Source: Nitrososphaerales archaeon
GTDB lineage: Archaea; Thermoproteota; Nitrososphaeria; Conexivisphaerales; UBA164
Direction of reading: 5' to 3'
Assembly (NCBI GenBank): GCA_023256355.1
Contig: JAGDXJ010000053.1
Location: forward strand, 75,957 to 127,566
Length of the DNA: 51,610 nt
Below are positions 1 to 51,610 of the stretch, one piece after another. The notes below the pieces were generated by a model that was not told where the DNA came from, made no database searches, and saw only the letters and a list, made by a program, of their open reading frames with translations. The position numbers and the translations under genes are program-made. How positions within the stretch are numbered: the stretch's first letter is position 1; each line of letters begins with the position of its first letter.

Positions 1-741
1 CTGGATGACTTAAAGGGTTCAGGATTAAAAAATTTTATAATAGTTCACGGAGGAGGAAACGAAGTCAGCAAGATGCAGAAAGCGATGGGGAAAGAACCGG
101 TTTTTGTAACATCGCCAGAAGGAATAAAGAGCAGATATACGGATCTTGAGACGTTAGAAATATTTAACATGACAATGAGGAATATAGGAACTAAAATAAC
201 ATCGCATTTAAATTCTTTAGGTTTTAGGGCTATAAACGTTTCAGGCGTGGACGCTTCTTTCATCAAGGCAGAAAGAAAAAAGAAACTGATCGTTATTGAT
301 GAAAAAGGCAGAAAAAGGGTTATAGAAGGAGGATATACAGGAAGGATAAAGGAAGTAGATCCTTCTTTTTTGACAAGTCTGATAAACCTTGGATTAATAC
401 CAGTAGTTTCGCCAATAGCGTCAGGTTATGAAGGAGAAATCCTCAATGTAGACGGTGACAGGGGAGCCTCGGCAATAGCTAGCTCGATTAGAGCTTCTAA
501 ATTAATTATATTTACAAATGTTGATGGGGTTATAATCAATGGAAAAGTTTTAGACAAACTAAATCTTGAAGAAGCAAAAGAAACGCTAAAAAAAGTTGGG
601 CCAGGTATGGATAAAAAACTTCTGGCATGTATAGAAGCGGTAGAAAAAGGCGTAGAAATGGGCTTAATTACTTCGGGGAAAACAGAAAAACCAATAGAAA
701 CGGCATTAAATGATATTGGAACAAAGGTGATTAAAGAATGA
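1..741 (+). CDS. lysZ: [LysW]-aminoadipate/glutamate kinase, 5'-truncated by window edge
   Basis: Phosphorylates the side-chain carboxylate of alpha-aminoadipate (or glutamate) held on the carrier protein LysW, the second LysW-dependent step of archaeal lysine (and often arginine) synthesis. The frame is open from base 1, so the start lies upstream and perhaps 20-30 residues are missing. An amino-acid-kinase fold is indicated by the HGGG motif near the visible N-terminus, the NVDGV nucleotide-site segment and a GPGMDKK segment near the C-terminus. The stop overlaps the lysJ start (ATGA), so the two are translationally coupled. LysZ and ArgB differ little in sequence; the LysW assignment rests on the neighbouring lysJ, lysX and lysK genes. 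LysW and LysY are not visible and presumably lie upstream. Confidence 0.88.
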   Translation: MDDLKGSGLKNFIIVHGGGNEVSKMQKAMGKEPVFVTSPEGIKSRYTDLETLEIFNMTMRNIGTKITSHLNSLGFRAINVSGVDASFIKAERKKKLIVIDEKGRKRVIEGGYTGRIKEVDPSFLTSLINLGLIPVVSPIASGYEGEILNVDGDRGASAIASSIRASKLIIFTNVDGVIINGKVLDKLNLEEAKETLKKVGPGMDKKLLACIEAVEKGVEMGLITSGKTEKPIETALNDIGTKVIKE

Positions 742-1907
742 GCAGTATCGAAGATCTGAGAATGTTAAACACATTTCAAAGATATGGAATAAAGGTAGTA
801 AAGGGGGAAGGTGTTTATGTTTGGGACGATAAAGGCAAAAAATACCTTGATTTTATGCAAGGATTTGGCGTGGGTATACTAGGGCATAAAAATCAGGCCG
901 TAATTCAGGCAATCTACGATCAGTTAAACAGTCTTGATATATGTCATGGGTCTCTTTATAATGATGCGAGAGAAAGATTCTTAGAAGAATTTTTTAAAAT
1001 AGCTCCAAAATCTTTAAGCAAGGCGTTTTTGAGCAACAGTGGAGCCGAATCTGTTGAACTAGCGTTAAAGCTTGCAAGAAAATATACAGGTAAAAAAGGG
1101 TTTATTTCTTTCACAGGCGCTTATCACGGGAAAACTTTTGGCGCTTTATCTGTAACTTATTCTGAAAAATATAAAGAAGGATTCGGACCTTTGCTTGAGC
1201 CCGTGAGATTTTTAAAGTACGGTGATGTTGAAGCTATAAATTCAGCCGATCTTAACGACATAGCTGGTGTTATAGTCGAACCAATTCAAGGCGAATCTGG
1301 GATTGTTATCCCCCCGGATGACTTTTTACCGACACTTAGGGAGATTACTGAAAAAAAGGGGGTTCCGCTTATTGTAGATGAAATTCAATCTGGAATGGGT
1401 AGAACTGGGAAATGGTGGGCACATCAGCACTGGAACATAGAACCCGACATAATGACAGCTGGTAAAGGCATAGGTGGCGGCATACCGATGGGCGTAACTG
1501 CCGTAAAAGAAGAAATAGCCTCTGTTATAAAAGTAGGAGAACACAGCAGCACAATGGGGGGCAATCCTGTAGCATCGGCCGCAGGCGCAGCCACAATAAA
1601 AGAGGTAGGGAAGCTGATAGACGATATATCATCAAAGGGTGAAACGTTTGTTAAAGGCTTAAAAAACCTGCAGAGCAAGGCAGTTAAAGATGTAAGAGGA
1701 AAAGGGCTTATGATAGCATTAGATCTAAGATTTAGGTTTAAAGATGCTCTTTTTGCTCAATTGAAAAATGGGTTGATTTCGCTTTATTCAGGTCTTACGG
1801 TTCTAAGGTACCTTCCGCCCTATATATTGAGTTACGGAGATATAGATAATGCAATAGCAATAATCGAAAAAAGTCTTATGGAAATCGATAGTAATAGGTT
1901 TGTTTAG
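738..1907 (+). CDS. lysJ: [LysW]-aminoadipate semialdehyde/ornithine aminotransferase
   Basis: A PLP-dependent class III aminotransferase that transfers an amino group to LysW-bound aminoadipate semialdehyde, giving LysW-lysine. It has 389 residues, usual for the family. Visible motifs are SNSGAESVE (about 99-107), GAYHGKT (127-133), the VDEIQSGMGRTG segment (about 213-224) that carries the PLP-binding Asp, and the Schiff-base lysine K243 in TAGKGIGGG. It starts on an ATG inside the lysZ stop (ATGA overlap) and is followed after 35 nt by an Lrp-type regulator. In archaea of this type the enzyme usually serves both lysine and arginine synthesis, so a dual role is likely but not shown by the sequence. 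Confidence 0.9.
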   Translation: MSSIEDLRMLNTFQRYGIKVVKGEGVYVWDDKGKKYLDFMQGFGVGILGHKNQAVIQAIYDQLNSLDICHGSLYNDARERFLEEFFKIAPKSLSKAFLSNSGAESVELALKLARKYTGKKGFISFTGAYHGKTFGALSVTYSEKYKEGFGPLLEPVRFLKYGDVEAINSADLNDIAGVIVEPIQGESGIVIPPDDFLPTLREITEKKGVPLIVDEIQSGMGRTGKWWAHQHWNIEPDIMTAGKGIGGGIPMGVTAVKEEIASVIKVGEHSSTMGGNPVASAAGAATIKEVGKLIDDISSKGETFVKGLKNLQSKAVKDVRGKGLMIALDLRFRFKDALFAQLKNGLISLYSGLTVLRYLPPYILSYGDIDNAIAIIEKSLMEIDSNRFV

Positions 1908-1942
1908 AAACTTTTTTAAGCTTAATATGTCGAGATAATGAT

Positions 1943-2353
1943 ATGGATGAAATAGACCTAAAGTTGTTAGAACTTCTTAAAGAGGATGGAAGAGCTTCGT
2001 ACATAGATTTAGGAAAGCAGTTGAACCTTTCTGAAGCAGCTGTTAGGAGAAGAGTAAAAAAGTTAGTTGACGATGGAGTGATAAAAAAGTTTACAATAGA
2101 AATAAAAGAAAGAGAAAGAGCAATGGCTCTTACTTTGCTTTCAACCTCACCTAACATTCCAACTTATGAAGTTGCTTCTAACATATCTAAAATAAAAGGT
2201 GTAGAGAAAGTTTACGAAATTACAGGTCAGTACGATATAGCAGTCTTGATTTCTGCTCCGAGTATAGCAGAAGTGAACAAAGTTATTGACGAAATTAGGA
2301 AAGCCGACGGCGTAATTAATACTAATACCGTCATAATTCTTAGAGAACTTTAA
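1943..2353 (+). CDS. Lrp/AsnC-family transcriptional regulator (LysM-like position)
   Basis: A 136-residue feast/famine regulator. Residues 1-60 form the winged helix typical of the family (DLKLLELLKEDGRASYIDLG, then the recognition helix around LSEAAVRRRVKKL). Residues 65-136 form the ligand-binding RAM domain, with the G-x-x-x-Y-x-x-T-G-x-Y-D pattern near VEKVYEITGQYDIAV. It lies between lysJ and lysS and has its own AT-rich, TATA-like stretch about 30 nt before the ATG, so it may be leaderless. Sulfolobus LysM occupies a comparable position in the lysine cluster and responds to lysine. That this protein regulates the lys genes here is inferred from position only. Confidence 0.85.
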   Translation: MDEIDLKLLELLKEDGRASYIDLGKQLNLSEAAVRRRVKKLVDDGVIKKFTIEIKERERAMALTLLSTSPNIPTYEVASNISKIKGVEKVYEITGQYDIAVLISAPSIAEVNKVIDEIRKADGVINTNTVIILREL

Positions 2354-2365
2354 TATTTTTTTACG

Positions 2366-2400
2366 AAAAGCGTTATAAATCAAATTGTTATAACCCATGT
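2366..2400 (+). promoter_or_regulatory. Leaderless promoter of lysS operon
   Basis: The segment cgttataaat at about 2369-2378 is a good archaeal TATA box, and the lysS ATG at 2401 follows at the distance expected for the transcription start. The mRNA would therefore begin at or within a few bases of the start codon, and no Shine-Dalgarno sequence precedes it. This is inferred from spacing; no operator could be defined. Confidence 0.5.
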
Positions 2401-3594
2401 ATGCAAGAAGAACAACAGGATTTAGAAGAAAGTTTAGGTTTTGCACAGATATATAACGGAGGTTTTTTTAATAAAAAGGTAAAGATACTTGACTCTACAC
2501 TAAGAGAAGGCGAACAGGCACCGGGCATTGCTTTTACCAAAAGACAGCGACTTCAAATAGGATGGATGCTGGATTATTTAGGAGTAAACTCTATAGAAAT
2601 TTCCCCTATAGTCTCAGAATCTCATTTTGAGTCATGTAAAGAATTAATAAAAGCAAAGTTAAGTTCAACGATAGTAGCTCATGGACGAGCAATAAAAGAA
2701 GACGTTGATACCGCGTTAAGGTGCGACGCTTACTTTTATGCAATGTACCATTCTGTCTCTGATATACACCTAAAATATAAGCTAAAAGTTACTAGGGAAG
2801 AAGCTCTTAACAGGACACTTTCAGTTCTTGATTACGCAAAATCGCACGGTTTGCAGGTAAGGGTTACGCTAGAAGATGCGAGCAGGGCAGACCCAATATA
2901 CCTAAGGGAATTTGCTAAAGCGCTTTATGAGGCAAACGTTGACAGGATAAGCGTTCCAGATACAGTTGGCGCGATGAGACCCAGCGGTATGTACAGACTG
3001 GTAAAAAACGTAAAAGAAGTTGCACCTGTTCCTATCGATGTTCACTGTCACAACGATTTGGGGCTTTCTCTAGCAAACGCTATGGCTGGTTATGAAGCAG
3101 GAGCAGATCAGGTACACACAACCATAGGTGGGATAGGTGAACGAACAGGAATAACAGATCTTTCACAATTTGTAGTGGCGCTTTATGTGCTGTACGGCGT
3201 AAAGCTTGACGTAAGATACGAAATGTTAAACGACCTGTATAAATTATTAGAAGAATACGTCAAATATAAAATACCTTCAAATCAGCCAGTCATGGGAGAA
3301 AACGCTTACAAACATAAAGCTGGAACGCACATAGCGGCAATTTTGAATAACCCTCTAGCCTATGAGCTAGTTAATCCTGAATTCTTGGGAAAAAAGAGAA
3401 AAGTTGTCTTTAGTGAATTAATAGGTAAAAATGGGGCTTCATTTTTGCTTAAAGTTCTTGGTATAGAAAGCGACGAAACGCTTGCAAAAATGGTTGCGCA
3501 GGGAGTTAAAAGCTTGCAGCTGGGCGATCTATTTGAACTTGAATTGAGCGATGAAATAAAACAGAGGATAGTTGCCTTGGGTGAAAGAGAATGA
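2401..3594 (+). CDS. lysS: Homocitrate synthase
   Basis: Condenses 2-oxoglutarate with acetyl-CoA to homocitrate, the committed step of the aminoadipate route to lysine. It is a member of the isopropylmalate/homocitrate synthase TIM-barrel family: DSTLREGEQAPG at residues 31-42, metal-binding HCHND in the segment VPIDVHCHNDLG, the GIGERTG motif and a C-terminal region around KHKAGTHIAAI. At 397 residues it matches archaeal homocitrate synthases and lacks the long regulatory domain of LeuA. It starts on an ATG placed for leaderless transcription and overlaps lysX by 4 nt (ATGA). LeuA or citramalate synthase are alternatives by family, but the operon with lysX and lysK favours homocitrate synthase. 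Confidence 0.88.
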   Translation: MQEEQQDLEESLGFAQIYNGGFFNKKVKILDSTLREGEQAPGIAFTKRQRLQIGWMLDYLGVNSIEISPIVSESHFESCKELIKAKLSSTIVAHGRAIKEDVDTALRCDAYFYAMYHSVSDIHLKYKLKVTREEALNRTLSVLDYAKSHGLQVRVTLEDASRADPIYLREFAKALYEANVDRISVPDTVGAMRPSGMYRLVKNVKEVAPVPIDVHCHNDLGLSLANAMAGYEAGADQVHTTIGGIGERTGITDLSQFVVALYVLYGVKLDVRYEMLNDLYKLLEEYVKYKIPSNQPVMGENAYKHKAGTHIAAILNNPLAYELVNPEFLGKKRKVVFSELIGKNGASFLLKVLGIESDETLAKMVAQGVKSLQLGDLFELELSDEIKQRIVALGERE

Positions 3595-4439
3595 AAATAA
3601 CGATTCTACATGATTTGATTAGATGGGAAGAAAAAGCGCTTTACCAGGCTTCTTTAAAGAAAGGTTTGGACGTTGGCTTGATAGATATTAAGGACGAATC
3701 GTTTGACGTTACAAAGGATTATGACAGCAAGTTTGGTGACGTAGCTTTACAGAGAACAACAAGTTATTATAAAGGGCTTCACAGCACAGCTATAGTAGAA
3801 AGCTTGGGCGTTAAGGTTATAAACAGCTCTCAGATCCTGTTGATAACTGGTAACAAGTTGTTTACAACTCTTAGGCTAAAAGAAAACAACGTGGCAACTC
3901 CAAGGACAATCGTTGCATTCTCTCCAGAAAAAGCTATCGATGCTTTCAAAGAGCTAGGGGAAAAAGCCGTGATAAAACCAGTGTTAGGGTCATGGGGAAG
4001 GATGGTTGCTTTGCTTGATAGTTATTATTCGGCAAAAGCTGTATTTGAAGAGAGAGAATATATGGAGCCCATATATCAAGTTTATTATTTACAGGAATTT
4101 GTGAATAGACCACCCCGGGATATAAGGGCATTTGTAGTTGGTGACCAGGTAATTGCTGCAATTTACAGGCATCAGCCAAGTGGAGATTTCAGAACAAACA
4201 CAGCTTTGGGAGGAAAAGCTGAAAACTGTCCTGTAACGAAAGAAATAGAAGATCTTGCGATAAAAGCGGCTAAAGCTATAGGAGATGGCGTTTATGGCGT
4301 TGACATGATGGAGACGGAAAAAGGTATAGTAGTTCACGAAGTAAACGGAACGGTTGAATTCAAAAATTCAGTTTCTGTTACTGGTGTTGATATACCTGCT
4401 AAAATTGTTGATTTTGCTGTAGAGGTAGCAAAAAGGTGA
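3591..4439 (+). CDS. lysX: [LysW]-alpha-aminoadipate ligase, ATP-grasp
   Basis: An ATP-grasp ligase that joins alpha-aminoadipate to the C-terminal glutamate of LysW. It has 282 residues, normal for LysX/ArgX. The central ATP-grasp region is visible (AVIKPVLGSWGRMV with the phosphate-binding loop, then YLQEFV), followed by metal-binding acidic residues in GVDMME and the conserved HEVNGTVEFKNS near the C-terminus. It overlaps lysS upstream and lysK downstream (GTGA), so the three genes form one translationally coupled unit. It could be the glutamate-specific paralogue ArgX, which cannot be excluded without alignment of the substrate loop. Confidence 0.87.
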   Translation: MKITILHDLIRWEEKALYQASLKKGLDVGLIDIKDESFDVTKDYDSKFGDVALQRTTSYYKGLHSTAIVESLGVKVINSSQILLITGNKLFTTLRLKENNVATPRTIVAFSPEKAIDAFKELGEKAVIKPVLGSWGRMVALLDSYYSAKAVFEEREYMEPIYQVYYLQEFVNRPPRDIRAFVVGDQVIAAIYRHQPSGDFRTNTALGGKAENCPVTKEIEDLAIKAAKAIGDGVYGVDMMETEKGIVVHEVNGTVEFKNSVSVTGVDIPAKIVDFAVEVAKR

Positions 4440-5494
4440 ACTATCCAGACCCAGTTGCGTTTCTACTGGAAATTTTGAAAATTTATTCGCCTTCGACTAA
4501 AGAGACAAAAGTTTCTAATTTTATCTATAATTATTTAAAAAATTTAAACGTTAACGACGTCTCTCAGGACAAAGCTAACAACGTTATACTTAAAGTAAAA
4601 GAAGGCTCTCCAAAAATTTATCTGATAGGTCATATGGATACAGTGCCTGGGGAACTGCCGGTTTTTTATGACGGAAAGAACATTTACGGAAGAGGAGCTG
4701 TAGATGCTAAATCTGCCCTTTCTGCATTGCTTCATGCATCTTTAAACCTCACAGATCTTCCATGTGGAATAAAGTTCATAGCGGTTACTGACGAGGAGCG
4801 GTTGAGTGAAGGCATGAACGAAATACTTAAACATGAAGAAAAACCTGATTATTCAATATTTGGCGAGCCTACGGGCATAAACAACGTAGCAATAAGTTAT
4901 AAAGGAAGATTGTTGATAAAGCTTAATTTTAAGGCTAAACCATATCATTCCTCTTCTCCTTTAGAAGAAAAAACAGCATTTGAACTGATGATTGAAGAAA
5001 TAAACAATATCCAGAATAAGGTAAGAGGACTGAACGCGAACGTTACTTCATACTTTGATAGTGTTACAGCACAGGTAGTTAAATGCGGTTGTGGCGATTC
5101 TACAAACAAAACACCAGCAGATGCTTTTACCTATATAGACGTAAGAGTTCCGCCAAGATTTAACACATTTGATCTTGAAAAGATTTTATTACAGGGGCAA
5201 TATGTTGTAGAGGACAGGCTAGAGCCTTTTAGCACGTCACCATCTAATGAATTACCGCGCGCTTTTTTTAGAGGAATATATAATATTTTAAACGAAAAAG
5301 CCGGATTTGTAAAAAAGCTTGGAACGTGTGACGGAAACGTATTAAGGTCGTACTATGACGTTCCCATAATAGCATACGGACCTGGGGATTCAAAGCTTTC
5401 CCATACAGATCAGGAAAGAATTTCTGTAAATGAATATTTAACTGCAATAAAAGTTGTAGAAAGATCGATCAGAGAGCTATGTAAAAATCGCTAG
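4436..5494 (+). CDS. lysK: [LysW]-lysine hydrolase, M20 family
   Basis: A zinc-dependent M20-type hydrolase that releases lysine (or ornithine) from LysW in the last step of the pathway. It has 352 residues. Motifs are GHMDTV (metal-binding His and Asp), GRGAVDAKS (bridging Asp), TDEER with the catalytic Glu, GEPTG and a late SHTDQE metal ligand. It begins on a GTG whose last bases overlap the lysX stop (GTGA). The gene ends in a short AT-rich stretch followed by a palindrome that also overlaps the start of the next gene. Succinyl-diaminopimelate desuccinylase is a relative, but the operon supports LysK. Confidence 0.88.
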   Translation: MNYPDPVAFLLEILKIYSPSTKETKVSNFIYNYLKNLNVNDVSQDKANNVILKVKEGSPKIYLIGHMDTVPGELPVFYDGKNIYGRGAVDAKSALSALLHASLNLTDLPCGIKFIAVTDEERLSEGMNEILKHEEKPDYSIFGEPTGINNVAISYKGRLLIKLNFKAKPYHSSSPLEEKTAFELMIEEINNIQNKVRGLNANVTSYFDSVTAQVVKCGCGDSTNKTPADAFTYIDVRVPPRFNTFDLEKILLQGQYVVEDRLEPFSTSPSNELPRAFFRGIYNILNEKAGFVKKLGTCDGNVLRSYYDVPIIAYGPGDSKLSHTDQERISVNEYLTAIKVVERSIRELCKNR

Positions 5495-5512
5495 AAAAGT
5501 ATTAATTAATAT

Positions 5513-5535
5513 CAAGCCTTTTATAAAAGGGCTTG
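5513..5535. promoter_or_regulatory. Near-perfect palindrome centred on a TATA-like core
   Basis: A 23-bp sequence with arms CAAGCC and GGGCTTG around TTTTATAAAA; the only asymmetry is one extra G. It lies between lysK and the following HAD phosphatase gene and covers both a TATA-like core and the first possible TTG start of that gene. It could be an operator over the promoter or a weak terminator hairpin for the lysine operon. The sequence alone does not decide. Confidence 0.4.
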
Positions 5536-6168
5536 GAAATAAAAGTGGCTTTTTTTGATATGGATGGCACCTTAATAAAAGAAAATTCATGGGATCTTAT
5601 ATACAAAAGTATAGGATTAGAAACATCGCCCTATCTAAAAGACTATCTTGAGGGTAAAATATCATACAGAAAGCTTGTAGAGCTAGACGTTGGATACTGG
5701 AAAATAAACGGCAGAGATGTAAAAAGAAGCATGATAGAAAGCCTTGTAAAAAAAGTTTCGATAAAAGAAGATGCTCACATCATTACAAACAGATTAAAAA
5801 AATACGGCATAAAACTTGTCATGGTTACTGCCGGTCTTTACGAGTTTGCAGAATATGTCGGAAGAGAACTAGGATTTGATCGTATTTATGCTAATAAATT
5901 TTTATACGATAAAAACGGTCTTATAATGGATGTTATAATAGAAGTGGAACCTTTGCATAAATATAAGTTAATAGAAAAATATCTGAACGAAAATGGTCTT
6001 GAAGCCAACAACGCAATCTCTGTAGGAGATACATTGTATGACGAAAGCATGTTCAGGGCTACAGCCTATGGATTTTTACTTGACGAAAAAGACAATACTA
6101 AGGTTAACGGAAAGGAATATAAGATAAAAAGTCTTGTACAGCTTTTTCAACATATAAATATGGATTAA
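5533..6168 (+). CDS. HAD-superfamily phosphatase, phosphoserine-phosphatase-like
   Basis: A 211-residue HAD hydrolase. Motif I is FFDMDGTL near residues 7-14 with the nucleophilic Asp; motif II is the Thr in VTAGLYEFA; the late lysine is in EPLHKYKLIE; motif IV is VGDTLYDESM. A helical cap lies between about residues 20 and 80. The architecture resembles SerB-type phosphatases, but the substrate cannot be named. The start is uncertain: TTG at 5533 lies inside the palindrome, while GTG at 5545 would give a protein beginning directly at the first strand and better suits the position of the TATA core. The gene is convergent with and overlaps the next one by 4 nt. Confidence 0.8.
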   Translation: MEIKVAFFDMDGTLIKENSWDLIYKSIGLETSPYLKDYLEGKISYRKLVELDVGYWKINGRDVKRSMIESLVKKVSIKEDAHIITNRLKKYGIKLVMVTAGLYEFAEYVGRELGFDRIYANKFLYDKNGLIMDVIIEVEPLHKYKLIEKYLNENGLEANNAISVGDTLYDESMFRATAYGFLLDEKDNTKVNGKEYKIKSLVQLFQHINMD

Positions 6169-7046
6169 GAATTTTGAGCTTTAGAAAGAACCTCGTAGAG
6201 TTTTATTAAAGCTTGGATTCCTTTTTCTCCGTAGCCAAGGTTTTCTGTTGAAATGAGCATCTGATATATTAAAGAAGTCGCAAAGAGTGGCGTTCCTTTT
6301 TTCTTAGCCTCATTAAGGGCATACCCTATGTCTTTTCTTAGATGAGAAAGTTTGAAACCGGGTTCTAGGTCTCCCTTCATAAGCCTTGGCATATAGGATT
6401 CTATCGTAAAAGAACGCGCTCCGCCTGTACTCAACACTTTGTACACCTGTTCTATATCTAGATCAAAAAACTTGGCAAGTTCTATCGCTTCTACCATTGC
6501 TAGATCTGAAAGCGCTACAGCTATCTGGTTTACAAGTTTCATTTTCTGACCTGAGCCGGTAGTGCCGGCATAGATTATCATCTTACCCATGCTTTCAAAG
6601 ACCGGTTTAACCTTCTCAAAAATTTCTTTCTTTCCACCTATCATTATAGTAAGTTTGCCCTCTCTAGCCCCAACATCGCCGCCTGTTACAGGGGCGTCCA
6701 AAAATTCGACATTTAGTTCTGCTAATTTATTTGCAAATTTTTCTGCATATTCTGGAGAATTTGTACTCATATCCACTACTATTAGTCCTTTATGAGCTCC
6801 AGAAACAACACCATCTTTTCCAAAAATAATGCTTTCTACGTCTGGAGCATCTGTAACCATTATTATTACTACCTCGCTTTTTTCTGCAACTTCTTTTGGT
6901 GTTTTTGCAACTGGAACACCAGCATCCCTAAAGATTTTTGTTTTAGATGCTGTTCTATTATAAACTATAAGTTCGTGTCCAGCTTTAAAAATGTTGTATG
7001 CCATTGAAGAACCCATGATGCCAAGCCCAATAAATCCAACTTTCAT
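6165..7046 (-). CDS. NAD(P)-dependent beta-hydroxyacid dehydrogenase (3-hydroxyisobutyrate dehydrogenase family)
   Basis: A 293-residue oxidoreductase with an N-terminal Rossmann fold (GFIGLGIMGSSMA at residues 4-16) and the family signature FLDAPVTGGDVGAREGKL around residue 115. The catalytic lysine is in the segment GSGQKMKLVNQ (about 165-175). The rest is the all-helical dimerisation domain. The family includes 3-hydroxyisobutyrate, tartronate semialdehyde and gamma-hydroxybutyrate dehydrogenases; the actual substrate is unknown. It is divergent from the agl3-like gene across 121 bp and convergent with the HAD gene. Confidence 0.85.
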   Translation of the reverse strand: MKVGFIGLGIMGSSMAYNIFKAGHELIVYNRTASKTKIFRDAGVPVAKTPKEVAEKSEVVIIMVTDAPDVESIIFGKDGVVSGAHKGLIVVDMSTNSPEYAEKFANKLAELNVEFLDAPVTGGDVGAREGKLTIMIGGKKEIFEKVKPVFESMGKMIIYAGTTGSGQKMKLVNQIAVALSDLAMVEAIELAKFFDLDIEQVYKVLSTGGARSFTIESYMPRLMKGDLEPGFKLSHLRKDIGYALNEAKKKGTPLFATSLIYQMLISTENLGYGEKGIQALIKLYEVLSKAQNS

Positions 7047-7167
7047 AGTAAATAATAAACAATCAAGTTTATTTAGCTTTATTGTGTAAATTTATACAAA
7101 TATAGCTAAATTAACATTGCATCGCGAATAAAGTTTATAAACTACAAATGTAATTGATAATAGTACA

Positions 7168-8412
7168 ATGACAGTAATGGTTTTTGGTGCCGACGGCTAT
7201 ATAGGATGGCCTCTGTCTGTAAGGCTTGCAAAAGAGCTTAATGAGGAAATTATAGGAGTTGACAACTTAATTACAAGAAAACTCGTTGAAGAAGTAGGAG
7301 GTACAAGCGCCCTGCCTATTGGTACACCTGAAGAAAGAATAAAAGCTTACGAAAAAGCTTATGGTAAAAGCAATTTAAAGTTTATAATTGGCGATCTAAC
7401 AGATTCTGAATTTGTAGACAAGCTCATAGAAAAATACGAACCTCACACAGTTTATCACTTAGCGCAGCAAAGGAGCGCCCCTTATTCTATGATTGATGTT
7501 GAGCACGCAGCATATACTGAAGTCAACAATGTACTGACGAACCTCAACTTGATTTTTGCTATAAAGAAGCATTCACCAAAAACCCACATAATAAAGATGG
7601 GTACTATGGGTGAATATGGAACACCAAGATACAGAATAGAGGAAGGATGGATGAACGTCCAGTACAAAGGTAAAAAATACAGAATAATGATACCAAGAGA
7701 TCCTGGATCTTGGTATCATGTGAGTAAAGTATTTGATACTTATAACATAATTTTTGCAAACAAAATCTGGGGAATTAGGGCTACAGATGTTCAGCAAGGT
7801 GTTGTGTATGGAAGCAGAACAGACGACCTCGTTAACAACGAGCTTAACACAAGGCTGGATTTTGATGGTGTATGGGGGACTGTAATAAACAAATATTTTG
7901 CACAGATAATTGCCTTTAACAAAATGCTCATCTATGGCACTGGTCTAATGAAACGTAGCTTTTTATCGCTACAAGATAGCATTGATTGTCTTTTCCTCCT
8001 AGGTCAGAAACCTGCAGATGAAGGTGAATATCGGGTGGTAAATCAGATGGAGGAAATACATAGCACGATTGAACTAGCGAAAAGGGCCAAAAAGATAGTC
8101 TCTAAGTATGGTTTTGATCCAGAATTCGTACGAATACCAGATCCGAGAGTTGAAAAACAGAGGCATAAATACTCTGTTTCTCACAGAACTTTAAAAAAGT
8201 TAGGTTTTAAACCAAAATATTCAATGGATCAAATAATGGAAGTTATATTTAATGATCTTTTAAGTAACCAAGAAATAGTTAAAACCCATGCTGATGCTAT
8301 ATGGCCTCGTGTCTACTGGGATAAATTGAACGAGGAAAACAAACAGGTCTATCTTAACGCTATAAATAAAAACTTAGTAAGTAGATCTAAATCTTATATT
8401 AACAATGTATAA
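7168..8412 (+). CDS. UDP-sulfoquinovose synthase-like NAD-dependent epimerase (Agl3/SQD1 family)
   Basis: A 414-residue extended short-chain dehydrogenase. The Rossmann motif GADGYIG is at residues 7-13, the catalytic Tyr-Lys pair is Y183/K187 in WYHVSK, and the TMGEYG segment supplies the catalytic Thr near 146. Family members convert UDP-glucose and sulfite to UDP-sulfoquinovose. In Sulfolobus Agl3 does this for the sulfoquinovose residue of S-layer N-glycans. A TATA box (gtttataaac, about 7130-7140) sits some 30 nt before the ATG. Its presence suggests sulfoquinovose-decorated glycoproteins or lipids. Other sugar-nucleotide epimerase activities are possible, but the length and the long insertion after the first strand fit SQD1/Agl3. 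Confidence 0.82.
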   Translation: MTVMVFGADGYIGWPLSVRLAKELNEEIIGVDNLITRKLVEEVGGTSALPIGTPEERIKAYEKAYGKSNLKFIIGDLTDSEFVDKLIEKYEPHTVYHLAQQRSAPYSMIDVEHAAYTEVNNVLTNLNLIFAIKKHSPKTHIIKMGTMGEYGTPRYRIEEGWMNVQYKGKKYRIMIPRDPGSWYHVSKVFDTYNIIFANKIWGIRATDVQQGVVYGSRTDDLVNNELNTRLDFDGVWGTVINKYFAQIIAFNKMLIYGTGLMKRSFLSLQDSIDCLFLLGQKPADEGEYRVVNQMEEIHSTIELAKRAKKIVSKYGFDPEFVRIPDPRVEKQRHKYSVSHRTLKKLGFKPKYSMDQIMEVIFNDLLSNQEIVKTHADAIWPRVYWDKLNEENKQVYLNAINKNLVSRSKSYINNV

Positions 8413-8505
8413 AAATAAGATCATATAAAATTTTAAAATTTCTGATTTCTGATATAAAACTATAAGTTTATTTAAATAAGGTAATCCTGTATTTTTAAAG
8501 TTTTT

Positions 8506-9468
8506 TTATAGTGACCCAAACATTATAAACAATATAATTATAAAGGCAAAAGATACTACATAAATAGTCTTCCTTCCTTTTGAAAGAGGTGATACAGAAT
8601 CTAGAAGTTCAGTTCTATGGGCATTCTGGACAAAGATTACAGCAAGAGCCAGCACAAAATAACCCAAAAAGCTCATTATTATTATGCTAATTAAATCCAA
8701 AACCAGAGAGCTTTTTTCAAGGCTTGATATTAGAAGCCCGCCATCCAAACTTGTTGCTGGTAAGAAATTAATAAAAAGAATCGTTATTCCTAGCATTGAG
8801 CCTTCTAAAAATAGATTTTTGCTGTTAAAAATTCCGCTTAGAAACTGGTTTAAAAAAGGTTCTGTTAGTTGTTTTGAAAAGTTTATGTTTATCCTGAAAC
8901 TAAATATTAAAAAGATGATAACGCCTAAAAGCGCTGCTAGATATGGATAAAAAGCTTCATCGAAAAGTGAATCTCTGTTTATTGTTGAATCTGTTCCAGT
9001 TGTTATAAATCCCATAAATGGCATTATGCCCGGGATTCCAGGGATTGAATAAGAGCTAAGACGTTGTCCCTTTTTTAAATATGATATGATATACTTAGAT
9101 GTCTCATGAAGAGCAAGCATAGCAAGTATAGGCGCTTCATACGCAAGCATATATTCACTATAGCTACCCAGTCTGTAATAACCGTCTAAAATTATGCTTC
9201 CCAGAGAAGCTATTAGGAGTAATAGTCGATAAATGCTGTTTTTAGGCATTATCAAACTTTTTTTTACAACTTTTAATATGTATTTAGAGCCGTGCTTTTC
9301 TAGCCTTGGTATATAATCTGTTTCTTTAATATCGTTATAAAAGCTGGCAAAAGTTTTTTTAAAGTCAAGAGAGTCACGGCTAATTATTTCAAATTCATAG
9401 CCATTTTCTATGTGAAACTCATCTTCTATAATAAAATATTTATTTACTAAGTTTTCTATTTCGTCCAT
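8506..9468 (-). CDS. M50-like membrane protein with degenerate zinc site
   Basis: A 320-residue integral membrane protein with a soluble N-terminal part (1-75) and about six hydrophobic segments. The layout is that of site-2-protease family members of the archaeal/plant EGY type: a HExxH-like element at 121-125 followed by PGIPGIMPFMGF at about 143-154, then a third-ligand element LPATSLDGG ending at 244. The first motif reads HETSK, so the second zinc histidine is a lysine. First His, Glu and the LDGG Asp are kept. The protein may be a non-proteolytic relative or use another ligand. No partner gene is adjacent. The family call is firm in topology; activity is doubtful. Confidence 0.68.
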   Translation of the reverse strand: MDEIENLVNKYFIIEDEFHIENGYEFEIISRDSLDFKKTFASFYNDIKETDYIPRLEKHGSKYILKVVKKSLIMPKNSIYRLLLLIASLGSIILDGYYRLGSYSEYMLAYEAPILAMLALHETSKYIISYLKKGQRLSSYSIPGIPGIMPFMGFITTGTDSTINRDSLFDEAFYPYLAALLGVIIFLIFSFRININFSKQLTEPFLNQFLSGIFNSKNLFLEGSMLGITILFINFLPATSLDGGLLISSLEKSSLVLDLISIIIMSFLGYFVLALAVIFVQNAHRTELLDSVSPLSKGRKTIYVVSFAFIIILFIMFGSL

Positions 9469-9590
9469 TCTTTCTTGTTTTAAATATTACAAAATCCAGT
9501 TTAAAAGCTCTCGCATGGTTTTCCATTATTTGTTTTTTATACTTATTTTTTATCAATGGTTTCTCACTTTTTAAAATCAAATAAATAAGG

Positions 9591-10201
<611 letters not shown>

Positions 10202-10814
10202 TTTTTCTAACTTTTACGAAGTTAAGTTTTTCATATACTTTTATGGCTTCTTCATTAGTTACTCTTACTTCTAAGTAGACCTCGTGGCATCCTCTGTTTT
10301 TCATTTTTTCAATTGCCGTCTGAAGCAAGGCGGTTCCTATCCCTTTTCTTCTATGTTCGGGCAAAACCGCAATCGACACCACATGTCCTTGTTTTACTAT
10401 TGAAAAACCAAAATGTGAAAGCCCTCTTTCTATTCTGTTCATTGTATATCCTACTGCATTGTTATTAATCCATGCAATAAGAAAGCCCTCAGGGAAATTT
10501 CTATAAACTTCAAGGTAAAATTCAAAAGTGTAATGTTCAGGAAGTGTCTTTTCGTTAATCTTTATTGCTTCCCAGATATCATTTTCGTTGGCTTCACGTA
10601 TTTCATATTCTCCAATCTTTATCAACGCCTAATAATTTACTTGAATACATCTAATAAGCTTTTTCACTTTATACATGCTATATTTGATAAGGTTTTGCAA
10701 GAGCGAAAGTTAAGAAAATTTGAAGAATATTCAGCTAAGCTTTAATTCAGATTATAAAAAACCTTTGTTTTTAGAATCTTGAAGTAAGAAGAACTACTAC
10801 GCATCATTTAATTC

Positions 10815-10832
10815 TTCAACTTAAATAGCTTA
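10815..10832 (+). promoter_or_regulatory. Probable promoter of the large structured RNA
   Basis: The segment cttaaatagc after an A-rich stretch resembles a BRE/TATA element and lies roughly 30 nt before the first base of the proposed terminal helix of the RNA at 10858. Confidence 0.35.
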
Positions 10833-10854
10833 AGAAATTTAATGTCTTTTGATA

Positions 10855-11235
10855 AAAGCGGTCAGCGTCGCTGAAATGTAAAGGATAAAAGACCCTCGTC
10901 CATTTTAACTATGTGCGTGGTAAGGGGTAGAAGTCCCCTTTCTTAAGCTGTAGATAGCCCCCTTAGAAATGTTTTTTAAAGGCTTCAGAACACGATCTTT
11001 ACAGGCTGATGCACAACCATGAAAAGAACGTTTAGATTCTGCGAACCTATTTAGGAGGAATACGCGATGCCTTTAAAGAAGGCCAGAACTCTGATCGAGT
11101 AAAAACAGCGATAACTGGGCTTTGCCTGTGGAACGCAGGCGAGATGCTGAATGATCATGCCAGACATGATGAAATACAAACCATTACTTATGCGAAAGCA
11201 AGCCAGCGATAAACTGGGAAGCCCTGGCCGCAAGG
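10855..11235 (+). ncRNA. Large structured RNA, candidate RNase P RNA
   Basis: About 380 nt with no credible reading frame, richer in G+C than its flanks and full of stem-loops. The two ends pair: GCGGTCAG (10858-10865) with CTGGCCGC (11224-11231). Just inside, TCGCTG (10868-10873) pairs with CAGCGA (11204-11209), followed on the 5' side by a hairpin AAATG...CATTT. This is the nested P1/P2/P3 order of RNase P RNA. A possible P4 is AAG-U-CCC (about 10931-10937) with GGGCTT (11117-11122), including the bulged U. GATGCTGAATGA and AAGGCCAGAACTC resemble conserved regions IV and III. The match to consensus is imperfect and the order of the last elements is ambiguous, so this is a candidate. SRP RNA was considered and its helix-8 motif is absent. 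Confidence 0.45.
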
Positions 11236-11485
11236 TCAGGGTAGTTCACCAAACGTCTATTATATTGTTGATTAGGATACAAACTACTTTATAAGCCAAG
11301 TAAACATATGCTTAAGTTTTGATAATCGCAACTAAATGTTAATTAAAAGTGTAGTTATCTAACAGTGAGATAAATTTGTTAGTTTTTATATAATAATTTA
11401 TATAATTATAAAAATTATCTATTGGTAATTTTTTATAAAATGTTTTAATTAAAAATCATCAGAGAACTTGATAATGATAAATGTG
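11236..11485. other. AT-rich intergenic region
   Basis: About 250 bp between the structured RNA and the end of the Cas4-like gene. It is strongly AT-rich with oligo-T runs that could terminate both transcripts. No gene, repeat or tRNA is visible. Confidence 0.5.
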
Positions 11486-12160
11486 TCAAAGAGGACCAGG
11501 GTTGCACGTGTTTAAATAAGGACATTTTTTACATTCCCATTTTTTCCCTTCTTGATAAGACTCAGGAGGTGGTGGTGAATTTATAGATATATAATAGTCA
11601 AGCATAACTACTCTTTCATAAAGTTTTTTCATCATTTCATCGTTTTTTATTACTTTAAATACTTTGATATTTCCATCTCTTTTATTCCAATACAGTAGAT
11701 ACCCTTCGTCAAAGTTCAAAGCCTGCATATAGGTATGTAATTGTAAAACATGGCTTTCGTATGGGGTATCAGGAATTTTACTCGCGCTTTTAACTTCTAT
11801 CAGATATTTTTTGCCTTCTAAATCAGCTATTATAACATCTACTCGTCCACTTAACTTTATTTTATCTGTTATTTCAAGACCGATCTTCGCCTCGACACTT
11901 TCTACATTGACTTTCTCTCCAAACGCTTTAACAACCAATTCATGAACACCTTTTCCTGTCATAAAAATAACAAGCTCTTCAGAAGTTACAGACTCTCCAA
12001 GTGTATAGATGTAATACTGTTTTCTTAAACAAGAACCTATGTATGAAGGATAGTAAACTCCCTTTATAATCTGATGTTCTGATTTTTCCTTTTTCCACAA
12101 AGAATCTAAACCGTCTTTTAATATACGTTCAAGCTTTTCTTCTTCAGAATCTTTATTCAT
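11486..12160 (-). CDS. Cas4/Dna2-like PD-(D/E)xK nuclease with Fe-S cysteines
   Basis: A 224-residue RecB-family nuclease. The core shows H73, D108 in SGRVDVII, the E-V-K pair at 122-124 in YLIEVKS and the QLHTY motif at 140-144. Four cysteines, C44 near the N-terminus and C210, C213 and C219 at the C-terminus, match the 4Fe-4S ligands of Cas4, AddB and Dna2. Such enzymes cut or resect single-stranded DNA ends. No CRISPR repeats or other cas genes are in the window, so a CRISPR role is unsupported. It is divergent from the SMC-like operon across about 120 bp and may share its promoter region. A joint role in DNA-end processing is an inference from this arrangement. Confidence 0.8.
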   Translation of the reverse strand: MNKDSEEEKLERILKDGLDSLWKKEKSEHQIIKGVYYPSYIGSCLRKQYYIYTLGESVTSEELVIFMTGKGVHELVVKAFGEKVNVESVEAKIGLEITDKIKLSGRVDVIIADLEGKKYLIEVKSASKIPDTPYESHVLQLHTYMQALNFDEGYLLYWNKRDGNIKVFKVIKNDEMMKKLYERVVMLDYYISINSPPPPESYQEGKKWECKKCPYLNTCNPGPL

Positions 12161-12279
12161 GAGATTAAAAAATTATTGTAGTTGGCATTTATAAATAGTG
12201 CTTTAAACTTAAGTTGTTTTTACTAAAAGTTAGATTCTTTCAACAACTTCAGATAAAGCTATATTAAATTAATGATATT

Positions 12280-14037
12280 TTGTTTGGGTTGAGCAAGGCT
12301 ATAATAAAAGAAGTCATACTAGAAAATTTTATGAGTTATAAATATGGAAGAATATCGTTAAAACCAAGGTTTAATTTTATAACTGGGCCAAACGGTGCAG
12401 GAAAAAGCGCTATCCTTCTTGGTATGTCTTTGGCTATGGGTCAGCTTTCTACAGAAAGGAGCAGAAAACTGGCTGATCTAGTCAGGAGAGGAGAAGATAT
12501 AGGCAGGGTTTCACTAGTGCTTAACAACTTAAGAGAAAACGGGAAAAGACCTTTTCCGGCTTATAACAAAGATGAAATAATGCTTTCAAGATACTTGCGA
12601 AAAGACGGATCTTACTGGTTTGAAATAGATTATAAAGAAGCATCTAGACAGCAGGTTCTTGACCTTCTAAAGAGGGTAGGCATAGATCCGAACAACCTTT
12701 TAATAATAATGCCTCAGGGGATGGTAGATGAATTTATTATGATAAAGCCCGAGGATAAGCTTAAAATGGTCGAGGAAGCTCTCGGCATAGCCAGCATAAG
12801 AGAAAATCTCCTTGGTGCAAAAAATCGTTTAAAAAACATAATCGCAGAAGAAAATCAATATCAAGATCTTATAGGAAAGGCTATGGATTCTCTAGAAAAA
12901 TGGCGTGAAGAATATGATAGACTAGTGATGAGCAGACAGCTTAAACAGAAACTGGAAGAGCTAAATGCAGAATACGCTTGGGCTGAAGTTTTAAAGCTCG
13001 AAAGATCAATTAATAATCTTAACGAAAAGATAAGCAGGATTAGCGAAGAAATTTCTACGCTGGTGGCTAAAAACAAAGAAACCATATCAGATTTTGAATC
13101 AGATAGAAAGAAGTTCAGCACTATTATTCAAATAATAAAAGACGGCACAGCAAAAGTATATAAAGGCGATGAAAAATCTATTACAATAATTTACGATTCA
13201 ATTAATGAAATTAACCCTCTTTTGGAAAGCATGCTTGAAAAGTACTCAAAGGTAAAGGTAGGAGAATACAGAATAGAGTCTTTGCAATCTGATCTTAAGG
13301 AACTCACCAAAGAGCTCGACTCGATAAAAAACGAGTTAAACGAGGCTTTGAAAAAGACAACAGGTCAGAGGCCGGCATCTGTAAGGACAATATCTGAAAT
13401 AGAAGATGAGATAAAAACTGTTAACGCACAGCTTAAAGTCCTTGGCGATGTAAATCAAGAAGCAGAAAAGGTATATCTTGAATTCAAGGCTAAAGTGGAC
13501 GAATACAAGGAAAAGCTTGAAGAAGTAAGAAAAAACAAGGAAAAAACATTAAAAGAAATAGAAAGTAGGTCTGAAGAATGGAAAGAAGTTATAAGGAAGA
13601 CGATTTCCGAAATAAACGGAAAGTATAACGAAATTATGTCGAGGATAAACGCAAGCGGCAAAGTGATACTCGTTAATGAAAACGATCCAGAAAATGCAGG
13701 TCTGAGACTTTATGCAAGCTTTGTAGGAACTGATTTGATACCATTGGACAGCTTTTCGCAGAGCGGCGGTGAGTTGAGCGCAGCAGTCACTGCTTTTTTG
13801 CTCGCTGTGCAGATGTACATAGTTTCTCCATTCAGAGCTCTAGATGAGTTTGACGTTCATATGGATCCAATAATCAGAGAAAAGTTCATCAAAGCTATAT
13901 ATGAAGTATCACAGGGCAGTGAAACACAATACCTCATCATAACTCCTAATTTTCCAAGTTTCTATGCACCAGATATAAACTTTATAATAGTTCAGAAAAG
14001 TCAGAGCGGAAGCGCCCCTAAGGTGATAGCAAAGTGA
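12280..14037 (+). CDS. Short SMC5/6-like ATPase
   Basis: A 585-residue SMC/Rad50-superfamily ATPase. Head parts: Walker A GPNGAGKS (36-43), an IIMPQGMVDEF segment (142-152) as in SMC6-type heads, ABC signature QSGGELSA (494-501) and Walker B RALDEFDVHMD (519-529). LDEFDV...MD is typical of SMC6 rather than Rad50 or condensin SMC. Two short coiled coils (about 205-285 and 330-450) flank a small central segment at about 285-325 that would be a miniature hinge. No CxxC zinc hook is present. The arm is far shorter than in canonical SMC. The start is TTG at 12280 or, equally plausible, TTG at 12289. The next two genes overlap it and each other. It may be related to archaeal coalescin-like SMC proteins; alignment is needed to decide. 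Confidence 0.78.
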   Translation: MFGLSKAIIKEVILENFMSYKYGRISLKPRFNFITGPNGAGKSAILLGMSLAMGQLSTERSRKLADLVRRGEDIGRVSLVLNNLRENGKRPFPAYNKDEIMLSRYLRKDGSYWFEIDYKEASRQQVLDLLKRVGIDPNNLLIIMPQGMVDEFIMIKPEDKLKMVEEALGIASIRENLLGAKNRLKNIIAEENQYQDLIGKAMDSLEKWREEYDRLVMSRQLKQKLEELNAEYAWAEVLKLERSINNLNEKISRISEEISTLVAKNKETISDFESDRKKFSTIIQIIKDGTAKVYKGDEKSITIIYDSINEINPLLESMLEKYSKVKVGEYRIESLQSDLKELTKELDSIKNELNEALKKTTGQRPASVRTISEIEDEIKTVNAQLKVLGDVNQEAEKVYLEFKAKVDEYKEKLEEVRKNKEKTLKEIESRSEEWKEVIRKTISEINGKYNEIMSRINASGKVILVNENDPENAGLRLYASFVGTDLIPLDSFSQSGGELSAAVTAFLLAVQMYIVSPFRALDEFDVHMDPIIREKFIKAIYEVSQGSETQYLIITPNFPSFYAPDINFIIVQKSQSGSAPKVIAK

Positions 14038-14744
14038 ACAATAAAGAAGAAGAGTTTAAGAAGATAATAGAGCTACCAGAAGCTCTTAAAAAACTTGGCG
14101 GAGATCCGTTTGCTGTAAACGTTGAAGAGCTTTTGCAGAAAATAAATGCAAACAAGCTCAAAGACAGGGTTAAATCTTTAAAATATGAATCTCAGGCATT
14201 AAATTCCGTATCCATTGTTGTTGAAAAACAGGAAGAATGGGTGCTTGACGCGCTTAAAGGTTTGAAGATAGACCCTCAGCTCATAAAAGAAAAGGTAAAG
14301 CAGATGCCTTTTAAAGATCTAGGTCTTATACTTGCAAAACACACAACCCCTACGCTAGGTATCAAAAGAATCAGCCGTGAAAGAATAAAGATGGCTGTTG
14401 AATATTTGGGTCTGGTAGAGCCATGGGGTAAAAAAGCCAGTTTGGGAAGCGTTACAAGACATGAAAATGAGTACACACAGAACATCGTTTTTGACAAGAG
14501 GTTTGAAGAAGAAGCTATGGAATTTTACGAAAAAAGTTTAAAAGAAGAACTTCAAAAATCTAAAACTGTGCCTTATAAGGGGTTTATTGATAAGTTTGAT
14601 GAAAAACTTAAAGTGGCGTTTTATATAGCTTACCTTTCTACTGTTGGCTTACTTTCGGTTATAAGAAATCCGCTAACTGGGGAAACTCTTATAACCTCTC
14701 CCCGTGGCGGAGAATTTGAAAGCGTGGCGATACCATTTGGCTGA
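14034..14744 (+). CDS. Unknown helical protein in kleisin position of SMC operon
   Basis: A 236-residue, largely alpha-helical protein that I do not recognise by motif. It starts on a GTG overlapping the SMC-like stop (GTGA). The N-terminal 60 residues are charged helix, the middle (about 60-160) contains two or three amphipathic helices, and the C-terminal third (about 185-236) could be a winged helix with a wing at NPLTGETLITS. A helical N-domain, linker and C-terminal winged helix would be kleisin architecture, and the position between an SMC-like ATPase and a winged-helix protein is that of ScpA or MukF-type subunits. This is inference from order and fold guess, not homology. Confidence 0.5.
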   Translation: MNNKEEEFKKIIELPEALKKLGGDPFAVNVEELLQKINANKLKDRVKSLKYESQALNSVSIVVEKQEEWVLDALKGLKIDPQLIKEKVKQMPFKDLGLILAKHTTPTLGIKRISRERIKMAVEYLGLVEPWGKKASLGSVTRHENEYTQNIVFDKRFEEEAMEFYEKSLKEELQKSKTVPYKGFIDKFDEKLKVAFYIAYLSTVGLLSVIRNPLTGETLITSPRGGEFESVAIPFG

Positions 14745-15273
14745 AGAAGAACTCCAAAAAAAGGCCTTAAAGGCGCTAAGGCTTTTGTTGATCGAAACGT
14801 CTTCTTTACCAGGTTTAAAGGGCTGGGAGTTAAAGAAGAATCTTGGAAAAGATTATCTTGAGGCAATAAAGGTCGCTTCACTCGAAGCGGATAAATTAGG
14901 TATGAAAATAACAATAGTCCCCGATGATGAAGCGCCCAAGGACTTTGAAAAGGCTAGATTTGTCTTGATGACGAAGGAGCCACTTTCTGAAGCAGATTAC
15001 GGTAGGTGGCTCCGCATAGAAGAAATAGCTTCGTTAGCAATGATTCTTGTAGAAATTTCTCTGAGGGGAGGATCTGTACCTCTTGAAGTTATTATAAGGA
15101 TCTTGACAGAAAAGCTTCCTAGATGGAGGGTTAATCAAATAATATCTAAGCTGGAAAGGCTTGGATACATAAAAGAAGAGAACGGGATTGTTTTTGAGGA
15201 TTGGAGGTCAAAAGTTGAAATAGACGAAACAGGGTTCATAAAAGACATAATACTTTACAGACAAGATAAATAA
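14737..15273 (+). CDS. Winged-helix protein in KITE position of SMC operon
   Basis: A protein of about 178 residues starting from the TTG at 14737, which overlaps the previous stop by 8 nt; a GTG at 14704 would add 11 residues and lengthen the overlap to 41 nt. Two winged-helix-like parts are visible. The first has LKGWELKKNLGKDYLEAIKV followed by a strand KITIVPDD. The second has SVPLEVIIRILTEKLPRWRV, helix QIISKLERLGYIK and a wing at EENGIVFED. Tandem winged helices beside an SMC and a helical protein are the pattern of KITE subunits (ScpB, MukE, Nse1/Nse3). A plain DNA-binding regulator is the alternative. Translational coupling with the ATPase favours a complex subunit. Confidence 0.5.
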   Translation: MAEEELQKKALKALRLLLIETSSLPGLKGWELKKNLGKDYLEAIKVASLEADKLGMKITIVPDDEAPKDFEKARFVLMTKEPLSEADYGRWLRIEEIASLAMILVEISLRGGSVPLEVIIRILTEKLPRWRVNQIISKLERLGYIKEENGIVFEDWRSKVEIDETGFIKDIILYRQDK

Positions 15274-15378
15274 GTCTTCATAAACTATACTTTTTAAAAA
15301 ATCATGATAAGAAAATGCTAATCGTTTTTAATTCTTTAAAAAACCGTTTATAATCGTAAATTATATGCATAATAAAAG

Positions 15379-16119
15379 ATGCCCCTTTATGTAAAAGAAC
15401 TTTTTAAATCATACGGCAGTACGGTAGCGGTTAGAGGAATTAGCTTTACAGCCGAGGAAGGTAAGGTTTTTGGGCTACTTGGCCCTAATGGAGCAGGAAA
15501 GACTACGACTCTTAAAATAATTTCAACCGTACTGAGGCCAGATTCAGGAAGCGTTTTTCTTAATGCTGTTGACATAATTAGAATGGCAGAATCTGCAAGA
15601 GAATTTCTTGCATACGTGCCAGAAGATGCAGGAACATACAGAAATCTGACAGGGTATGAACATCTTGAATTCGCTGCTACTGTTTATGCAAGAAACAGAG
15701 ATGAATATAAAGCGTTTTTAGAAGATGGGATAAGGATAGCAGATCTCGGTGATAAAATATACGAAAAAACAAAATCATACAGTAAAGGTATGAAAAGAAG
15801 ACTGCAAATAGCAAGAGCTCTTATGGTAAAACCTAAACTTGCTGTTTTAGATGAACCAACAGCAGGAATAGACGTTTTTCACGCAATTAACATCAGAAAT
15901 TTGATAAAAAAATTTGCTAATAAGAATTCATCTATCGTGATTGTTTCTTCACACAACATGTTTGAAGTAGAAAAGTTATGCGATGAAATAGGAATAATCA
16001 ATGAAGGCGTTTTGCTTAGGGTAGGGTCTATAAAAGAAATAAAAGGCGATAATTCTGACCTAGAAGAAGTATTTATGAAACTTGCTAAAGGGGATCAAAT
16101 GGATAAGAGCATAAGGTGA
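15379..16119 (+). CDS. ABC transporter ATP-binding protein (ABC-2 type exporter)
   Basis: A 246-residue nucleotide-binding subunit with Walker A GPNGAGKT (about 35-42), Q-loop region YVPEDAG, signature SYSKGMKRRL, Walker B LAVLDEPTAGID and H-switch SSHN. It is paired with the permease that begins 10 nt after its stop, so the two form one drug- or lipid-export-type transporter. Substrate is unknown. The signature is SKG instead of SGG, which is common in ABC-2 exporters. A run of AT-rich DNA with a TATA-like sequence precedes the ATG. Confidence 0.9.
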   Translation: MPLYVKELFKSYGSTVAVRGISFTAEEGKVFGLLGPNGAGKTTTLKIISTVLRPDSGSVFLNAVDIIRMAESAREFLAYVPEDAGTYRNLTGYEHLEFAATVYARNRDEYKAFLEDGIRIADLGDKIYEKTKSYSKGMKRRLQIARALMVKPKLAVLDEPTAGIDVFHAINIRNLIKKFANKNSSIVIVSSHNMFEVEKLCDEIGIINEGVLLRVGSIKEIKGDNSDLEEVFMKLAKGDQMDKSIR

Positions 16120-16128
16120 ACCAAGAAA

Positions 16129-17328
16129 ATGAAAAGAAAGATCACTGCCCTCATAAAAAAAGATCTTTTGGATGTTCTTCGAGATCCAAAGGTCTATATA
16201 GGTTTTTTATTGCCTTTGGCAATATTTGCGGCTTTTGGATTTATATCTGCAGTTACAGCACCTCCCTCTTCTGTTCCCCTGAATGTTTATGTCAGCAAAA
16301 ACTGGAGCCTTTTTAATAGCTATCTTTACAGCCAGGGCGTTACGATCACAAGTCAGCCTTATAATTCTGATGCAATAATAAAATTTTATAACAACAGCAA
16401 TTTTATAACTTTTAATGTAACGTTCAACATGAAAGATATAAACCAAATATATTATGCAAAAGCAGAAGCGCTGAATTATATTCTTAACGGTTTTCAGGCA
16501 TATTACAGGAATTATTTGTTAGAAAAAATTGGCGTAGCGAATTTCAAAGTTATATCAAACCCTGTAAATTATTCTTTTATAACAAACATAAATAACGTGA
16601 CTTATTCCTTAAACCCGCTTTATATATTTGAAATGACACAGATTGAAGAATTTGTTGCCCCTACCATTTTGTTTGCGCTTTGTATAGGGATGTCTGAAAT
16701 GGCAGCAACTCTCATAACAGTTGAGCAGGAAGAAAAAACGTTTGAAATGTTATTGAGCATGCCCCTAAAAAGGTATGATATCTTAACGTCCAAAATAATA
16801 TCCTCATTTGTAATATCAATTCTAAGTTCAATGTTTTATCTAGTAGGTTTGATTATATTTTCTAATGAATATTTAACCCTATTAGGAGGAGTAAAAACAG
16901 GCCCTGTTTTTTCTGTAAATGATTTAATTCTTTTGATCTTTATAGTTCTTTTAATAATAAGCACAATTTTTTCGAGCTCGCTCGGAATACTAATAGGCCT
17001 TTTAAGCAAAGATTTGAGGATAGCGAATGTTTACCTTGGAATAATAACAGTTCCTATTCTTATACCGACTCTTTTCTTTATAGCTGGAGGTTCGCTTAGT
17101 TATGTAAGTGGACCTTTTAAGGTACTTTTGCTCTTGTTACCTCCAACATATGCGATAGAAATTACTAGAGCTTTTATAACAAGGTACTTAACAGGCTACT
17201 GGATTTTGGGCATAGTTATAGGGCTGGCAGAAACATTTTTTATCCTTTACATTGCATCATTAATAATAAACGGAGTCAATCTGAAGTCAAAAATAAGTAA
17301 AGAAGTTCAAAACTATCAAGGACGCTAA
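16129..17328 (+). CDS. ABC-2 type permease
   Basis: A 399-residue membrane subunit. One N-terminal transmembrane segment (about 22-42) is followed by a large extracytoplasmic loop of about 130 residues, rich in Asn and Tyr, then about five membrane segments between residues 175 and 390. EEKTFEMLLSMPLKRYDIL after the second segment is the family's coupling helix region. It forms an exporter with the ATPase encoded just upstream. The 3' end overlaps the convergent EcfT gene by about 42 nt. Confidence 0.86.
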   Translation: MKRKITALIKKDLLDVLRDPKVYIGFLLPLAIFAAFGFISAVTAPPSSVPLNVYVSKNWSLFNSYLYSQGVTITSQPYNSDAIIKFYNNSNFITFNVTFNMKDINQIYYAKAEALNYILNGFQAYYRNYLLEKIGVANFKVISNPVNYSFITNINNVTYSLNPLYIFEMTQIEEFVAPTILFALCIGMSEMAATLITVEQEEKTFEMLLSMPLKRYDILTSKIISSFVISILSSMFYLVGLIIFSNEYLTLLGGVKTGPVFSVNDLILLIFIVLLIISTIFSSSLGILIGLLSKDLRIANVYLGIITVPILIPTLFFIAGGSLSYVSGPFKVLLLLLPPTYAIEITRAFITRYLTGYWILGIVIGLAETFFILYIASLIINGVNLKSKISKEVQNYQGR

Positions 17329-18063
17329 TAAAGTTAAAAAAAGTAAATCGGTTAGTCTATAATAAGATCTTTTTGAAGGTTCGCATTCTAGAGTAAAACT
17401 AGGTACTCCCTTGGCTTCGAGCGCAAGTGACGTTACAAACGCCTTTTTTACAGAGCTGTATATAAGGGCTTTGAGTAAAATATATGGCTTATAAACCCTG
17501 TTAATATTTTTTGGTTTTCTAACCTTACTTACTGAGTATATAGTTTTTGTCATATCAATCATTTCCGGTAGTAGCCTGAAAGTCATCACGGCTCCGAGAG
17601 CAATTGCGGTTGGTATGCCAATTTTTTTAAAAATTTTAATAACAGTCGTAGGGCTCAAACTTTTTGAAAAGGAGAAAGCTAAGAATAAAGTTAAAAGGAG
17701 CTTCGCAGAAGATATAAGCCCCCATGTTATTCCTTGATAAGTAATGGCAATACCTTTATCTTCCGTTAAAAAATCAATCATTGAGTTATAATTTGGTCTT
17801 ATTATCCAGAAAATGATATTCGTTTTTTGTCCAGAATAAAAGCCCCAGTAAAAAAATGATTGCGAAAGCACAAATCCAAACACTATCCATATACTGAACT
17901 TAATAACGTACAGCATCTGGTTTTTATAATTTATGTAGCCATAAATTAATGATAATAAAAGACCTGCTGTAAGTATATAAATATTAAAAGATATTAATGC
18001 CAATATTGAACCTGTTAATAAAACTAAGAACGAAGTTAAACTTTGATAATTTTTATGATTCAT
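17287..18063 (-). CDS. ECF transporter transmembrane component (EcfT/CbiQ family)
   Basis: A membrane protein of about 258 residues with five or six transmembrane segments and the cytoplasmic coupling region of EcfT proteins (MTFRLLPEMIDMTKTI, then KAFVTSLALEAKGVPSF, containing the ALEAKG-type motif). I chose MNHKNYQSL at 18063 as the start, because it overlaps the EcfA stop by only 11 nt; an upstream ATG at 18114 would extend a long overlap. It works with the fused ATPase next to it and probably with the divergently encoded S-like protein to import a small vitamin, metal or other micronutrient. Confidence 0.82.
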   Translation of the reverse strand: MNHKNYQSLTSFLVLLTGSILALISFNIYILTAGLLLSLIYGYINYKNQMLYVIKFSIWIVFGFVLSQSFFYWGFYSGQKTNIIFWIIRPNYNSMIDFLTEDKGIAITYQGITWGLISSAKLLLTLFLAFSFSKSLSPTTVIKIFKKIGIPTAIALGAVMTFRLLPEMIDMTKTIYSVSKVRKPKNINRVYKPYILLKALIYSSVKKAFVTSLALEAKGVPSFTLECEPSKRSYYRLTDLLFLTLLASLIVLNFFTYF

Positions 18064-19306
18064 ACACTTCACCATTATAAAATTGATAAACCCTGTCAGA
18101 AACCATCCTAGCAAATTCTTCTTCTTGGGTTATGATTATTGCGGAAGAGCCAAAATCCTTTATGTATTTTAAAATGTTAACCAACATTGATAAACCATAA
18201 TGATCCTGACCTTCTGTTGGTTCATCCAGTATATATAGTTCTGGATCTTTTGCGAGCGCTGATGCAAGAGCTAACCTAACCCTTTCACCTCGAGAAAGTG
18301 AGTGTGGCAACCTTTCTCTTTTATTTTCAAGTCCAAAAAAATTTATGCTCTCATCGGCTATTTTTTCATCTCTGCTCTCATAAAGTACTTCAGACATAAC
18401 TCTATCCTGTAGGAACTGTAATTCTGGGGTCTGTAACATGAAGCCTTTTTTCTTTGCCTTTACAGAAACTCCTTTTGATGAAAGTAGGCCAATAGTTAGT
18501 TTAGCCATGGTTGACTTGCCCGAACCGTTAGGCCCAACAAAGGAAACAACTTCACCAGAATTAATCTCGATGTTTACGTTTTTAAGCACTTGGTTGCCTT
18601 GTTCATAGGCGTAACTGAGGTTTGTAACTTTAACAAGTTTGTTTTGTACGTTTTTCTTAATCAAATTAATTTTTGGCTCGGGCGCGCTCCTTTTTTCTGA
18701 ATAAAACTCCAAGCTAGTATCTGTTATGTTCTTCAAGTATTCTATTCTATGTTCAGCAATTATTACTGTAACATTTTTTTCTCGCAAAAGTTTGAGCTGT
18801 TCGACGAACTTTTTTCTTGATTCATGATCTAGATTTGACAATGGTTCATCAAAAAGTACAATTTTATATCCGCCTAGCAAAGCAAACCCGATAGCCGCTT
18901 TCTGAGCCTCGCCGCCGCTTAATGTGAACACATCTCTATGTAAAATTTTTTCTAGACCTAACTCTTTTACAATTTCATTAAAAAGTTTTAAATCAGGATT
19001 TTTCCACGAAAGCTCTGTACAAACGTCATAACCAATGAAAGAGTTAATTGGCTCTTGCGGTACATAGTAAATCAGCCCTTTTTTAAGGGCTTCCTCAGGT
19101 TTTATTTCGTTAACCAGAATTTTTCCGTTCACTTTAGCTTCAACATATTCACCTACAAACCCTAAAATAGAATATAAAAGCGAAGTTTTGCCGGAACCTG
19201 TGGCTCCGCTTATTAATCCTATTTCTCCTTCACCAACTTCCCAGTTAACATTCTCAAAAACAACCTTTCCATCATATCTCATGGAAAGGTCCTTAATCGA
19301 TATCAT
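18053..19306 (-). CDS. ECF transporter ATPase with two fused ABC domains
   Basis: A 417-residue protein with two nucleotide-binding domains in tandem. Domain 1 has GATGSGKT (about 34-41), LSGGEAQKA and VLFDEPLSNLD. Domain 2 has GPNGSGKS (about 260-267), LSRGERVRLA and LYILDEPTEGQD. It is the energising half of an ECF importer and replaces the separate EcfA and EcfA' subunits. The gene lies upstream of ecfT on the minus strand. Its start is 58 bp from the start of the divergent S-like gene, and the shared gap contains a perfect inverted repeat. Confidence 0.87.
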   Translation of the reverse strand: MISIKDLSMRYDGKVVFENVNWEVGEGEIGLISGATGSGKTSLLYSILGFVGEYVEAKVNGKILVNEIKPEEALKKGLIYYVPQEPINSFIGYDVCTELSWKNPDLKLFNEIVKELGLEKILHRDVFTLSGGEAQKAAIGFALLGGYKIVLFDEPLSNLDHESRKKFVEQLKLLREKNVTVIIAEHRIEYLKNITDTSLEFYSEKRSAPEPKINLIKKNVQNKLVKVTNLSYAYEQGNQVLKNVNIEINSGEVVSFVGPNGSGKSTMAKLTIGLLSSKGVSVKAKKKGFMLQTPELQFLQDRVMSEVLYESRDEKIADESINFFGLENKRERLPHSLSRGERVRLALASALAKDPELYILDEPTEGQDHYGLSMLVNILKYIKDFGSSAIIITQEEEFARMVSDRVYQFYNGEVYES

Positions 19307-19342
19307 ATAAAAAAGCGTTAGGTAGAGAAAGATATAAATATT

Positions 19343-19361
19343 TGGATGGATTAACCATCCA
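19343..19361. promoter_or_regulatory. Perfect 7-bp inverted repeat at the ECF promoter
   Basis: TGGATGG-ATTAA-CCATCCA lies directly before the ATG at 19364 and just after a TATA box (gatataaatattt, about 19331-19343). The repeat therefore covers the expected transcription start of the S-like gene and sits in the 58-bp gap shared with the divergent ATPase gene. An operator is the simplest reading; a small 5' hairpin is possible if transcription starts earlier. Confidence 0.5.
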
Positions 19362-19363
19362 AC

Positions 19364-20077
19364 ATGAGAAACTCATTATTAGCGAGTGTTTTATCTGTGA
19401 TTATAATAGCTGTTCTTTCATTATTATTATATATATCATTTGAAATTTACGCCTACAGCAAAACATTGAGCGAGATCATAACTCTCATTGAGTCTTTGGT
19501 CATAATCGTGATTGGTTTAGCTTTGATAAACAAAAGGTTGAAAGAAGCCGTCAGTCCAAAGAACCTAGCTTTATCTATAACATTTGGTGTGCTACTTTAT
19601 GCTGCTCAATGGGCTATAGCATATGTACCTGCTTTTGTGTGGTATACACCACCTTTTAATTATTTTGCAACTGCTCTTTTTGTGTATTTACCAGAAGGCA
19701 TAATCGTATCGGTTCTTCTTGTGCTGACTGAAAGTGCATATGGATCACTTTTCATGATGATTATACCATTTTACATAATATCCATGATATCTTTTTTCAA
19801 CCCAGTATGGACTCCGTTTTACTTTAGCATGGCGTCTTTGGCAGAGATCGTAATTTTTGCCGGAAAAAGGGAATACATGACTGCAGCACTTGCATCCATA
19901 GTTTTTAGTGCTACTGACGCATTTTTGGCATCCCAGTTTATGCTTTTTAATTTTGGTGTCTATCAGCCTCCAGTTATACAGCTTTCTTCTGTTTTTATCG
20001 ACATTATATTCTCTATCTTTGGAGCTTTTCTTGGACTTGCAATAGGTAAAAAGGCTAAAACAGCTTGGAGACCCTAG
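19364..20077 (+). CDS. Membrane protein, probable ECF S component
   Basis: A 237-residue protein with about six transmembrane segments, few charged residues and no enzymatic motif. The length and the aromatic stretch around residues 80-100 (AAQWAIAYVPAFVWYTPPFNYF) fit substrate-binding S components, which recognise vitamins or metals for ECF importers. It is divergent from the EcfA/EcfT genes across a short, palindrome-bearing promoter region, which supports joint regulation. The sequence does not match a named S family that I can recognise, so the substrate is open. Confidence 0.6.
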   Translation: MRNSLLASVLSVIIIAVLSLLLYISFEIYAYSKTLSEIITLIESLVIIVIGLALINKRLKEAVSPKNLALSITFGVLLYAAQWAIAYVPAFVWYTPPFNYFATALFVYLPEGIIVSVLLVLTESAYGSLFMMIIPFYIISMISFFNPVWTPFYFSMASLAEIVIFAGKREYMTAALASIVFSATDAFLASQFMLFNFGVYQPPVIQLSSVFIDIIFSIFGAFLGLAIGKKAKTAWRP

Positions 20078-20770
20078 TTATTTTTTAATGGATAACCCAA
20101 TGTATACTAGAAACGCTACAGTTATTCCTATGGTTGCAGGGACAAGAACTCTGTTAATCAAATTTATAGCGTGTTCCCAGTTGTTTCCAAGTATTATTCC
20201 TATATAAATCAGGATTATACTCCATAAAAAAGAACCTAGAAAGGTAAATAGAAGAAATTTTATAACATTCATTTTAAAAGCACCCGCAGGAAACGATATT
20301 AAAGTACGCATGCCAGGGAGCATTCGCGTAAAAAAGACAGCGTAAGCCCCATACATTTTAAACCATTCTACTGCTTTATTAAGGCTATTTTTGTTTACTA
20401 AATGTCTTTTTTCGATGCTTTCTATGCCTACCCATAAACCTATATAGTAATCTATTATTGATCCAATGATAGAACCTGCATTTGCGGCCGCCAGCACCCA
20501 GAAAAAGTTAAGCTCGCCGAGGGAAACCAAATATCCTGATAAAGGTAATATGACTTCAGAAGGTATAGGTAACGATGAACTTTCAAGCGTCATAAGAACA
20601 AATATTACTAATACCCCTCCCTTTGTAACCGCATTTGCTGTCCATACCGGTATTGCAACTATTAAGCTATGAAAAGGCGCATAACCAAGTTTTCCTTCAC
20701 CATAAAACACATATGAAAGGATAAATACTATAATTCCTGCAACTGAACTTATTAGTTTTTTGTTCAACAT
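20078..20770 (-). CDS. DedA-family membrane protein
   Basis: A 230-residue membrane protein of the DedA/VTT family. The diagnostic features are ESSSLPIPSEVILPLSGYL (about 63-81), the re-entrant-loop region with GSIIGSIIDYYIGLWVG, and FTRMLPGMRTLISFPAGAFKM with the conserved Arg and Gly residues (about 147-167). Family members are lipid scramblases or flippases linked to undecaprenyl- or dolichyl-phosphate recycling and membrane homeostasis. The gene begins 1 nt after the DUF59 gene stop, so the two share a transcript, and is convergent with the S-like gene. Confidence 0.86.
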   Translation of the reverse strand: MLNKKLISSVAGIIVFILSYVFYGEGKLGYAPFHSLIVAIPVWTANAVTKGGVLVIFVLMTLESSSLPIPSEVILPLSGYLVSLGELNFFWVLAAANAGSIIGSIIDYYIGLWVGIESIEKRHLVNKNSLNKAVEWFKMYGAYAVFFTRMLPGMRTLISFPAGAFKMNVIKFLLFTFLGSFLWSIILIYIGIILGNNWEHAINLINRVLVPATIGITVAFLVYIGLSIKK

Positions 20771-20771
20771 T

Positions 20772-21107
20772 TTATGCTGGTTTTTCTTCTAATGATTCTT
20801 TTATAGCCTCGTTTATCTGATCTGCCATGTAGTGGTCTAGAAGTTTAAAATTAATTTTTTTGACTTCAGGCACCTTTTTTAATGCTTCTACAACATCATT
20901 TGCTAGCTGATAAGCTAGCATTGCTGGACACGCAGGCGTAGTCATTCTAACTTCTATGTTAACAGTGCCATCTTCGCCAAGCTCAAGTTTTTGCACTAAG
21001 TTTAAGTCTAATATAGAAACGCCAACCTCTGGGTCAATTACATAAGAAAGGTTTTCCCAGATTTGATCTAAGACCTTTTCTTTGTCCATTGAACAATTAT
21101 AAAGCAT
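20772..21107 (-). CDS. DUF59/MIP18-family protein (iron-sulfur cluster assembly related)
   Basis: A protein of 111 residues (105 if it starts at MDKEK, 21089). The family signature is visible: VIDPEVGVSILDLNLV at the N-terminus and MTTPACPAM with the conserved reactive cysteine in the middle. Relatives (SufT, PaaD, Cia2) help Fe-S cluster insertion. A TATA-like sequence about 27 nt before the first ATG suggests leaderless translation from 21107. Co-transcribed with dedA downstream. Confidence 0.85.
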   Translation of the reverse strand: MLYNCSMDKEKVLDQIWENLSYVIDPEVGVSILDLNLVQKLELGEDGTVNIEVRMTTPACPAMLAYQLANDVVEALKKVPEVKKINFKLLDHYMADQINEAIKESLEEKPA

Positions 21108-21335
21108 GAGATTATTATTTCTTTCTTTATAATCTTTAATATTAACAAAAAAGTTTTCAAAAATTATTTTTTGTTTTTAAATTGGTAAAATAATTTTAAA
21201 GAGCAAAACAGCATAAAAAACTTGAGATTTAAATATATGCTATATGCTGAGGCAGGTCTCTTACCCCGAAATTATTAACACATAACAATACATACCATAG
21301 CTTGTTTTTAACTGACAGCAATATTAAGTAGATAT
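21108..21335. other. AT-rich intergenic region at the edge of transposase debris
   Basis: Contains the DUF59 promoter on the minus strand and a TATA-like run near 21225-21240. No gene or RNA is evident. Base composition changes at about 21,330, where the decayed coding sequence begins. Confidence 0.4.
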
Positions 21336-21700
21336 TTGAGCAGAAGAGCAGAGGCAGACTCAACGCGAGAGAGATTTGTTGCGGCATATAAGCTAATCAT
21401 GTGTTATACAGCCCGGTCAGAGTGCCGAAAAACGAGAAGAACGCCGGCTTTAAAGAAAATCGCCAGTCAAAGAAGAATTGTAACTGAGAGTGAAGAAAGA
21501 GAGATTATAAGCGTTTATATAAAGTACTCTACAAACGCAGTTGGTGTAGAATGTATGGTAAACCAATAGACATATGTCACCCCTCGACGCATGGAGGTGA
21601 TATCGATGATAACCATCATGCGAAGGGAGGTGTACCTTAATGATACACACAGCTAATAAAAAGTGAGGAAGAATGCGTAAAGCAGAGGTACTTTGCTGTA

Positions 21701-22020
21701 GTGCGAATTCTGGCACCTGAGAGTTTGAGAACAACGAGGAAAGAGGCAGCTGATATGCTGGGAATCAGCAATAGGCAGTTCCATAGAATACTAAAGAGGT
21801 TCATGGAAGAAGGCTTTGAAGTGCTCAGAAATATAACAGGCCAAAAAGATCGCTTAACAGGATTCCTGAAGACGTTGAGAAAAGGATAGTCGAAGTCAGG
21901 AAAGCTACTGTTTTTAGCCCAGAAAGGATTGTTGTGATAGTGAACAAAGGGCTTGAAATTAAAGAAAGAAAGAGGATGATACACGCGCTACAGCGTTCTG
22001 GCAAGAAATTGTCTTGTTGA
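21701..22020 (+). pseudogene. Decayed transposase fragment (helix-turn-helix part)
   Basis: A broken reading frame. The first piece (21701 to about 21852) encodes a helix-turn-helix typical of bacterial/archaeal transposases: RKEAADMLGISNRQFHRILKRFMEEG. A single frameshift near 21853 moves to NRIPEDVEKRIVEVRKATVFSPERI, the following linker of the same kind of protein, which ends at a TGA at 22018-22020. No catalytic DDE part remains. The best guess is an IS481/ISNCY-like family; not certain. Upstream 21336-21569 and downstream 22050-22250 are open but unassignable pieces, probably further debris. Confidence 0.6.
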
Positions 22021-22299
22021 AGCAAAGAAAAGGATGTAAAAAATAAATAAGAATATCAAGGCTTATATGGATTTCTATAATAATGCTGTAGCTGTATCAA
22101 CGAACGGATCAATTCCTGAAAAGAGGTACAGCGGTTCTGCTGACGAAGACTGGTACAGCAGGCTAGTCAAAGAGCTTAAACTGGAGGACGTGTTTCCTGT
22201 TAATAATGCGCGATGGTGACATAAGTGTCTTGGTGTTGCTGTTGCCAAATATAACCTTAAAATAAAAAATTTATTAGCAGGTTAAATTTATTAAATTTA
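22021..22299. other. Unassigned remnant sequence before the G+C-rich island
   Basis: About 280 bp with one short open stretch whose conceptual peptide (containing YSGSADEDWYSRLVKEL) is not recognisable and is closed by stops. The last 50 bp are very AT-rich and probably hold the promoter of the SCP2 gene. The composition step to the G+C-rich island is at about 22,300. Confidence 0.4.
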
Positions 22300-22623
22300 A
22301 TGATTGACATAGAACCCTATTTGATGAGGATAAAAGAAAGGGCTTCGCAGGAGCCGCTGAAGAAGGAGTTCGAGAGCTTCAACAGGAAGGTCCTCTTCAC
22401 CTTTACGGACACTGGTGAATCGTACGTTGTTGCGTTTAACAGGGGGGACGTGACGGTGAGCAAGGGCCAGGATACGAGTGCCGAAGTCCAGATCACCACT
22501 ATAACCGACGTTCTTGCCGGAATAATGGACAAGAAGACAAACCCGGTTACGGTGTATATCACAAGAAAGATAAAGGTAAAGGGAGAGATGCAGGACCTGC
22601 TCAAGCTTCAGAAGCTCCTGTGA
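22300..22623 (+). CDS. SCP2 sterol-carrier-like domain protein
   Basis: A single SCP2-type domain of 107 residues. Its pattern fits the fold: an N-terminal helix, strands VLFTFTDTGESYVVAFNRGDVTV, then AEVQITTITDVLAGIMDKKTNPVTVYITRKIKVKGEMQ and a final helix LLKLQKLL. Such proteins bind acyl or other hydrophobic ligands. It is the first gene of the G+C-rich block and has an AT-rich leader upstream. Convergent with the M24 peptidase. Ligand and role are unknown. Confidence 0.75.
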   Translation: MIDIEPYLMRIKERASQEPLKKEFESFNRKVLFTFTDTGESYVVAFNRGDVTVSKGQDTSAEVQITTITDVLAGIMDKKTNPVTVYITRKIKVKGEMQDLLKLQKLL

Positions 22624-22628
22624 TACTA

Positions 22629-23732
22629 TTATAAAGTATAGATCTTCGGCTCGAGCCCAGATATTTTTTCCTTTCCTGAGCCCTTGACCAAGTACGTCTC
22701 CTCATCACCTATCATTATGCCATCCTCCGTAGGGGCATACAGCTCTATGTTTATCACCATATTCTCCTCGAACTTCAGGTCTGAGGTAGGGGATATGTGC
22801 GCCTCCTCCGTTACGAGGCCTATGCTGTGGCCAGCTGATGCAAAAAGGGGCTCAAGTCCGTTCTCGACGTAGTAGCTTGCAGCTCTCTCGTATATTTCCG
22901 AGAAGGAAGCTCCTGGCCTGATGTCGTCGGCCAGCCTGTTGATGATCTCCAGCACCTTCTCGTAGAGCGAGCTGTACTTCTCGGGAACCTCCTTTCCCGA
23001 GTAAAGATATTTCCTTAGATCCGATACGTACCCCCTGTACACGCTTCCTATGTCAAGGGTCACAAGCTGCTCTGGCTGAAGGCGCTCGTCGAGCAATATC
23101 TCAGGATTCGAAGCCCCAAAGGCGACAGTAATGTGATCAATAGAGTCGCATCCGTTAGACAGTATCCTGAGCTTTGCCTCCCTTATCAGCTCCTCCCTGC
23201 TCATACCTATCCTCGCGTAGTTGATGAGCTCGGAGATCACTTTCTCGGAGATCTCAGCGCTCCTCCTCAGAAGTTCGATCTCCATTTCGTTCTTCACCAG
23301 CCTCAGTCTGAGCATCAGCTTGTCCCCCTCCTCTATTTGCAGTCCCTGAGCCTGCAGGATCCCAAGCACGTAGCTGGGAACTCCATAGTCGACGGCTACC
23401 TTTCCACTGACCCTTCTGAAGAAGGAGGTTATCTCGTCCTTCGCACCGGCCAGATCGGCATATGTTACGAGCTCTGATGAAAAATCAACGCCTAGGGTGA
23501 CCCCGAACCAAGTGAACAGAGTCACCTTTCCCTCGTCGTCAACAAAGGCCAGATATGGAAGCTGATTCCTGAGCGCGTAAAGGATCGGGTTCTCGAAGCA
23601 GGGCAGGACTGGGAGTCCCGACGTGTAGTAGACGTTCTCTGGGGACCCAACGAGGATTCCGCTCAGGCCGGATCCAGAGATTAGCTCGGCGGCCTTTCTT
23701 GCGTCAAACCCGATGGGCTCCACCCTTCTCAT
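22629..23732 (-). CDS. M24-family metallopeptidase (Xaa-Pro dipeptidase/creatinase-like)
   Basis: A 367-residue protein with an N-terminal creatinase-like domain (about 1-130) and a C-terminal pita-bread domain. Metal ligands can be followed: D and D in LDIGSVYRGYVSDLRK, H in GHSIG, E in INIELY and E in GDEETYLV. The family includes prolidases, creatinase and DMSP lyase-like enzymes. In this island of small-molecule catabolic genes a role in degrading an amide-linked or quaternary-amine compound is as plausible as dipeptide cleavage. G+C and codon use match the island. Confidence 0.83.
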   Translation of the reverse strand: MRRVEPIGFDARKAAELISGSGLSGILVGSPENVYYTSGLPVLPCFENPILYALRNQLPYLAFVDDEGKVTLFTWFGVTLGVDFSSELVTYADLAGAKDEITSFFRRVSGKVAVDYGVPSYVLGILQAQGLQIEEGDKLMLRLRLVKNEMEIELLRRSAEISEKVISELINYARIGMSREELIREAKLRILSNGCDSIDHITVAFGASNPEILLDERLQPEQLVTLDIGSVYRGYVSDLRKYLYSGKEVPEKYSSLYEKVLEIINRLADDIRPGASFSEIYERAASYYVENGLEPLFASAGHSIGLVTEEAHISPTSDLKFEENMVINIELYAPTEDGIMIGDEETYLVKGSGKEKISGLEPKIYTL

Positions 23733-23778
23733 AAGATCTGTTTTGAATTCAATCTAATTAACTTATCGCCGCTGAAGG

Positions 23779-24546
23779 CTAAATGACCTTCATCAGGGTG
23801 ACGGTCCCCATAAGGAGGAAAACGACCGAAAGGAAGGCATTGATGGCCCTCTGCGACAGCCTGTGAGCGTATGATGCAAAGAGGAATCCGCTTATCAGGG
23901 AGACTAGGCCTATGATGGTGGAGTCCGCAATGTCTATCCTGCCAAGCAGTGCGTAGGACGCGGCTCCGCTTGTTGCGGAAAGCATCATGGAAAGCGTTGC
24001 CGTGCCTATCATCAGCCTCACGTCGGCGCTGAACAGGAGCATTGAGAGCATGAAGAACATCATTCCGCCGCTTGCTCCTAATGTTCCCGTTATAAGCCCT
24101 ACCCCAAGGCTGGCCGTCATGGCTATGATATACGCGTACCTTTCCCTTATCCTGAGTCTGTTTATCCTTACCATGACGTTCTTTACGGCCCTCATCAGGA
24201 ACTCAGCTGCCATTATGAAAGAAAAGGCGAAGAAGCCATATATCAGCAGCCTCTGGGGAAGAGAAACGGAGATCCTTGCGCCGGCCCACGCCCCTATTAC
24301 CGCCCCGGCCCCCATGGTTATCGCGAACCTCCAGTTCACGTTCCCGTGCCTGAAGTACTGGTAGACCACGACGCTGCTGGTTATTAGGTCAACCAAAAGG
24401 CTTGAGCCAACGGAGGAAGGAAAGTCAAGCCCTGTGTAAAGAAGAAAGGGAACTACCACTATGACCCCGCTTCCCCCAGTTATTCCCGTAAGCGCCCCGA
24501 CGGCTAGGCCCACGAGGGCCATGATAACATAAAAAAGAGCGTTCAT
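23779..24546 (-). CDS. TauE/SafE-family anion transporter
   Basis: A membrane protein of about 255 residues with seven or eight transmembrane segments in two pseudo-repeats. The repeat motifs GLAVGALTGITGGSGVIVVVP near the start and GVGLITGTLGASGGMMFF in the middle are the family mark. TauE/SafE proteins export or import sulfite, sulfoacetate and other organic anions. I prefer the ATG at 24546, because an AT-rich TATA-like stretch overlaps the earlier ATG at 24570. It is in the same direction as the M24 gene 46 bp downstream and divergent from the beta-keto-acid cleavage enzyme, which hints at an acidic substrate for the island. Confidence 0.83.
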   Translation of the reverse strand: MNALFYVIMALVGLAVGALTGITGGSGVIVVVPFLLYTGLDFPSSVGSSLLVDLITSSVVVYQYFRHGNVNWRFAITMGAGAVIGAWAGARISVSLPQRLLIYGFFAFSFIMAAEFLMRAVKNVMVRINRLRIRERYAYIIAMTASLGVGLITGTLGASGGMMFFMLSMLLFSADVRLMIGTATLSMMLSATSGAASYALLGRIDIADSTIIGLVSLISGFLFASYAHRLSQRAINAFLSVVFLLMGTVTLMKVI

Positions 24547-24645
24547 CACAGTAATTAGGCTATTCCTCATATTTAATGTTGCAGCCCATTTTATTGCGAA
24601 CTAGTGCTCTTATCCCGATGCGTGTTCTTCAGCGCCGACCGCGTT

Positions 24646-24683
24646 AAAAGTTTAAATAAGAGAACAACTAAGTTAAGCTTTGA
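24646..24683 (+). promoter_or_regulatory. Leaderless promoter of the catabolic operon
   Basis: The segment gtttaaataag (about 24650-24660) is a TATA box about 26-30 nt before the ATG at 24684, which is followed immediately by a second ATG. No ribosome binding site is seen. Confidence 0.45.
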
Positions 24684-25469
24684 ATGATGAAACCTCTTAT
24701 TATAACGGCCACGCCCAATATCAGCTGGCTTCATCCAGAGATCAGGTATCCGCGGAGCCTTGAAGAGTTCGTAGAGGAGGCAAAGCAGAGCGCTAAGGAG
24801 GGAGCATCGATAATACACGTACATGCGGAGGGTACATGGGGAAAGTACATAGACACGCTCAAGAGGGAGATGAACGTCATAGTCCAGTGCGGTATGTCAA
24901 GCCTCGACATAAGCGAGAGGATGGAGGTCTTTACCCACAGGGCTGACATGATATCTGTTATACTTGGACACCACGACGAGGCCTTCGTGAACGTCCAGAC
25001 TCACAAGCTTCACACGAGGGAGGAGCTTGAGGAGTACATGAAGCTGAGCAAGAGGTATGGCGTTAAGCCAGAATTCGAGGTCTGGCACCTCGGGCACGTC
25101 TGGAACCTCAGATACCTGATAGGTAAGAACCTTGTCAGCACGCCGTACTTTGCGACGCTCTTCTTCAACTGGCCCGGGGGCAACTGGACGCCCGCAACGG
25201 TTCAGGAGTATATCTACAGAAGGTCAATGATGCCTACGGACGGGATCTTCAGCGTGAGCGTAATGGGCAATGAGATGAAGGAGCTGCTCGTTCACGCGGT
25301 GCTTGAGGGTGATCACGTGAGGGTAGGGACCGAGGACCATCCGTTCATAGGCGACAGACCCGCAACCACCCACGAGCTAGTTGCTTGGATCAGGGACATA
25401 GCAAATGATTTAGGAAGGAAAATAGCATCAGTAGACGAAGCCAGAGCCATTATAATGGGTGAGCTGTAG
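24684..25469 (+). CDS. Beta-keto acid cleavage enzyme (BKACE, DUF849 family)
   Basis: A 261-residue TIM-barrel protein of the BKACE family, whose members use zinc and acetyl-CoA to cleave a beta-keto acid into acetoacetate and a CoA thioester. Visible features: PLIITATPN at the start, the zinc-binding HVH in SIIHVHAEG, CGMSS, FEVWHLGH and the late RVGTEDHP. The known founding member is the 3-keto-5-aminohexanoate cleavage enzyme; others act on dehydrocarnitine and many further keto acids. The stop is directly followed by the SDR start, so the SDR may make its keto acid by oxidising a beta-hydroxy acid. Substrate is not determined. Confidence 0.85.
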   Translation: MMKPLIITATPNISWLHPEIRYPRSLEEFVEEAKQSAKEGASIIHVHAEGTWGKYIDTLKREMNVIVQCGMSSLDISERMEVFTHRADMISVILGHHDEAFVNVQTHKLHTREELEEYMKLSKRYGVKPEFEVWHLGHVWNLRYLIGKNLVSTPYFATLFFNWPGGNWTPATVQEYIYRRSMMPTDGIFSVSVMGNEMKELLVHAVLEGDHVRVGTEDHPFIGDRPATTHELVAWIRDIANDLGRKIASVDEARAIIMGEL

Positions 25470-26216
25470 ATGAAGAAGGTGGCAGTTATAACTGGGGCCG
25501 CACAGGGTATAGGAAGGGCAACCCTTGAGCTCTTTAACGACAGGGAATACATAACAGTAGGTCTTGACATAAAGGAGAGCGACGTCTGCAGGGGAAGGAG
25601 CGACTGTGAGTTCCTGAGATGTGATGTATCTAAGGAGGAGCAGGTAAAGGAAGCCATAGATCATATTAATACGAAGTATGGCAGGATCGACGCCCTGATA
25701 AACGTTGCAGGGATAGTACTCGTCAAGCCTATAGAGGAGACCACATGGGAAGAGTTCCAGAAGCTCTACGAGGTGAACGTAGGAGGGTACTTCCTCATGA
25801 TAAAGCATGTCCTACCTATCATGAAGAAGCAGAAGAGAGGAGTTATAATCAACACTGCATCGGTATCAGGTCATGTTGGGCAGGTCAGGCACTCGCTCTA
25901 TGGAGCTACAAAGGGGGCCATAATAGCTCTTACAAGGGCCCTTGCGTGGGAGTTGGCCCCGTACAGGATAAGGGTAAACTCGGTGAGCCCCGGATCGGTT
26001 GACACCGAGATGCTCAGGAGCGACATAATGGTTGAGGCAAAGAGGCTGGAAAGGAGCTTTGAGGAGGTCAAGAAGGAGAGGGAAGCCGAGCAGGCCTTCG
26101 GAAGATGGGCAGACCCGAAAGAGATAGCTGAGGCCATTTTCTTCCTGACAAGCGATGCAGCTTCGTTCATAACGGGGACTGATCTCTTGGTCGACTGCGG
26201 TTGGGTGTCCAAGTAG
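25470..26216 (+). CDS. Short-chain dehydrogenase/reductase
   Basis: A 248-residue classical SDR with TGAAQGIG (about 8-15) for cofactor binding, NVAG, the catalytic Ser near TASVSG, the YGATKGA Tyr/Lys pair and the PGSVDT segment. D32-type acidic residue after the second strand (GLDIKES) suggests NAD(H). It starts on the base after the BKACE stop. The order suggests oxidation of a hydroxy acid to the BKACE substrate. Typical island composition. Confidence 0.88.
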   Translation: MKKVAVITGAAQGIGRATLELFNDREYITVGLDIKESDVCRGRSDCEFLRCDVSKEEQVKEAIDHINTKYGRIDALINVAGIVLVKPIEETTWEEFQKLYEVNVGGYFLMIKHVLPIMKKQKRGVIINTASVSGHVGQVRHSLYGATKGAIIALTRALAWELAPYRIRVNSVSPGSVDTEMLRSDIMVEAKRLERSFEEVKKEREAEQAFGRWADPKEIAEAIFFLTSDAASFITGTDLLVDCGWVSK

Positions 26217-26277
26217 CTTAAATTGTTTAAATTTTAAATAAAGGTTTAAATATAATTTTTCGTTTTAAAATAATCAG

Positions 26278-27285
26278 ATGGAAGGTAATGTTAGGGTTGG
26301 CCTTATTGGGCTTGGCGAAATTTCTCTGATCCACGAAGCCGGGTATCAGGAGAGCGGGGCCGCCCAGTTGGTCGCCTTCTGCGACGTTGACATTGAGAGG
26401 GCTAGAGAGAGGGCTGAGCCCTATGGGGCCAAGTACTATGATGATTATGAAAAGCTGCTCGAGGATGAGGAGGTTGAGACCGTTGATATAATGCTGCCCC
26501 ACTATCTGCACTATAAGGTTGCAAAGGAGGCGCTTCTGGCGGGAAAGCACGTCGTCGTAGAAAAGCCTGTTACAATGAAGTACCAGGAGGCGATGGACCT
26601 TATCAGGACCGCCAAGTCCATGGGGCTTAGGTTCTTCGTGGCTGAGAACACGAGGTACGTGAAAGCCTACCAAGAGATCCTGCAGGTCCTTCGGAGCGGG
26701 GAGCTCGGTAACGTGTACTACGTGAGGACGCTAATCGCAGGCAGCGAAGTTGCTAGATATTCCGATACAGGTAGCTGGATAAGGCAGAAGTCGAGGTCCG
26801 GGGGCATAGTCCTAGACGCCGGGGTTCACACGTTTTACTTGTTCAGGTGGTTCTTCGGGGGCATTAAGGAGATAAAGGATGCATTCTCATGGCACCTCTT
26901 GGGGGCCGATGCCGAGGATAACGCAGTGATTATAGGGGAGCTGAGCAATGGGGCCTTCTTCGTCTCTCAGTTCTCCGACACCTCTGAGCTTCCATGGACA
27001 GAGAGACTTGAGGTCTACAGTAGAAACGGGGTCCTGCTTGTGGATCAGCTGGTCAACCCGCCCGCAAAGGTCTACCATGGCACTATGGACGAGGAGGGAA
27101 GGGTCCTTGGGGTTGAATATGACCCTGTTGGGTGGAAGGCAAGGTCTATCATTGAGGAGATAAAGGATTTTGTGGGGGCAATAGTTGAGAAAAGAGACTC
27201 GCTTGCCGATCCCGAGGACGCCGCGTATGCTGTAAAGGATGTAGAGGAAGTGCAGTCTAAGCTGAGCGTCCGTGAACACATTTGA
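26278..27285 (+). CDS. Gfo/Idh/MocA-family oxidoreductase
   Basis: A 335-residue dehydrogenase: Rossmann motif GLIGLGEISLIHEAG near the start, the family motif VVVEKPVT (about 97-104) with the catalytic Lys, and a C-terminal alpha/beta domain with the segment GGIVLDAGVHTFYLFRWFFG that carries the second His. Members act on sugars, inositols and related cyclic polyols. The promoter region before it (TATA-like taaaggtttaaatata) is unusually AT-rich for the island. The stop overlaps the MFS start, so it is coupled with a transporter; import followed by oxidation of a polyol or sugar acid is a reasonable guess. Confidence 0.86.
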   Translation: MEGNVRVGLIGLGEISLIHEAGYQESGAAQLVAFCDVDIERARERAEPYGAKYYDDYEKLLEDEEVETVDIMLPHYLHYKVAKEALLAGKHVVVEKPVTMKYQEAMDLIRTAKSMGLRFFVAENTRYVKAYQEILQVLRSGELGNVYYVRTLIAGSEVARYSDTGSWIRQKSRSGGIVLDAGVHTFYLFRWFFGGIKEIKDAFSWHLLGADAEDNAVIIGELSNGAFFVSQFSDTSELPWTERLEVYSRNGVLLVDQLVNPPAKVYHGTMDEEGRVLGVEYDPVGWKARSIIEEIKDFVGAIVEKRDSLADPEDAAYAVKDVEEVQSKLSVREHI

Positions 27286-28511
27286 TAGCACAGACTAAAA
27301 GATCCATAAGGTTCATTCTCAGCTTTTCTGTTTTCTACTTGGGGCTTAACTATCTCTGGATATCCTACAACTCTCTGATACTTCCCACCCAAGTTCTCTA
27401 CGCCTTCAGCGCTGAGCTGAGAGGCATTGCCCTAGGCGCCATAGCGTCCGGGGGAGTTCTGGTCGGAGTTTTCATGAACCTAATATCGGGAATAATCAGC
27501 GATGGTATGATAACGAGGATAGGAAGAAGGAGGCCCCTGATAATAGCCGGGGTTGCAGGGCTTATCCCCGTCATGATTACGGCTGCCCTATTCCCGCCGT
27601 TCGGACCTCTCGTTGCATCGGAGTACCTGCTAATGCAGATATTCTCGAACATGGCCCAGGGGTCCTTTCAGCCCCTTCTTCCTGACCTCTTTCCTAGGAC
27701 TCAGAGAGGGGAGGCCGGAGGCTTTCTGGGACTATTCACGCTCATCGGCAATGCCCTTGGATATGGTCTAACCGGCCTTCTCATAGGGCTCGGAAGGCTC
27801 AGCGCGTCCTGCCTGACCGTTCTGCCGTTCATGCTTGTTCCATCAGCCATTTCCCTGTACACGGTATGGAGGCACGACGCGCCTTCAGGCGCCGAAGGAA
27901 AGGGGCTAATGAAGGCGCTGAAGGAGCTCTTCAGGCCACGGGAGAGGTCACCGGGGTTCTTCTGGCTCGTCATGGGATCCTTCTTCGTTCTCCTCGGGCC
28001 ATCAGGGCTCATGTACTTTGAGCTTTACTACTTTAAGTATGTTCTCGTGCTTAAAAACCCGGCCTTCGGGGTTGCGATAACAGGGCTCGTCGTTCTTCTG
28101 GTAGCCATGACAGCGGCAGTGGGCCTTGGAAAGCTCTCCGACAGGGTTGGAAGGAAGATGCTCCTGATATACGCAGGGATTGCGGGAGGCTTTTTCATGT
28201 CTCTGATACCTTTTCTCAGGTTCTTCTACCTTTTCCTTCTCGGGGCAGCTGCTGTTGGCGCCACAACGGGAATATTTTCGAGTATAATGCCCGCGTTCGC
28301 CGGCGACCTCTCTCCGCCCAGAGCAACGGGCCAGTACATGGCCTACTCGAACCTAGCGATAGGCGGGTCATCAGCGGTGGCCCCAATAGTGGATGGGGCT
28401 GTCATATATCTGCTGGGCTCGAGCTTCACGGGTTTCATGACAATGTTTCTTCTGTCGGGACTCTTCTACTTTATTGGATCTACTCTCCTCCTTAGAACTC
28501 CCCGCGGATGA
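27282..28511 (+). CDS. Major facilitator superfamily transporter (sugar/cation-symporter-like)
   Basis: A 409-residue protein with about twelve transmembrane segments and a central cytoplasmic loop (about 190-225). The loop after the second segment has DGMITRIGRRRPLI, like the GRRRP motif of sucrose and GPH-type transporters, and the second half repeats it as KLSDRVGRKMLL. The start is TTG, overlapping the oxidoreductase stop (TTGA). It is the last gene of the G+C-rich island and most likely imports the compound the island degrades. Confidence 0.83.
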   Translation: MIAQTKRSIRFILSFSVFYLGLNYLWISYNSLILPTQVLYAFSAELRGIALGAIASGGVLVGVFMNLISGIISDGMITRIGRRRPLIIAGVAGLIPVMITAALFPPFGPLVASEYLLMQIFSNMAQGSFQPLLPDLFPRTQRGEAGGFLGLFTLIGNALGYGLTGLLIGLGRLSASCLTVLPFMLVPSAISLYTVWRHDAPSGAEGKGLMKALKELFRPRERSPGFFWLVMGSFFVLLGPSGLMYFELYYFKYVLVLKNPAFGVAITGLVVLLVAMTAAVGLGKLSDRVGRKMLLIYAGIAGGFFMSLIPFLRFFYLFLLGAAAVGATTGIFSSIMPAFAGDLSPPRATGQYMAYSNLAIGGSSAVAPIVDGAVIYLLGSSFTGFMTMFLLSGLFYFIGSTLLLRTPRG

Positions 28512-28617
28512 TGCTGTGCACACACTAGATCCCCTTCCTCAGCCTGTATATCTTCCCTGCCCTTCGCATTATATATAAACGGAAATTTTTTCTCAGGCAT
28601 AGAACCCTAAATAACCA
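28512..28617. other. Island-to-tRNA junction
   Basis: A short stretch in which composition falls back to AT-rich (the segment attatatataaacggaaat) between the island and the 3' end of tRNA-Ser. I could not find a copy of the tRNA 3' end at the other edge of the island, so no attachment sites are claimed. Confidence 0.4.
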
Positions 28618-28715
28618 CGCCGGGGGCAGGATTTGAACCTGCGAGGGCCGAAGCCCACTGGCTTTCTTGTAATAGATCTCGAGGCCAGCCCCTTAGGCCG
28701 CTCGGGCACCCCGGC
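28618..28715 (-). tRNA. tRNA-Ser (anticodon CGA) with 14-nt intron
   Basis: The reverse strand gives a class II cloverleaf: acceptor GCCGGGG/CCCCGGC, anticodon stem CTGGC/GCCAG, variable arm GGGC-TTCG-GCCC, T-arm GCAGG-TTCAAAT-CCTGC and discriminator G. Between the anticodon stem halves are 21 nt instead of 7. A 14-nt intron at the canonical position after base 37 leaves loop CTCGAGA, anticodon CGA. Discriminator G and the body sequence fit archaeal Ser. Reading the loop as GAG (Leu) was rejected. CCA is not encoded. Confidence 0.88.
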
Positions 28716-28767
28716 TAAATAAATTTCAAAAAAGAGCGATTTAAGCTTATTTTAATTTTTGACCAAA

Positions 28768-29679
28768 TCATAATTCTAAGATTTTTTTGTACAAACTGAT
28801 TACATCTTCATCATTATTTATAGTTATATTAGCTGGGATTATTTTTACATCTTCAATATGTTTTTCTTTATCGCTATAATCGCTAGCATCTATTATTAGA
28901 TAGTCTATCAAATCGTCATAAATTTTTATCAAGCCAACAGGATCAGGTTCTAAACCTATCTCGCGCATCATTTTTGAAGCAGGGCCTTTATAAGTAGCCC
29001 CGCCTTTAAACGGGCTTATCGCCACTCTTTTTCCATGAAATCTTTTTATTTTATCTCTTAAATTTTTCACCGAAATTATTGGAAATATTGAAGCTAAAGG
29101 ATTGCTTGGAGCTATAATCAAAACCTTAGATTCATCAAGAATTTCTAATGCTTTCTGTGAAGCTTTTGCACTTCCTGAACCTTCTACTCTGATATACATT
29201 ATGGGTTCTTCTATTCTTTTTACGTAATATTCTTCGAAAGTAATTTCTCTGTTTTTTGTTCCTATGACAGTTTTTAGCCTGCTGTCTGAAGGAGGAGCAA
29301 CTTTTACACTTAGTTCAAACGCATTAAGAAGCTTATCAAAGACTTCAGACAACTTTAGACCTGTTTTTAAAAGGTAAGTTCTATAAATATGAACAGCAAG
29401 ATCTTTATCGCCAAGCATTATGTAAGGTTCAGCCTTCATTTTTTTCAGCATTTCATAAGTGTTAAACGTATCTCCTGATATTCCCCAGTTTTTGTTAAAA
29501 TCAAACAAACCGCTAAGAGAGTAAAGTACAGAATCAAAGTCCGGCGAGACATAGAGTCCAAGAAAATATTCGTCATCTGCGGTATTTACTATTGAGCTGA
29601 CATCTATACCTTTTCTATAAAGTCCTCCTACAACTTTTGCACCAGAAGTTCCACCACAAAGTATAGCTGTTTTAGGCAT
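28768..29679 (-). CDS. cofD: 2-phospho-L-lactate transferase (coenzyme F420 biosynthesis)
   Basis: Transfers the (deaza)flavin precursor Fo onto a lactyl-, PEP- or glyceryl-phospho-guanosine to make F420-0. The 303-residue length is usual. Family marks are the N-terminal GGTSGAKVVGGL, NTADDE with metal-binding Asp residues, GLYVSPDFDSVLYSLSGL, GDKDLAVHIYRT, and IIAPSNPLASIFPI followed by SPFKGGATYKGPA. No other F420 gene is next to it. The gene shows that this organism probably makes F420, which is unusual for a typical Sulfolobus-like lineage. The HIT gene lies just upstream on the same strand. Confidence 0.9.
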   Translation of the reverse strand: MPKTAILCGGTSGAKVVGGLYRKGIDVSSIVNTADDEYFLGLYVSPDFDSVLYSLSGLFDFNKNWGISGDTFNTYEMLKKMKAEPYIMLGDKDLAVHIYRTYLLKTGLKLSEVFDKLLNAFELSVKVAPPSDSRLKTVIGTKNREITFEEYYVKRIEEPIMYIRVEGSGSAKASQKALEILDESKVLIIAPSNPLASIFPIISVKNLRDKIKRFHGKRVAISPFKGGATYKGPASKMMREIGLEPDPVGLIKIYDDLIDYLIIDASDYSDKEKHIEDVKIIPANITINNDEDVISLYKKILEL

Positions 29680-29695
29680 TCTAAAATAAAATGTA

Positions 29696-30151
29696 TTATA
29701 GCCTAAATAAAGTTTCGTTCAAATAAGGTTTTACTTTATTTAAAACATAATTAGCCGCATTTGGCGTTATTTCGGCCCTTCTTCTGAACCATGTAAAGTT
29801 TGGTTCTTTTTCCCACATGGGCACTATATGTATGTGCACGTGAAATATTATCTGGCTAGCCGCCCTGCCAACGTTAGTAAAAAGCCTGACACCATCAGCA
29901 TTCATCCCTGATTTGACCGCTAATCCAACTATTTTTGATATCTTCGCAAGGTCAAAAAGTTCTTCATCAGGTACTGAAATAAAATCCGGATAATGTTTTT
30001 TTGTTATGACCAGCGAATGACCAGGTGCTATTGGAAACCTATCCAATAATGCTATAACTTTTTCATTTTCAAAAATCTTATAAGCGCGCTCTTTCCCGGT
30101 TGATATTTTACAAAAAACGCAGTCCTGAAACATTACTTCTTTTACAACCAA
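29696..30151 (-). CDS. HIT-family nucleotide hydrolase
   Basis: A histidine-triad protein of 151 residues, or 145 if it starts at the later MFQDC. The catalytic triad HVHIHIVP is near residue 123 and an N-terminal C-x-x-C (DCVFCKI) is typical of the zinc-binding subgroup. Members cleave nucleoside phosphoramidates, adenylyl-amino acids or dinucleotides. It is 17 nt from cofD on the same strand and 30 nt after the aldo-keto-reductase-like gene. Confidence 0.88.
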   Translation of the reverse strand: MVVKEVMFQDCVFCKISTGKERAYKIFENEKVIALLDRFPIAPGHSLVITKKHYPDFISVPDEELFDLAKISKIVGLAVKSGMNADGVRLFTNVGRAASQIIFHVHIHIVPMWEKEPNFTWFRRRAEITPNAANYVLNKVKPYLNETLFRL

Positions 30152-30180
30152 CCTTTCTTATAATCTTTTAACATAAAAAC

Positions 30181-30984
30181 TCAGAGCAAAACAAGTTCAT
30201 TTTCGTTCAACTTTAGTTCCCGGCTTCTTAAAATTTCTTTGACATGTAATGGTTCACTAGTAGATGGTGCATAAGATACTCTAAAAGAGTTTAACCAAGA
30301 AAGGGCTATTTCAGAAATGCTAGATCCTTTGTTTTCGGAAAGTTTTTTTAACCTGTTCAAAACATACCCATGAATTATTCTGTTTTTAAACGACATATAG
30401 CCTTTATCTGTAAGTATACCGCCACCTAATGGTGAAGATGAAAAAACGTTTATTTTCAAACTTTGAAGTTTTTTTACAACATGCAGGTTGTTTTTTGTTA
30501 AAGCATTAAAATCTATCTTTATGTGCTGAAACTTTTCCAAAAGATCTTCTTTATATATTTCTTTGATATAGCTAGGTTTCCAACCTATAACGCCAAAACC
30601 GTTTATCATTCCTTCATCCAGAGCTTTTCTAAACCCTTTTAATATTTCTTTTAGACTAACAAAAAGGTTTGGCATTTTAACTTCAAAGACGTCAGCCGGT
30701 CGTCCTAGTATATTTTTAAACATAGATATTTGATTGATTATGTTTTCATAACTGGGATAAATTCCATAAAATCTAGCCAAAATTATTATATTTTTATTCT
30801 CTCTAAGAGGTTTCAGGAAAGTTTCAAATTTTTCTATTCTTATCCAAGAATCCCTTAAGTCAAGGACGTTAAGACCTGAATTTAAAAAGGCCTCAAAAGC
30901 AAGCTTAACCCCCTTTGGGTTAGTCTCGAGTTTATCTCTCTTTATCGATATTCCGCTCAGAATTTGAGCGGCCATAGTTAGCAC
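30181..30984 (-). CDS. Aldo-keto-reductase-like protein lacking the catalytic tetrad
   Basis: A 267-residue TIM-barrel-like protein. The C-terminal half follows the AKR pattern: GVIGWKPSYIKEI, then SSSPLGGGILTDKGY, then SEIALSWLNSF, and SYAPSTSEPLHVKEI in place of the family's cofactor-binding loop. The usual N-terminal D-x-x-x-x-YG element is replaced by LDLRDSWIRIEKF, without the catalytic Tyr. The strand that should hold the Lys reads IIILARF, and no equivalent catalytic His is obvious. It may be a non-catalytic or different-activity relative. Start taken at the ATG at 30984; the internal M4 is possible. Confidence 0.62.
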   Translation of the reverse strand: MLTMAAQILSGISIKRDKLETNPKGVKLAFEAFLNSGLNVLDLRDSWIRIEKFETFLKPLRENKNIIILARFYGIYPSYENIINQISMFKNILGRPADVFEVKMPNLFVSLKEILKGFRKALDEGMINGFGVIGWKPSYIKEIYKEDLLEKFQHIKIDFNALTKNNLHVVKKLQSLKINVFSSSPLGGGILTDKGYMSFKNRIIHGYVLNRLKKLSENKGSSISEIALSWLNSFRVSYAPSTSEPLHVKEILRSRELKLNENELVLL

Positions 30985-31063
30985 TACTACCGTAGCTATT
31001 TATTAACTTTCCCGCCGATTACAGAGCAAAGAATAAAAAGGCTTAGCATATAATGCAGTTTGT

Positions 31064-31155
31064 GGCCGCCATGGTGTAGTGGTAGCACAGGAGCCTGTGG
31101 AGCTCCTGGCCCGGGTTCGATAGCATCTGCTTAGCCGAAATTCCCGGTGGCGGCC
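31064..31155 (+). tRNA. tRNA-His (anticodon GTG) with 20-nt intron in the T-loop
   Basis: The sequence folds with an encoded extra G at position -1 opposite C73, the tRNA-His hallmark; acceptor GCCGCCA/TGGCGGC; anticodon stem GGAGC/GCTCC with loop CTGTGGA (anticodon GTG). The T-stem is CCGGG (31111-31115) with CCCGG (31143-31147), but 27 nt lie between the halves instead of 7. Removing 20 nt leaves a normal TTCGATT loop. The intron is therefore at a non-canonical position around T-loop base 57-59. No anticodon-loop intron is present. Confidence 0.88.
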
Positions 31156-31454
31156 ATATCATTATAACTCTTCCAACCATTAATAATGAAGATGTCTGAG
31201 AACTCATGTTTTCCTTTGGTATTACAGAATCAGAGGCTGGCTTTGGTGACTTATTCTTTTATAGTTTAGCAAATGGGTCTCATAAAAACAATCCAGTTTA
31301 TTAGTCATCTCAAAATGATGAAGTCTGTCATCGAACTTGAACATGCGTTTAAAATATTTAAAAACCAAAAATATTCATTATGCTCAAGATTTTATAAAAA
31401 GTAGCCGCATAGTAACGTTACATTTATCAATTATAATAGCTCAAGTATAGATAC
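31156..31454. other. Intergenic region, no gene seen
   Basis: About 300 bp of AT-rich DNA. TATA-like runs near 31390-31435 could serve the inositol-phosphate synthase gene. One C-box-like atgatga occurs at about 31315 but without a matching D box, so no snoRNA is claimed. Confidence 0.4.
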
Positions 31455-32537
31455 ATGAGTAAAATAAAAGTTGCTATAGCCGGTGTTGGCAATTGTGCTT
31501 CTGCAATAATACAAGGAGTTTATTATTATTCAAATAAAGAACCCATTGGTGTCATAAGCGACAAAATAGGCCCTTACAGCATTTCTGATATAGAGTTTGT
31601 AACTGCTTTTGATGTATCAAAAAGGAAAGTCGGCAAAGATCTTTCCGAAGCTATTTTTGAACATCCTAATTTAACTAAGAAGTTCGTTGACCTACCAAAG
31701 CTAGGAGTTGAGGTACAACCCGGTCCAGTATACGACGGTGTAGCTTCGCACATGCAGGAATCGTTTGAGCCTGTTGAAAAAGGATCTGAAATATCATTTG
31801 TTTCCGATAAGTTAAAAGAAAGCGGGGCAGATCTGCTGATAAACCTGCTTCCAGTAGGGAGCGAAGAGGCAACAAGAGCATACGCAAAGGCTGCGCTGGA
31901 AGCAAAGAAAGGTTTTATTAACGGCATTCCCGTATTCATAGCAAGTGACAAAGAATGGGCAAAAGAGTTTGAAAAGGCAGGAGTTCCTGTAATGGGGGAC
32001 GATGTAAAAGGTCAAGTTGGAGCTACAATACTTCACAGAACCCTTGTATCGTTATTTCATATGAGGGGAGTTATAGTTGAAGAAACATACCAAGTTAACA
32101 TAGGTGGGAATACGGATTTCCTTAATATGACTGTTGAGGAGCGGCTAAAAAGCAAGAGAATAAGCAAAACTTCTGCCGTGACGAGCATACTACCATACGG
32201 AAAGGAGCTCGAAGAAAAAGGTAAGATAAGAATAGGACCAAGCGATTATGTGCCATTTCTTGGTAATACAAAAATCTGTTATATATATTTAAAAGGGAAA
32301 AGCTTTGCAGATTTTCCGGTTGAGCTTAAAGTTAAGCTTTCTGTCGACGATAAGTCAATGTTCGCAGCAGTAATGCTCGACGCAATAAGGCTTATGAAGG
32401 TTGCACTAGATAAAGGTTTAAAGGGACCACTTATAGAGCCTTCTTCTTTCCTGTTTAAGCATCCACCGGTTCAGGCAACAAGCGATGCTGAAGCTTTTGA
32501 ATGGCTAAAAGGGTGGCTAAATAAACTTGGGTATTGA
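31455..32537 (+). CDS. ino1: Myo-inositol-1-phosphate synthase
   Basis: Converts glucose-6-phosphate to inositol-1-phosphate with enzyme-bound NAD. It has 360 residues. The Rossmann motif GVGNCASAIIQG lies at residues 10-21, and the family segments NLLPVGSEEAT, FINGIPVFIAS, GDDVKGQVGATILHR (catalytic lysine region) and NIGGNTDFLN are present. In archaea the product feeds archaetidylinositol lipids and, in thermophiles, di-myo-inositol phosphate. The stop overlaps the start of the next gene, so both are co-transcribed. Confidence 0.92.
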   Translation: MSKIKVAIAGVGNCASAIIQGVYYYSNKEPIGVISDKIGPYSISDIEFVTAFDVSKRKVGKDLSEAIFEHPNLTKKFVDLPKLGVEVQPGPVYDGVASHMQESFEPVEKGSEISFVSDKLKESGADLLINLLPVGSEEATRAYAKAALEAKKGFINGIPVFIASDKEWAKEFEKAGVPVMGDDVKGQVGATILHRTLVSLFHMRGVIVEETYQVNIGGNTDFLNMTVEERLKSKRISKTSAVTSILPYGKELEEKGKIRIGPSDYVPFLGNTKICYIYLKGKSFADFPVELKVKLSVDDKSMFAAVMLDAIRLMKVALDKGLKGPLIEPSSFLFKHPPVQATSDAEAFEWLKGWLNKLGY

Positions 32538-33396
32538 ACCGATAAATATCGACGAAAATTTTGTAAGAAAGTATTATCCTTCCCGAAAAAAAGACTCGCA
32601 TAAAGGTGAAAATGGCAGAGTTCTAGTTATAGGTGGTAACTGGATATATCACGGAGCTCCATACATAGCGTCTCTTGCTGCTTTAATTTGCGGTGTAGAC
32701 TTGGTTTACATTGCAGTACCAAAACCTATATCAAATGCTATACGATCAATGAACCCAAATTTGATAGTAATTCCTTTGCCTGACTATAAATTTACAACAG
32801 GTAGCGCAGAAAGGTTAATAAAAATCATGCCTGAAGTTGATGCTCTTCTTATAGGCAACGGAATGGGGAAAGGGATCATAAGCGGTCTAAAAGAGTTTTT
32901 AACAGAAACTTCTGTAAAGAAGATTGTACTCGATGCAGACGCTTTGTTGCCAGAAGCAGTTAATGTGCTTTCAGGCTCTGGAAAAGATTTTATATTAACG
33001 CCTCATGAAGGTGAGTTCAGAAGGATCAGCGACCATGTTCTTAGTGACAAGAATTTTGATGAAAAGGTAAAGGTTGTTATGAATTTTGCGAAAGAAAAAA
33101 GGGCTACCGTGTTGCTTAAAGGCTCTATAGATATAATAACTGATTCAAAAGAATTATACCTGAATTCAACTGGTAATGCTGGTATGACTGTTGGCGGGAC
33201 TGGAGATGCTCTTGCAGGTCTTGTAACAGGCCTTTTTTCGAAGGGAATAAAAGCTGTTGAAGCTTCAGCCATAGGGGCTTATATAAACGGTAGTGCAGGC
33301 GATCTTGCGCTAAAAGAAAAAGGTCTTCATTTTACTGCAACAGATTTAATAAATTATTATCCGCAAATAATGAAAAAATTTGACCGCCTAGTCTGA
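32527..33396 (+). CDS. nnrD: ADP/ATP-dependent NAD(P)H-hydrate dehydratase
   Basis: Repairs hydrated NAD(P)H. It is a 289-residue ribokinase-like protein corresponding to the C-terminal (dehydratase) half of the usual Nnr fusion; the epimerase half is absent. Motifs are KGENGRVLVIGGN near the start, GNGMGKG in the middle, DADAL, TPHEGEF and the late NAGMTVGGTGDALAGLVTGL with the catalytic Asp. The TTG start overlaps the ino1 stop by about 11 nt. The epimerase may be encoded elsewhere. Confidence 0.86.
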   Translation: MGIEPINIDENFVRKYYPSRKKDSHKGENGRVLVIGGNWIYHGAPYIASLAALICGVDLVYIAVPKPISNAIRSMNPNLIVIPLPDYKFTTGSAERLIKIMPEVDALLIGNGMGKGIISGLKEFLTETSVKKIVLDADALLPEAVNVLSGSGKDFILTPHEGEFRRISDHVLSDKNFDEKVKVVMNFAKEKRATVLLKGSIDIITDSKELYLNSTGNAGMTVGGTGDALAGLVTGLFSKGIKAVEASAIGAYINGSAGDLALKEKGLHFTATDLINYYPQIMKKFDRLV

Positions 33397-33397
33397 T

Positions 33398-34936
33398 TTA
33401 CTTCAGTACTTTTTTACCTAGCTGTGCTGGTTCTAAATTAAATACTATTGTTTTAAGAACGGTCATTTCGTCTATGCTATATCCAACACCTTCTCTTCCT
33501 GTTCCAGAATTTTTATTGCCACCGAATGGGAAATAGCCAAGCCCGTGCTTTGGCATGTCATTTATTGTGACTTCACCAACCTGCAGTCCTTTTGCAACTT
33601 TCCAGAGATCGTAGAAATTATTTCCGAAAACGCAAGAATCCAAACCGTACTCACTCTTTTTAGCCAGATTAAGCGCTTCATCTGCATTGTTAACCTTGTG
33701 TATTGGTATTACAGGTCCAAAAATTTCTTCCCACAATATCCTAGCGTTTTCTGGGACATCATATAAAACTGTCGGCTGTACATAAGTTCCTTCAACGTTC
33801 CCGCCAAGCATCACTTTCGCTCCTTTTTCTACAGCATCATCTATGAGCGATTTTATTCTTTGTGCAGCGTTTTTCGATATAACTGGCCCGACTTTTACAG
33901 AAAGATCAGTTATGGGGTTTCCGATTTTCCATAACTTAGCCTCTTCAACTATAAGCTCGACTAGCTTATCGGCGACTTCTTTGACAGGCAGCACAGCGCT
34001 TATAGCATCGCATCTCTGCCCAGCGTTTGAAAGTGATCCAGCGACTATCTTTTTAGCGGCCATCTTTAAATCGGCATCAGCAAGTACTATACAGTAAGCC
34101 TTTCCTCCAAGCTCTAGATGAAGCTTCTTTATGCCTGCTACCGAACTTATAGATTTGCCGGTTCCAGTACTACCCGTGAAACTTATCATACCAACGTCCT
34201 TATGCGCGGCTAAGGCATTACCTATGACAGAACCAGGTCCTGTAATTGCATTTATTGTACCTTTGGGAAAACCAGCAAGATTGAGGATTTGAACAAACAT
34301 AAGAGTTGATAGCGGAGTTTCAGATGTTGGTTTAACTACTACGCTGTTAGCTGCAAGTAGAGCAGGAATAATCTTAGATGCAGGAATGTAAAGTGGATAG
34401 TTAAACGGACCTATTGCTCCAACAACGCCGATCGGTTCCCGTATGACAAGAGCTATCTTCTGAGCCGTATCTTTTGACCAATCGCCAGGAAGGTATTCCC
34501 CGAAAATTTTCCTTGCGTCCTCCATAGTAAGCTTCATCCTGAGGTAAAGCGATTCAACCTCTCCCTTGGCCCCCTCTTTAGTTTTTCCTCCTTCGAGCAT
34601 CAGAACTTTTATAAAGTCTTCTTGATGTTCCATTAGCAGATGCCTTGCTTCTTCCATCAATTCTATCCTTTCTATTCCAGCTATCTCTCTAATCTTGTAT
34701 TGATTTTCTTTAGCAGATTTTACGGCTAGGTTTACATCATCTACAGACGCCTTATAAACATAACCTATAAGGCTGTCATCCACTGGAGACCTTAAAGCAT
34801 CCTTTTGCGAGCTGTTTATCCATTTTCCATCAATAAAAAACTTAAAGTTCTTTATACCATTTTCAGCTTCAAAAAGCTCGTTGAACTCTTTTGAAAGGTT
34901 CAATTCAGCAATTTTTTCGCTTGATATACTGTTCAT
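33398..34936 (-). CDS. Aldehyde dehydrogenase, GAPN-like (non-phosphorylating glyceraldehyde-3-phosphate dehydrogenase)
   Basis: A 512-residue aldehyde dehydrogenase starting at MNSISSEK (34936); an ATG six residues earlier is less likely. Motifs: GPFNYPLYIPASKI with the catalytic Asn, SFTGSTGTGKSI, LELGGKAY with the general-base Glu, and AGQRCDAIS with the nucleophilic Cys (about residue 309). The AGQRCDAIS and GLGYFPFGGNKNSGTGREG segments are like archaeal GAPN of Sulfolobus and Thermoproteus, which oxidises glyceraldehyde-3-phosphate straight to 3-phosphoglycerate in glycolysis. A related semialdehyde activity is possible. Confidence 0.83.
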   Translation of the reverse strand: MNSISSEKIAELNLSKEFNELFEAENGIKNFKFFIDGKWINSSQKDALRSPVDDSLIGYVYKASVDDVNLAVKSAKENQYKIREIAGIERIELMEEARHLLMEHQEDFIKVLMLEGGKTKEGAKGEVESLYLRMKLTMEDARKIFGEYLPGDWSKDTAQKIALVIREPIGVVGAIGPFNYPLYIPASKIIPALLAANSVVVKPTSETPLSTLMFVQILNLAGFPKGTINAITGPGSVIGNALAAHKDVGMISFTGSTGTGKSISSVAGIKKLHLELGGKAYCIVLADADLKMAAKKIVAGSLSNAGQRCDAISAVLPVKEVADKLVELIVEEAKLWKIGNPITDLSVKVGPVISKNAAQRIKSLIDDAVEKGAKVMLGGNVEGTYVQPTVLYDVPENARILWEEIFGPVIPIHKVNNADEALNLAKKSEYGLDSCVFGNNFYDLWKVAKGLQVGEVTINDMPKHGLGYFPFGGNKNSGTGREGVGYSIDEMTVLKTIVFNLEPAQLGKKVLK

Positions 34937-35037
34937 AATTAATTTACAAATCAAGTATCTTATTTACTTTTATAACATTTTTCACCTTTAAGAATAAAAG
35001 GGGAAAAATTAATATTTATCTTTGAGAAAAATCTTTC

Positions 35038-35406
35038 GTGAAAAAAAGCGGTTTAGGTCCCTTGGAAATAAAAATACTTTCTGCTTTATCAGAGCTTAAA
35101 GAAGGTACAGTAAAACAGGTTTATAACTCGCTTCAAAAAGGTGACAGAAGCATTGCAATTACTACTGTTGCGACAGTTCTTGACAGACTTTTTAAAAAGG
35201 GCCTTGTAGAAAGGAGTTTAATAGACGATGGAAAGCCATCTTATGTTTACAGGGTTTCTTCAAACATATCTAAAAACGAAAAAACCATGTCTTTAGTTAT
35301 AGATTTTCTAAAGGCTTTTAAGGAACCTCTGAAATTTTATTTTGCTTCAAACAGTGATATACCCCCTGATGAGCTAGAAAATATATTTAAGGCATTAGAA
35401 GAATAA
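35038..35406 (+). CDS. BlaI/MecI-like winged-helix repressor
   Basis: A 122-residue protein beginning on GTG. The winged helix spans about 8-75: GPLEIKILSALSELKEGTVKQVYNSL, recognition helix TTVATVLDRLFKKGLV and wing SYVYRV. The rest is a helical dimerisation tail. BlaI-family repressors bind palindromes as dimers and are inactivated by proteolysis triggered by a membrane BlaR-like metalloprotease. The next gene, 1 nt away, encodes just such an M48-type membrane protease. The pair is well known in bacteria and less described in archaea. The signal is unknown; there is no penicillin-binding sensor domain. Confidence 0.8.
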   Translation: MKKSGLGPLEIKILSALSELKEGTVKQVYNSLQKGDRSIAITTVATVLDRLFKKGLVERSLIDDGKPSYVYRVSSNISKNEKTMSLVIDFLKAFKEPLKFYFASNSDIPPDELENIFKALEE

Positions 35407-35407
35407 A

Positions 35408-36349
35408 TTGATTCTAATAACTTTTGTAAAAATCTTTGGATATTTAATAATTCTAAGACCATTGATAATCAAGCTAAGCATTATTATATCTATCATAGGA
35501 CTGTTAAGTTTTTTGTTCTTACGGAAGAATAAGCATTTTATAGGAAAATTGCTAATGGCATTTTCAATGCTTTCCTTGATACCATATATTTTTGTAGATC
35601 TGCGATTTATAATAGGCGAATTTATGATATTTACAAGAGCAGTTCTTTCTGCAAGGATTGACTTTATAGTAATGCTGAAGAGGTTTTGGCTAGTAGAACA
35701 TGATCCTATATTTTGGGGCATTTCTATAAGTGCGTTGATCCTTTTTTATGGCATAACATCGGCGCACAGAAGACCTTCTCTTTTACCGTTAAACGATGAG
35801 GAAACTTTAAAGTCGGTAAATAGTATATCAGGTTTATTAAAAATACCCCCACCGCAGGTTTATATTTTAAATACCGAGGAACCACAGCTTTACACTAACG
35901 CCAACAGATCCAAACCTTACATAGCTATATCTGTAGGCGCTTTTGAAACTTTTAACAGGGACGAACTTATCGCGGCAATAACTCACGAGCTTGCTCATAT
36001 AGCTAATAATGATAATGAAAACTTTTTCTTTTCTTTAATCTCTCTTGTTGGTACTATATTTAATTTTCTAAACATAATAAACCCTTTGTTGATAAAAATA
36101 GAATCAGAATATGCAGCAGATGAATCAGCTGCTAAGATGGTAGGCGTAGAACCCTTAGTAAGTGCTCTTCTTAAAGTATCCGGGATCACACCTAGCTGGC
36201 ATACGGGTAGCGGGTTTGTTCCCTCAAAGTTTGAATTATTACTTTTTACCCCCCCAGTTAAAAAAAGAATAGCTAGGTTATTGAACCTTTATAAAAGAGG
36301 GATTCTACCTAAGCAAGGAGATGTCTTAAAGCTTTTTTATAATTCTTGA
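35408..36349 (+). CDS. M48-family membrane metalloprotease (BlaR-like partner)
   Basis: A 313-residue protein with three or four transmembrane segments in the first 120 residues (about 4-38, 45-63, 68-90 and 102-120) followed by a zinc-protease domain. The zinc motif HELAH is at 193-197 and the third ligand Glu is at about 234 in ESEYAADES. A further hydrophobic stretch is at about 207-225. It begins on TTG 1 nt after the BlaI-like gene, so they are co-expressed. By analogy with BlaR1-BlaI the protease would cleave the repressor on sensing a signal. The absence of an extracytoplasmic sensor domain makes a membrane-state signal more likely. Confidence 0.78.
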   Translation: MILITFVKIFGYLIILRPLIIKLSIIISIIGLLSFLFLRKNKHFIGKLLMAFSMLSLIPYIFVDLRFIIGEFMIFTRAVLSARIDFIVMLKRFWLVEHDPIFWGISISALILFYGITSAHRRPSLLPLNDEETLKSVNSISGLLKIPPPQVYILNTEEPQLYTNANRSKPYIAISVGAFETFNRDELIAAITHELAHIANNDNENFFFSLISLVGTIFNFLNIINPLLIKIESEYAADESAAKMVGVEPLVSALLKVSGITPSWHTGSGFVPSKFELLLFTPPVKKRIARLLNLYKRGILPKQGDVLKLFYNS

Positions 36350-36388
36350 TATTCAATAGAGAGAAAGCAGTCTGGTGTATGTTAGATA

Positions 36389-36790
36389 ATGTTAACAAAT
36401 AGTATAGATGTAGGTAACTGTTATAACATAGGGGAGCTCTTTAGCTTCAGAGCAACTAAAAGAAGAAGTGCTTTTGATAAAATGCGGTTCTTAAAAGAAG
36501 TTTTAAAGAAATGCACAAACAGACAAACATTTATGGTAGACAAGGTTTCCATAATACAGATGTGCTGCTAAAGCTCTTGACCTTGATCATTACCACAAAA
36601 CGTTTGGAAATACAAACAGGATTGAGACGTTCTTTATGACTTTAAAAAAGAAGATCAATATCCTTTCTAACAACATACACAAGAAATAGTATATGCCCTG
36701 AACGCAATGCCGATGTTCTTTTTAAGCAGTTCAAGTTTAATAAAGAAAATAACTTCATTAGGAGGCCAGCATATTTGCGCAATAAAAAAC
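36389..36790 (+). pseudogene. Decayed DDE transposase fragment
   Basis: Broken reading frames that together resemble the middle and end of a DDE transposase. The segment GELFSFRATKRRS followed by FLKEVLKKC, then ALDLDHYHKTFGNTNRIETFFMTLKKKINIL, suggests the last catalytic Glu region of an IS6-like or ISC-type enzyme. Stops and frameshifts occur at several places. The same family left a more N-terminal fragment at 49.0-49.3 kb, with the parallel RELLTIKATRGRS and FLKDLLKKC. No terminal repeats were found around it. Confidence 0.6.
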
Positions 36791-36833
36791 ATAAAAAGAT
36801 AAATTTATTAATGTATAGGCGGTAAATTTAATC

Positions 36834-37508
36834 GTGAATTACGTTCTTTATGATCTCTTGATAACTTTGTTTTTTATTTTATGGGTCTTTTACGTTATTA
36901 CAGTGATTTCTAAAAAGGTTTACAGCTATTCGCTTTCCAAAAATTATGATGAGATTTCTGCAAGATATTTGAGCAGAAAAACAATTCACATACTAGCGGG
37001 AGGAGTCATTGCTGTGTTTGTCCCATTTGTATATAAAGAACCCATAACGCCATTTATTCTAAGCCTTATTTTAACTGTTTTACTTATGTACAACAGAAGA
37101 CAGAAAAAAATGATGGGCTGGTTTCAAGAGGCTGGCAACTTTTATGAAGTAGACTTTACGATCATGTGGGGACTTTCAATACTTGTAGGCTGGTTTTTCG
37201 ATAAAACTCTATGGTTAGGCGTCCTACCAGCTATATACATGTCTGTAGGAGATGGCGTAACTGGAATAGTAAGAATTATCGTATCTAAAAAGAGATACAA
37301 AGGCATTGAAGGGAGTTTGGCTATGTTTATTTCTATATTACCTTTTAGCATCACAATGGGTTATGGTGGATTGATTTCTGCTTTTGCTGGAACTTTGGCC
37401 GAAAAGCAAAATTTTATTGATGACAACGTAGCTGTCCCTGTCGTCTCCCTTTTAATATTGATTTTATTCAGGATAATTTATCCGCAATTGCTAAAAGGAC
37501 TTTATTAA
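36834..37508 (+). CDS. Dolichol-kinase/phosphatidate-cytidylyltransferase-like membrane protein
   Basis: A 224-residue protein with about six or seven transmembrane segments, beginning on GTG. Two features recall the SEC59/DGK1/VTE5 polyprenol- and lipid-kinase family: RKTIHILAGG (about 48-57) and the later MSVGDGVTGIVRIIVSKKRYKGIEGSLAMF (about 136-165; Asp-Gly dyad followed by K-G-x-E-G-S). Such enzymes phosphorylate dolichol, phytol or diacylglycerol using CTP. An archaeal role in dolichyl-phosphate supply for N-glycosylation would fit the agl3-like gene. The substrate is inferred. Confidence 0.68.
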   Translation: MNYVLYDLLITLFFILWVFYVITVISKKVYSYSLSKNYDEISARYLSRKTIHILAGGVIAVFVPFVYKEPITPFILSLILTVLLMYNRRQKKMMGWFQEAGNFYEVDFTIMWGLSILVGWFFDKTLWLGVLPAIYMSVGDGVTGIVRIIVSKKRYKGIEGSLAMFISILPFSITMGYGGLISAFAGTLAEKQNFIDDNVAVPVVSLLILILFRIIYPQLLKGLY

Positions 37509-37522
37509 ATAATTTTTTTATT

Positions 37523-38311
37523 ATGCTATCGATTGAGCTGGCGCAAATAGAAACTAGCAGGGAAAAAGAAAAAAATCTATCTAAAATAGAAAACATCATA
37601 AAAAGTTCTAAAGCTGACATGATTGTATTTCCTGAATTTTCAAACTTTTATGTCTCAGACCTTAAGCCCGAAGAAGTTTATGAGATGGCAGAAACCGACA
37701 ATTCTAACTTTATGGATAAAATAATATCCATCTCGATGGATAATAAAAAGTGGGTTATTATAGGGGTTTATGAAAAAAGTGAGGAATATCCCAAAGTATA
37801 CAGCACTGTTTACGTTATTGAGCCAGAAGGAAAAATTAGAGCTAAATACAGGAAAACACATCTTTTTAGAGCATTAGGTTACGATGAATCATCATATTTA
37901 AAACCTTCTGACAATAGTTTTGTTGTTTTAAAAATAAACGACATTAAACTGGGAATTATGGTTTGTTATGAAGTAAGGTTTCCAGAAATCGCCAGAAGCT
38001 TGGCCTTAAATGGTGCCGAAGTAATAATAATTCCAAGCGCATGGTTAAAAGGTTATAATAAAGAAGATCAATGGATTACTTTAACAAAATCAAGGGCTAT
38101 GGAAAATACAGTTTATGTTTTATCGTCTAACCAAATAGGAAATATTTATACAGGGATAACACTTGCGATAGACCCTGCAGGAATAATAAAGGCGAGAGCG
38201 AGCGAAAACGAAGAAACAATAGAAGTAAAAATAAACAGAGAAAGATTGGATCAGGTCAGAAAATATTTACCTTTACTTAATCAAAGACGTCCTGAGCTTT
38301 ATAAATTATGA
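37523..38311 (+). CDS. Nitrilase-superfamily carbon-nitrogen hydrolase
   Basis: A 262-residue amidohydrolase of the nitrilase fold. The Glu-Lys-Cys triad is E38 in FPEFSNF, K111 in YRKTHLF and C148 in MVCYEVRFPE. That places it with the Nit/omega-amidase-like branches. Omega-amidase, N-carbamoyl amidase or deaminated-glutathione amidase activities are all possible. It begins 14 nt after the dolichol-kinase-like gene on the same strand and is probably co-transcribed. Confidence 0.87.
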   Translation: MLSIELAQIETSREKEKNLSKIENIIKSSKADMIVFPEFSNFYVSDLKPEEVYEMAETDNSNFMDKIISISMDNKKWVIIGVYEKSEEYPKVYSTVYVIEPEGKIRAKYRKTHLFRALGYDESSYLKPSDNSFVVLKINDIKLGIMVCYEVRFPEIARSLALNGAEVIIIPSAWLKGYNKEDQWITLTKSRAMENTVYVLSSNQIGNIYTGITLAIDPAGIIKARASENEETIEVKINRERLDQVRKYLPLLNQRRPELYKL

Positions 38312-38369
38312 TGGTTTTAAAGTAAATATAATAAATAAATGTAATAATATATGTTAATAAAGGTATACC

Positions 38370-38588
38370 ATGCAAGAAGGCCCAAAATGTCCAAAATGCG
38401 GAAAACCCTTATCATATCTTAAAAGGATATGTACCGAATCAACTGAATACGAGCTTTCAGCTGAGGGATGTTATGAAAAAGCTGAAACAAGCGAAGAAAA
38501 ATGTAGTGGATTTGCATGCCCTTTCTGTGGATTTATAATTGCTGAGGATGAGACAAGAGCTATTGAATTCTTAAGAAAAAGCAATTAA
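38370..38588 (+). CDS. Small cysteine-rich (zinc-ribbon-like) protein
   Basis: A 72-residue protein of unknown function. It has C-P-K-C-G at residues 7-11 and C-P-F-C-G near 50-54, plus three other cysteines between them (at IC, GC, KC). The two CxxC pairs would make a zinc ribbon. A charged C-terminal tail follows. The start is an ATG 58 nt after the nitrilase gene with a TATA-like sequence (ataatatatg) at about 38343. It is not LysW, because the C-terminal EDWGE-type tail is missing. Confidence 0.6.
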   Translation: MQEGPKCPKCGKPLSYLKRICTESTEYELSAEGCYEKAETSEEKCSGFACPFCGFIIAEDETRAIEFLRKSN

Positions 38589-38877
38589 CCTTAAAATCAT
38601 GCGCAGAAAAATATGTCCTCGGTTTAATTGATTGTGTCTCTAATTACTGGTAAAGGCTCAATTAATTCGCTTAAATCTAAAAATAGAAGACGGTTTGTCT
38701 TGTCATGCTTTATAATATACTTTTTTAAAACGAACATAAAATTTCTATTCGTCTTTATCCATTTTGCATAAAAAATTGTTTGTCGATCTATAAATTTTCA
38801 TAGAGATAAAAGGTTGAAAAATAAGTTTTGTTGATAAAGATTAAAAGTTCAATCAACAATATCTAAACTACAAAGAG
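38589..38877. other. Intergenic region, no gene seen
   Basis: About 290 bp of AT-rich DNA. A T-rich stretch near 38710-38730 may end the previous transcript. No RNA gene, repeat or reading frame of note is visible. Confidence 0.4.
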
Positions 38878-39384
38878 TTGAATAAGCTGAGGATTTTATT
38901 TATAGTTTTGGTATCGGCTTCTGTTGGCTTAGGTATGATAATATTGATACTTGCTGCTACTACAGAAAAAGCTCCTGATCTCGGAGAATTATTTTTGCAG
39001 CTCCTTACTGGGAAGGCTCCTTCTGATATACCTTTTTTTGTACCTTTATCTTTCCTTCTATTTTTCTTGGCTACTTTAGCAAGTAGCGTAGGTGTAGTTT
39101 ATTTTTTGATAATGCCCGAGATTCAAACTAAAGATATCATTTCAGATAAATCCGAAGATATTCTATCTTTTCTTTTACCTGACGAGAAGAAAATAGTTGA
39201 TATTTTGATAAAACATGATGGTGAATATTTGCAAAAGTTTATTTCGAAAGAAGCCGGTTTTACTAGAGTTAAAACCCATAGGGTCGTGGTAAGGCTTGCT
39301 CAGAGAGGTATCGTTTCTTTGGAAAAACGCGGTAACACAAATATTATCAGGTTGAATATAAAAAATACAAAATCAAAAAAATAA
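38878..39384 (+). CDS. Membrane-anchored winged-helix protein
   Basis: A 168-residue protein starting on TTG. Two transmembrane segments (about 5-27 and 50-78) are followed by a cytoplasmic winged helix: DEKKIVDILIKHDGEYLQKFISKEAGFTRVKTHRVVVRLAQRGIVSL, ending in a wing with IIRLN. This is the build of archaeal membrane-bound transcription regulators, with the DNA-binding part at the C-terminus. The small membrane protein encoded convergently 13 bp away may be unrelated. Signal and target are unknown. Confidence 0.68.
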   Translation: MNKLRILFIVLVSASVGLGMIILILAATTEKAPDLGELFLQLLTGKAPSDIPFFVPLSFLLFFLATLASSVGVVYFLIMPEIQTKDIISDKSEDILSFLLPDEKKIVDILIKHDGEYLQKFISKEAGFTRVKTHRVVVRLAQRGIVSLEKRGNTNIIRLNIKNTKSKK

Positions 39385-39397
39385 ACTAAAGTTTTAT

Positions 39398-39793
39398 TTA
39401 AGAGCCATTATAGGAAAGCGCGAAAGCCCCACCTATTATTCCGAGAATAGCCCCTATTACGAAACCTCCCATTCCAAAAAAACTGAAGATTGAAAAGACT
39501 ATTATTAATATACCCCATGTTGTGCTTTCTGCCGGTTTTGATTTAAGCATAAATGCTGAGATTAACACTATTATGCCTGATACTAGACCTAAAAAGAGCA
39601 TCATACCAAAAGCTAAAGTGGGCCAAGCAAAGAACATCATTCTGTGATATGGTGCAGCTATTAAAAAGAATGGAATCATAAATGATATAAAAATGCTGCT
39701 CAGTATCATGAGTATTCCAGCTATTAAAGATAACGTATATGCTGTTCTCGGATAATTCTGTTGGTTAGTTGACATTTTCATCACCAGGCACAA
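39398..39793 (-). CDS. Small four-helix membrane protein, unknown function
   Basis: A protein of 131 residues, or 125 if it starts at MSTNQ (39775), which I favour because the N-terminal MCLVMK is not typical. Four hydrophobic segments (about 20-40, 52-75, 80-92 and 98-125) are separated by short loops, and the last is glycine-rich (IGAILGIIGGAFAL). It resembles DUF4064-type small membrane proteins in architecture, but I cannot name a family. Convergent with the membrane-bound regulator. Confidence 0.55.
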   Translation of the reverse strand: MCLVMKMSTNQQNYPRTAYTLSLIAGILMILSSIFISFMIPFFLIAAPYHRMMFFAWPTLAFGMMLFLGLVSGIIVLISAFMLKSKPAESTTWGILIIVFSIFSFFGMGGFVIGAILGIIGGAFALSYNGS

Positions 39794-40038
39794 GTTGAAT
39801 ACTTTATCTTTATAGATGTTTCCTGTAACGTTTTAAAGATTTATTTTTGTTATTGCAACAAAAAGCATTTTTTTATTCAGCATATAATATGAAATACAGT
39901 GAAACAATGTGAAACGATTTCTATTCATTCCTTTTAATTTTTTTAAAATCATTGTTTTATGTAACAATAATTTTTTATGCGCGGTAAAAACGCTAATGAT
40001 AAATATAACGTTATTTATTTTAAGGAAGGTTTTGAAAA
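39794..40038. other. AT-rich intergenic region left of the insertion element
   Basis: Holds the promoter of the small membrane protein on the minus strand. Nothing else is seen until the insertion element begins. Confidence 0.4.
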
Positions 40039-40057
40039 CCTAAGTTTTGTGCAAAAT
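40039..40057 (+). repeat. Left terminal inverted repeat
   Basis: The 19 bases cctaagttttgtgcaaaat are exactly complementary to 40667-40685. The immediately preceding tgaaaa recurs just after the right end. Confidence 0.8.
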
Positions 40058-40666
40058 CCTTAGCAAAGTGTATGAAGCAATAGATAAATAAGCAGGCCTC
40101 GCATTTTCCCTCCTGACCTCAATGAACAACCTTTACCCTGCGGAAACGATCCTCAAGATGTACAACGAAAGGCAGAGCATTGAGGCGTTCATAAAAGCAG
40201 ACAGGTCATGGCTCCATAGAACCTGAGGACAAGGAGGTATAACGGGATAAGGCACGTTATCCTGCTTTCTTCCATTGCATTTAACATGATATCGTACTTC
40301 ATCAACTCGGGAATAACAAAGAAGAAAACAGGGGTAAAGGCGTTCGTTGAAAAGCTTTCGTGCGCAAGGGGCTGGTTCATAAGGAAGGGCAACGCAATCG
40401 TTCTGTACTTTTCAGAGGAAACGCCTGTTGTAAAGCAATACCTGAAGTACAGCAGGGGTCCCATGCTTAGATAACTGCAGCCTTGCTCTGGATGGAGGAG
40501 TTTATGGTTAGATGGCAGCGTGCCTGATTCAGTTAACAAAAGCTGATAAGCTGGTTTTTTGCTTGATAAGGCACACAAATCCCTGTCATTGATTTATGCT
40601 GGAATGCAGGTTTGATCAAAAGCCCATACAAATGCACATGGTGCTCTATTCTAAAGTACACTTAGA

Positions 40667-40685
40667 ATTTTGCACAAAACTTAGG
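40667..40685 (-). repeat. Right terminal inverted repeat
   Basis: Perfect inverted copy of the left end at 40039-40057, followed by the repeated tgaaaa (40686-40691). Confidence 0.8.
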
Positions 40686-40691
40686 TGAAAA

Positions 40692-40974
40692 CATATTACG
40701 TGCATCATGGTTTAGACAAGCATTTGCCTTTGTCGTGTCAAGGTTGAAAATTTGGTTTCAGAAATTATGTATGATCCATTACAGAAACACTTTTAAAAAC
40801 CCTAAACAAAATATTTTATTGCTAGTGCATGGCCATGGTGTAAAAGTAAGGTCAGGAGAATAATGAATAAACGTTAAGATGAGGAAACCAGACTTGTCTG
40901 ATATAATGATGACAAAAAAACTCTGATTTTTATGCTTAAAAAACTTTATCTAATACTTGCTATTTAATTTAATC
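40692..40974. other. Intergenic region before tldD
   Basis: Contains an open stretch of about 50 codons (about 40711-40863) without a credible start, whose conceptual peptide WFRQAFAFVVSRLKIWF could be older transposase debris. The TATA-like sequence aaaactttatcta (about 40937-40949) is placed for transcription of tldD. Confidence 0.4.
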
Positions 40975-42396
40975 ATGCTAGACGAAGAAATTGCGCATTT
41001 TGCCGTTCAGTATTCATCTAAGCTCGGTTTTAAATATTGTGAAGCTAGAGTGCAGCGAGATACTTACACATCTCAAAGTTTAAACAACGGAGTTCCAGAT
41101 GTACCTTTAAAGGGCGATTTTTACGGCATTGGAATCAGAGGGATTTATAAGGGCGTAATGGGTTTTGCATCTACAAATGTTTTTACAAAAGAATCTGTTA
41201 CTAAAGCAATAGAAAACCTAAAAAGAACACTAGAAAGCGTTGCCGCAACAAAAAAGAACGAAAAAATACAAATGTCTGAAGAAGATGTTTTAACAGCCAA
41301 TTGGGCCGTAGATGAAAGAACTAGGTTCGAAGACTTAAGTTTAGATTGGTTCTTAAAGAAAACTAAAGAGTTAGACGACATTGCAAAAAGTGAAACAAAA
41401 ATAAAACAGCGGCTAATCAGGTTAAGCGGAAGTCTGCAGCTTAAGTACTTTGTTAACTCTGACGGCACGATAGTTAGAGCCAGGATCCCAAGGTACCTTC
41501 TTACAGCATTTATTACTGCTTATGAATCTTCAGACATAGCTCAGAGGTTTATTGAAATAGGTGGAAGCGGTGGACCTGAAGTTCTTGACAGGCTTAATAC
41601 ATCTGAAAAATTTGAAAATGAAGTAAAAACTATAACAAAAATCGTTGGAAAAAGAAACGCTATAAAAGAAGGTATATATGACGTGATTGTGGGACCGGAA
41701 GTTGCAGGTATAATGGCACACGAATCTATAGGACATCCTTTTGAGGCTGATCGCGTAAGAGGAAGAGAAGGTGCGCAAGGAGGAGAATCCTATCTAAGGG
41801 ATATAAAATCTAACAAAATAGGTAGTTCTGAAGCTAACATTTCAGACGATCCAACAATACCTTTTTCATACGGATATTTTCTTTTTGATGAAGAAGGCGT
41901 TAAAGCGAGAAAAAAAGAGCTGGTAAAAGAAGGATCAGTTAAAGAGTTATTGCATAATAGAGAAACCGCGGGTGATTTGGGTATAAAAAGCAACGCATCA
42001 GCAAGGGCAGCAAATTATACTGTGGAACCGATAATAAGGATGTCAAATACATATGTCGAACCTGGTGAATGGACTTTTGAAGAAATGATAAAAAATGTAA
42101 AAGATGGTCTGTTGATAAATTCTTTTATGGAATGGAATATAGACGACAGACGGCTTAATCAAAGATATGTTGGATTCGAAGCATATAAAATATCCAATTC
42201 AGAAATATCTGAACCAGTAAAAGGTGTAATTATAGAAACAACGACTTTAAACCTATGGAGCAAACTTTATGCAAGGAGCAAAGAACTAGAGTTTTCTGCT
42301 GCTACGTGCGGAAAAGGCGACCCTGAGCAGGGAGTTCCTGTTTGGACAGGAGGACCATATTTATTGTTTAAAGGACTAAATCTGAAGGTGAGATAA
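40975..42396 (+). CDS. tldD: Metalloprotease TldD
   Basis: A 473-residue metalloprotease of the TldD/TldE family, starting at MLDEEI (40975); an upstream TTG or other start at 40957 would add six residues. The zinc site HESIGHPFEADR is in the middle of the protein, and C-terminal beta segments with the cysteine-containing AATCGKGDPEQGVPVWTGGP follow. TldD with TldE forms a heterodimeric protease that degrades unfolded peptides and, in bacteria, matures microcins. The partner gene starts 2 nt downstream. Confidence 0.9.
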   Translation: MLDEEIAHFAVQYSSKLGFKYCEARVQRDTYTSQSLNNGVPDVPLKGDFYGIGIRGIYKGVMGFASTNVFTKESVTKAIENLKRTLESVAATKKNEKIQMSEEDVLTANWAVDERTRFEDLSLDWFLKKTKELDDIAKSETKIKQRLIRLSGSLQLKYFVNSDGTIVRARIPRYLLTAFITAYESSDIAQRFIEIGGSGGPEVLDRLNTSEKFENEVKTITKIVGKRNAIKEGIYDVIVGPEVAGIMAHESIGHPFEADRVRGREGAQGGESYLRDIKSNKIGSSEANISDDPTIPFSYGYFLFDEEGVKARKKELVKEGSVKELLHNRETAGDLGIKSNASARAANYTVEPIIRMSNTYVEPGEWTFEEMIKNVKDGLLINSFMEWNIDDRRLNQRYVGFEAYKISNSEISEPVKGVIIETTTLNLWSKLYARSKELEFSAATCGKGDPEQGVPVWTGGPYLLFKGLNLKVR

Positions 42397-42398
42397 AA

Positions 42399-43691
42399 AT
42401 GATCGCAGATAAAGTTAAAAATTTGGTTAAAAACTCTGTAGAACAGTTCTCGATAATAGAAAATGATGTTGACGAGTACATTATAAGATTTTATAACGGA
42501 AAAGTATCAATAGCGGCTAAAAACAAGATTCTATATTTACAGATATTAGCAACTAAAGGCAAAAAGAAAGTTTTTAAAGTTATTACTGATATGAGTTCGT
42601 TAGAAAACGGCGTTGAAGATGCGTTAAGGACGCTTGAACTTACAGAAGAAGGAGAAGTTCCAGAAATACATCCAAAAACATCATATTCCAGCAAAAAAAT
42701 TTCAGATAAAGAGATAGAATTTGAAGAAGCTCTAAATAAAGTCATAAATTCAATCGAACAGGCGTACACATTAGGAATAGACAGGACAGCGGGAATAGCA
42801 AAACTCTACAAGACCAGATTTTATCTTTTAACATCAACTGGGAATGAAAAAGAAGAAACTAGGACAGATTATATTTATTATATAAGAGCTTTTAAAGGGA
42901 ATGGCAGCGGTTTTGGCAACTCCGTTTCGACATCGATTAAGCGTTTTGATCCCAGTGCTGCGGCAACAGAAGCCGCTGAATATGCGGCCAAGTCAGAAGC
43001 CCCAAAGCACATCTCTGAAGGAAAATACACTGTCATACTTTCTCCCCCAATAGCTTCAACGATATTTGAGCTCGTAGCAGGAATGTGTTCTGCTTATTCT
43101 ATAGACGTTGGTTTTTCATTTCTTAAAGATAAAATAGGAGAATTTATAGCATCAAAGGAACTAAACGTGACCGATTATGGGCAGATAGAGGATGGAGTTA
43201 ATAGCAGATCTTTTGATGATGAAGGAACTCCTACCAGCACTACAAAGCTAATAGAATCAGGAAAGTTTGTTTCTGCGATACACAATTCTACTACAGCAAA
43301 AAAATGGGGAACCAAAACAACAGGCAATGCAGGAATAATAGACCCATCGCCTTGGAACATAGTAGTTGAAGGTGGAAATACAGATATAAATGAGATGATA
43401 AAAGAAATAAAAGAAGGGGTCTTTATAACAAACAACTGGTACACTAGATTTAACAACTATAGAACTGGCGAGTTTTCAACAATAATACGTGACGCCGCTC
43501 TATATATTAAGAATGGAGAAATTAGCCATCCTGTTGCAAACATAAGGCTTTCGGATTCTTTACCAAGGTTATTAAACTCGATAAAGATGATATCTAAAAA
43601 TACTAGCTGGATCAAATGGTGGGGAGAAGTGGTAACTCCTGTAAAATCGCCATATGTTTTGGTAGATGGCACAACTTTAACGGTGCCTTAA
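42399..43691 (+). CDS. pmbA: TldE/PmbA family protein
   Basis: The 430-residue non-zinc partner of TldD. It shares the fold but lacks the HExxxH motif: the corresponding region reads LSPPIASTIFELVAGM. The family segments SRSFDDEGTPTSTTKLIESGKFVSAIHNSTTAKKWG and NNWYTRFNNYRTGEFS are present. It begins 2 nt after tldD and is followed without a gap by an unknown small gene, so the three are one operon. Confidence 0.88.
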   Translation: MIADKVKNLVKNSVEQFSIIENDVDEYIIRFYNGKVSIAAKNKILYLQILATKGKKKVFKVITDMSSLENGVEDALRTLELTEEGEVPEIHPKTSYSSKKISDKEIEFEEALNKVINSIEQAYTLGIDRTAGIAKLYKTRFYLLTSTGNEKEETRTDYIYYIRAFKGNGSGFGNSVSTSIKRFDPSAAATEAAEYAAKSEAPKHISEGKYTVILSPPIASTIFELVAGMCSAYSIDVGFSFLKDKIGEFIASKELNVTDYGQIEDGVNSRSFDDEGTPTSTTKLIESGKFVSAIHNSTTAKKWGTKTTGNAGIIDPSPWNIVVEGGNTDINEMIKEIKEGVFITNNWYTRFNNYRTGEFSTIIRDAALYIKNGEISHPVANIRLSDSLPRLLNSIKMISKNTSWIKWWGEVVTPVKSPYVLVDGTTLTVP

Positions 43692-44069
43692 ATGGTGTCT
43701 ATCATAAAGATAGAAAGGGAAAGCTTAAGCCCTTTAAAGGGAAAAGTACTTGATCTTGATGGATATTATTATAAGTTGTATAAAAACAGTAAGCTTTTAG
43801 CTTCTTTTGATTTAATAGAAATTATTAATTCATTGGTTGACGCACTTTTAGAATCGAAAGAACTCTACATATTTTCATACGATACTTTAAGTTTCATATT
43901 CATGAAAAAGTATGGAAGGAGAAGGTACAAACTTTTTTTAAGCAATTTTTTACGTGCGATAAGGGTTCTGGAATGTTCAACAAAGGTAAAAGCTACATTT
44001 ATAAGGTATTCAGAACCCATAAAGAACGATCCAGGAAATTTAGAAGATTACTCAAAAGATTGTTATTAA
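43692..44069 (+). CDS. Hypothetical protein, co-transcribed with tldD-tldE
   Basis: A 125-residue protein that I do not recognise. Its ATG directly follows the pmbA stop. The start is compact beta (LSPLKGKVLDLDGYYYKLYKN), then helix (IEIINSLVDALLES), another strand (ELYIFSYDT), a basic helix (KKYGRRRYKLFLSNFLRAIRVL) and a final strand. The alternation suggests a small alpha/beta fold, possibly nucleic-acid binding given the basic helix. The 3' end overlaps the convergent rpo12 gene by a few bases. Function unknown. Confidence 0.6.
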   Translation: MVSIIKIERESLSPLKGKVLDLDGYYYKLYKNSKLLASFDLIEIINSLVDALLESKELYIFSYDTLSFIFMKKYGRRRYKLFLSNFLRAIRVLECSTKVKATFIRYSEPIKNDPGNLEDYSKDCY

Positions 44070-44230
44070 ATGGCTTTTACCTGCCTTACCATGGGTGGCC
44101 TGTCTTTTTTAAGTACTCTGAAACCACATATGCACTTAATCTCTGGTAAAGATTCAAGTTCACTCAAAGGTGTCTTTCTTCCGCACCTCATGCAAACAAA
44201 AAGTATACCCGTTTTTTCTTCTTCTAGCAT
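44066..44230 (-). CDS. rpo12: RNA polymerase subunit Rpo12 (RpoP)
   Basis: A 54-residue subunit of archaeal RNA polymerase, homologous to eukaryotic Rpb12. Read from ATG at 44230 to TAA at 44066-44068, the protein has C-M-R-C near residues 13-16, a second pair C-I-C-G near 34-37 and ends VLKKDRPPMVRQVKAI. The K-x-R-P-P-x-V-x-x-V-K-A-x tail is diagnostic. One zinc ligand pair is reduced to C-x-C. The gene lies 23 nt after the DegT aminotransferase gene at the end of an informational operon. Confidence 0.88.
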   Translation of the reverse strand: MLEEEKTGILFVCMRCGRKTPLSELESLPEIKCICGFRVLKKDRPPMVRQVKAI

Positions 44231-44253
44231 ACCAGAAAAACTTTCCGTATACC

Positions 44254-45345
44254 CTAATTTAAGCTTTCTTTTAAAATTTCTGTTACTTTCTGTACTACGT
44301 CTTCGTTAACAATCGGATTAGCAGGTAGCGATAAGGTTGTTTTTGAAACCATTTCTGTCTTTGGTAAGGGTCCGCCATAGTTATACGCTGGGGTCTTATG
44401 CACCGGTGGATCATAGTAAACTCTGGCATCTATTCCTTCGCGTTTTAGATTTTCCAGCGCCTTCTGTCTTTTTGGATGAAGAATCGTAAACAGATACCAG
44501 TTGTACTTTGCTCCATCTCTTATAGGAGGCAATGTTATTTTATCTGAAAGTTCCATAAGATACTTAAGATAAAGAAATGCGTTCTTTTCGCGTGCCATGA
44601 GGAACTGAGGTAAACGTTTAAGCTGAATGTTGCCTATTGCAGCATTTATTTGGGGCATTCTAAAATTAAGCCCAAAAGTGGTTATTACTCCCATCTTATC
44701 AAATCCATGGTTTCTTATCTTTCTTAGCGAATCAGCAAGCTCATCATCATTTGTAGCTATAGCACCACCCTCCCCCGTTGTCATAACTTTACCCGGATAA
44801 AAGCTAAAACATCCCATTTTTGATAAAGTACCGCTCATTTTTCCTTTGTAAGAGCTTCCAAGAGACTGAGCGGCATCTTCAATAACAGTTATACCAAATT
44901 CTTCTGCTATCTCAATAATTTCATCCATGTTTGCTACATGTCCGTATAGATGAACAGGAACTATTGCCTTTACACGTTTATTGACTTTTTTTCTTATTTC
45001 TTTTGTGTCTATAGTATAATAATTATCTATATCCGCAAAAACAGGTCTTGCTCCTACAGCTTTAACCGCGTTTGCTGTTGCTACAAATGTAAGCGAAGGC
45101 ACTATAACTTCATCGCCGGGTTCTACTTTAGCAGCATAAAGCGAGGCTATAAGAGCCGCTGTACCTGAGCTAACGGCTATAACATGTTTTACGTTTAAAT
45201 ATGATTCAAGCGCCGTTTCAAACTCTCTAACGTATTTACCGCCTTCGTAAGATTGATCTGTAAAATAGCGTTCGCTTATTACTTTTTGAACGGCTTCTTC
45301 TTCTTCTTTATCCATTATAGGTGTGTTTATGGGTACTTTAGACAT
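44254..45345 (-). CDS. DegT/DnrJ/EryC1-family sugar aminotransferase
   Basis: A 363-residue PLP enzyme of the family that aminates keto-sugar nucleotides for cell-surface polysaccharide or glycan synthesis. Motifs: SSGTAALIASL for phosphate binding, IEDAAQSLGSSYKGKMSG with the conserved Asp, FSFYPGKVMTTGEGG with the PLP lysine (about 185) and NFRMPQINAAIGNIQL. It sits between DUF99 and rpo12 in an operon otherwise devoted to translation and transcription, without glycosyltransferase neighbours. Substrate unknown. Confidence 0.87.
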   Translation of the reverse strand: MSKVPINTPIMDKEEEEAVQKVISERYFTDQSYEGGKYVREFETALESYLNVKHVIAVSSGTAALIASLYAAKVEPGDEVIVPSLTFVATANAVKAVGARPVFADIDNYYTIDTKEIRKKVNKRVKAIVPVHLYGHVANMDEIIEIAEEFGITVIEDAAQSLGSSYKGKMSGTLSKMGCFSFYPGKVMTTGEGGAIATNDDELADSLRKIRNHGFDKMGVITTFGLNFRMPQINAAIGNIQLKRLPQFLMAREKNAFLYLKYLMELSDKITLPPIRDGAKYNWYLFTILHPKRQKALENLKREGIDARVYYDPPVHKTPAYNYGGPLPKTEMVSKTTLSLPANPIVNEDVVQKVTEILKESLN

Positions 45346-45388
45346 TACTTATACTCTATAGTTAAGACTTCTCTTAAACATTTCTGAT

Positions 45389-45952
45389 CTAAGGTTTATG
45401 CGCGTTTTTTAAAAACGCTCTGGCTATTATTTTTGAAACCCTTAGAGGTTCAGGCGTCCTTCCGCTTATAATAAAACTCTTTAATATGTGCTTAACTTCA
45501 AATTCATCGGCTCCCGAGAATCTAACCCAGTAATCGTATCCCAGCACAGAAATTTTACGTTGAGATCCAAGCTTCTTATAAAGTTCTAGTTTATTTAGTT
45601 GATTGTTTTTTATGAATGTTTCTTTTAGGTCTTTCCCCCTTTGGGATGTCACGCATATAACTGGCATGTTTAACGTACTGCTTATGTAAATGTAATCTAC
45701 TATGTTGTACATGCTTAAAATGCAACCGTCTATCATTATGCAAGAAACATCATTCCTTTTAAGGGTATAAAATCCATCTATGATCTTTTCTGTGGCATCA
45801 TCACCTCCAATTTTTGGGTTTTCAACAAACAACGCATCTAAAACCAGATCTTTTCTCATTACGGTACCAACTAAATAGCTTAAGTCTTGCTTTAGGTCAA
45901 ATGATTCGGAGATACCGAGCACTCTTGCTTTTTCCTTAAACAAGTTTGGCAA
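45389..45952 (-). CDS. DUF99 family protein (endonuclease V-like fold)
   Basis: A 187-residue archaeal conserved protein. The N-terminal KEKARVLGISESFD, the block YLVGTVMRKDLVLDALFV and the strand VSCIMIDGCILSMYNIVD are typical of DUF99, which has been related to the endonuclease V/RNase H fold. Asp residues in MIDG and the first strand would be candidate metal ligands. It is found in an operon after aIF2-beta and DUF424. Biochemical function is not known to me. Confidence 0.78.
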   Translation of the reverse strand: MPNLFKEKARVLGISESFDLKQDLSYLVGTVMRKDLVLDALFVENPKIGGDDATEKIIDGFYTLKRNDVSCIMIDGCILSMYNIVDYIYISSTLNMPVICVTSQRGKDLKETFIKNNQLNKLELYKKLGSQRKISVLGYDYWVRFSGADEFEVKHILKSFIISGRTPEPLRVSKIIARAFLKNAHKP

Positions 45953-45954
45953 TT

Positions 45955-46275
45955 CTAATAATTATCAATAAATTTGTAAATTATTAAAAAGCTAACCCCA
46001 TCAATTACTCTTACAGCCTCTTTAGCTCCAAAACCCATTTTTAAGGCAAAATTGACAGATCTGTTTCCTACTAAATTTATTATGGAGTTATTTAAGAGCA
46101 AATCTTTTAGTTGTATTTCATAAACTTTTTCTCCTGAAAAATATCTCGGGTCAAGATATAATGAAAAGCTTCCCTCGGTAAGCTTCTTACCAATCAGTTC
46201 TTCATCTATAATGTTAAGGACCTTATAATCTCCGGAAGCTTTTACATTTATTATAAATCCTGGTTCTTTAACCAA
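45955..46275 (-). CDS. DUF424 family protein
   Basis: A protein of about 106 residues from the TTG at 46275, which overlaps the aIF2-beta stop by 8 nt; a GTG at 46302 would add nine residues. Family features are the strand VLNIIDEELIGKKLTEG, FSLYLDPRYFSGEKV and the glycine-rich SIINLVGNRSVNFALKMGFG near the C-terminus. DUF424 genes commonly follow aIF2-beta in archaea, which supports the call. A link to translation or tRNA is suggested by that neighbourhood only. Confidence 0.75.
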   Translation of the reverse strand: MVKEPGFIINVKASGDYKVLNIIDEELIGKKLTEGSFSLYLDPRYFSGEKVYEIQLKDLLLNNSIINLVGNRSVNFALKMGFGAKEAVRVIDGVSFLIIYKFIDNY

Positions 46276-46675
46276 CTGGCGATCTAGCACCACAGGCTTC
46301 ACAAACTAAGAAAGTTATCTTTCTTTCTTTAACTAGTTTTGTATCTAGACTGCCACAAACCGGGCATGTTACGTAAAGTTTAATGTAATAATTAAGGGCA
46401 TTTTTTATTGACGCCGCATCTTTTTTACCGAAAATTATTACTTTACCTTCTTCATCTATAATCATTGCGGTTCCGAGCTCTTTTGCTATTATCATTATCA
46501 TGTGTTTTGGATCTCTTCTAAGCGTATCTGCTATAGTTTTAAAGTTCCTCCAGAAAGTCCTGTTTCCTATGATGATAACGTCAGGGGCAGGTATATTCAA
46601 CCTCTGAGTAACTACTGACGAATCCTTCCTTAAATAGTCCTTTATTCTATTAATAAGATCAAAATATGTTTGCAA
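46268..46675 (-). CDS. eif2b: Translation initiation factor 2 subunit beta
   Basis: A 135-residue aIF2-beta. The N-terminal helix leads into the central alpha/beta domain (PAPDVIIIGNRTFWRNFKTIADTLRRDPKHMIMIIAKELGTA, residues about 29-70) and the C-terminal zinc ribbon CPVCGS...CEACGA. With the alpha and gamma subunits it delivers initiator tRNA to the ribosome. A TATA-like ttttataagc lies upstream on the minus strand, so it probably leads the operon of DUF424, DUF99, DegT and rpo12. It is divergent from rps15. Confidence 0.93.
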   Translation of the reverse strand: MQTYFDLINRIKDYLRKDSSVVTQRLNIPAPDVIIIGNRTFWRNFKTIADTLRRDPKHMIMIIAKELGTAMIIDEEGKVIIFGKKDAASIKNALNYYIKLYVTCPVCGSLDTKLVKERKITFLVCEACGARSPVG

Positions 46676-46853
46676 CTGTATTTTTGATTTTATTTTTTGC
46701 TTATAAAAACATTGCCATAAATTGATATTGACCAGTTATTTTTAAAAATAGCTCTACAAAAAGTTTTATAAGATCAGCATTCAAATTGAGACGTCAAGTT
46801 CTATTTTGCGATATGTATAAATATAAGAAAAGCATAGCTGTGAAGGAAGAAGA

Positions 46854-47303
46854 ATGGCTAGGCTACATTCAAGAAGGAAGGGAAAATCTCAGAGTCATAG
46901 ACCGCCAGTTAGCAGACAGGCTACTTGGGTTGGTATGCAACCAGAAGAAGTTGAAGCCTTGATAGTTAAATTAAAGAAAGAAGGTGTGCCTAACAGCCAG
47001 ATAGGAGAAACGCTTAGAGATGAATATGGTATACCCGGCGTAAAATACATTCTTAATAAGAGTCTAAAACAGGTTTTAGAAGAGAGTAAGCTCGTCGATC
47101 CATTGCCAGAGGACCTTCTTAATCTTCTTACTAAAGCCCAGAGGCTTATAAGACATCTTCAGGTTCATAAAACTGACAGAAAAAATAAACATGCGCTAGA
47201 ACTCATTGAAGCTAAAATCCATAGGTTAGCAAAATATTACAAAAAGAAAGGCTTATTACCTTTAGACTGGAAATATAAGACCGTAGTGGCACAGCTTGAA
47301 TGA
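46854..47303 (+). CDS. rps15: 30S ribosomal protein S15
   Basis: A 149-residue archaeal/eukaryotic-type S15 (eukaryotic uS15/S13e). It starts MARLHSRRKGKSQSHRP and contains PEEVEALIVKLKKEG and HLQVHKTDRKNKHALELIEAKIHRLAKYYKKKGLLP, the rRNA-binding helices. A strong TATA box (atgtataaatataag, about 46813-46827) and a GGAAG stretch lie before the ATG. The stop overlaps the start of the RecJ/Cdc45-like gene (ATGA), a neighbourhood seen in many archaea. Confidence 0.95.
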   Translation: MARLHSRRKGKSQSHRPPVSRQATWVGMQPEEVEALIVKLKKEGVPNSQIGETLRDEYGIPGVKYILNKSLKQVLEESKLVDPLPEDLLNLLTKAQRLIRHLQVHKTDRKNKHALELIEAKIHRLAKYYKKKGLLPLDWKYKTVVAQLE

Positions 47304-48598
47304 CGTATAAATTAGGTTCGCAAGATAGTATATTTGATGAGATAGCTCAGGTAATTCTAAAGATAATAAAAAATAAACGTTTTTACATCGAAACAGTAAA
47401 AACTTTAGATGGGATAGCGGCTTCTGCAATCCTTTATAAGACGCTGATAGAGCAAGGGGCTAAAGTAATTGTTAGGTTTTCTCAAGCATCAACTAAACCA
47501 TCTCAAATTCCTTCTAGCGACTATAAGGTGGGAATCGGAGTAAAGCTTGAAAGCGCAGACCTGCTCATAGGTATAGATGAAGGTATAACACCTAATAAAT
47601 TTGGCTATGAAGGACTTTTTGGTGGATCACTTTCAGTTATGGCTCAGCTTTTGAGAGAAAAGATATCAATGAACCCAGCAAGCACATATCATTTAGCTCT
47701 GATGGGCGCTTTTTCATCCTTTCAAGATGCAGGTGATAATAGATCTTTAAAAGGTCTTAACGAAATAGTTTTAGAAAAAGCACTCCTTAGCAAGCTTATA
47801 GTTGAAGAAGAAAAATTTGAGCTCCCGTTTGGTGATCTCTTGCCTTTGCAGGATTCAATAGCATTAAGCTATGACCCTTATTTCAAAGGAATTGCAGGCA
47901 ATCAAAGCGTTGCTGAATCTGTAATCAAGTCCGCTGGCATAGAAAACATTAAAGAAGGAAGATTCATAACTTTACGAGATCTTAAATCTGAAGAACTTGA
48001 AATTATTGAAAAAACACTTGAAAGATATTCAACAACTAAGACTTTAAAGCGAAAATCTTATAGCAGGTCACACACAGATGAATCCTCCTTTGATTATAGT
48101 ATAAGAGATATGCTTTTTATGCTTGAACCATTGCTCGTAAAAAACGAGTTTACTAGGGCTTTTAATGCCTGCATAGATTCAAAAAAAGAATTTAACACAG
48201 AACTTTTTTATGAAAGTGTAGAAGAAACTAACCATTTGATTTCTATATTTAACACGATAATAAACATGAGAGAAAGGCTAGTTGATGAAGGATTTATCAG
48301 GAGGATTGTAGGAACTGGCATGATAAATTTATCTCAGCTACTGTTTATTTATAAATGGGTTTATAGATGGGATGACTCAAAAAACAAGGTTATACTAGCT
48401 GAAACAAATGAAGGGCCGGAAGAAGTATTTTTAACATTGGAAAAAGATCCAATTAACGTTAATAACCTCCAACCACTAATAGAAAAATATAATGGAAGGA
48501 TAGTGAGACAAATTCCTTTCATAATAATTTATGTAAATGTTATTAAGGCAGGTTTGTTGTATGAAGACATGAGGAAAATGATAGCCGGGGTCCCCTAA
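47300..48598 (+). CDS. DHH/RecJ-like protein with lost active site, Cdc45-type candidate
   Basis: A 432-residue relative of archaeal RecJ/GAN. In active members the first motif is H-x-D-A-D-G; here the N-terminal equivalent reads ETVKTLDGIAASAIL, with only the last D-G kept. The DHH motif is replaced by IGIDEGI. Such inactivated RecJ-like proteins act as the Cdc45 counterpart, bound to GINS in the replicative CMG helicase of crenarchaea. The gene overlaps rps15, as recJ genes often do in archaea. The reading frame runs 15 nt into tRNA-Ser and takes its TAA stop from the tRNA D-arm region. Confidence 0.7.
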   Translation: MTYKLGSQDSIFDEIAQVILKIIKNKRFYIETVKTLDGIAASAILYKTLIEQGAKVIVRFSQASTKPSQIPSSDYKVGIGVKLESADLLIGIDEGITPNKFGYEGLFGGSLSVMAQLLREKISMNPASTYHLALMGAFSSFQDAGDNRSLKGLNEIVLEKALLSKLIVEEEKFELPFGDLLPLQDSIALSYDPYFKGIAGNQSVAESVIKSAGIENIKEGRFITLRDLKSEELEIIEKTLERYSTTKTLKRKSYSRSHTDESSFDYSIRDMLFMLEPLLVKNEFTRAFNACIDSKKEFNTELFYESVEETNHLISIFNTIINMRERLVDEGFIRRIVGTGMINLSQLLFIYKWVYRWDDSKNKVILAETNEGPEEVFLTLEKDPINVNNLQPLIEKYNGRIVRQIPFIIIYVNVIKAGLLYEDMRKMIAGVP

Positions 48599-48669
48599 CC
48601 TGGTATGGGGCAGGCCTGGAGAGCCTGTGGCCTTTACCGGCCTTGTGGGTTCAAATCCCACCCCCGGCG
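48584..48669 (+). tRNA. tRNA-Ser (anticodon GGA)
   Basis: A class II cloverleaf without intron: acceptor GCCGGGG/CCCCGGC, anticodon stem CAGGC/GCCTG with loop CTGGAGA (anticodon GGA), variable arm GGCC-TTTACC-GGCC, T-arm GTGGG-TTCAAAT-CCCAC and discriminator G. CCA is not encoded. Its first 15 nt are also the last codons of the upstream gene, so it has no separate promoter in free DNA and is probably cut from the operon transcript. A decayed integrase starts directly after it. Confidence 0.95.
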
Positions 48670-48671
48670 TG

Positions 48672-48908
48672 GTTATTTACGTTAATACGCTTGAAGAAAA
48701 ATTTCCGTTTATATATAAAGTGAAAGACAAAGACGTCATACACGGCTATGGAAAGAAGCTAGCGTGAGCGCTCGAAAAAAGAAAGGCCGACAAGAGGATA
48801 CCCGAATAAGACAGGTCGCTGTTGCTCGAATACTTGAACAAGTTGGAGGGCAAAGATTCGAATTTGTCCCCCGATAGGGATATTGGATTGTTAAGAATTT
48901 CAGATTAG
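48672..48908 (+). pseudogene. Decayed tyrosine recombinase (N-terminal part) next to tRNA-Ser
   Basis: 78 codons in one frame with two internal stops. The conceptual peptide includes ALEKRKADKRIPE, then DRSLLLEYLNKLEGK and LSPDRDIGLLRIS. The I-P-E-x-x-R-x-L-L-L-E-Y-L pattern followed by a serine-proline helix is characteristic of the N-terminal core-binding domain of archaeal phage-type integrases. The catalytic domain is absent. Position directly at the 3' end of a tRNA gene is what is expected for an integrated element. Recognition is by pattern memory only. Confidence 0.5.
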
Positions 48909-49475
48909 AGTTAAGAAGCGCACCTCAACGATTTTTATAAAGATAAATCTTCTCAAAATTAACAGAAGCGATCCGCAATAATGGTATATTTAAGCGCTAT
49001 AAAAAACCTATCAAAGAAAAAGCTTTAGCCGTTATACATGTTGAGCATGTCATCGTGGCAGATATCTGAACAGTTTGACATATCTCACGCTTCAGTGCTT
49101 TACCTAGCAAATATGTTCTCTTCTTTAATGCTTGATGTTCCTCAAAAAACTGATTGCTTATGAAACTAAGCTTAAGGTTAACGGCGATACAGTGTATGTG
49201 TGGGCAGCCGTGGATGTGGACACGAGGGAGCTTTTAACCATAAAGGCAACGAGAGGAAGAAGCACGTTGATGCAATGCTATTTCTGAAAGATTTATTAAA
49301 GAAATGTATAAAAAAGTCTAACAATTTATAGCAATTTAATGATTGTTTGGGCCGTTAATTCACGGTTTTTCATGAAATTTTTAATAACAACGGATTTTCT
49401 GTCTAAAAACTGGGCTAAAAAAGGGTATTAAACCGAAAACCTTATTGCCCTGCCACGGCGAATTCTAGTTAATCT
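48909..49475. other. Non-coding debris between tRNA-Ser and the Sir2 gene
   Basis: Apart from the transposase fragment, this stretch holds no intact gene. The part 49331-49475 is AT-rich and lies at the 3' side of the Sir2 gene. It ends with cgattaatctttactttttcct repeated in part, giving a short tandem duplication of ttaatctttacttttt at about 49470-49505 across the Sir2 stop. Confidence 0.4.
49038..49330 (+). pseudogene. Decayed DDE transposase, N-terminal half
   Basis: Two frames joined by a frameshift near 49155. The first gives MSSWQISEQFDISHASVLYLA, a helix-turn-helix. The second gives TVYVWAAVDVDTRELLTIKA and GRS, with the first catalytic Asp expected in AAVDVD, then FLKDLLKKC. The same family is represented by the fragment at 36.4-36.8 kb, which begins near where this one ends. 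No terminal repeats are visible. Confidence 0.6.
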
Positions 49476-50222
49476 TTACTTTTTCCTTTTAATCTTTACT
49501 TTTTCTATAATTTCTGGAAGAATAGATTCTACCCTTCCTCTGATTATTATATCGGCCAGTTCATCCTCCTCAGTCCGGCCTTCATTTATAATTATCAGCT
49601 TTGCACCTTTCAATTTTGCGTACAGTGGTAGCTGATTTGCAGGAGAAACTGAAAGAGAAGTACCAATTGCTAGAAAAATATCTGATGCCTTAGCTAGCTC
49701 TATAGCTTTTGTAAGAACATCTTGGTCTAAAGGCTCGCCGAAAAATATGATATCTGGCTTTAAAAGCCCTCCACAACTTGGGCAAACAGAGCTTTTTCCG
49801 GTAAAATTTTTTATTACATCTTTTAATGGATAGTTTTTTCTGCATCTGGTACAGACCGCCCTTTCTAGGTTTCCGTGGAGTTCGATCACATTTACAGAAC
49901 CAGCCTTTTGATGAAGGCCATCTATGTTTTGAGTTATCACGCCGCATAATAAGTTGATCTTTTCTAGTTCAGCAAGAGCCCGGTGTGCGTCGTTCGGTTT
50001 AACTTCTTCTCCTAGGGCAAAACTGTTTATAAAAAGGTTCCAAACTTCGTCAGGATTATCTATAAAGTAATTTATTTCAAACTTTTCTGGATTTATTGTT
50101 TTCCATATACCCTGAGGTCCTCTAAAATCCCTTATTCCGCTTGGGGTACTTATTCCTGCGCCTGTCAAGGCAACAGTGCACTTACTGTTTAAGATGGCTT
50201 CAGCAACCTGTTCAGCGTTCAT
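49476..50222 (-). CDS. NAD-dependent protein deacylase, Sir2 family
   Basis: A 248-residue sirtuin. NAD-binding GAGISTPSGIRDFRGPQGIW (about 22-41), TQNIDGLHQKAGS with the NID motif, ELHGN with the catalytic His, the zinc site C-x-x-C (CTRC) and C-x-x-C (CPSC), and GTSLSVSPANQLP are all present. Archaeal members deacetylate chromatin proteins such as Alba. It is monocistronic and divergent from the tRNA-Leu/pelota unit. Confidence 0.92.
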   Translation of the reverse strand: MNAEQVAEAILNSKCTVALTGAGISTPSGIRDFRGPQGIWKTINPEKFEINYFIDNPDEVWNLFINSFALGEEVKPNDAHRALAELEKINLLCGVITQNIDGLHQKAGSVNVIELHGNLERAVCTRCRKNYPLKDVIKNFTGKSSVCPSCGGLLKPDIIFFGEPLDQDVLTKAIELAKASDIFLAIGTSLSVSPANQLPLYAKLKGAKLIIINEGRTEEDELADIIIRGRVESILPEIIEKVKIKRKK

Positions 50223-50372
50223 TGCGTTTTAATAAATTATATTTTCGTGAATTTAACCTTTAAACGTTTTTTGAAAATTAACTTTAAAGCTGGCCCAGAA
50301 GCGATGTCAGATTTATCAGAGGACATAAAATACGTAAAAGTATTTAACCGTAACATCGAATTATTTTCTAGC

Positions 50373-50457
50373 GCGGGGGTCGCCTAGCCTGGTCAATGGC
50401 GCGAGGCTCAGAACCTCGTCCCGTTGGGGTACGTGGGTTCAAATCCCACCCCCCGCA
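50373..50457 (+). tRNA. tRNA-Leu (anticodon CAG)
   Basis: Class II cloverleaf without intron: acceptor GCGGGGG/CCCCCGC, anticodon stem CGAGG/CCTCG with loop CTCAGAA (anticodon CAG), variable arm TCCCGTTGGGGTAC, T-arm GTGGG-TTCAAAT-CCCAC and discriminator A. A TATA-like gtatttaacc lies about 30 nt upstream. The pelota start is only 13 nt after the tRNA. Confidence 0.95.
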
Positions 50458-50469
50458 TGAAGCATCGGT

Positions 50470-51516
50470 ATGAAAATAATCAAAGTCGATGAAAAGGAAA
50501 AGACGATAAAAGTTAGAGTTGATAACGAAGATGATCTATGGGAAGTTTATAACGTTCTTTATAAAAACGACACGGTCATAGGAAAAACAACGCGTGAAGT
50601 TAAGACCGCTACAGCCAGCTGGAGAAGGCCCGTCACGCTGACGATACAGGTTGAATGGGCGGAAATGCAACCGATGACGAACAGGTTAAGGATTCACGGT
50701 ACTGTTATAGAAAGTCCTGAAGATTTGGAAATAAAAGGCAAACATCACACGATAAACCTCGAACCCGGAAACATCATCACGATAATAAAAAAAGAAAGCT
50801 GGAACGATCTAGATTTAAAAAGGCTGAAGGAGGCTGAAAAAAGGACGTATATAAACGCTTTGATCGCTTCAATAGACAGTGAGGATTTTGCGGTTGCAAG
50901 GTTAACGAACTCCGGGTTGCAGATAATTTACGAAGAAAAGCTCGATTTGAGGCTTAAAAACAAGGATTTTCCTCAAGAATCGGAAAAAAGAGAGCTTGAA
51001 AAAGTTGCTAAGTCTTTAAATCGGCTATTTGATGATCTCAAGCCAAATATAGTTGCTGTTTCAGGCCCCTCCATATACCTAGAAAAGCTGTTAAATGTTC
51101 TAAAGGATTATATCAAAGATACAAAGATCGTAGCGGTAGATACTTCATACGGAGGTTCGGCCGGCCTCAGAGAGGCTTTAAAAAAAGACGCGCTTAAAGA
51201 AGCTTTAAAGGCAAGCGAAACATTGCAAGAACAGGAACTTATGGAGAGGTTTATGTACATGATCGGAAAGGACATGCCAGTAGCTTATGGTTTAGAACCT
51301 GTTGAAGAAGCTGCCCTTAGAGGTGCTGTTGATACGCTTCTGATAGATAGAGAAATTATGAACGAACCAGAAACAAGGTCTAAAATCATAAATATAGTCG
51401 AAATGGTAATAGCATCAAAAGGAAAGGTAAAAGTTTTTACAACGAACCAAGAAGCAAGGTTCTGGCTAAAAAATATGGGTGGCATAGCAGCGATGCTCAG
51501 ATATAAAATATTCTGA
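50470..51516 (+). CDS. pelA: Pelota, mRNA surveillance protein (Dom34 homologue)
   Basis: A 348-residue homologue of eukaryotic pelota/Dom34 that, with an aEF1A/ABCE1 partner, rescues stalled ribosomes. The N-terminal Sm-like domain is visible (VRVDNEDDLWEVYNVLYKNDTVIGKTTREVK and GKHHTINLEPGN), followed by an eRF1-like central domain with a shared ALIASIDSEDFAVARL strand and a C-terminal domain containing PVEEAALRGAVDTLLIDRE. It lies 13 nt after tRNA-Leu and can be transcribed from the same promoter. Confidence 0.93.
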   Translation: MKIIKVDEKEKTIKVRVDNEDDLWEVYNVLYKNDTVIGKTTREVKTATASWRRPVTLTIQVEWAEMQPMTNRLRIHGTVIESPEDLEIKGKHHTINLEPGNIITIIKKESWNDLDLKRLKEAEKRTYINALIASIDSEDFAVARLTNSGLQIIYEEKLDLRLKNKDFPQESEKRELEKVAKSLNRLFDDLKPNIVAVSGPSIYLEKLLNVLKDYIKDTKIVAVDTSYGGSAGLREALKKDALKEALKASETLQEQELMERFMYMIGKDMPVAYGLEPVEEAALRGAVDTLLIDREIMNEPETRSKIINIVEMVIASKGKVKVFTTNQEARFWLKNMGGIAAMLRYKIF

Positions 51517-51550
51517 ATAGTTTTACTAATTTTTAGATTTGAAGAGCAAA

Positions 51551-51610
51551 ACGTATGACATCCTCTCACGCTAAAGCGCGTGAGCTTCCCATGCCGCTAT
51601 CCCCCAGCCT
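51551..51610. mobile_element. Possible end of an IS200/IS605-type element (cut by window edge)
   Basis: After pelota lies a hairpin, CTCACGC (51565-51571), loop TAAAGC, GCGTGAG (51578-51584), preceded by gacatcct and followed by cttccca. Such hairpins with cacgctaaagcgtg and a flanking GACATCCTC are familiar from the ends (and guide-RNA scaffolds) of IS200/IS605 elements carrying TnpB. No TnpB frame is in the window; it would continue beyond base 51610. Confidence 0.4.

Follow-up and report, generated by a model that had tools for sequence, protein, structure and literature searches.

Smc5/6 is a machine that guards eukaryotic chromosomes, and the origin of its kleisin-KITE module is unsettled. 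Archaeal 'SMC5/6-related' SMCs that group with SMC5/6 are already known (Yoshinaga and Inagaki 2021, cited in PMC9389158); PMC9389158 mentions neither a kleisin, a KITE nor a missing hinge for these proteins. Archaeal Smc-ScpA has been reported without KITE (PMC7055376). Here we describe a trio of genes for a half-size SMC, a kleisin-like and a KITE-like subunit, located in a window of 51,610 nucleotides (the whole stretch of DNA analysed) from a Nitrososphaerales archaeon (assembly GCA_023256355.1, contig JAGDXJ010000053.1).

Locus organization

The four open reading frames of the initial annotation were all found, as was its order of ATPase, kleisin and KITE. On the forward strand, a mini-SMC ATPase of 585 aa (12280..14037, TTG start) is followed by a kleisin-like subunit of 236 aa (14034..14744, GTG start) and a KITE-like subunit (14704..15273), which comprises 189 aa with a GTG start or 178 aa, the length given in the initial annotation, if translation begins at the in-frame TTG at 14737; the SMC frame overlaps that of the kleisin, and the latter that of the KITE protein. 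A Cas4-like PD-(D/E)XK Fe-S nuclease of 224 aa is encoded divergently on the reverse strand (11486..12160), 119 bp from the SMC gene. The order of the three frames was the same in 28 of 28 loci from the class and is kept far beyond it; the arrangement is therefore not due to chance.

Ancestry and architecture of the mini-SMC

The mini-SMC carries Walker A (about 12385-12408, + strand), an invariant arm tryptophan (about 12979-12981, +), the signature SGGE (about 13762-13773, +) and the Walker B motif DEFDVHMD (about 13843-13866, +), the last identical in 27 of 28 aligned mini-SMCs. No hinge domain was present in the 28 members examined, and no CxxC zinc hook in 64. The miniature coiled coil proposed from the sequence was borne out; the SMC is half size and lacks the hinge and the distal arms.

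Searched against the PDB, the mini-SMC profile matched Smc5 (3e-63) and Smc6 (2e-61) best, followed by archaeal Smc (2e-57) and, at 1e-42 or weaker, condensin and cohesin. In a Rad50-rooted tree with a small eukaryotic sample (two SMC5, two SMC6, two SMC2 and the N-terminal half of one SMC3, with SMC1 and SMC4 left out), the mini-SMCs were sister to SMC5 plus SMC6, and the split separating these three from canonical SMC, SMC2/3 and Rad50 received aLRT/UFBoot values of 99.1/100. The SMC2 and SMC3 sequences were taken from PDB alignments obtained with bait sequences, except for the last part of the C-terminal head of human SMC2, which was supplied by the bait itself. SMC6 branches are long, and the grouping of SMC5 with SMC6 itself reached only 66/92. 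AU tests on a reduced sequence set rejected both alternative placements (p=0.0125 and 6.7e-5). By profile, tree and AU test, the mini-SMC head accordingly groups with SMC5/SMC6 and not with canonical SMC, in agreement with the initial assignment of the ATPase to the SMC5/6 type; as the protein falls outside the canonical clade and has no hinge, identity with canonical condensin is rejected.

Kleisin and KITE subunits

The 236-aa protein has the layout of a kleisin, with a helical N-terminal domain, a flexible middle and a C-terminal winged helix. Nse4 was its top match by sequence profile and occupied ranks 1-2 in the fold comparison, for which the predicted model had a pTM of 0.38 with low confidence in the middle part. 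For the third protein, which has tandem winged helices, Nse3 and Nse1 supplied the top three sequence profile matches and Nse1/Nse3 complexes ranks 1-4 by fold, with MukE also among the fold matches; a RING domain is absent from the KITE proteins, which contain 0-2 cysteines each. Single sequence E-values for both subunits are weak (0.008-0.3); the assignments are based on rank and on the agreement of methods. The C-terminal domain of the 236-aa protein was further aligned to the archaeal ScpA C-domain at an hhalign probability of 87.8% (controls, 0.2-0.3%), the clearest profile-profile match in a comparison that did not include an Nse4 alignment. The protein is clearly a kleisin, its affinity to Nse4 being one of rank, and both partners are thus of the kinds first proposed.

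This ScpA match and the weak E-values to Nse4 and Nse1/Nse3 would also fit a composition that arose by convergence, in which only the SMC descends from the Smc5/6 lineage while its two partners joined it independently, for example from an ScpAB-like set. We consider this unlikely, given that Nse4 and Nse1/Nse3 outrank their condensin, cohesin, ScpA and MukE counterparts by both profile and fold, and that these ranks agree with the SMC tree. A very improbable reading has the mini-SMC acting alone as a repair ATPase like RecN or RecF, SMC-like ATPases that have no hinge and measure about 550-600 aa, next to linked winged-helix proteins related to transcription; the kleisin layout and top kleisin matches of the second protein speak against it, as do the position of the mini-SMC inside the true SMC group and the co-occurrence of the genes where they are unlinked.

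Distribution and other SMC proteins

Of the 398 Thermoproteota genomes sampled, 157 (about 40%) had KITE homologues. In 59 of 60 scorable loci the three genes lay side by side, and in families where the SMC gene is unlinked it was still encoded in 7/7 genomes searched. A scan of named genomes by Walker A pattern gave at least two loci. Over the phylum the trio is broadly distributed and mostly single-copy, with conserved linkage; its commonest neighbour is a convergent gene for an Lhr-type helicase.

A detectable hinge-bearing SMC accompanies the trio in 75 of the 157 genomes. The remaining 82 'KITE only' genomes are an upper bound for the absence of canonical SMC, because a full-length SMC (1128-1174 aa) whose hinge goes unrecognised is still encoded by 6 of the 12 hinge-negative genomes that were tested; a missing Pfam hinge is hence no proof of absence. 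In the other 6 of the 12, and in 6 of 15 genomes searched in all, the mini-SMC was the only SMC-type protein found, Rad50-like proteins aside. These genomes, together with the loop extrusion known for SMC-kleisin-KITE machines, favour the idea that the trio stands in for condensin in miniature and, irrespective of its descent, organises the chromosome as a genuine loop extruder. That reading is nevertheless improbable: the mini-SMC has no hinge and its arms are short, and since 75 of 157 trio genomes and several more possess another SMC, the trio is usually an additional complex.

The adjacent nuclease

The nuclease has four cysteines at Cas4 positions and a PD-(D/E)XK core, as the initial annotation held, and matched the Pfam families PDDEXK_1 (1.6e-10) and Cas_Cas4 (5.9e-8); at 50.3 bits it fell below the TIGR00372 equivalog cut-off of 65 and is therefore termed Cas4-like only. 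It adjoins the trio in 3 of 4 resolvable loci of one genus and nowhere else surveyed. In other genomes of the order, a Cas4-like nuclease sits away from the trio, and in many trio-bearing genomes none was found. The suggested coupling of trio and nuclease was consequently not borne out, neither adjacency nor co-occurrence being conserved in relatives: the combined system falls, the trio stands, and we judge the nuclease to be a neighbour and not part of the SMC complex.

The same data bear on a defence system of Wadjet or Lamassu type with the nuclease as effector, a reading suggested by the Wadjet-like plan of SMC, kleisin, KITE and nuclease and by weak similarity of the mini-SMC to the LmuB and JetC models. 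We reject it as extremely improbable: the nuclease is not conserved beside the trio, kleisin and KITE matched no defence model, no trio homologue was found in viral contigs, and the phylum-wide distribution resembles that of housekeeping genes.

Proposed complex

The trio probably forms a three-subunit archaeal member of the Smc5/6 lineage, in which a single mini-SMC, the sister of SMC5 and SMC6 together, is combined with one Nse4-type kleisin and one Nse1/Nse3-type KITE. Two ATP would be bound between two closing mini-SMC heads, with the kleisin N-domain on one neck and the kleisin winged helix on the other head, and the KITE protein, which probably sits on the kleisin as a dimer, would press DNA onto the joined heads. 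As no hinge would join the SMC pair, leaving ATP, the kleisin and possibly the end of a short coiled-coil hairpin to keep it together, an ATP-gated DNA clamp is likelier than a long-step loop extruder; lacking hinge and distal arms, the mini-SMC makes loop extrusion less obvious than it is for known complexes. A role in chromosome maintenance or repair appears likely, and in some lineages the trio may be the only SMC-kleisin complex.

Comparison with known systems

The trio shares with the eukaryotic Smc5/6 core (Smc5, Smc6, Nse4, Nse1, Nse3) the SMC head lineage, a kleisin whose N-domain is helical and whose C-terminus forms a winged helix, and a tandem winged-helix KITE, but has one SMC and one KITE instead of two each, and no RING, hinge or distal arms; Nse2, Nse5 and Nse6 were not seen in trio loci. 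Owing to the single SMC gene and the missing hinge, it is filed as a sister of the eukaryotic-type complex and not as a standard member.

The Smc-ScpA(B) condensin of archaea and bacteria has the SMC-kleisin plan and a homologous ScpA C-domain in common with the trio; in trio genomes it is encoded by separate genes and, unlike the trio, has a full-length SMC with hinge. MukBEF, MksBEF and Wadjet likewise combine SMC, kleisin and KITE, whereas compared with Wadjet (JetABCD) the trio has no conserved nuclease, and neither its kleisin nor its KITE matched Jet proteins. The ASRP family (coalescin ClsN, Sph) comprises archaeal members of the SMC superfamily that, at about 600 aa, are as short as the mini-SMC and mostly carry a zinc hook (PMC9389158); with CxxC in 0/64 mini-SMCs and 54 bits against an ASRP model cut-off of 300, this identity was rejected.

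The archaeal 'SMC5/6-related' SMCs are probably the same as the mini-SMCs or overlap with them; in our incomplete coverage of the literature, we found no report of the kleisin-KITE partners or of the missing hinge. A small three-protein version, sometimes the sole SMC complex, would allow tests of how SMCs act without a hinge, of whether a cell can manage with DNA clamping alone, and of the ancestral Smc5/6 function. The view of archaeal SMC complexes as devoid of KITE subunits would also need to be qualified. We regard it as possible that the trio is an SMC-kleisin-KITE machine that operates without a hinge, in contrast to the hinge-held complexes reviewed so far, that it is the only SMC-kleisin complex in some Thermoproteota, and that it represents the archaeal sister group of the entire Smc5/6-Nse4-Nse1/3 module, predating the SMC5/SMC6 and Nse1/Nse3 duplications.

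Gene arrangement and distribution

Three consecutive, overlapping genes encode an SMC ATPase of 585 aa (mini-SMC; 12280-14037, +), a kleisin-like protein of 236 aa (14034-14744, +) and a KITE-like protein of 178-189 aa (14704-15273, +). A canonical SMC (1128-aa frame) is encoded separately on contig 45 of the host genome (1.19 Mb, 82% complete). Of 61 near relatives searched for the 236-aa protein, 29 were positive; the three genes recurred, in the proposed order of ATPase, kleisin and KITE, in all 28 loci fetched from near relatives. The KITE profile was positive in 63 of the 300 class genomes and in 157 of the 398 phylum genomes (78 of 164 genera), with no match in family f7 in the phylum-wide search. 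Another 40 loci from the phylum, one of them a Thermofilales record (L067), carry both kleisin and KITE, and in 36 the SMC adjoins them; by clustering, 59 of 60 scorable loci have the three genes contiguous and on a single strand. In families f27, f51 and f80 the SMC is not adjacent, yet it was encoded elsewhere in 7/7 genomes searched, and the trio therefore co-travels even when unlinked. In two f51 loci (L118, L128), the kleisin and KITE genes lie ~2 kb apart, with the mini-SMC gene ~5-9 kb beyond on the opposite strand; in f27 (G312:C17:22229-33854), a hinge-bearing SMC of 1306 aa lies ~10 kb from the mini-SMC, which is unlinked from kleisin and KITE. No trio homologues were found in viral contigs, and kleisin and KITE had no match in the defence library.

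The mini-SMC

The best solved relatives of the mini-SMC profile (28 members) were Smc5 (3e-63) and Smc6 (2e-61), followed by archaeal Smc (2e-57), condensin/cohesin SMCs (1e-42 at best) and Rad50 (1e-13). A maximum likelihood tree (65 head-domain sequences, 342 columns, Rad50 outgroup) separated mini-SMCs, SMC5 and SMC6 from canonical archaeal SMC, SMC2/SMC3 and Rad50 (aLRT 99.1 / UFBoot 100), with mini-SMCs monophyletic (98.6/99) and SMC5 grouped with SMC6 at 66/92. On a reduced set, AU tests rejected grouping canonical SMCs with either mini-SMCs (p=0.0125) or SMC5/6 (p=6.7e-5). The Walker B motif (DEFDVHMD, cf. DEFDVYMD in SMC6), the SMC5-like signature region QSGGERS and an invariant arm tryptophan aligning with human SMC6 'EMAWAVV' agree with this placement; profile, tree, AU tests and motifs bear out the initial annotation of an SMC5/6-like ATPase with SMC6-type Walker B.

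The miniature coiled coil noted initially was likewise supported, with 438-563 residues between Walker A and signature in 64 mini-SMCs versus 993-1169 in canonical SMCs. SMC_hinge matched none of the 28 mini-SMCs, and a CxxC zinc hook was found in none of the 64. The alignment is least conserved in its middle; by our own reading, the conserved stretch ahead of the C-terminal head corresponds in alignment to the head-proximal arm of SMC6, and it is therefore the distal arms and hinge that appear to be missing.

The kleisin and KITE subunits

Searched against PDB sequences (177,635 for kleisin), the kleisin profile best matched Nse4 (0.0077), the ScpA N-domain (0.013) and the Nse4 homologue EID3 (0.03); an unrelated M protein also ranked among these matches. 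In the AlphaFold2 model of the kleisin (mean pLDDT 70, pTM 0.38), a helical N-terminal domain that includes a long helix is followed by a low-confidence middle and then by a winged helix at the C-terminus. Foldseek (350,542 chains) placed Nse4 chains at ranks 1 and 2 (E 8.7e-3 and 2.4e-2) and condensin/cohesin chains (the kleisins, judging by chain length) at four of the five ranks that follow. When its profile was compared with that of archaeal ScpA, the C-terminal domain matched with a probability of 87.8% (two controls, 0.2-0.3%). These matches and the modelled fold support the suggested kleisin-like protein with C-terminal winged helix.

The top three PDB matches of the KITE profile were Nse3/MAGE (0.0076) and Nse1 (0.22 and 0.26); Pfam SMC_Nse1 was matched weakly by 4/27 members (best 0.0071), and the KITE proteins have no RING domain. 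The predicted structure (pLDDT 87) shows the tandem winged helix first described; Nse1/Nse3 entries take the first four places among its fold matches (E 3.6e-5 to 1e-3; TM 0.59-0.61 for two chains), with MukE twice among the top eight.

Genomic neighbours

The suggested coupling to the divergent Cas4-like nuclease (11486-12160, -) did not hold: homologues exist in the order, adjacent to the trio only in 3/4 resolvable loci of the window's genus, ~244 kb away in genome G012 and 340 kb in G014, and none was found in trio-bearing families f5, f6 and f8. A second Cas4-like paralogue (63% identity) lies at G002:C25:4789-5433, in a genome of that genus. The gene for an Mrr/NERD-type nuclease-domain protein (181 aa; 9656-10201, -) overlaps one for a RimI-like acetyltransferase, and in G002 and G004 the pair is likewise kept next to the trio.

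The gene found most often near the trio encodes an Lhr-type helicase (DEAD, DEAD_assoc, WH_Lhr; 37/68 loci, L046-L064 and L098-L130), downstream and convergent in 32/36 scored loci. This hints at a repair or replication setting, and only hints, because convergent genes do not form an operon. The helicase gene (~940 aa) often touches or overlaps the KITE gene and was lost from the window's own genus. A conserved ~230-aa family without Pfam match lies near the trio in 16 loci (e.g. L123:8468-9220). In family f6 (L055, L058, L060-L065), a metallo-beta-lactamase-fold gene lies directly 5' of the SMC gene, is read in the same direction and is a possible operon partner there.

Proposed role and relation to known complexes

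A Pfam-detectable hinge SMC also occurs in 75/157 KITE-positive genomes; hinge absence overstates SMC loss, because 6 of 12 hinge-negative genomes searched with an SMC model keep a full-length SMC. The other six (G302, G306, G353, G393, G605, G609; 95-99% complete) show only the mini-SMC besides Rad50-sized proteins, and may have no SMC-kleisin complex other than the mini-complex. In complexes with a KITE subunit, the heads are joined by ATP and carry the DNA on top, where kleisin and KITE clamp it (PMC10512200). The mini-complex would retain this clamp without the large hinge-closed ring, so DNA clamping seems likelier than long-step loop extrusion. Chromosome maintenance or repair is its most probable role.

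The literature search found no report of archaeal Nse4- or Nse1/3-like partners, the trio operon or hinge loss; Yoshinaga and Inagaki 2021 and the van Hooff 2024 preprint may overlap. An SMC5/6-related group among archaeal SMCs was recognised in 2021, according to PMC9389158 and PMC10003631. A 2023 review counts as KITE complexes Smc5/6 and, in prokaryotes, Smc-ScpAB and MukBEF/MksBEF/Wadjet (PMC10512200). KITE is reported absent from archaeal canonical Smc (PMC7055376).
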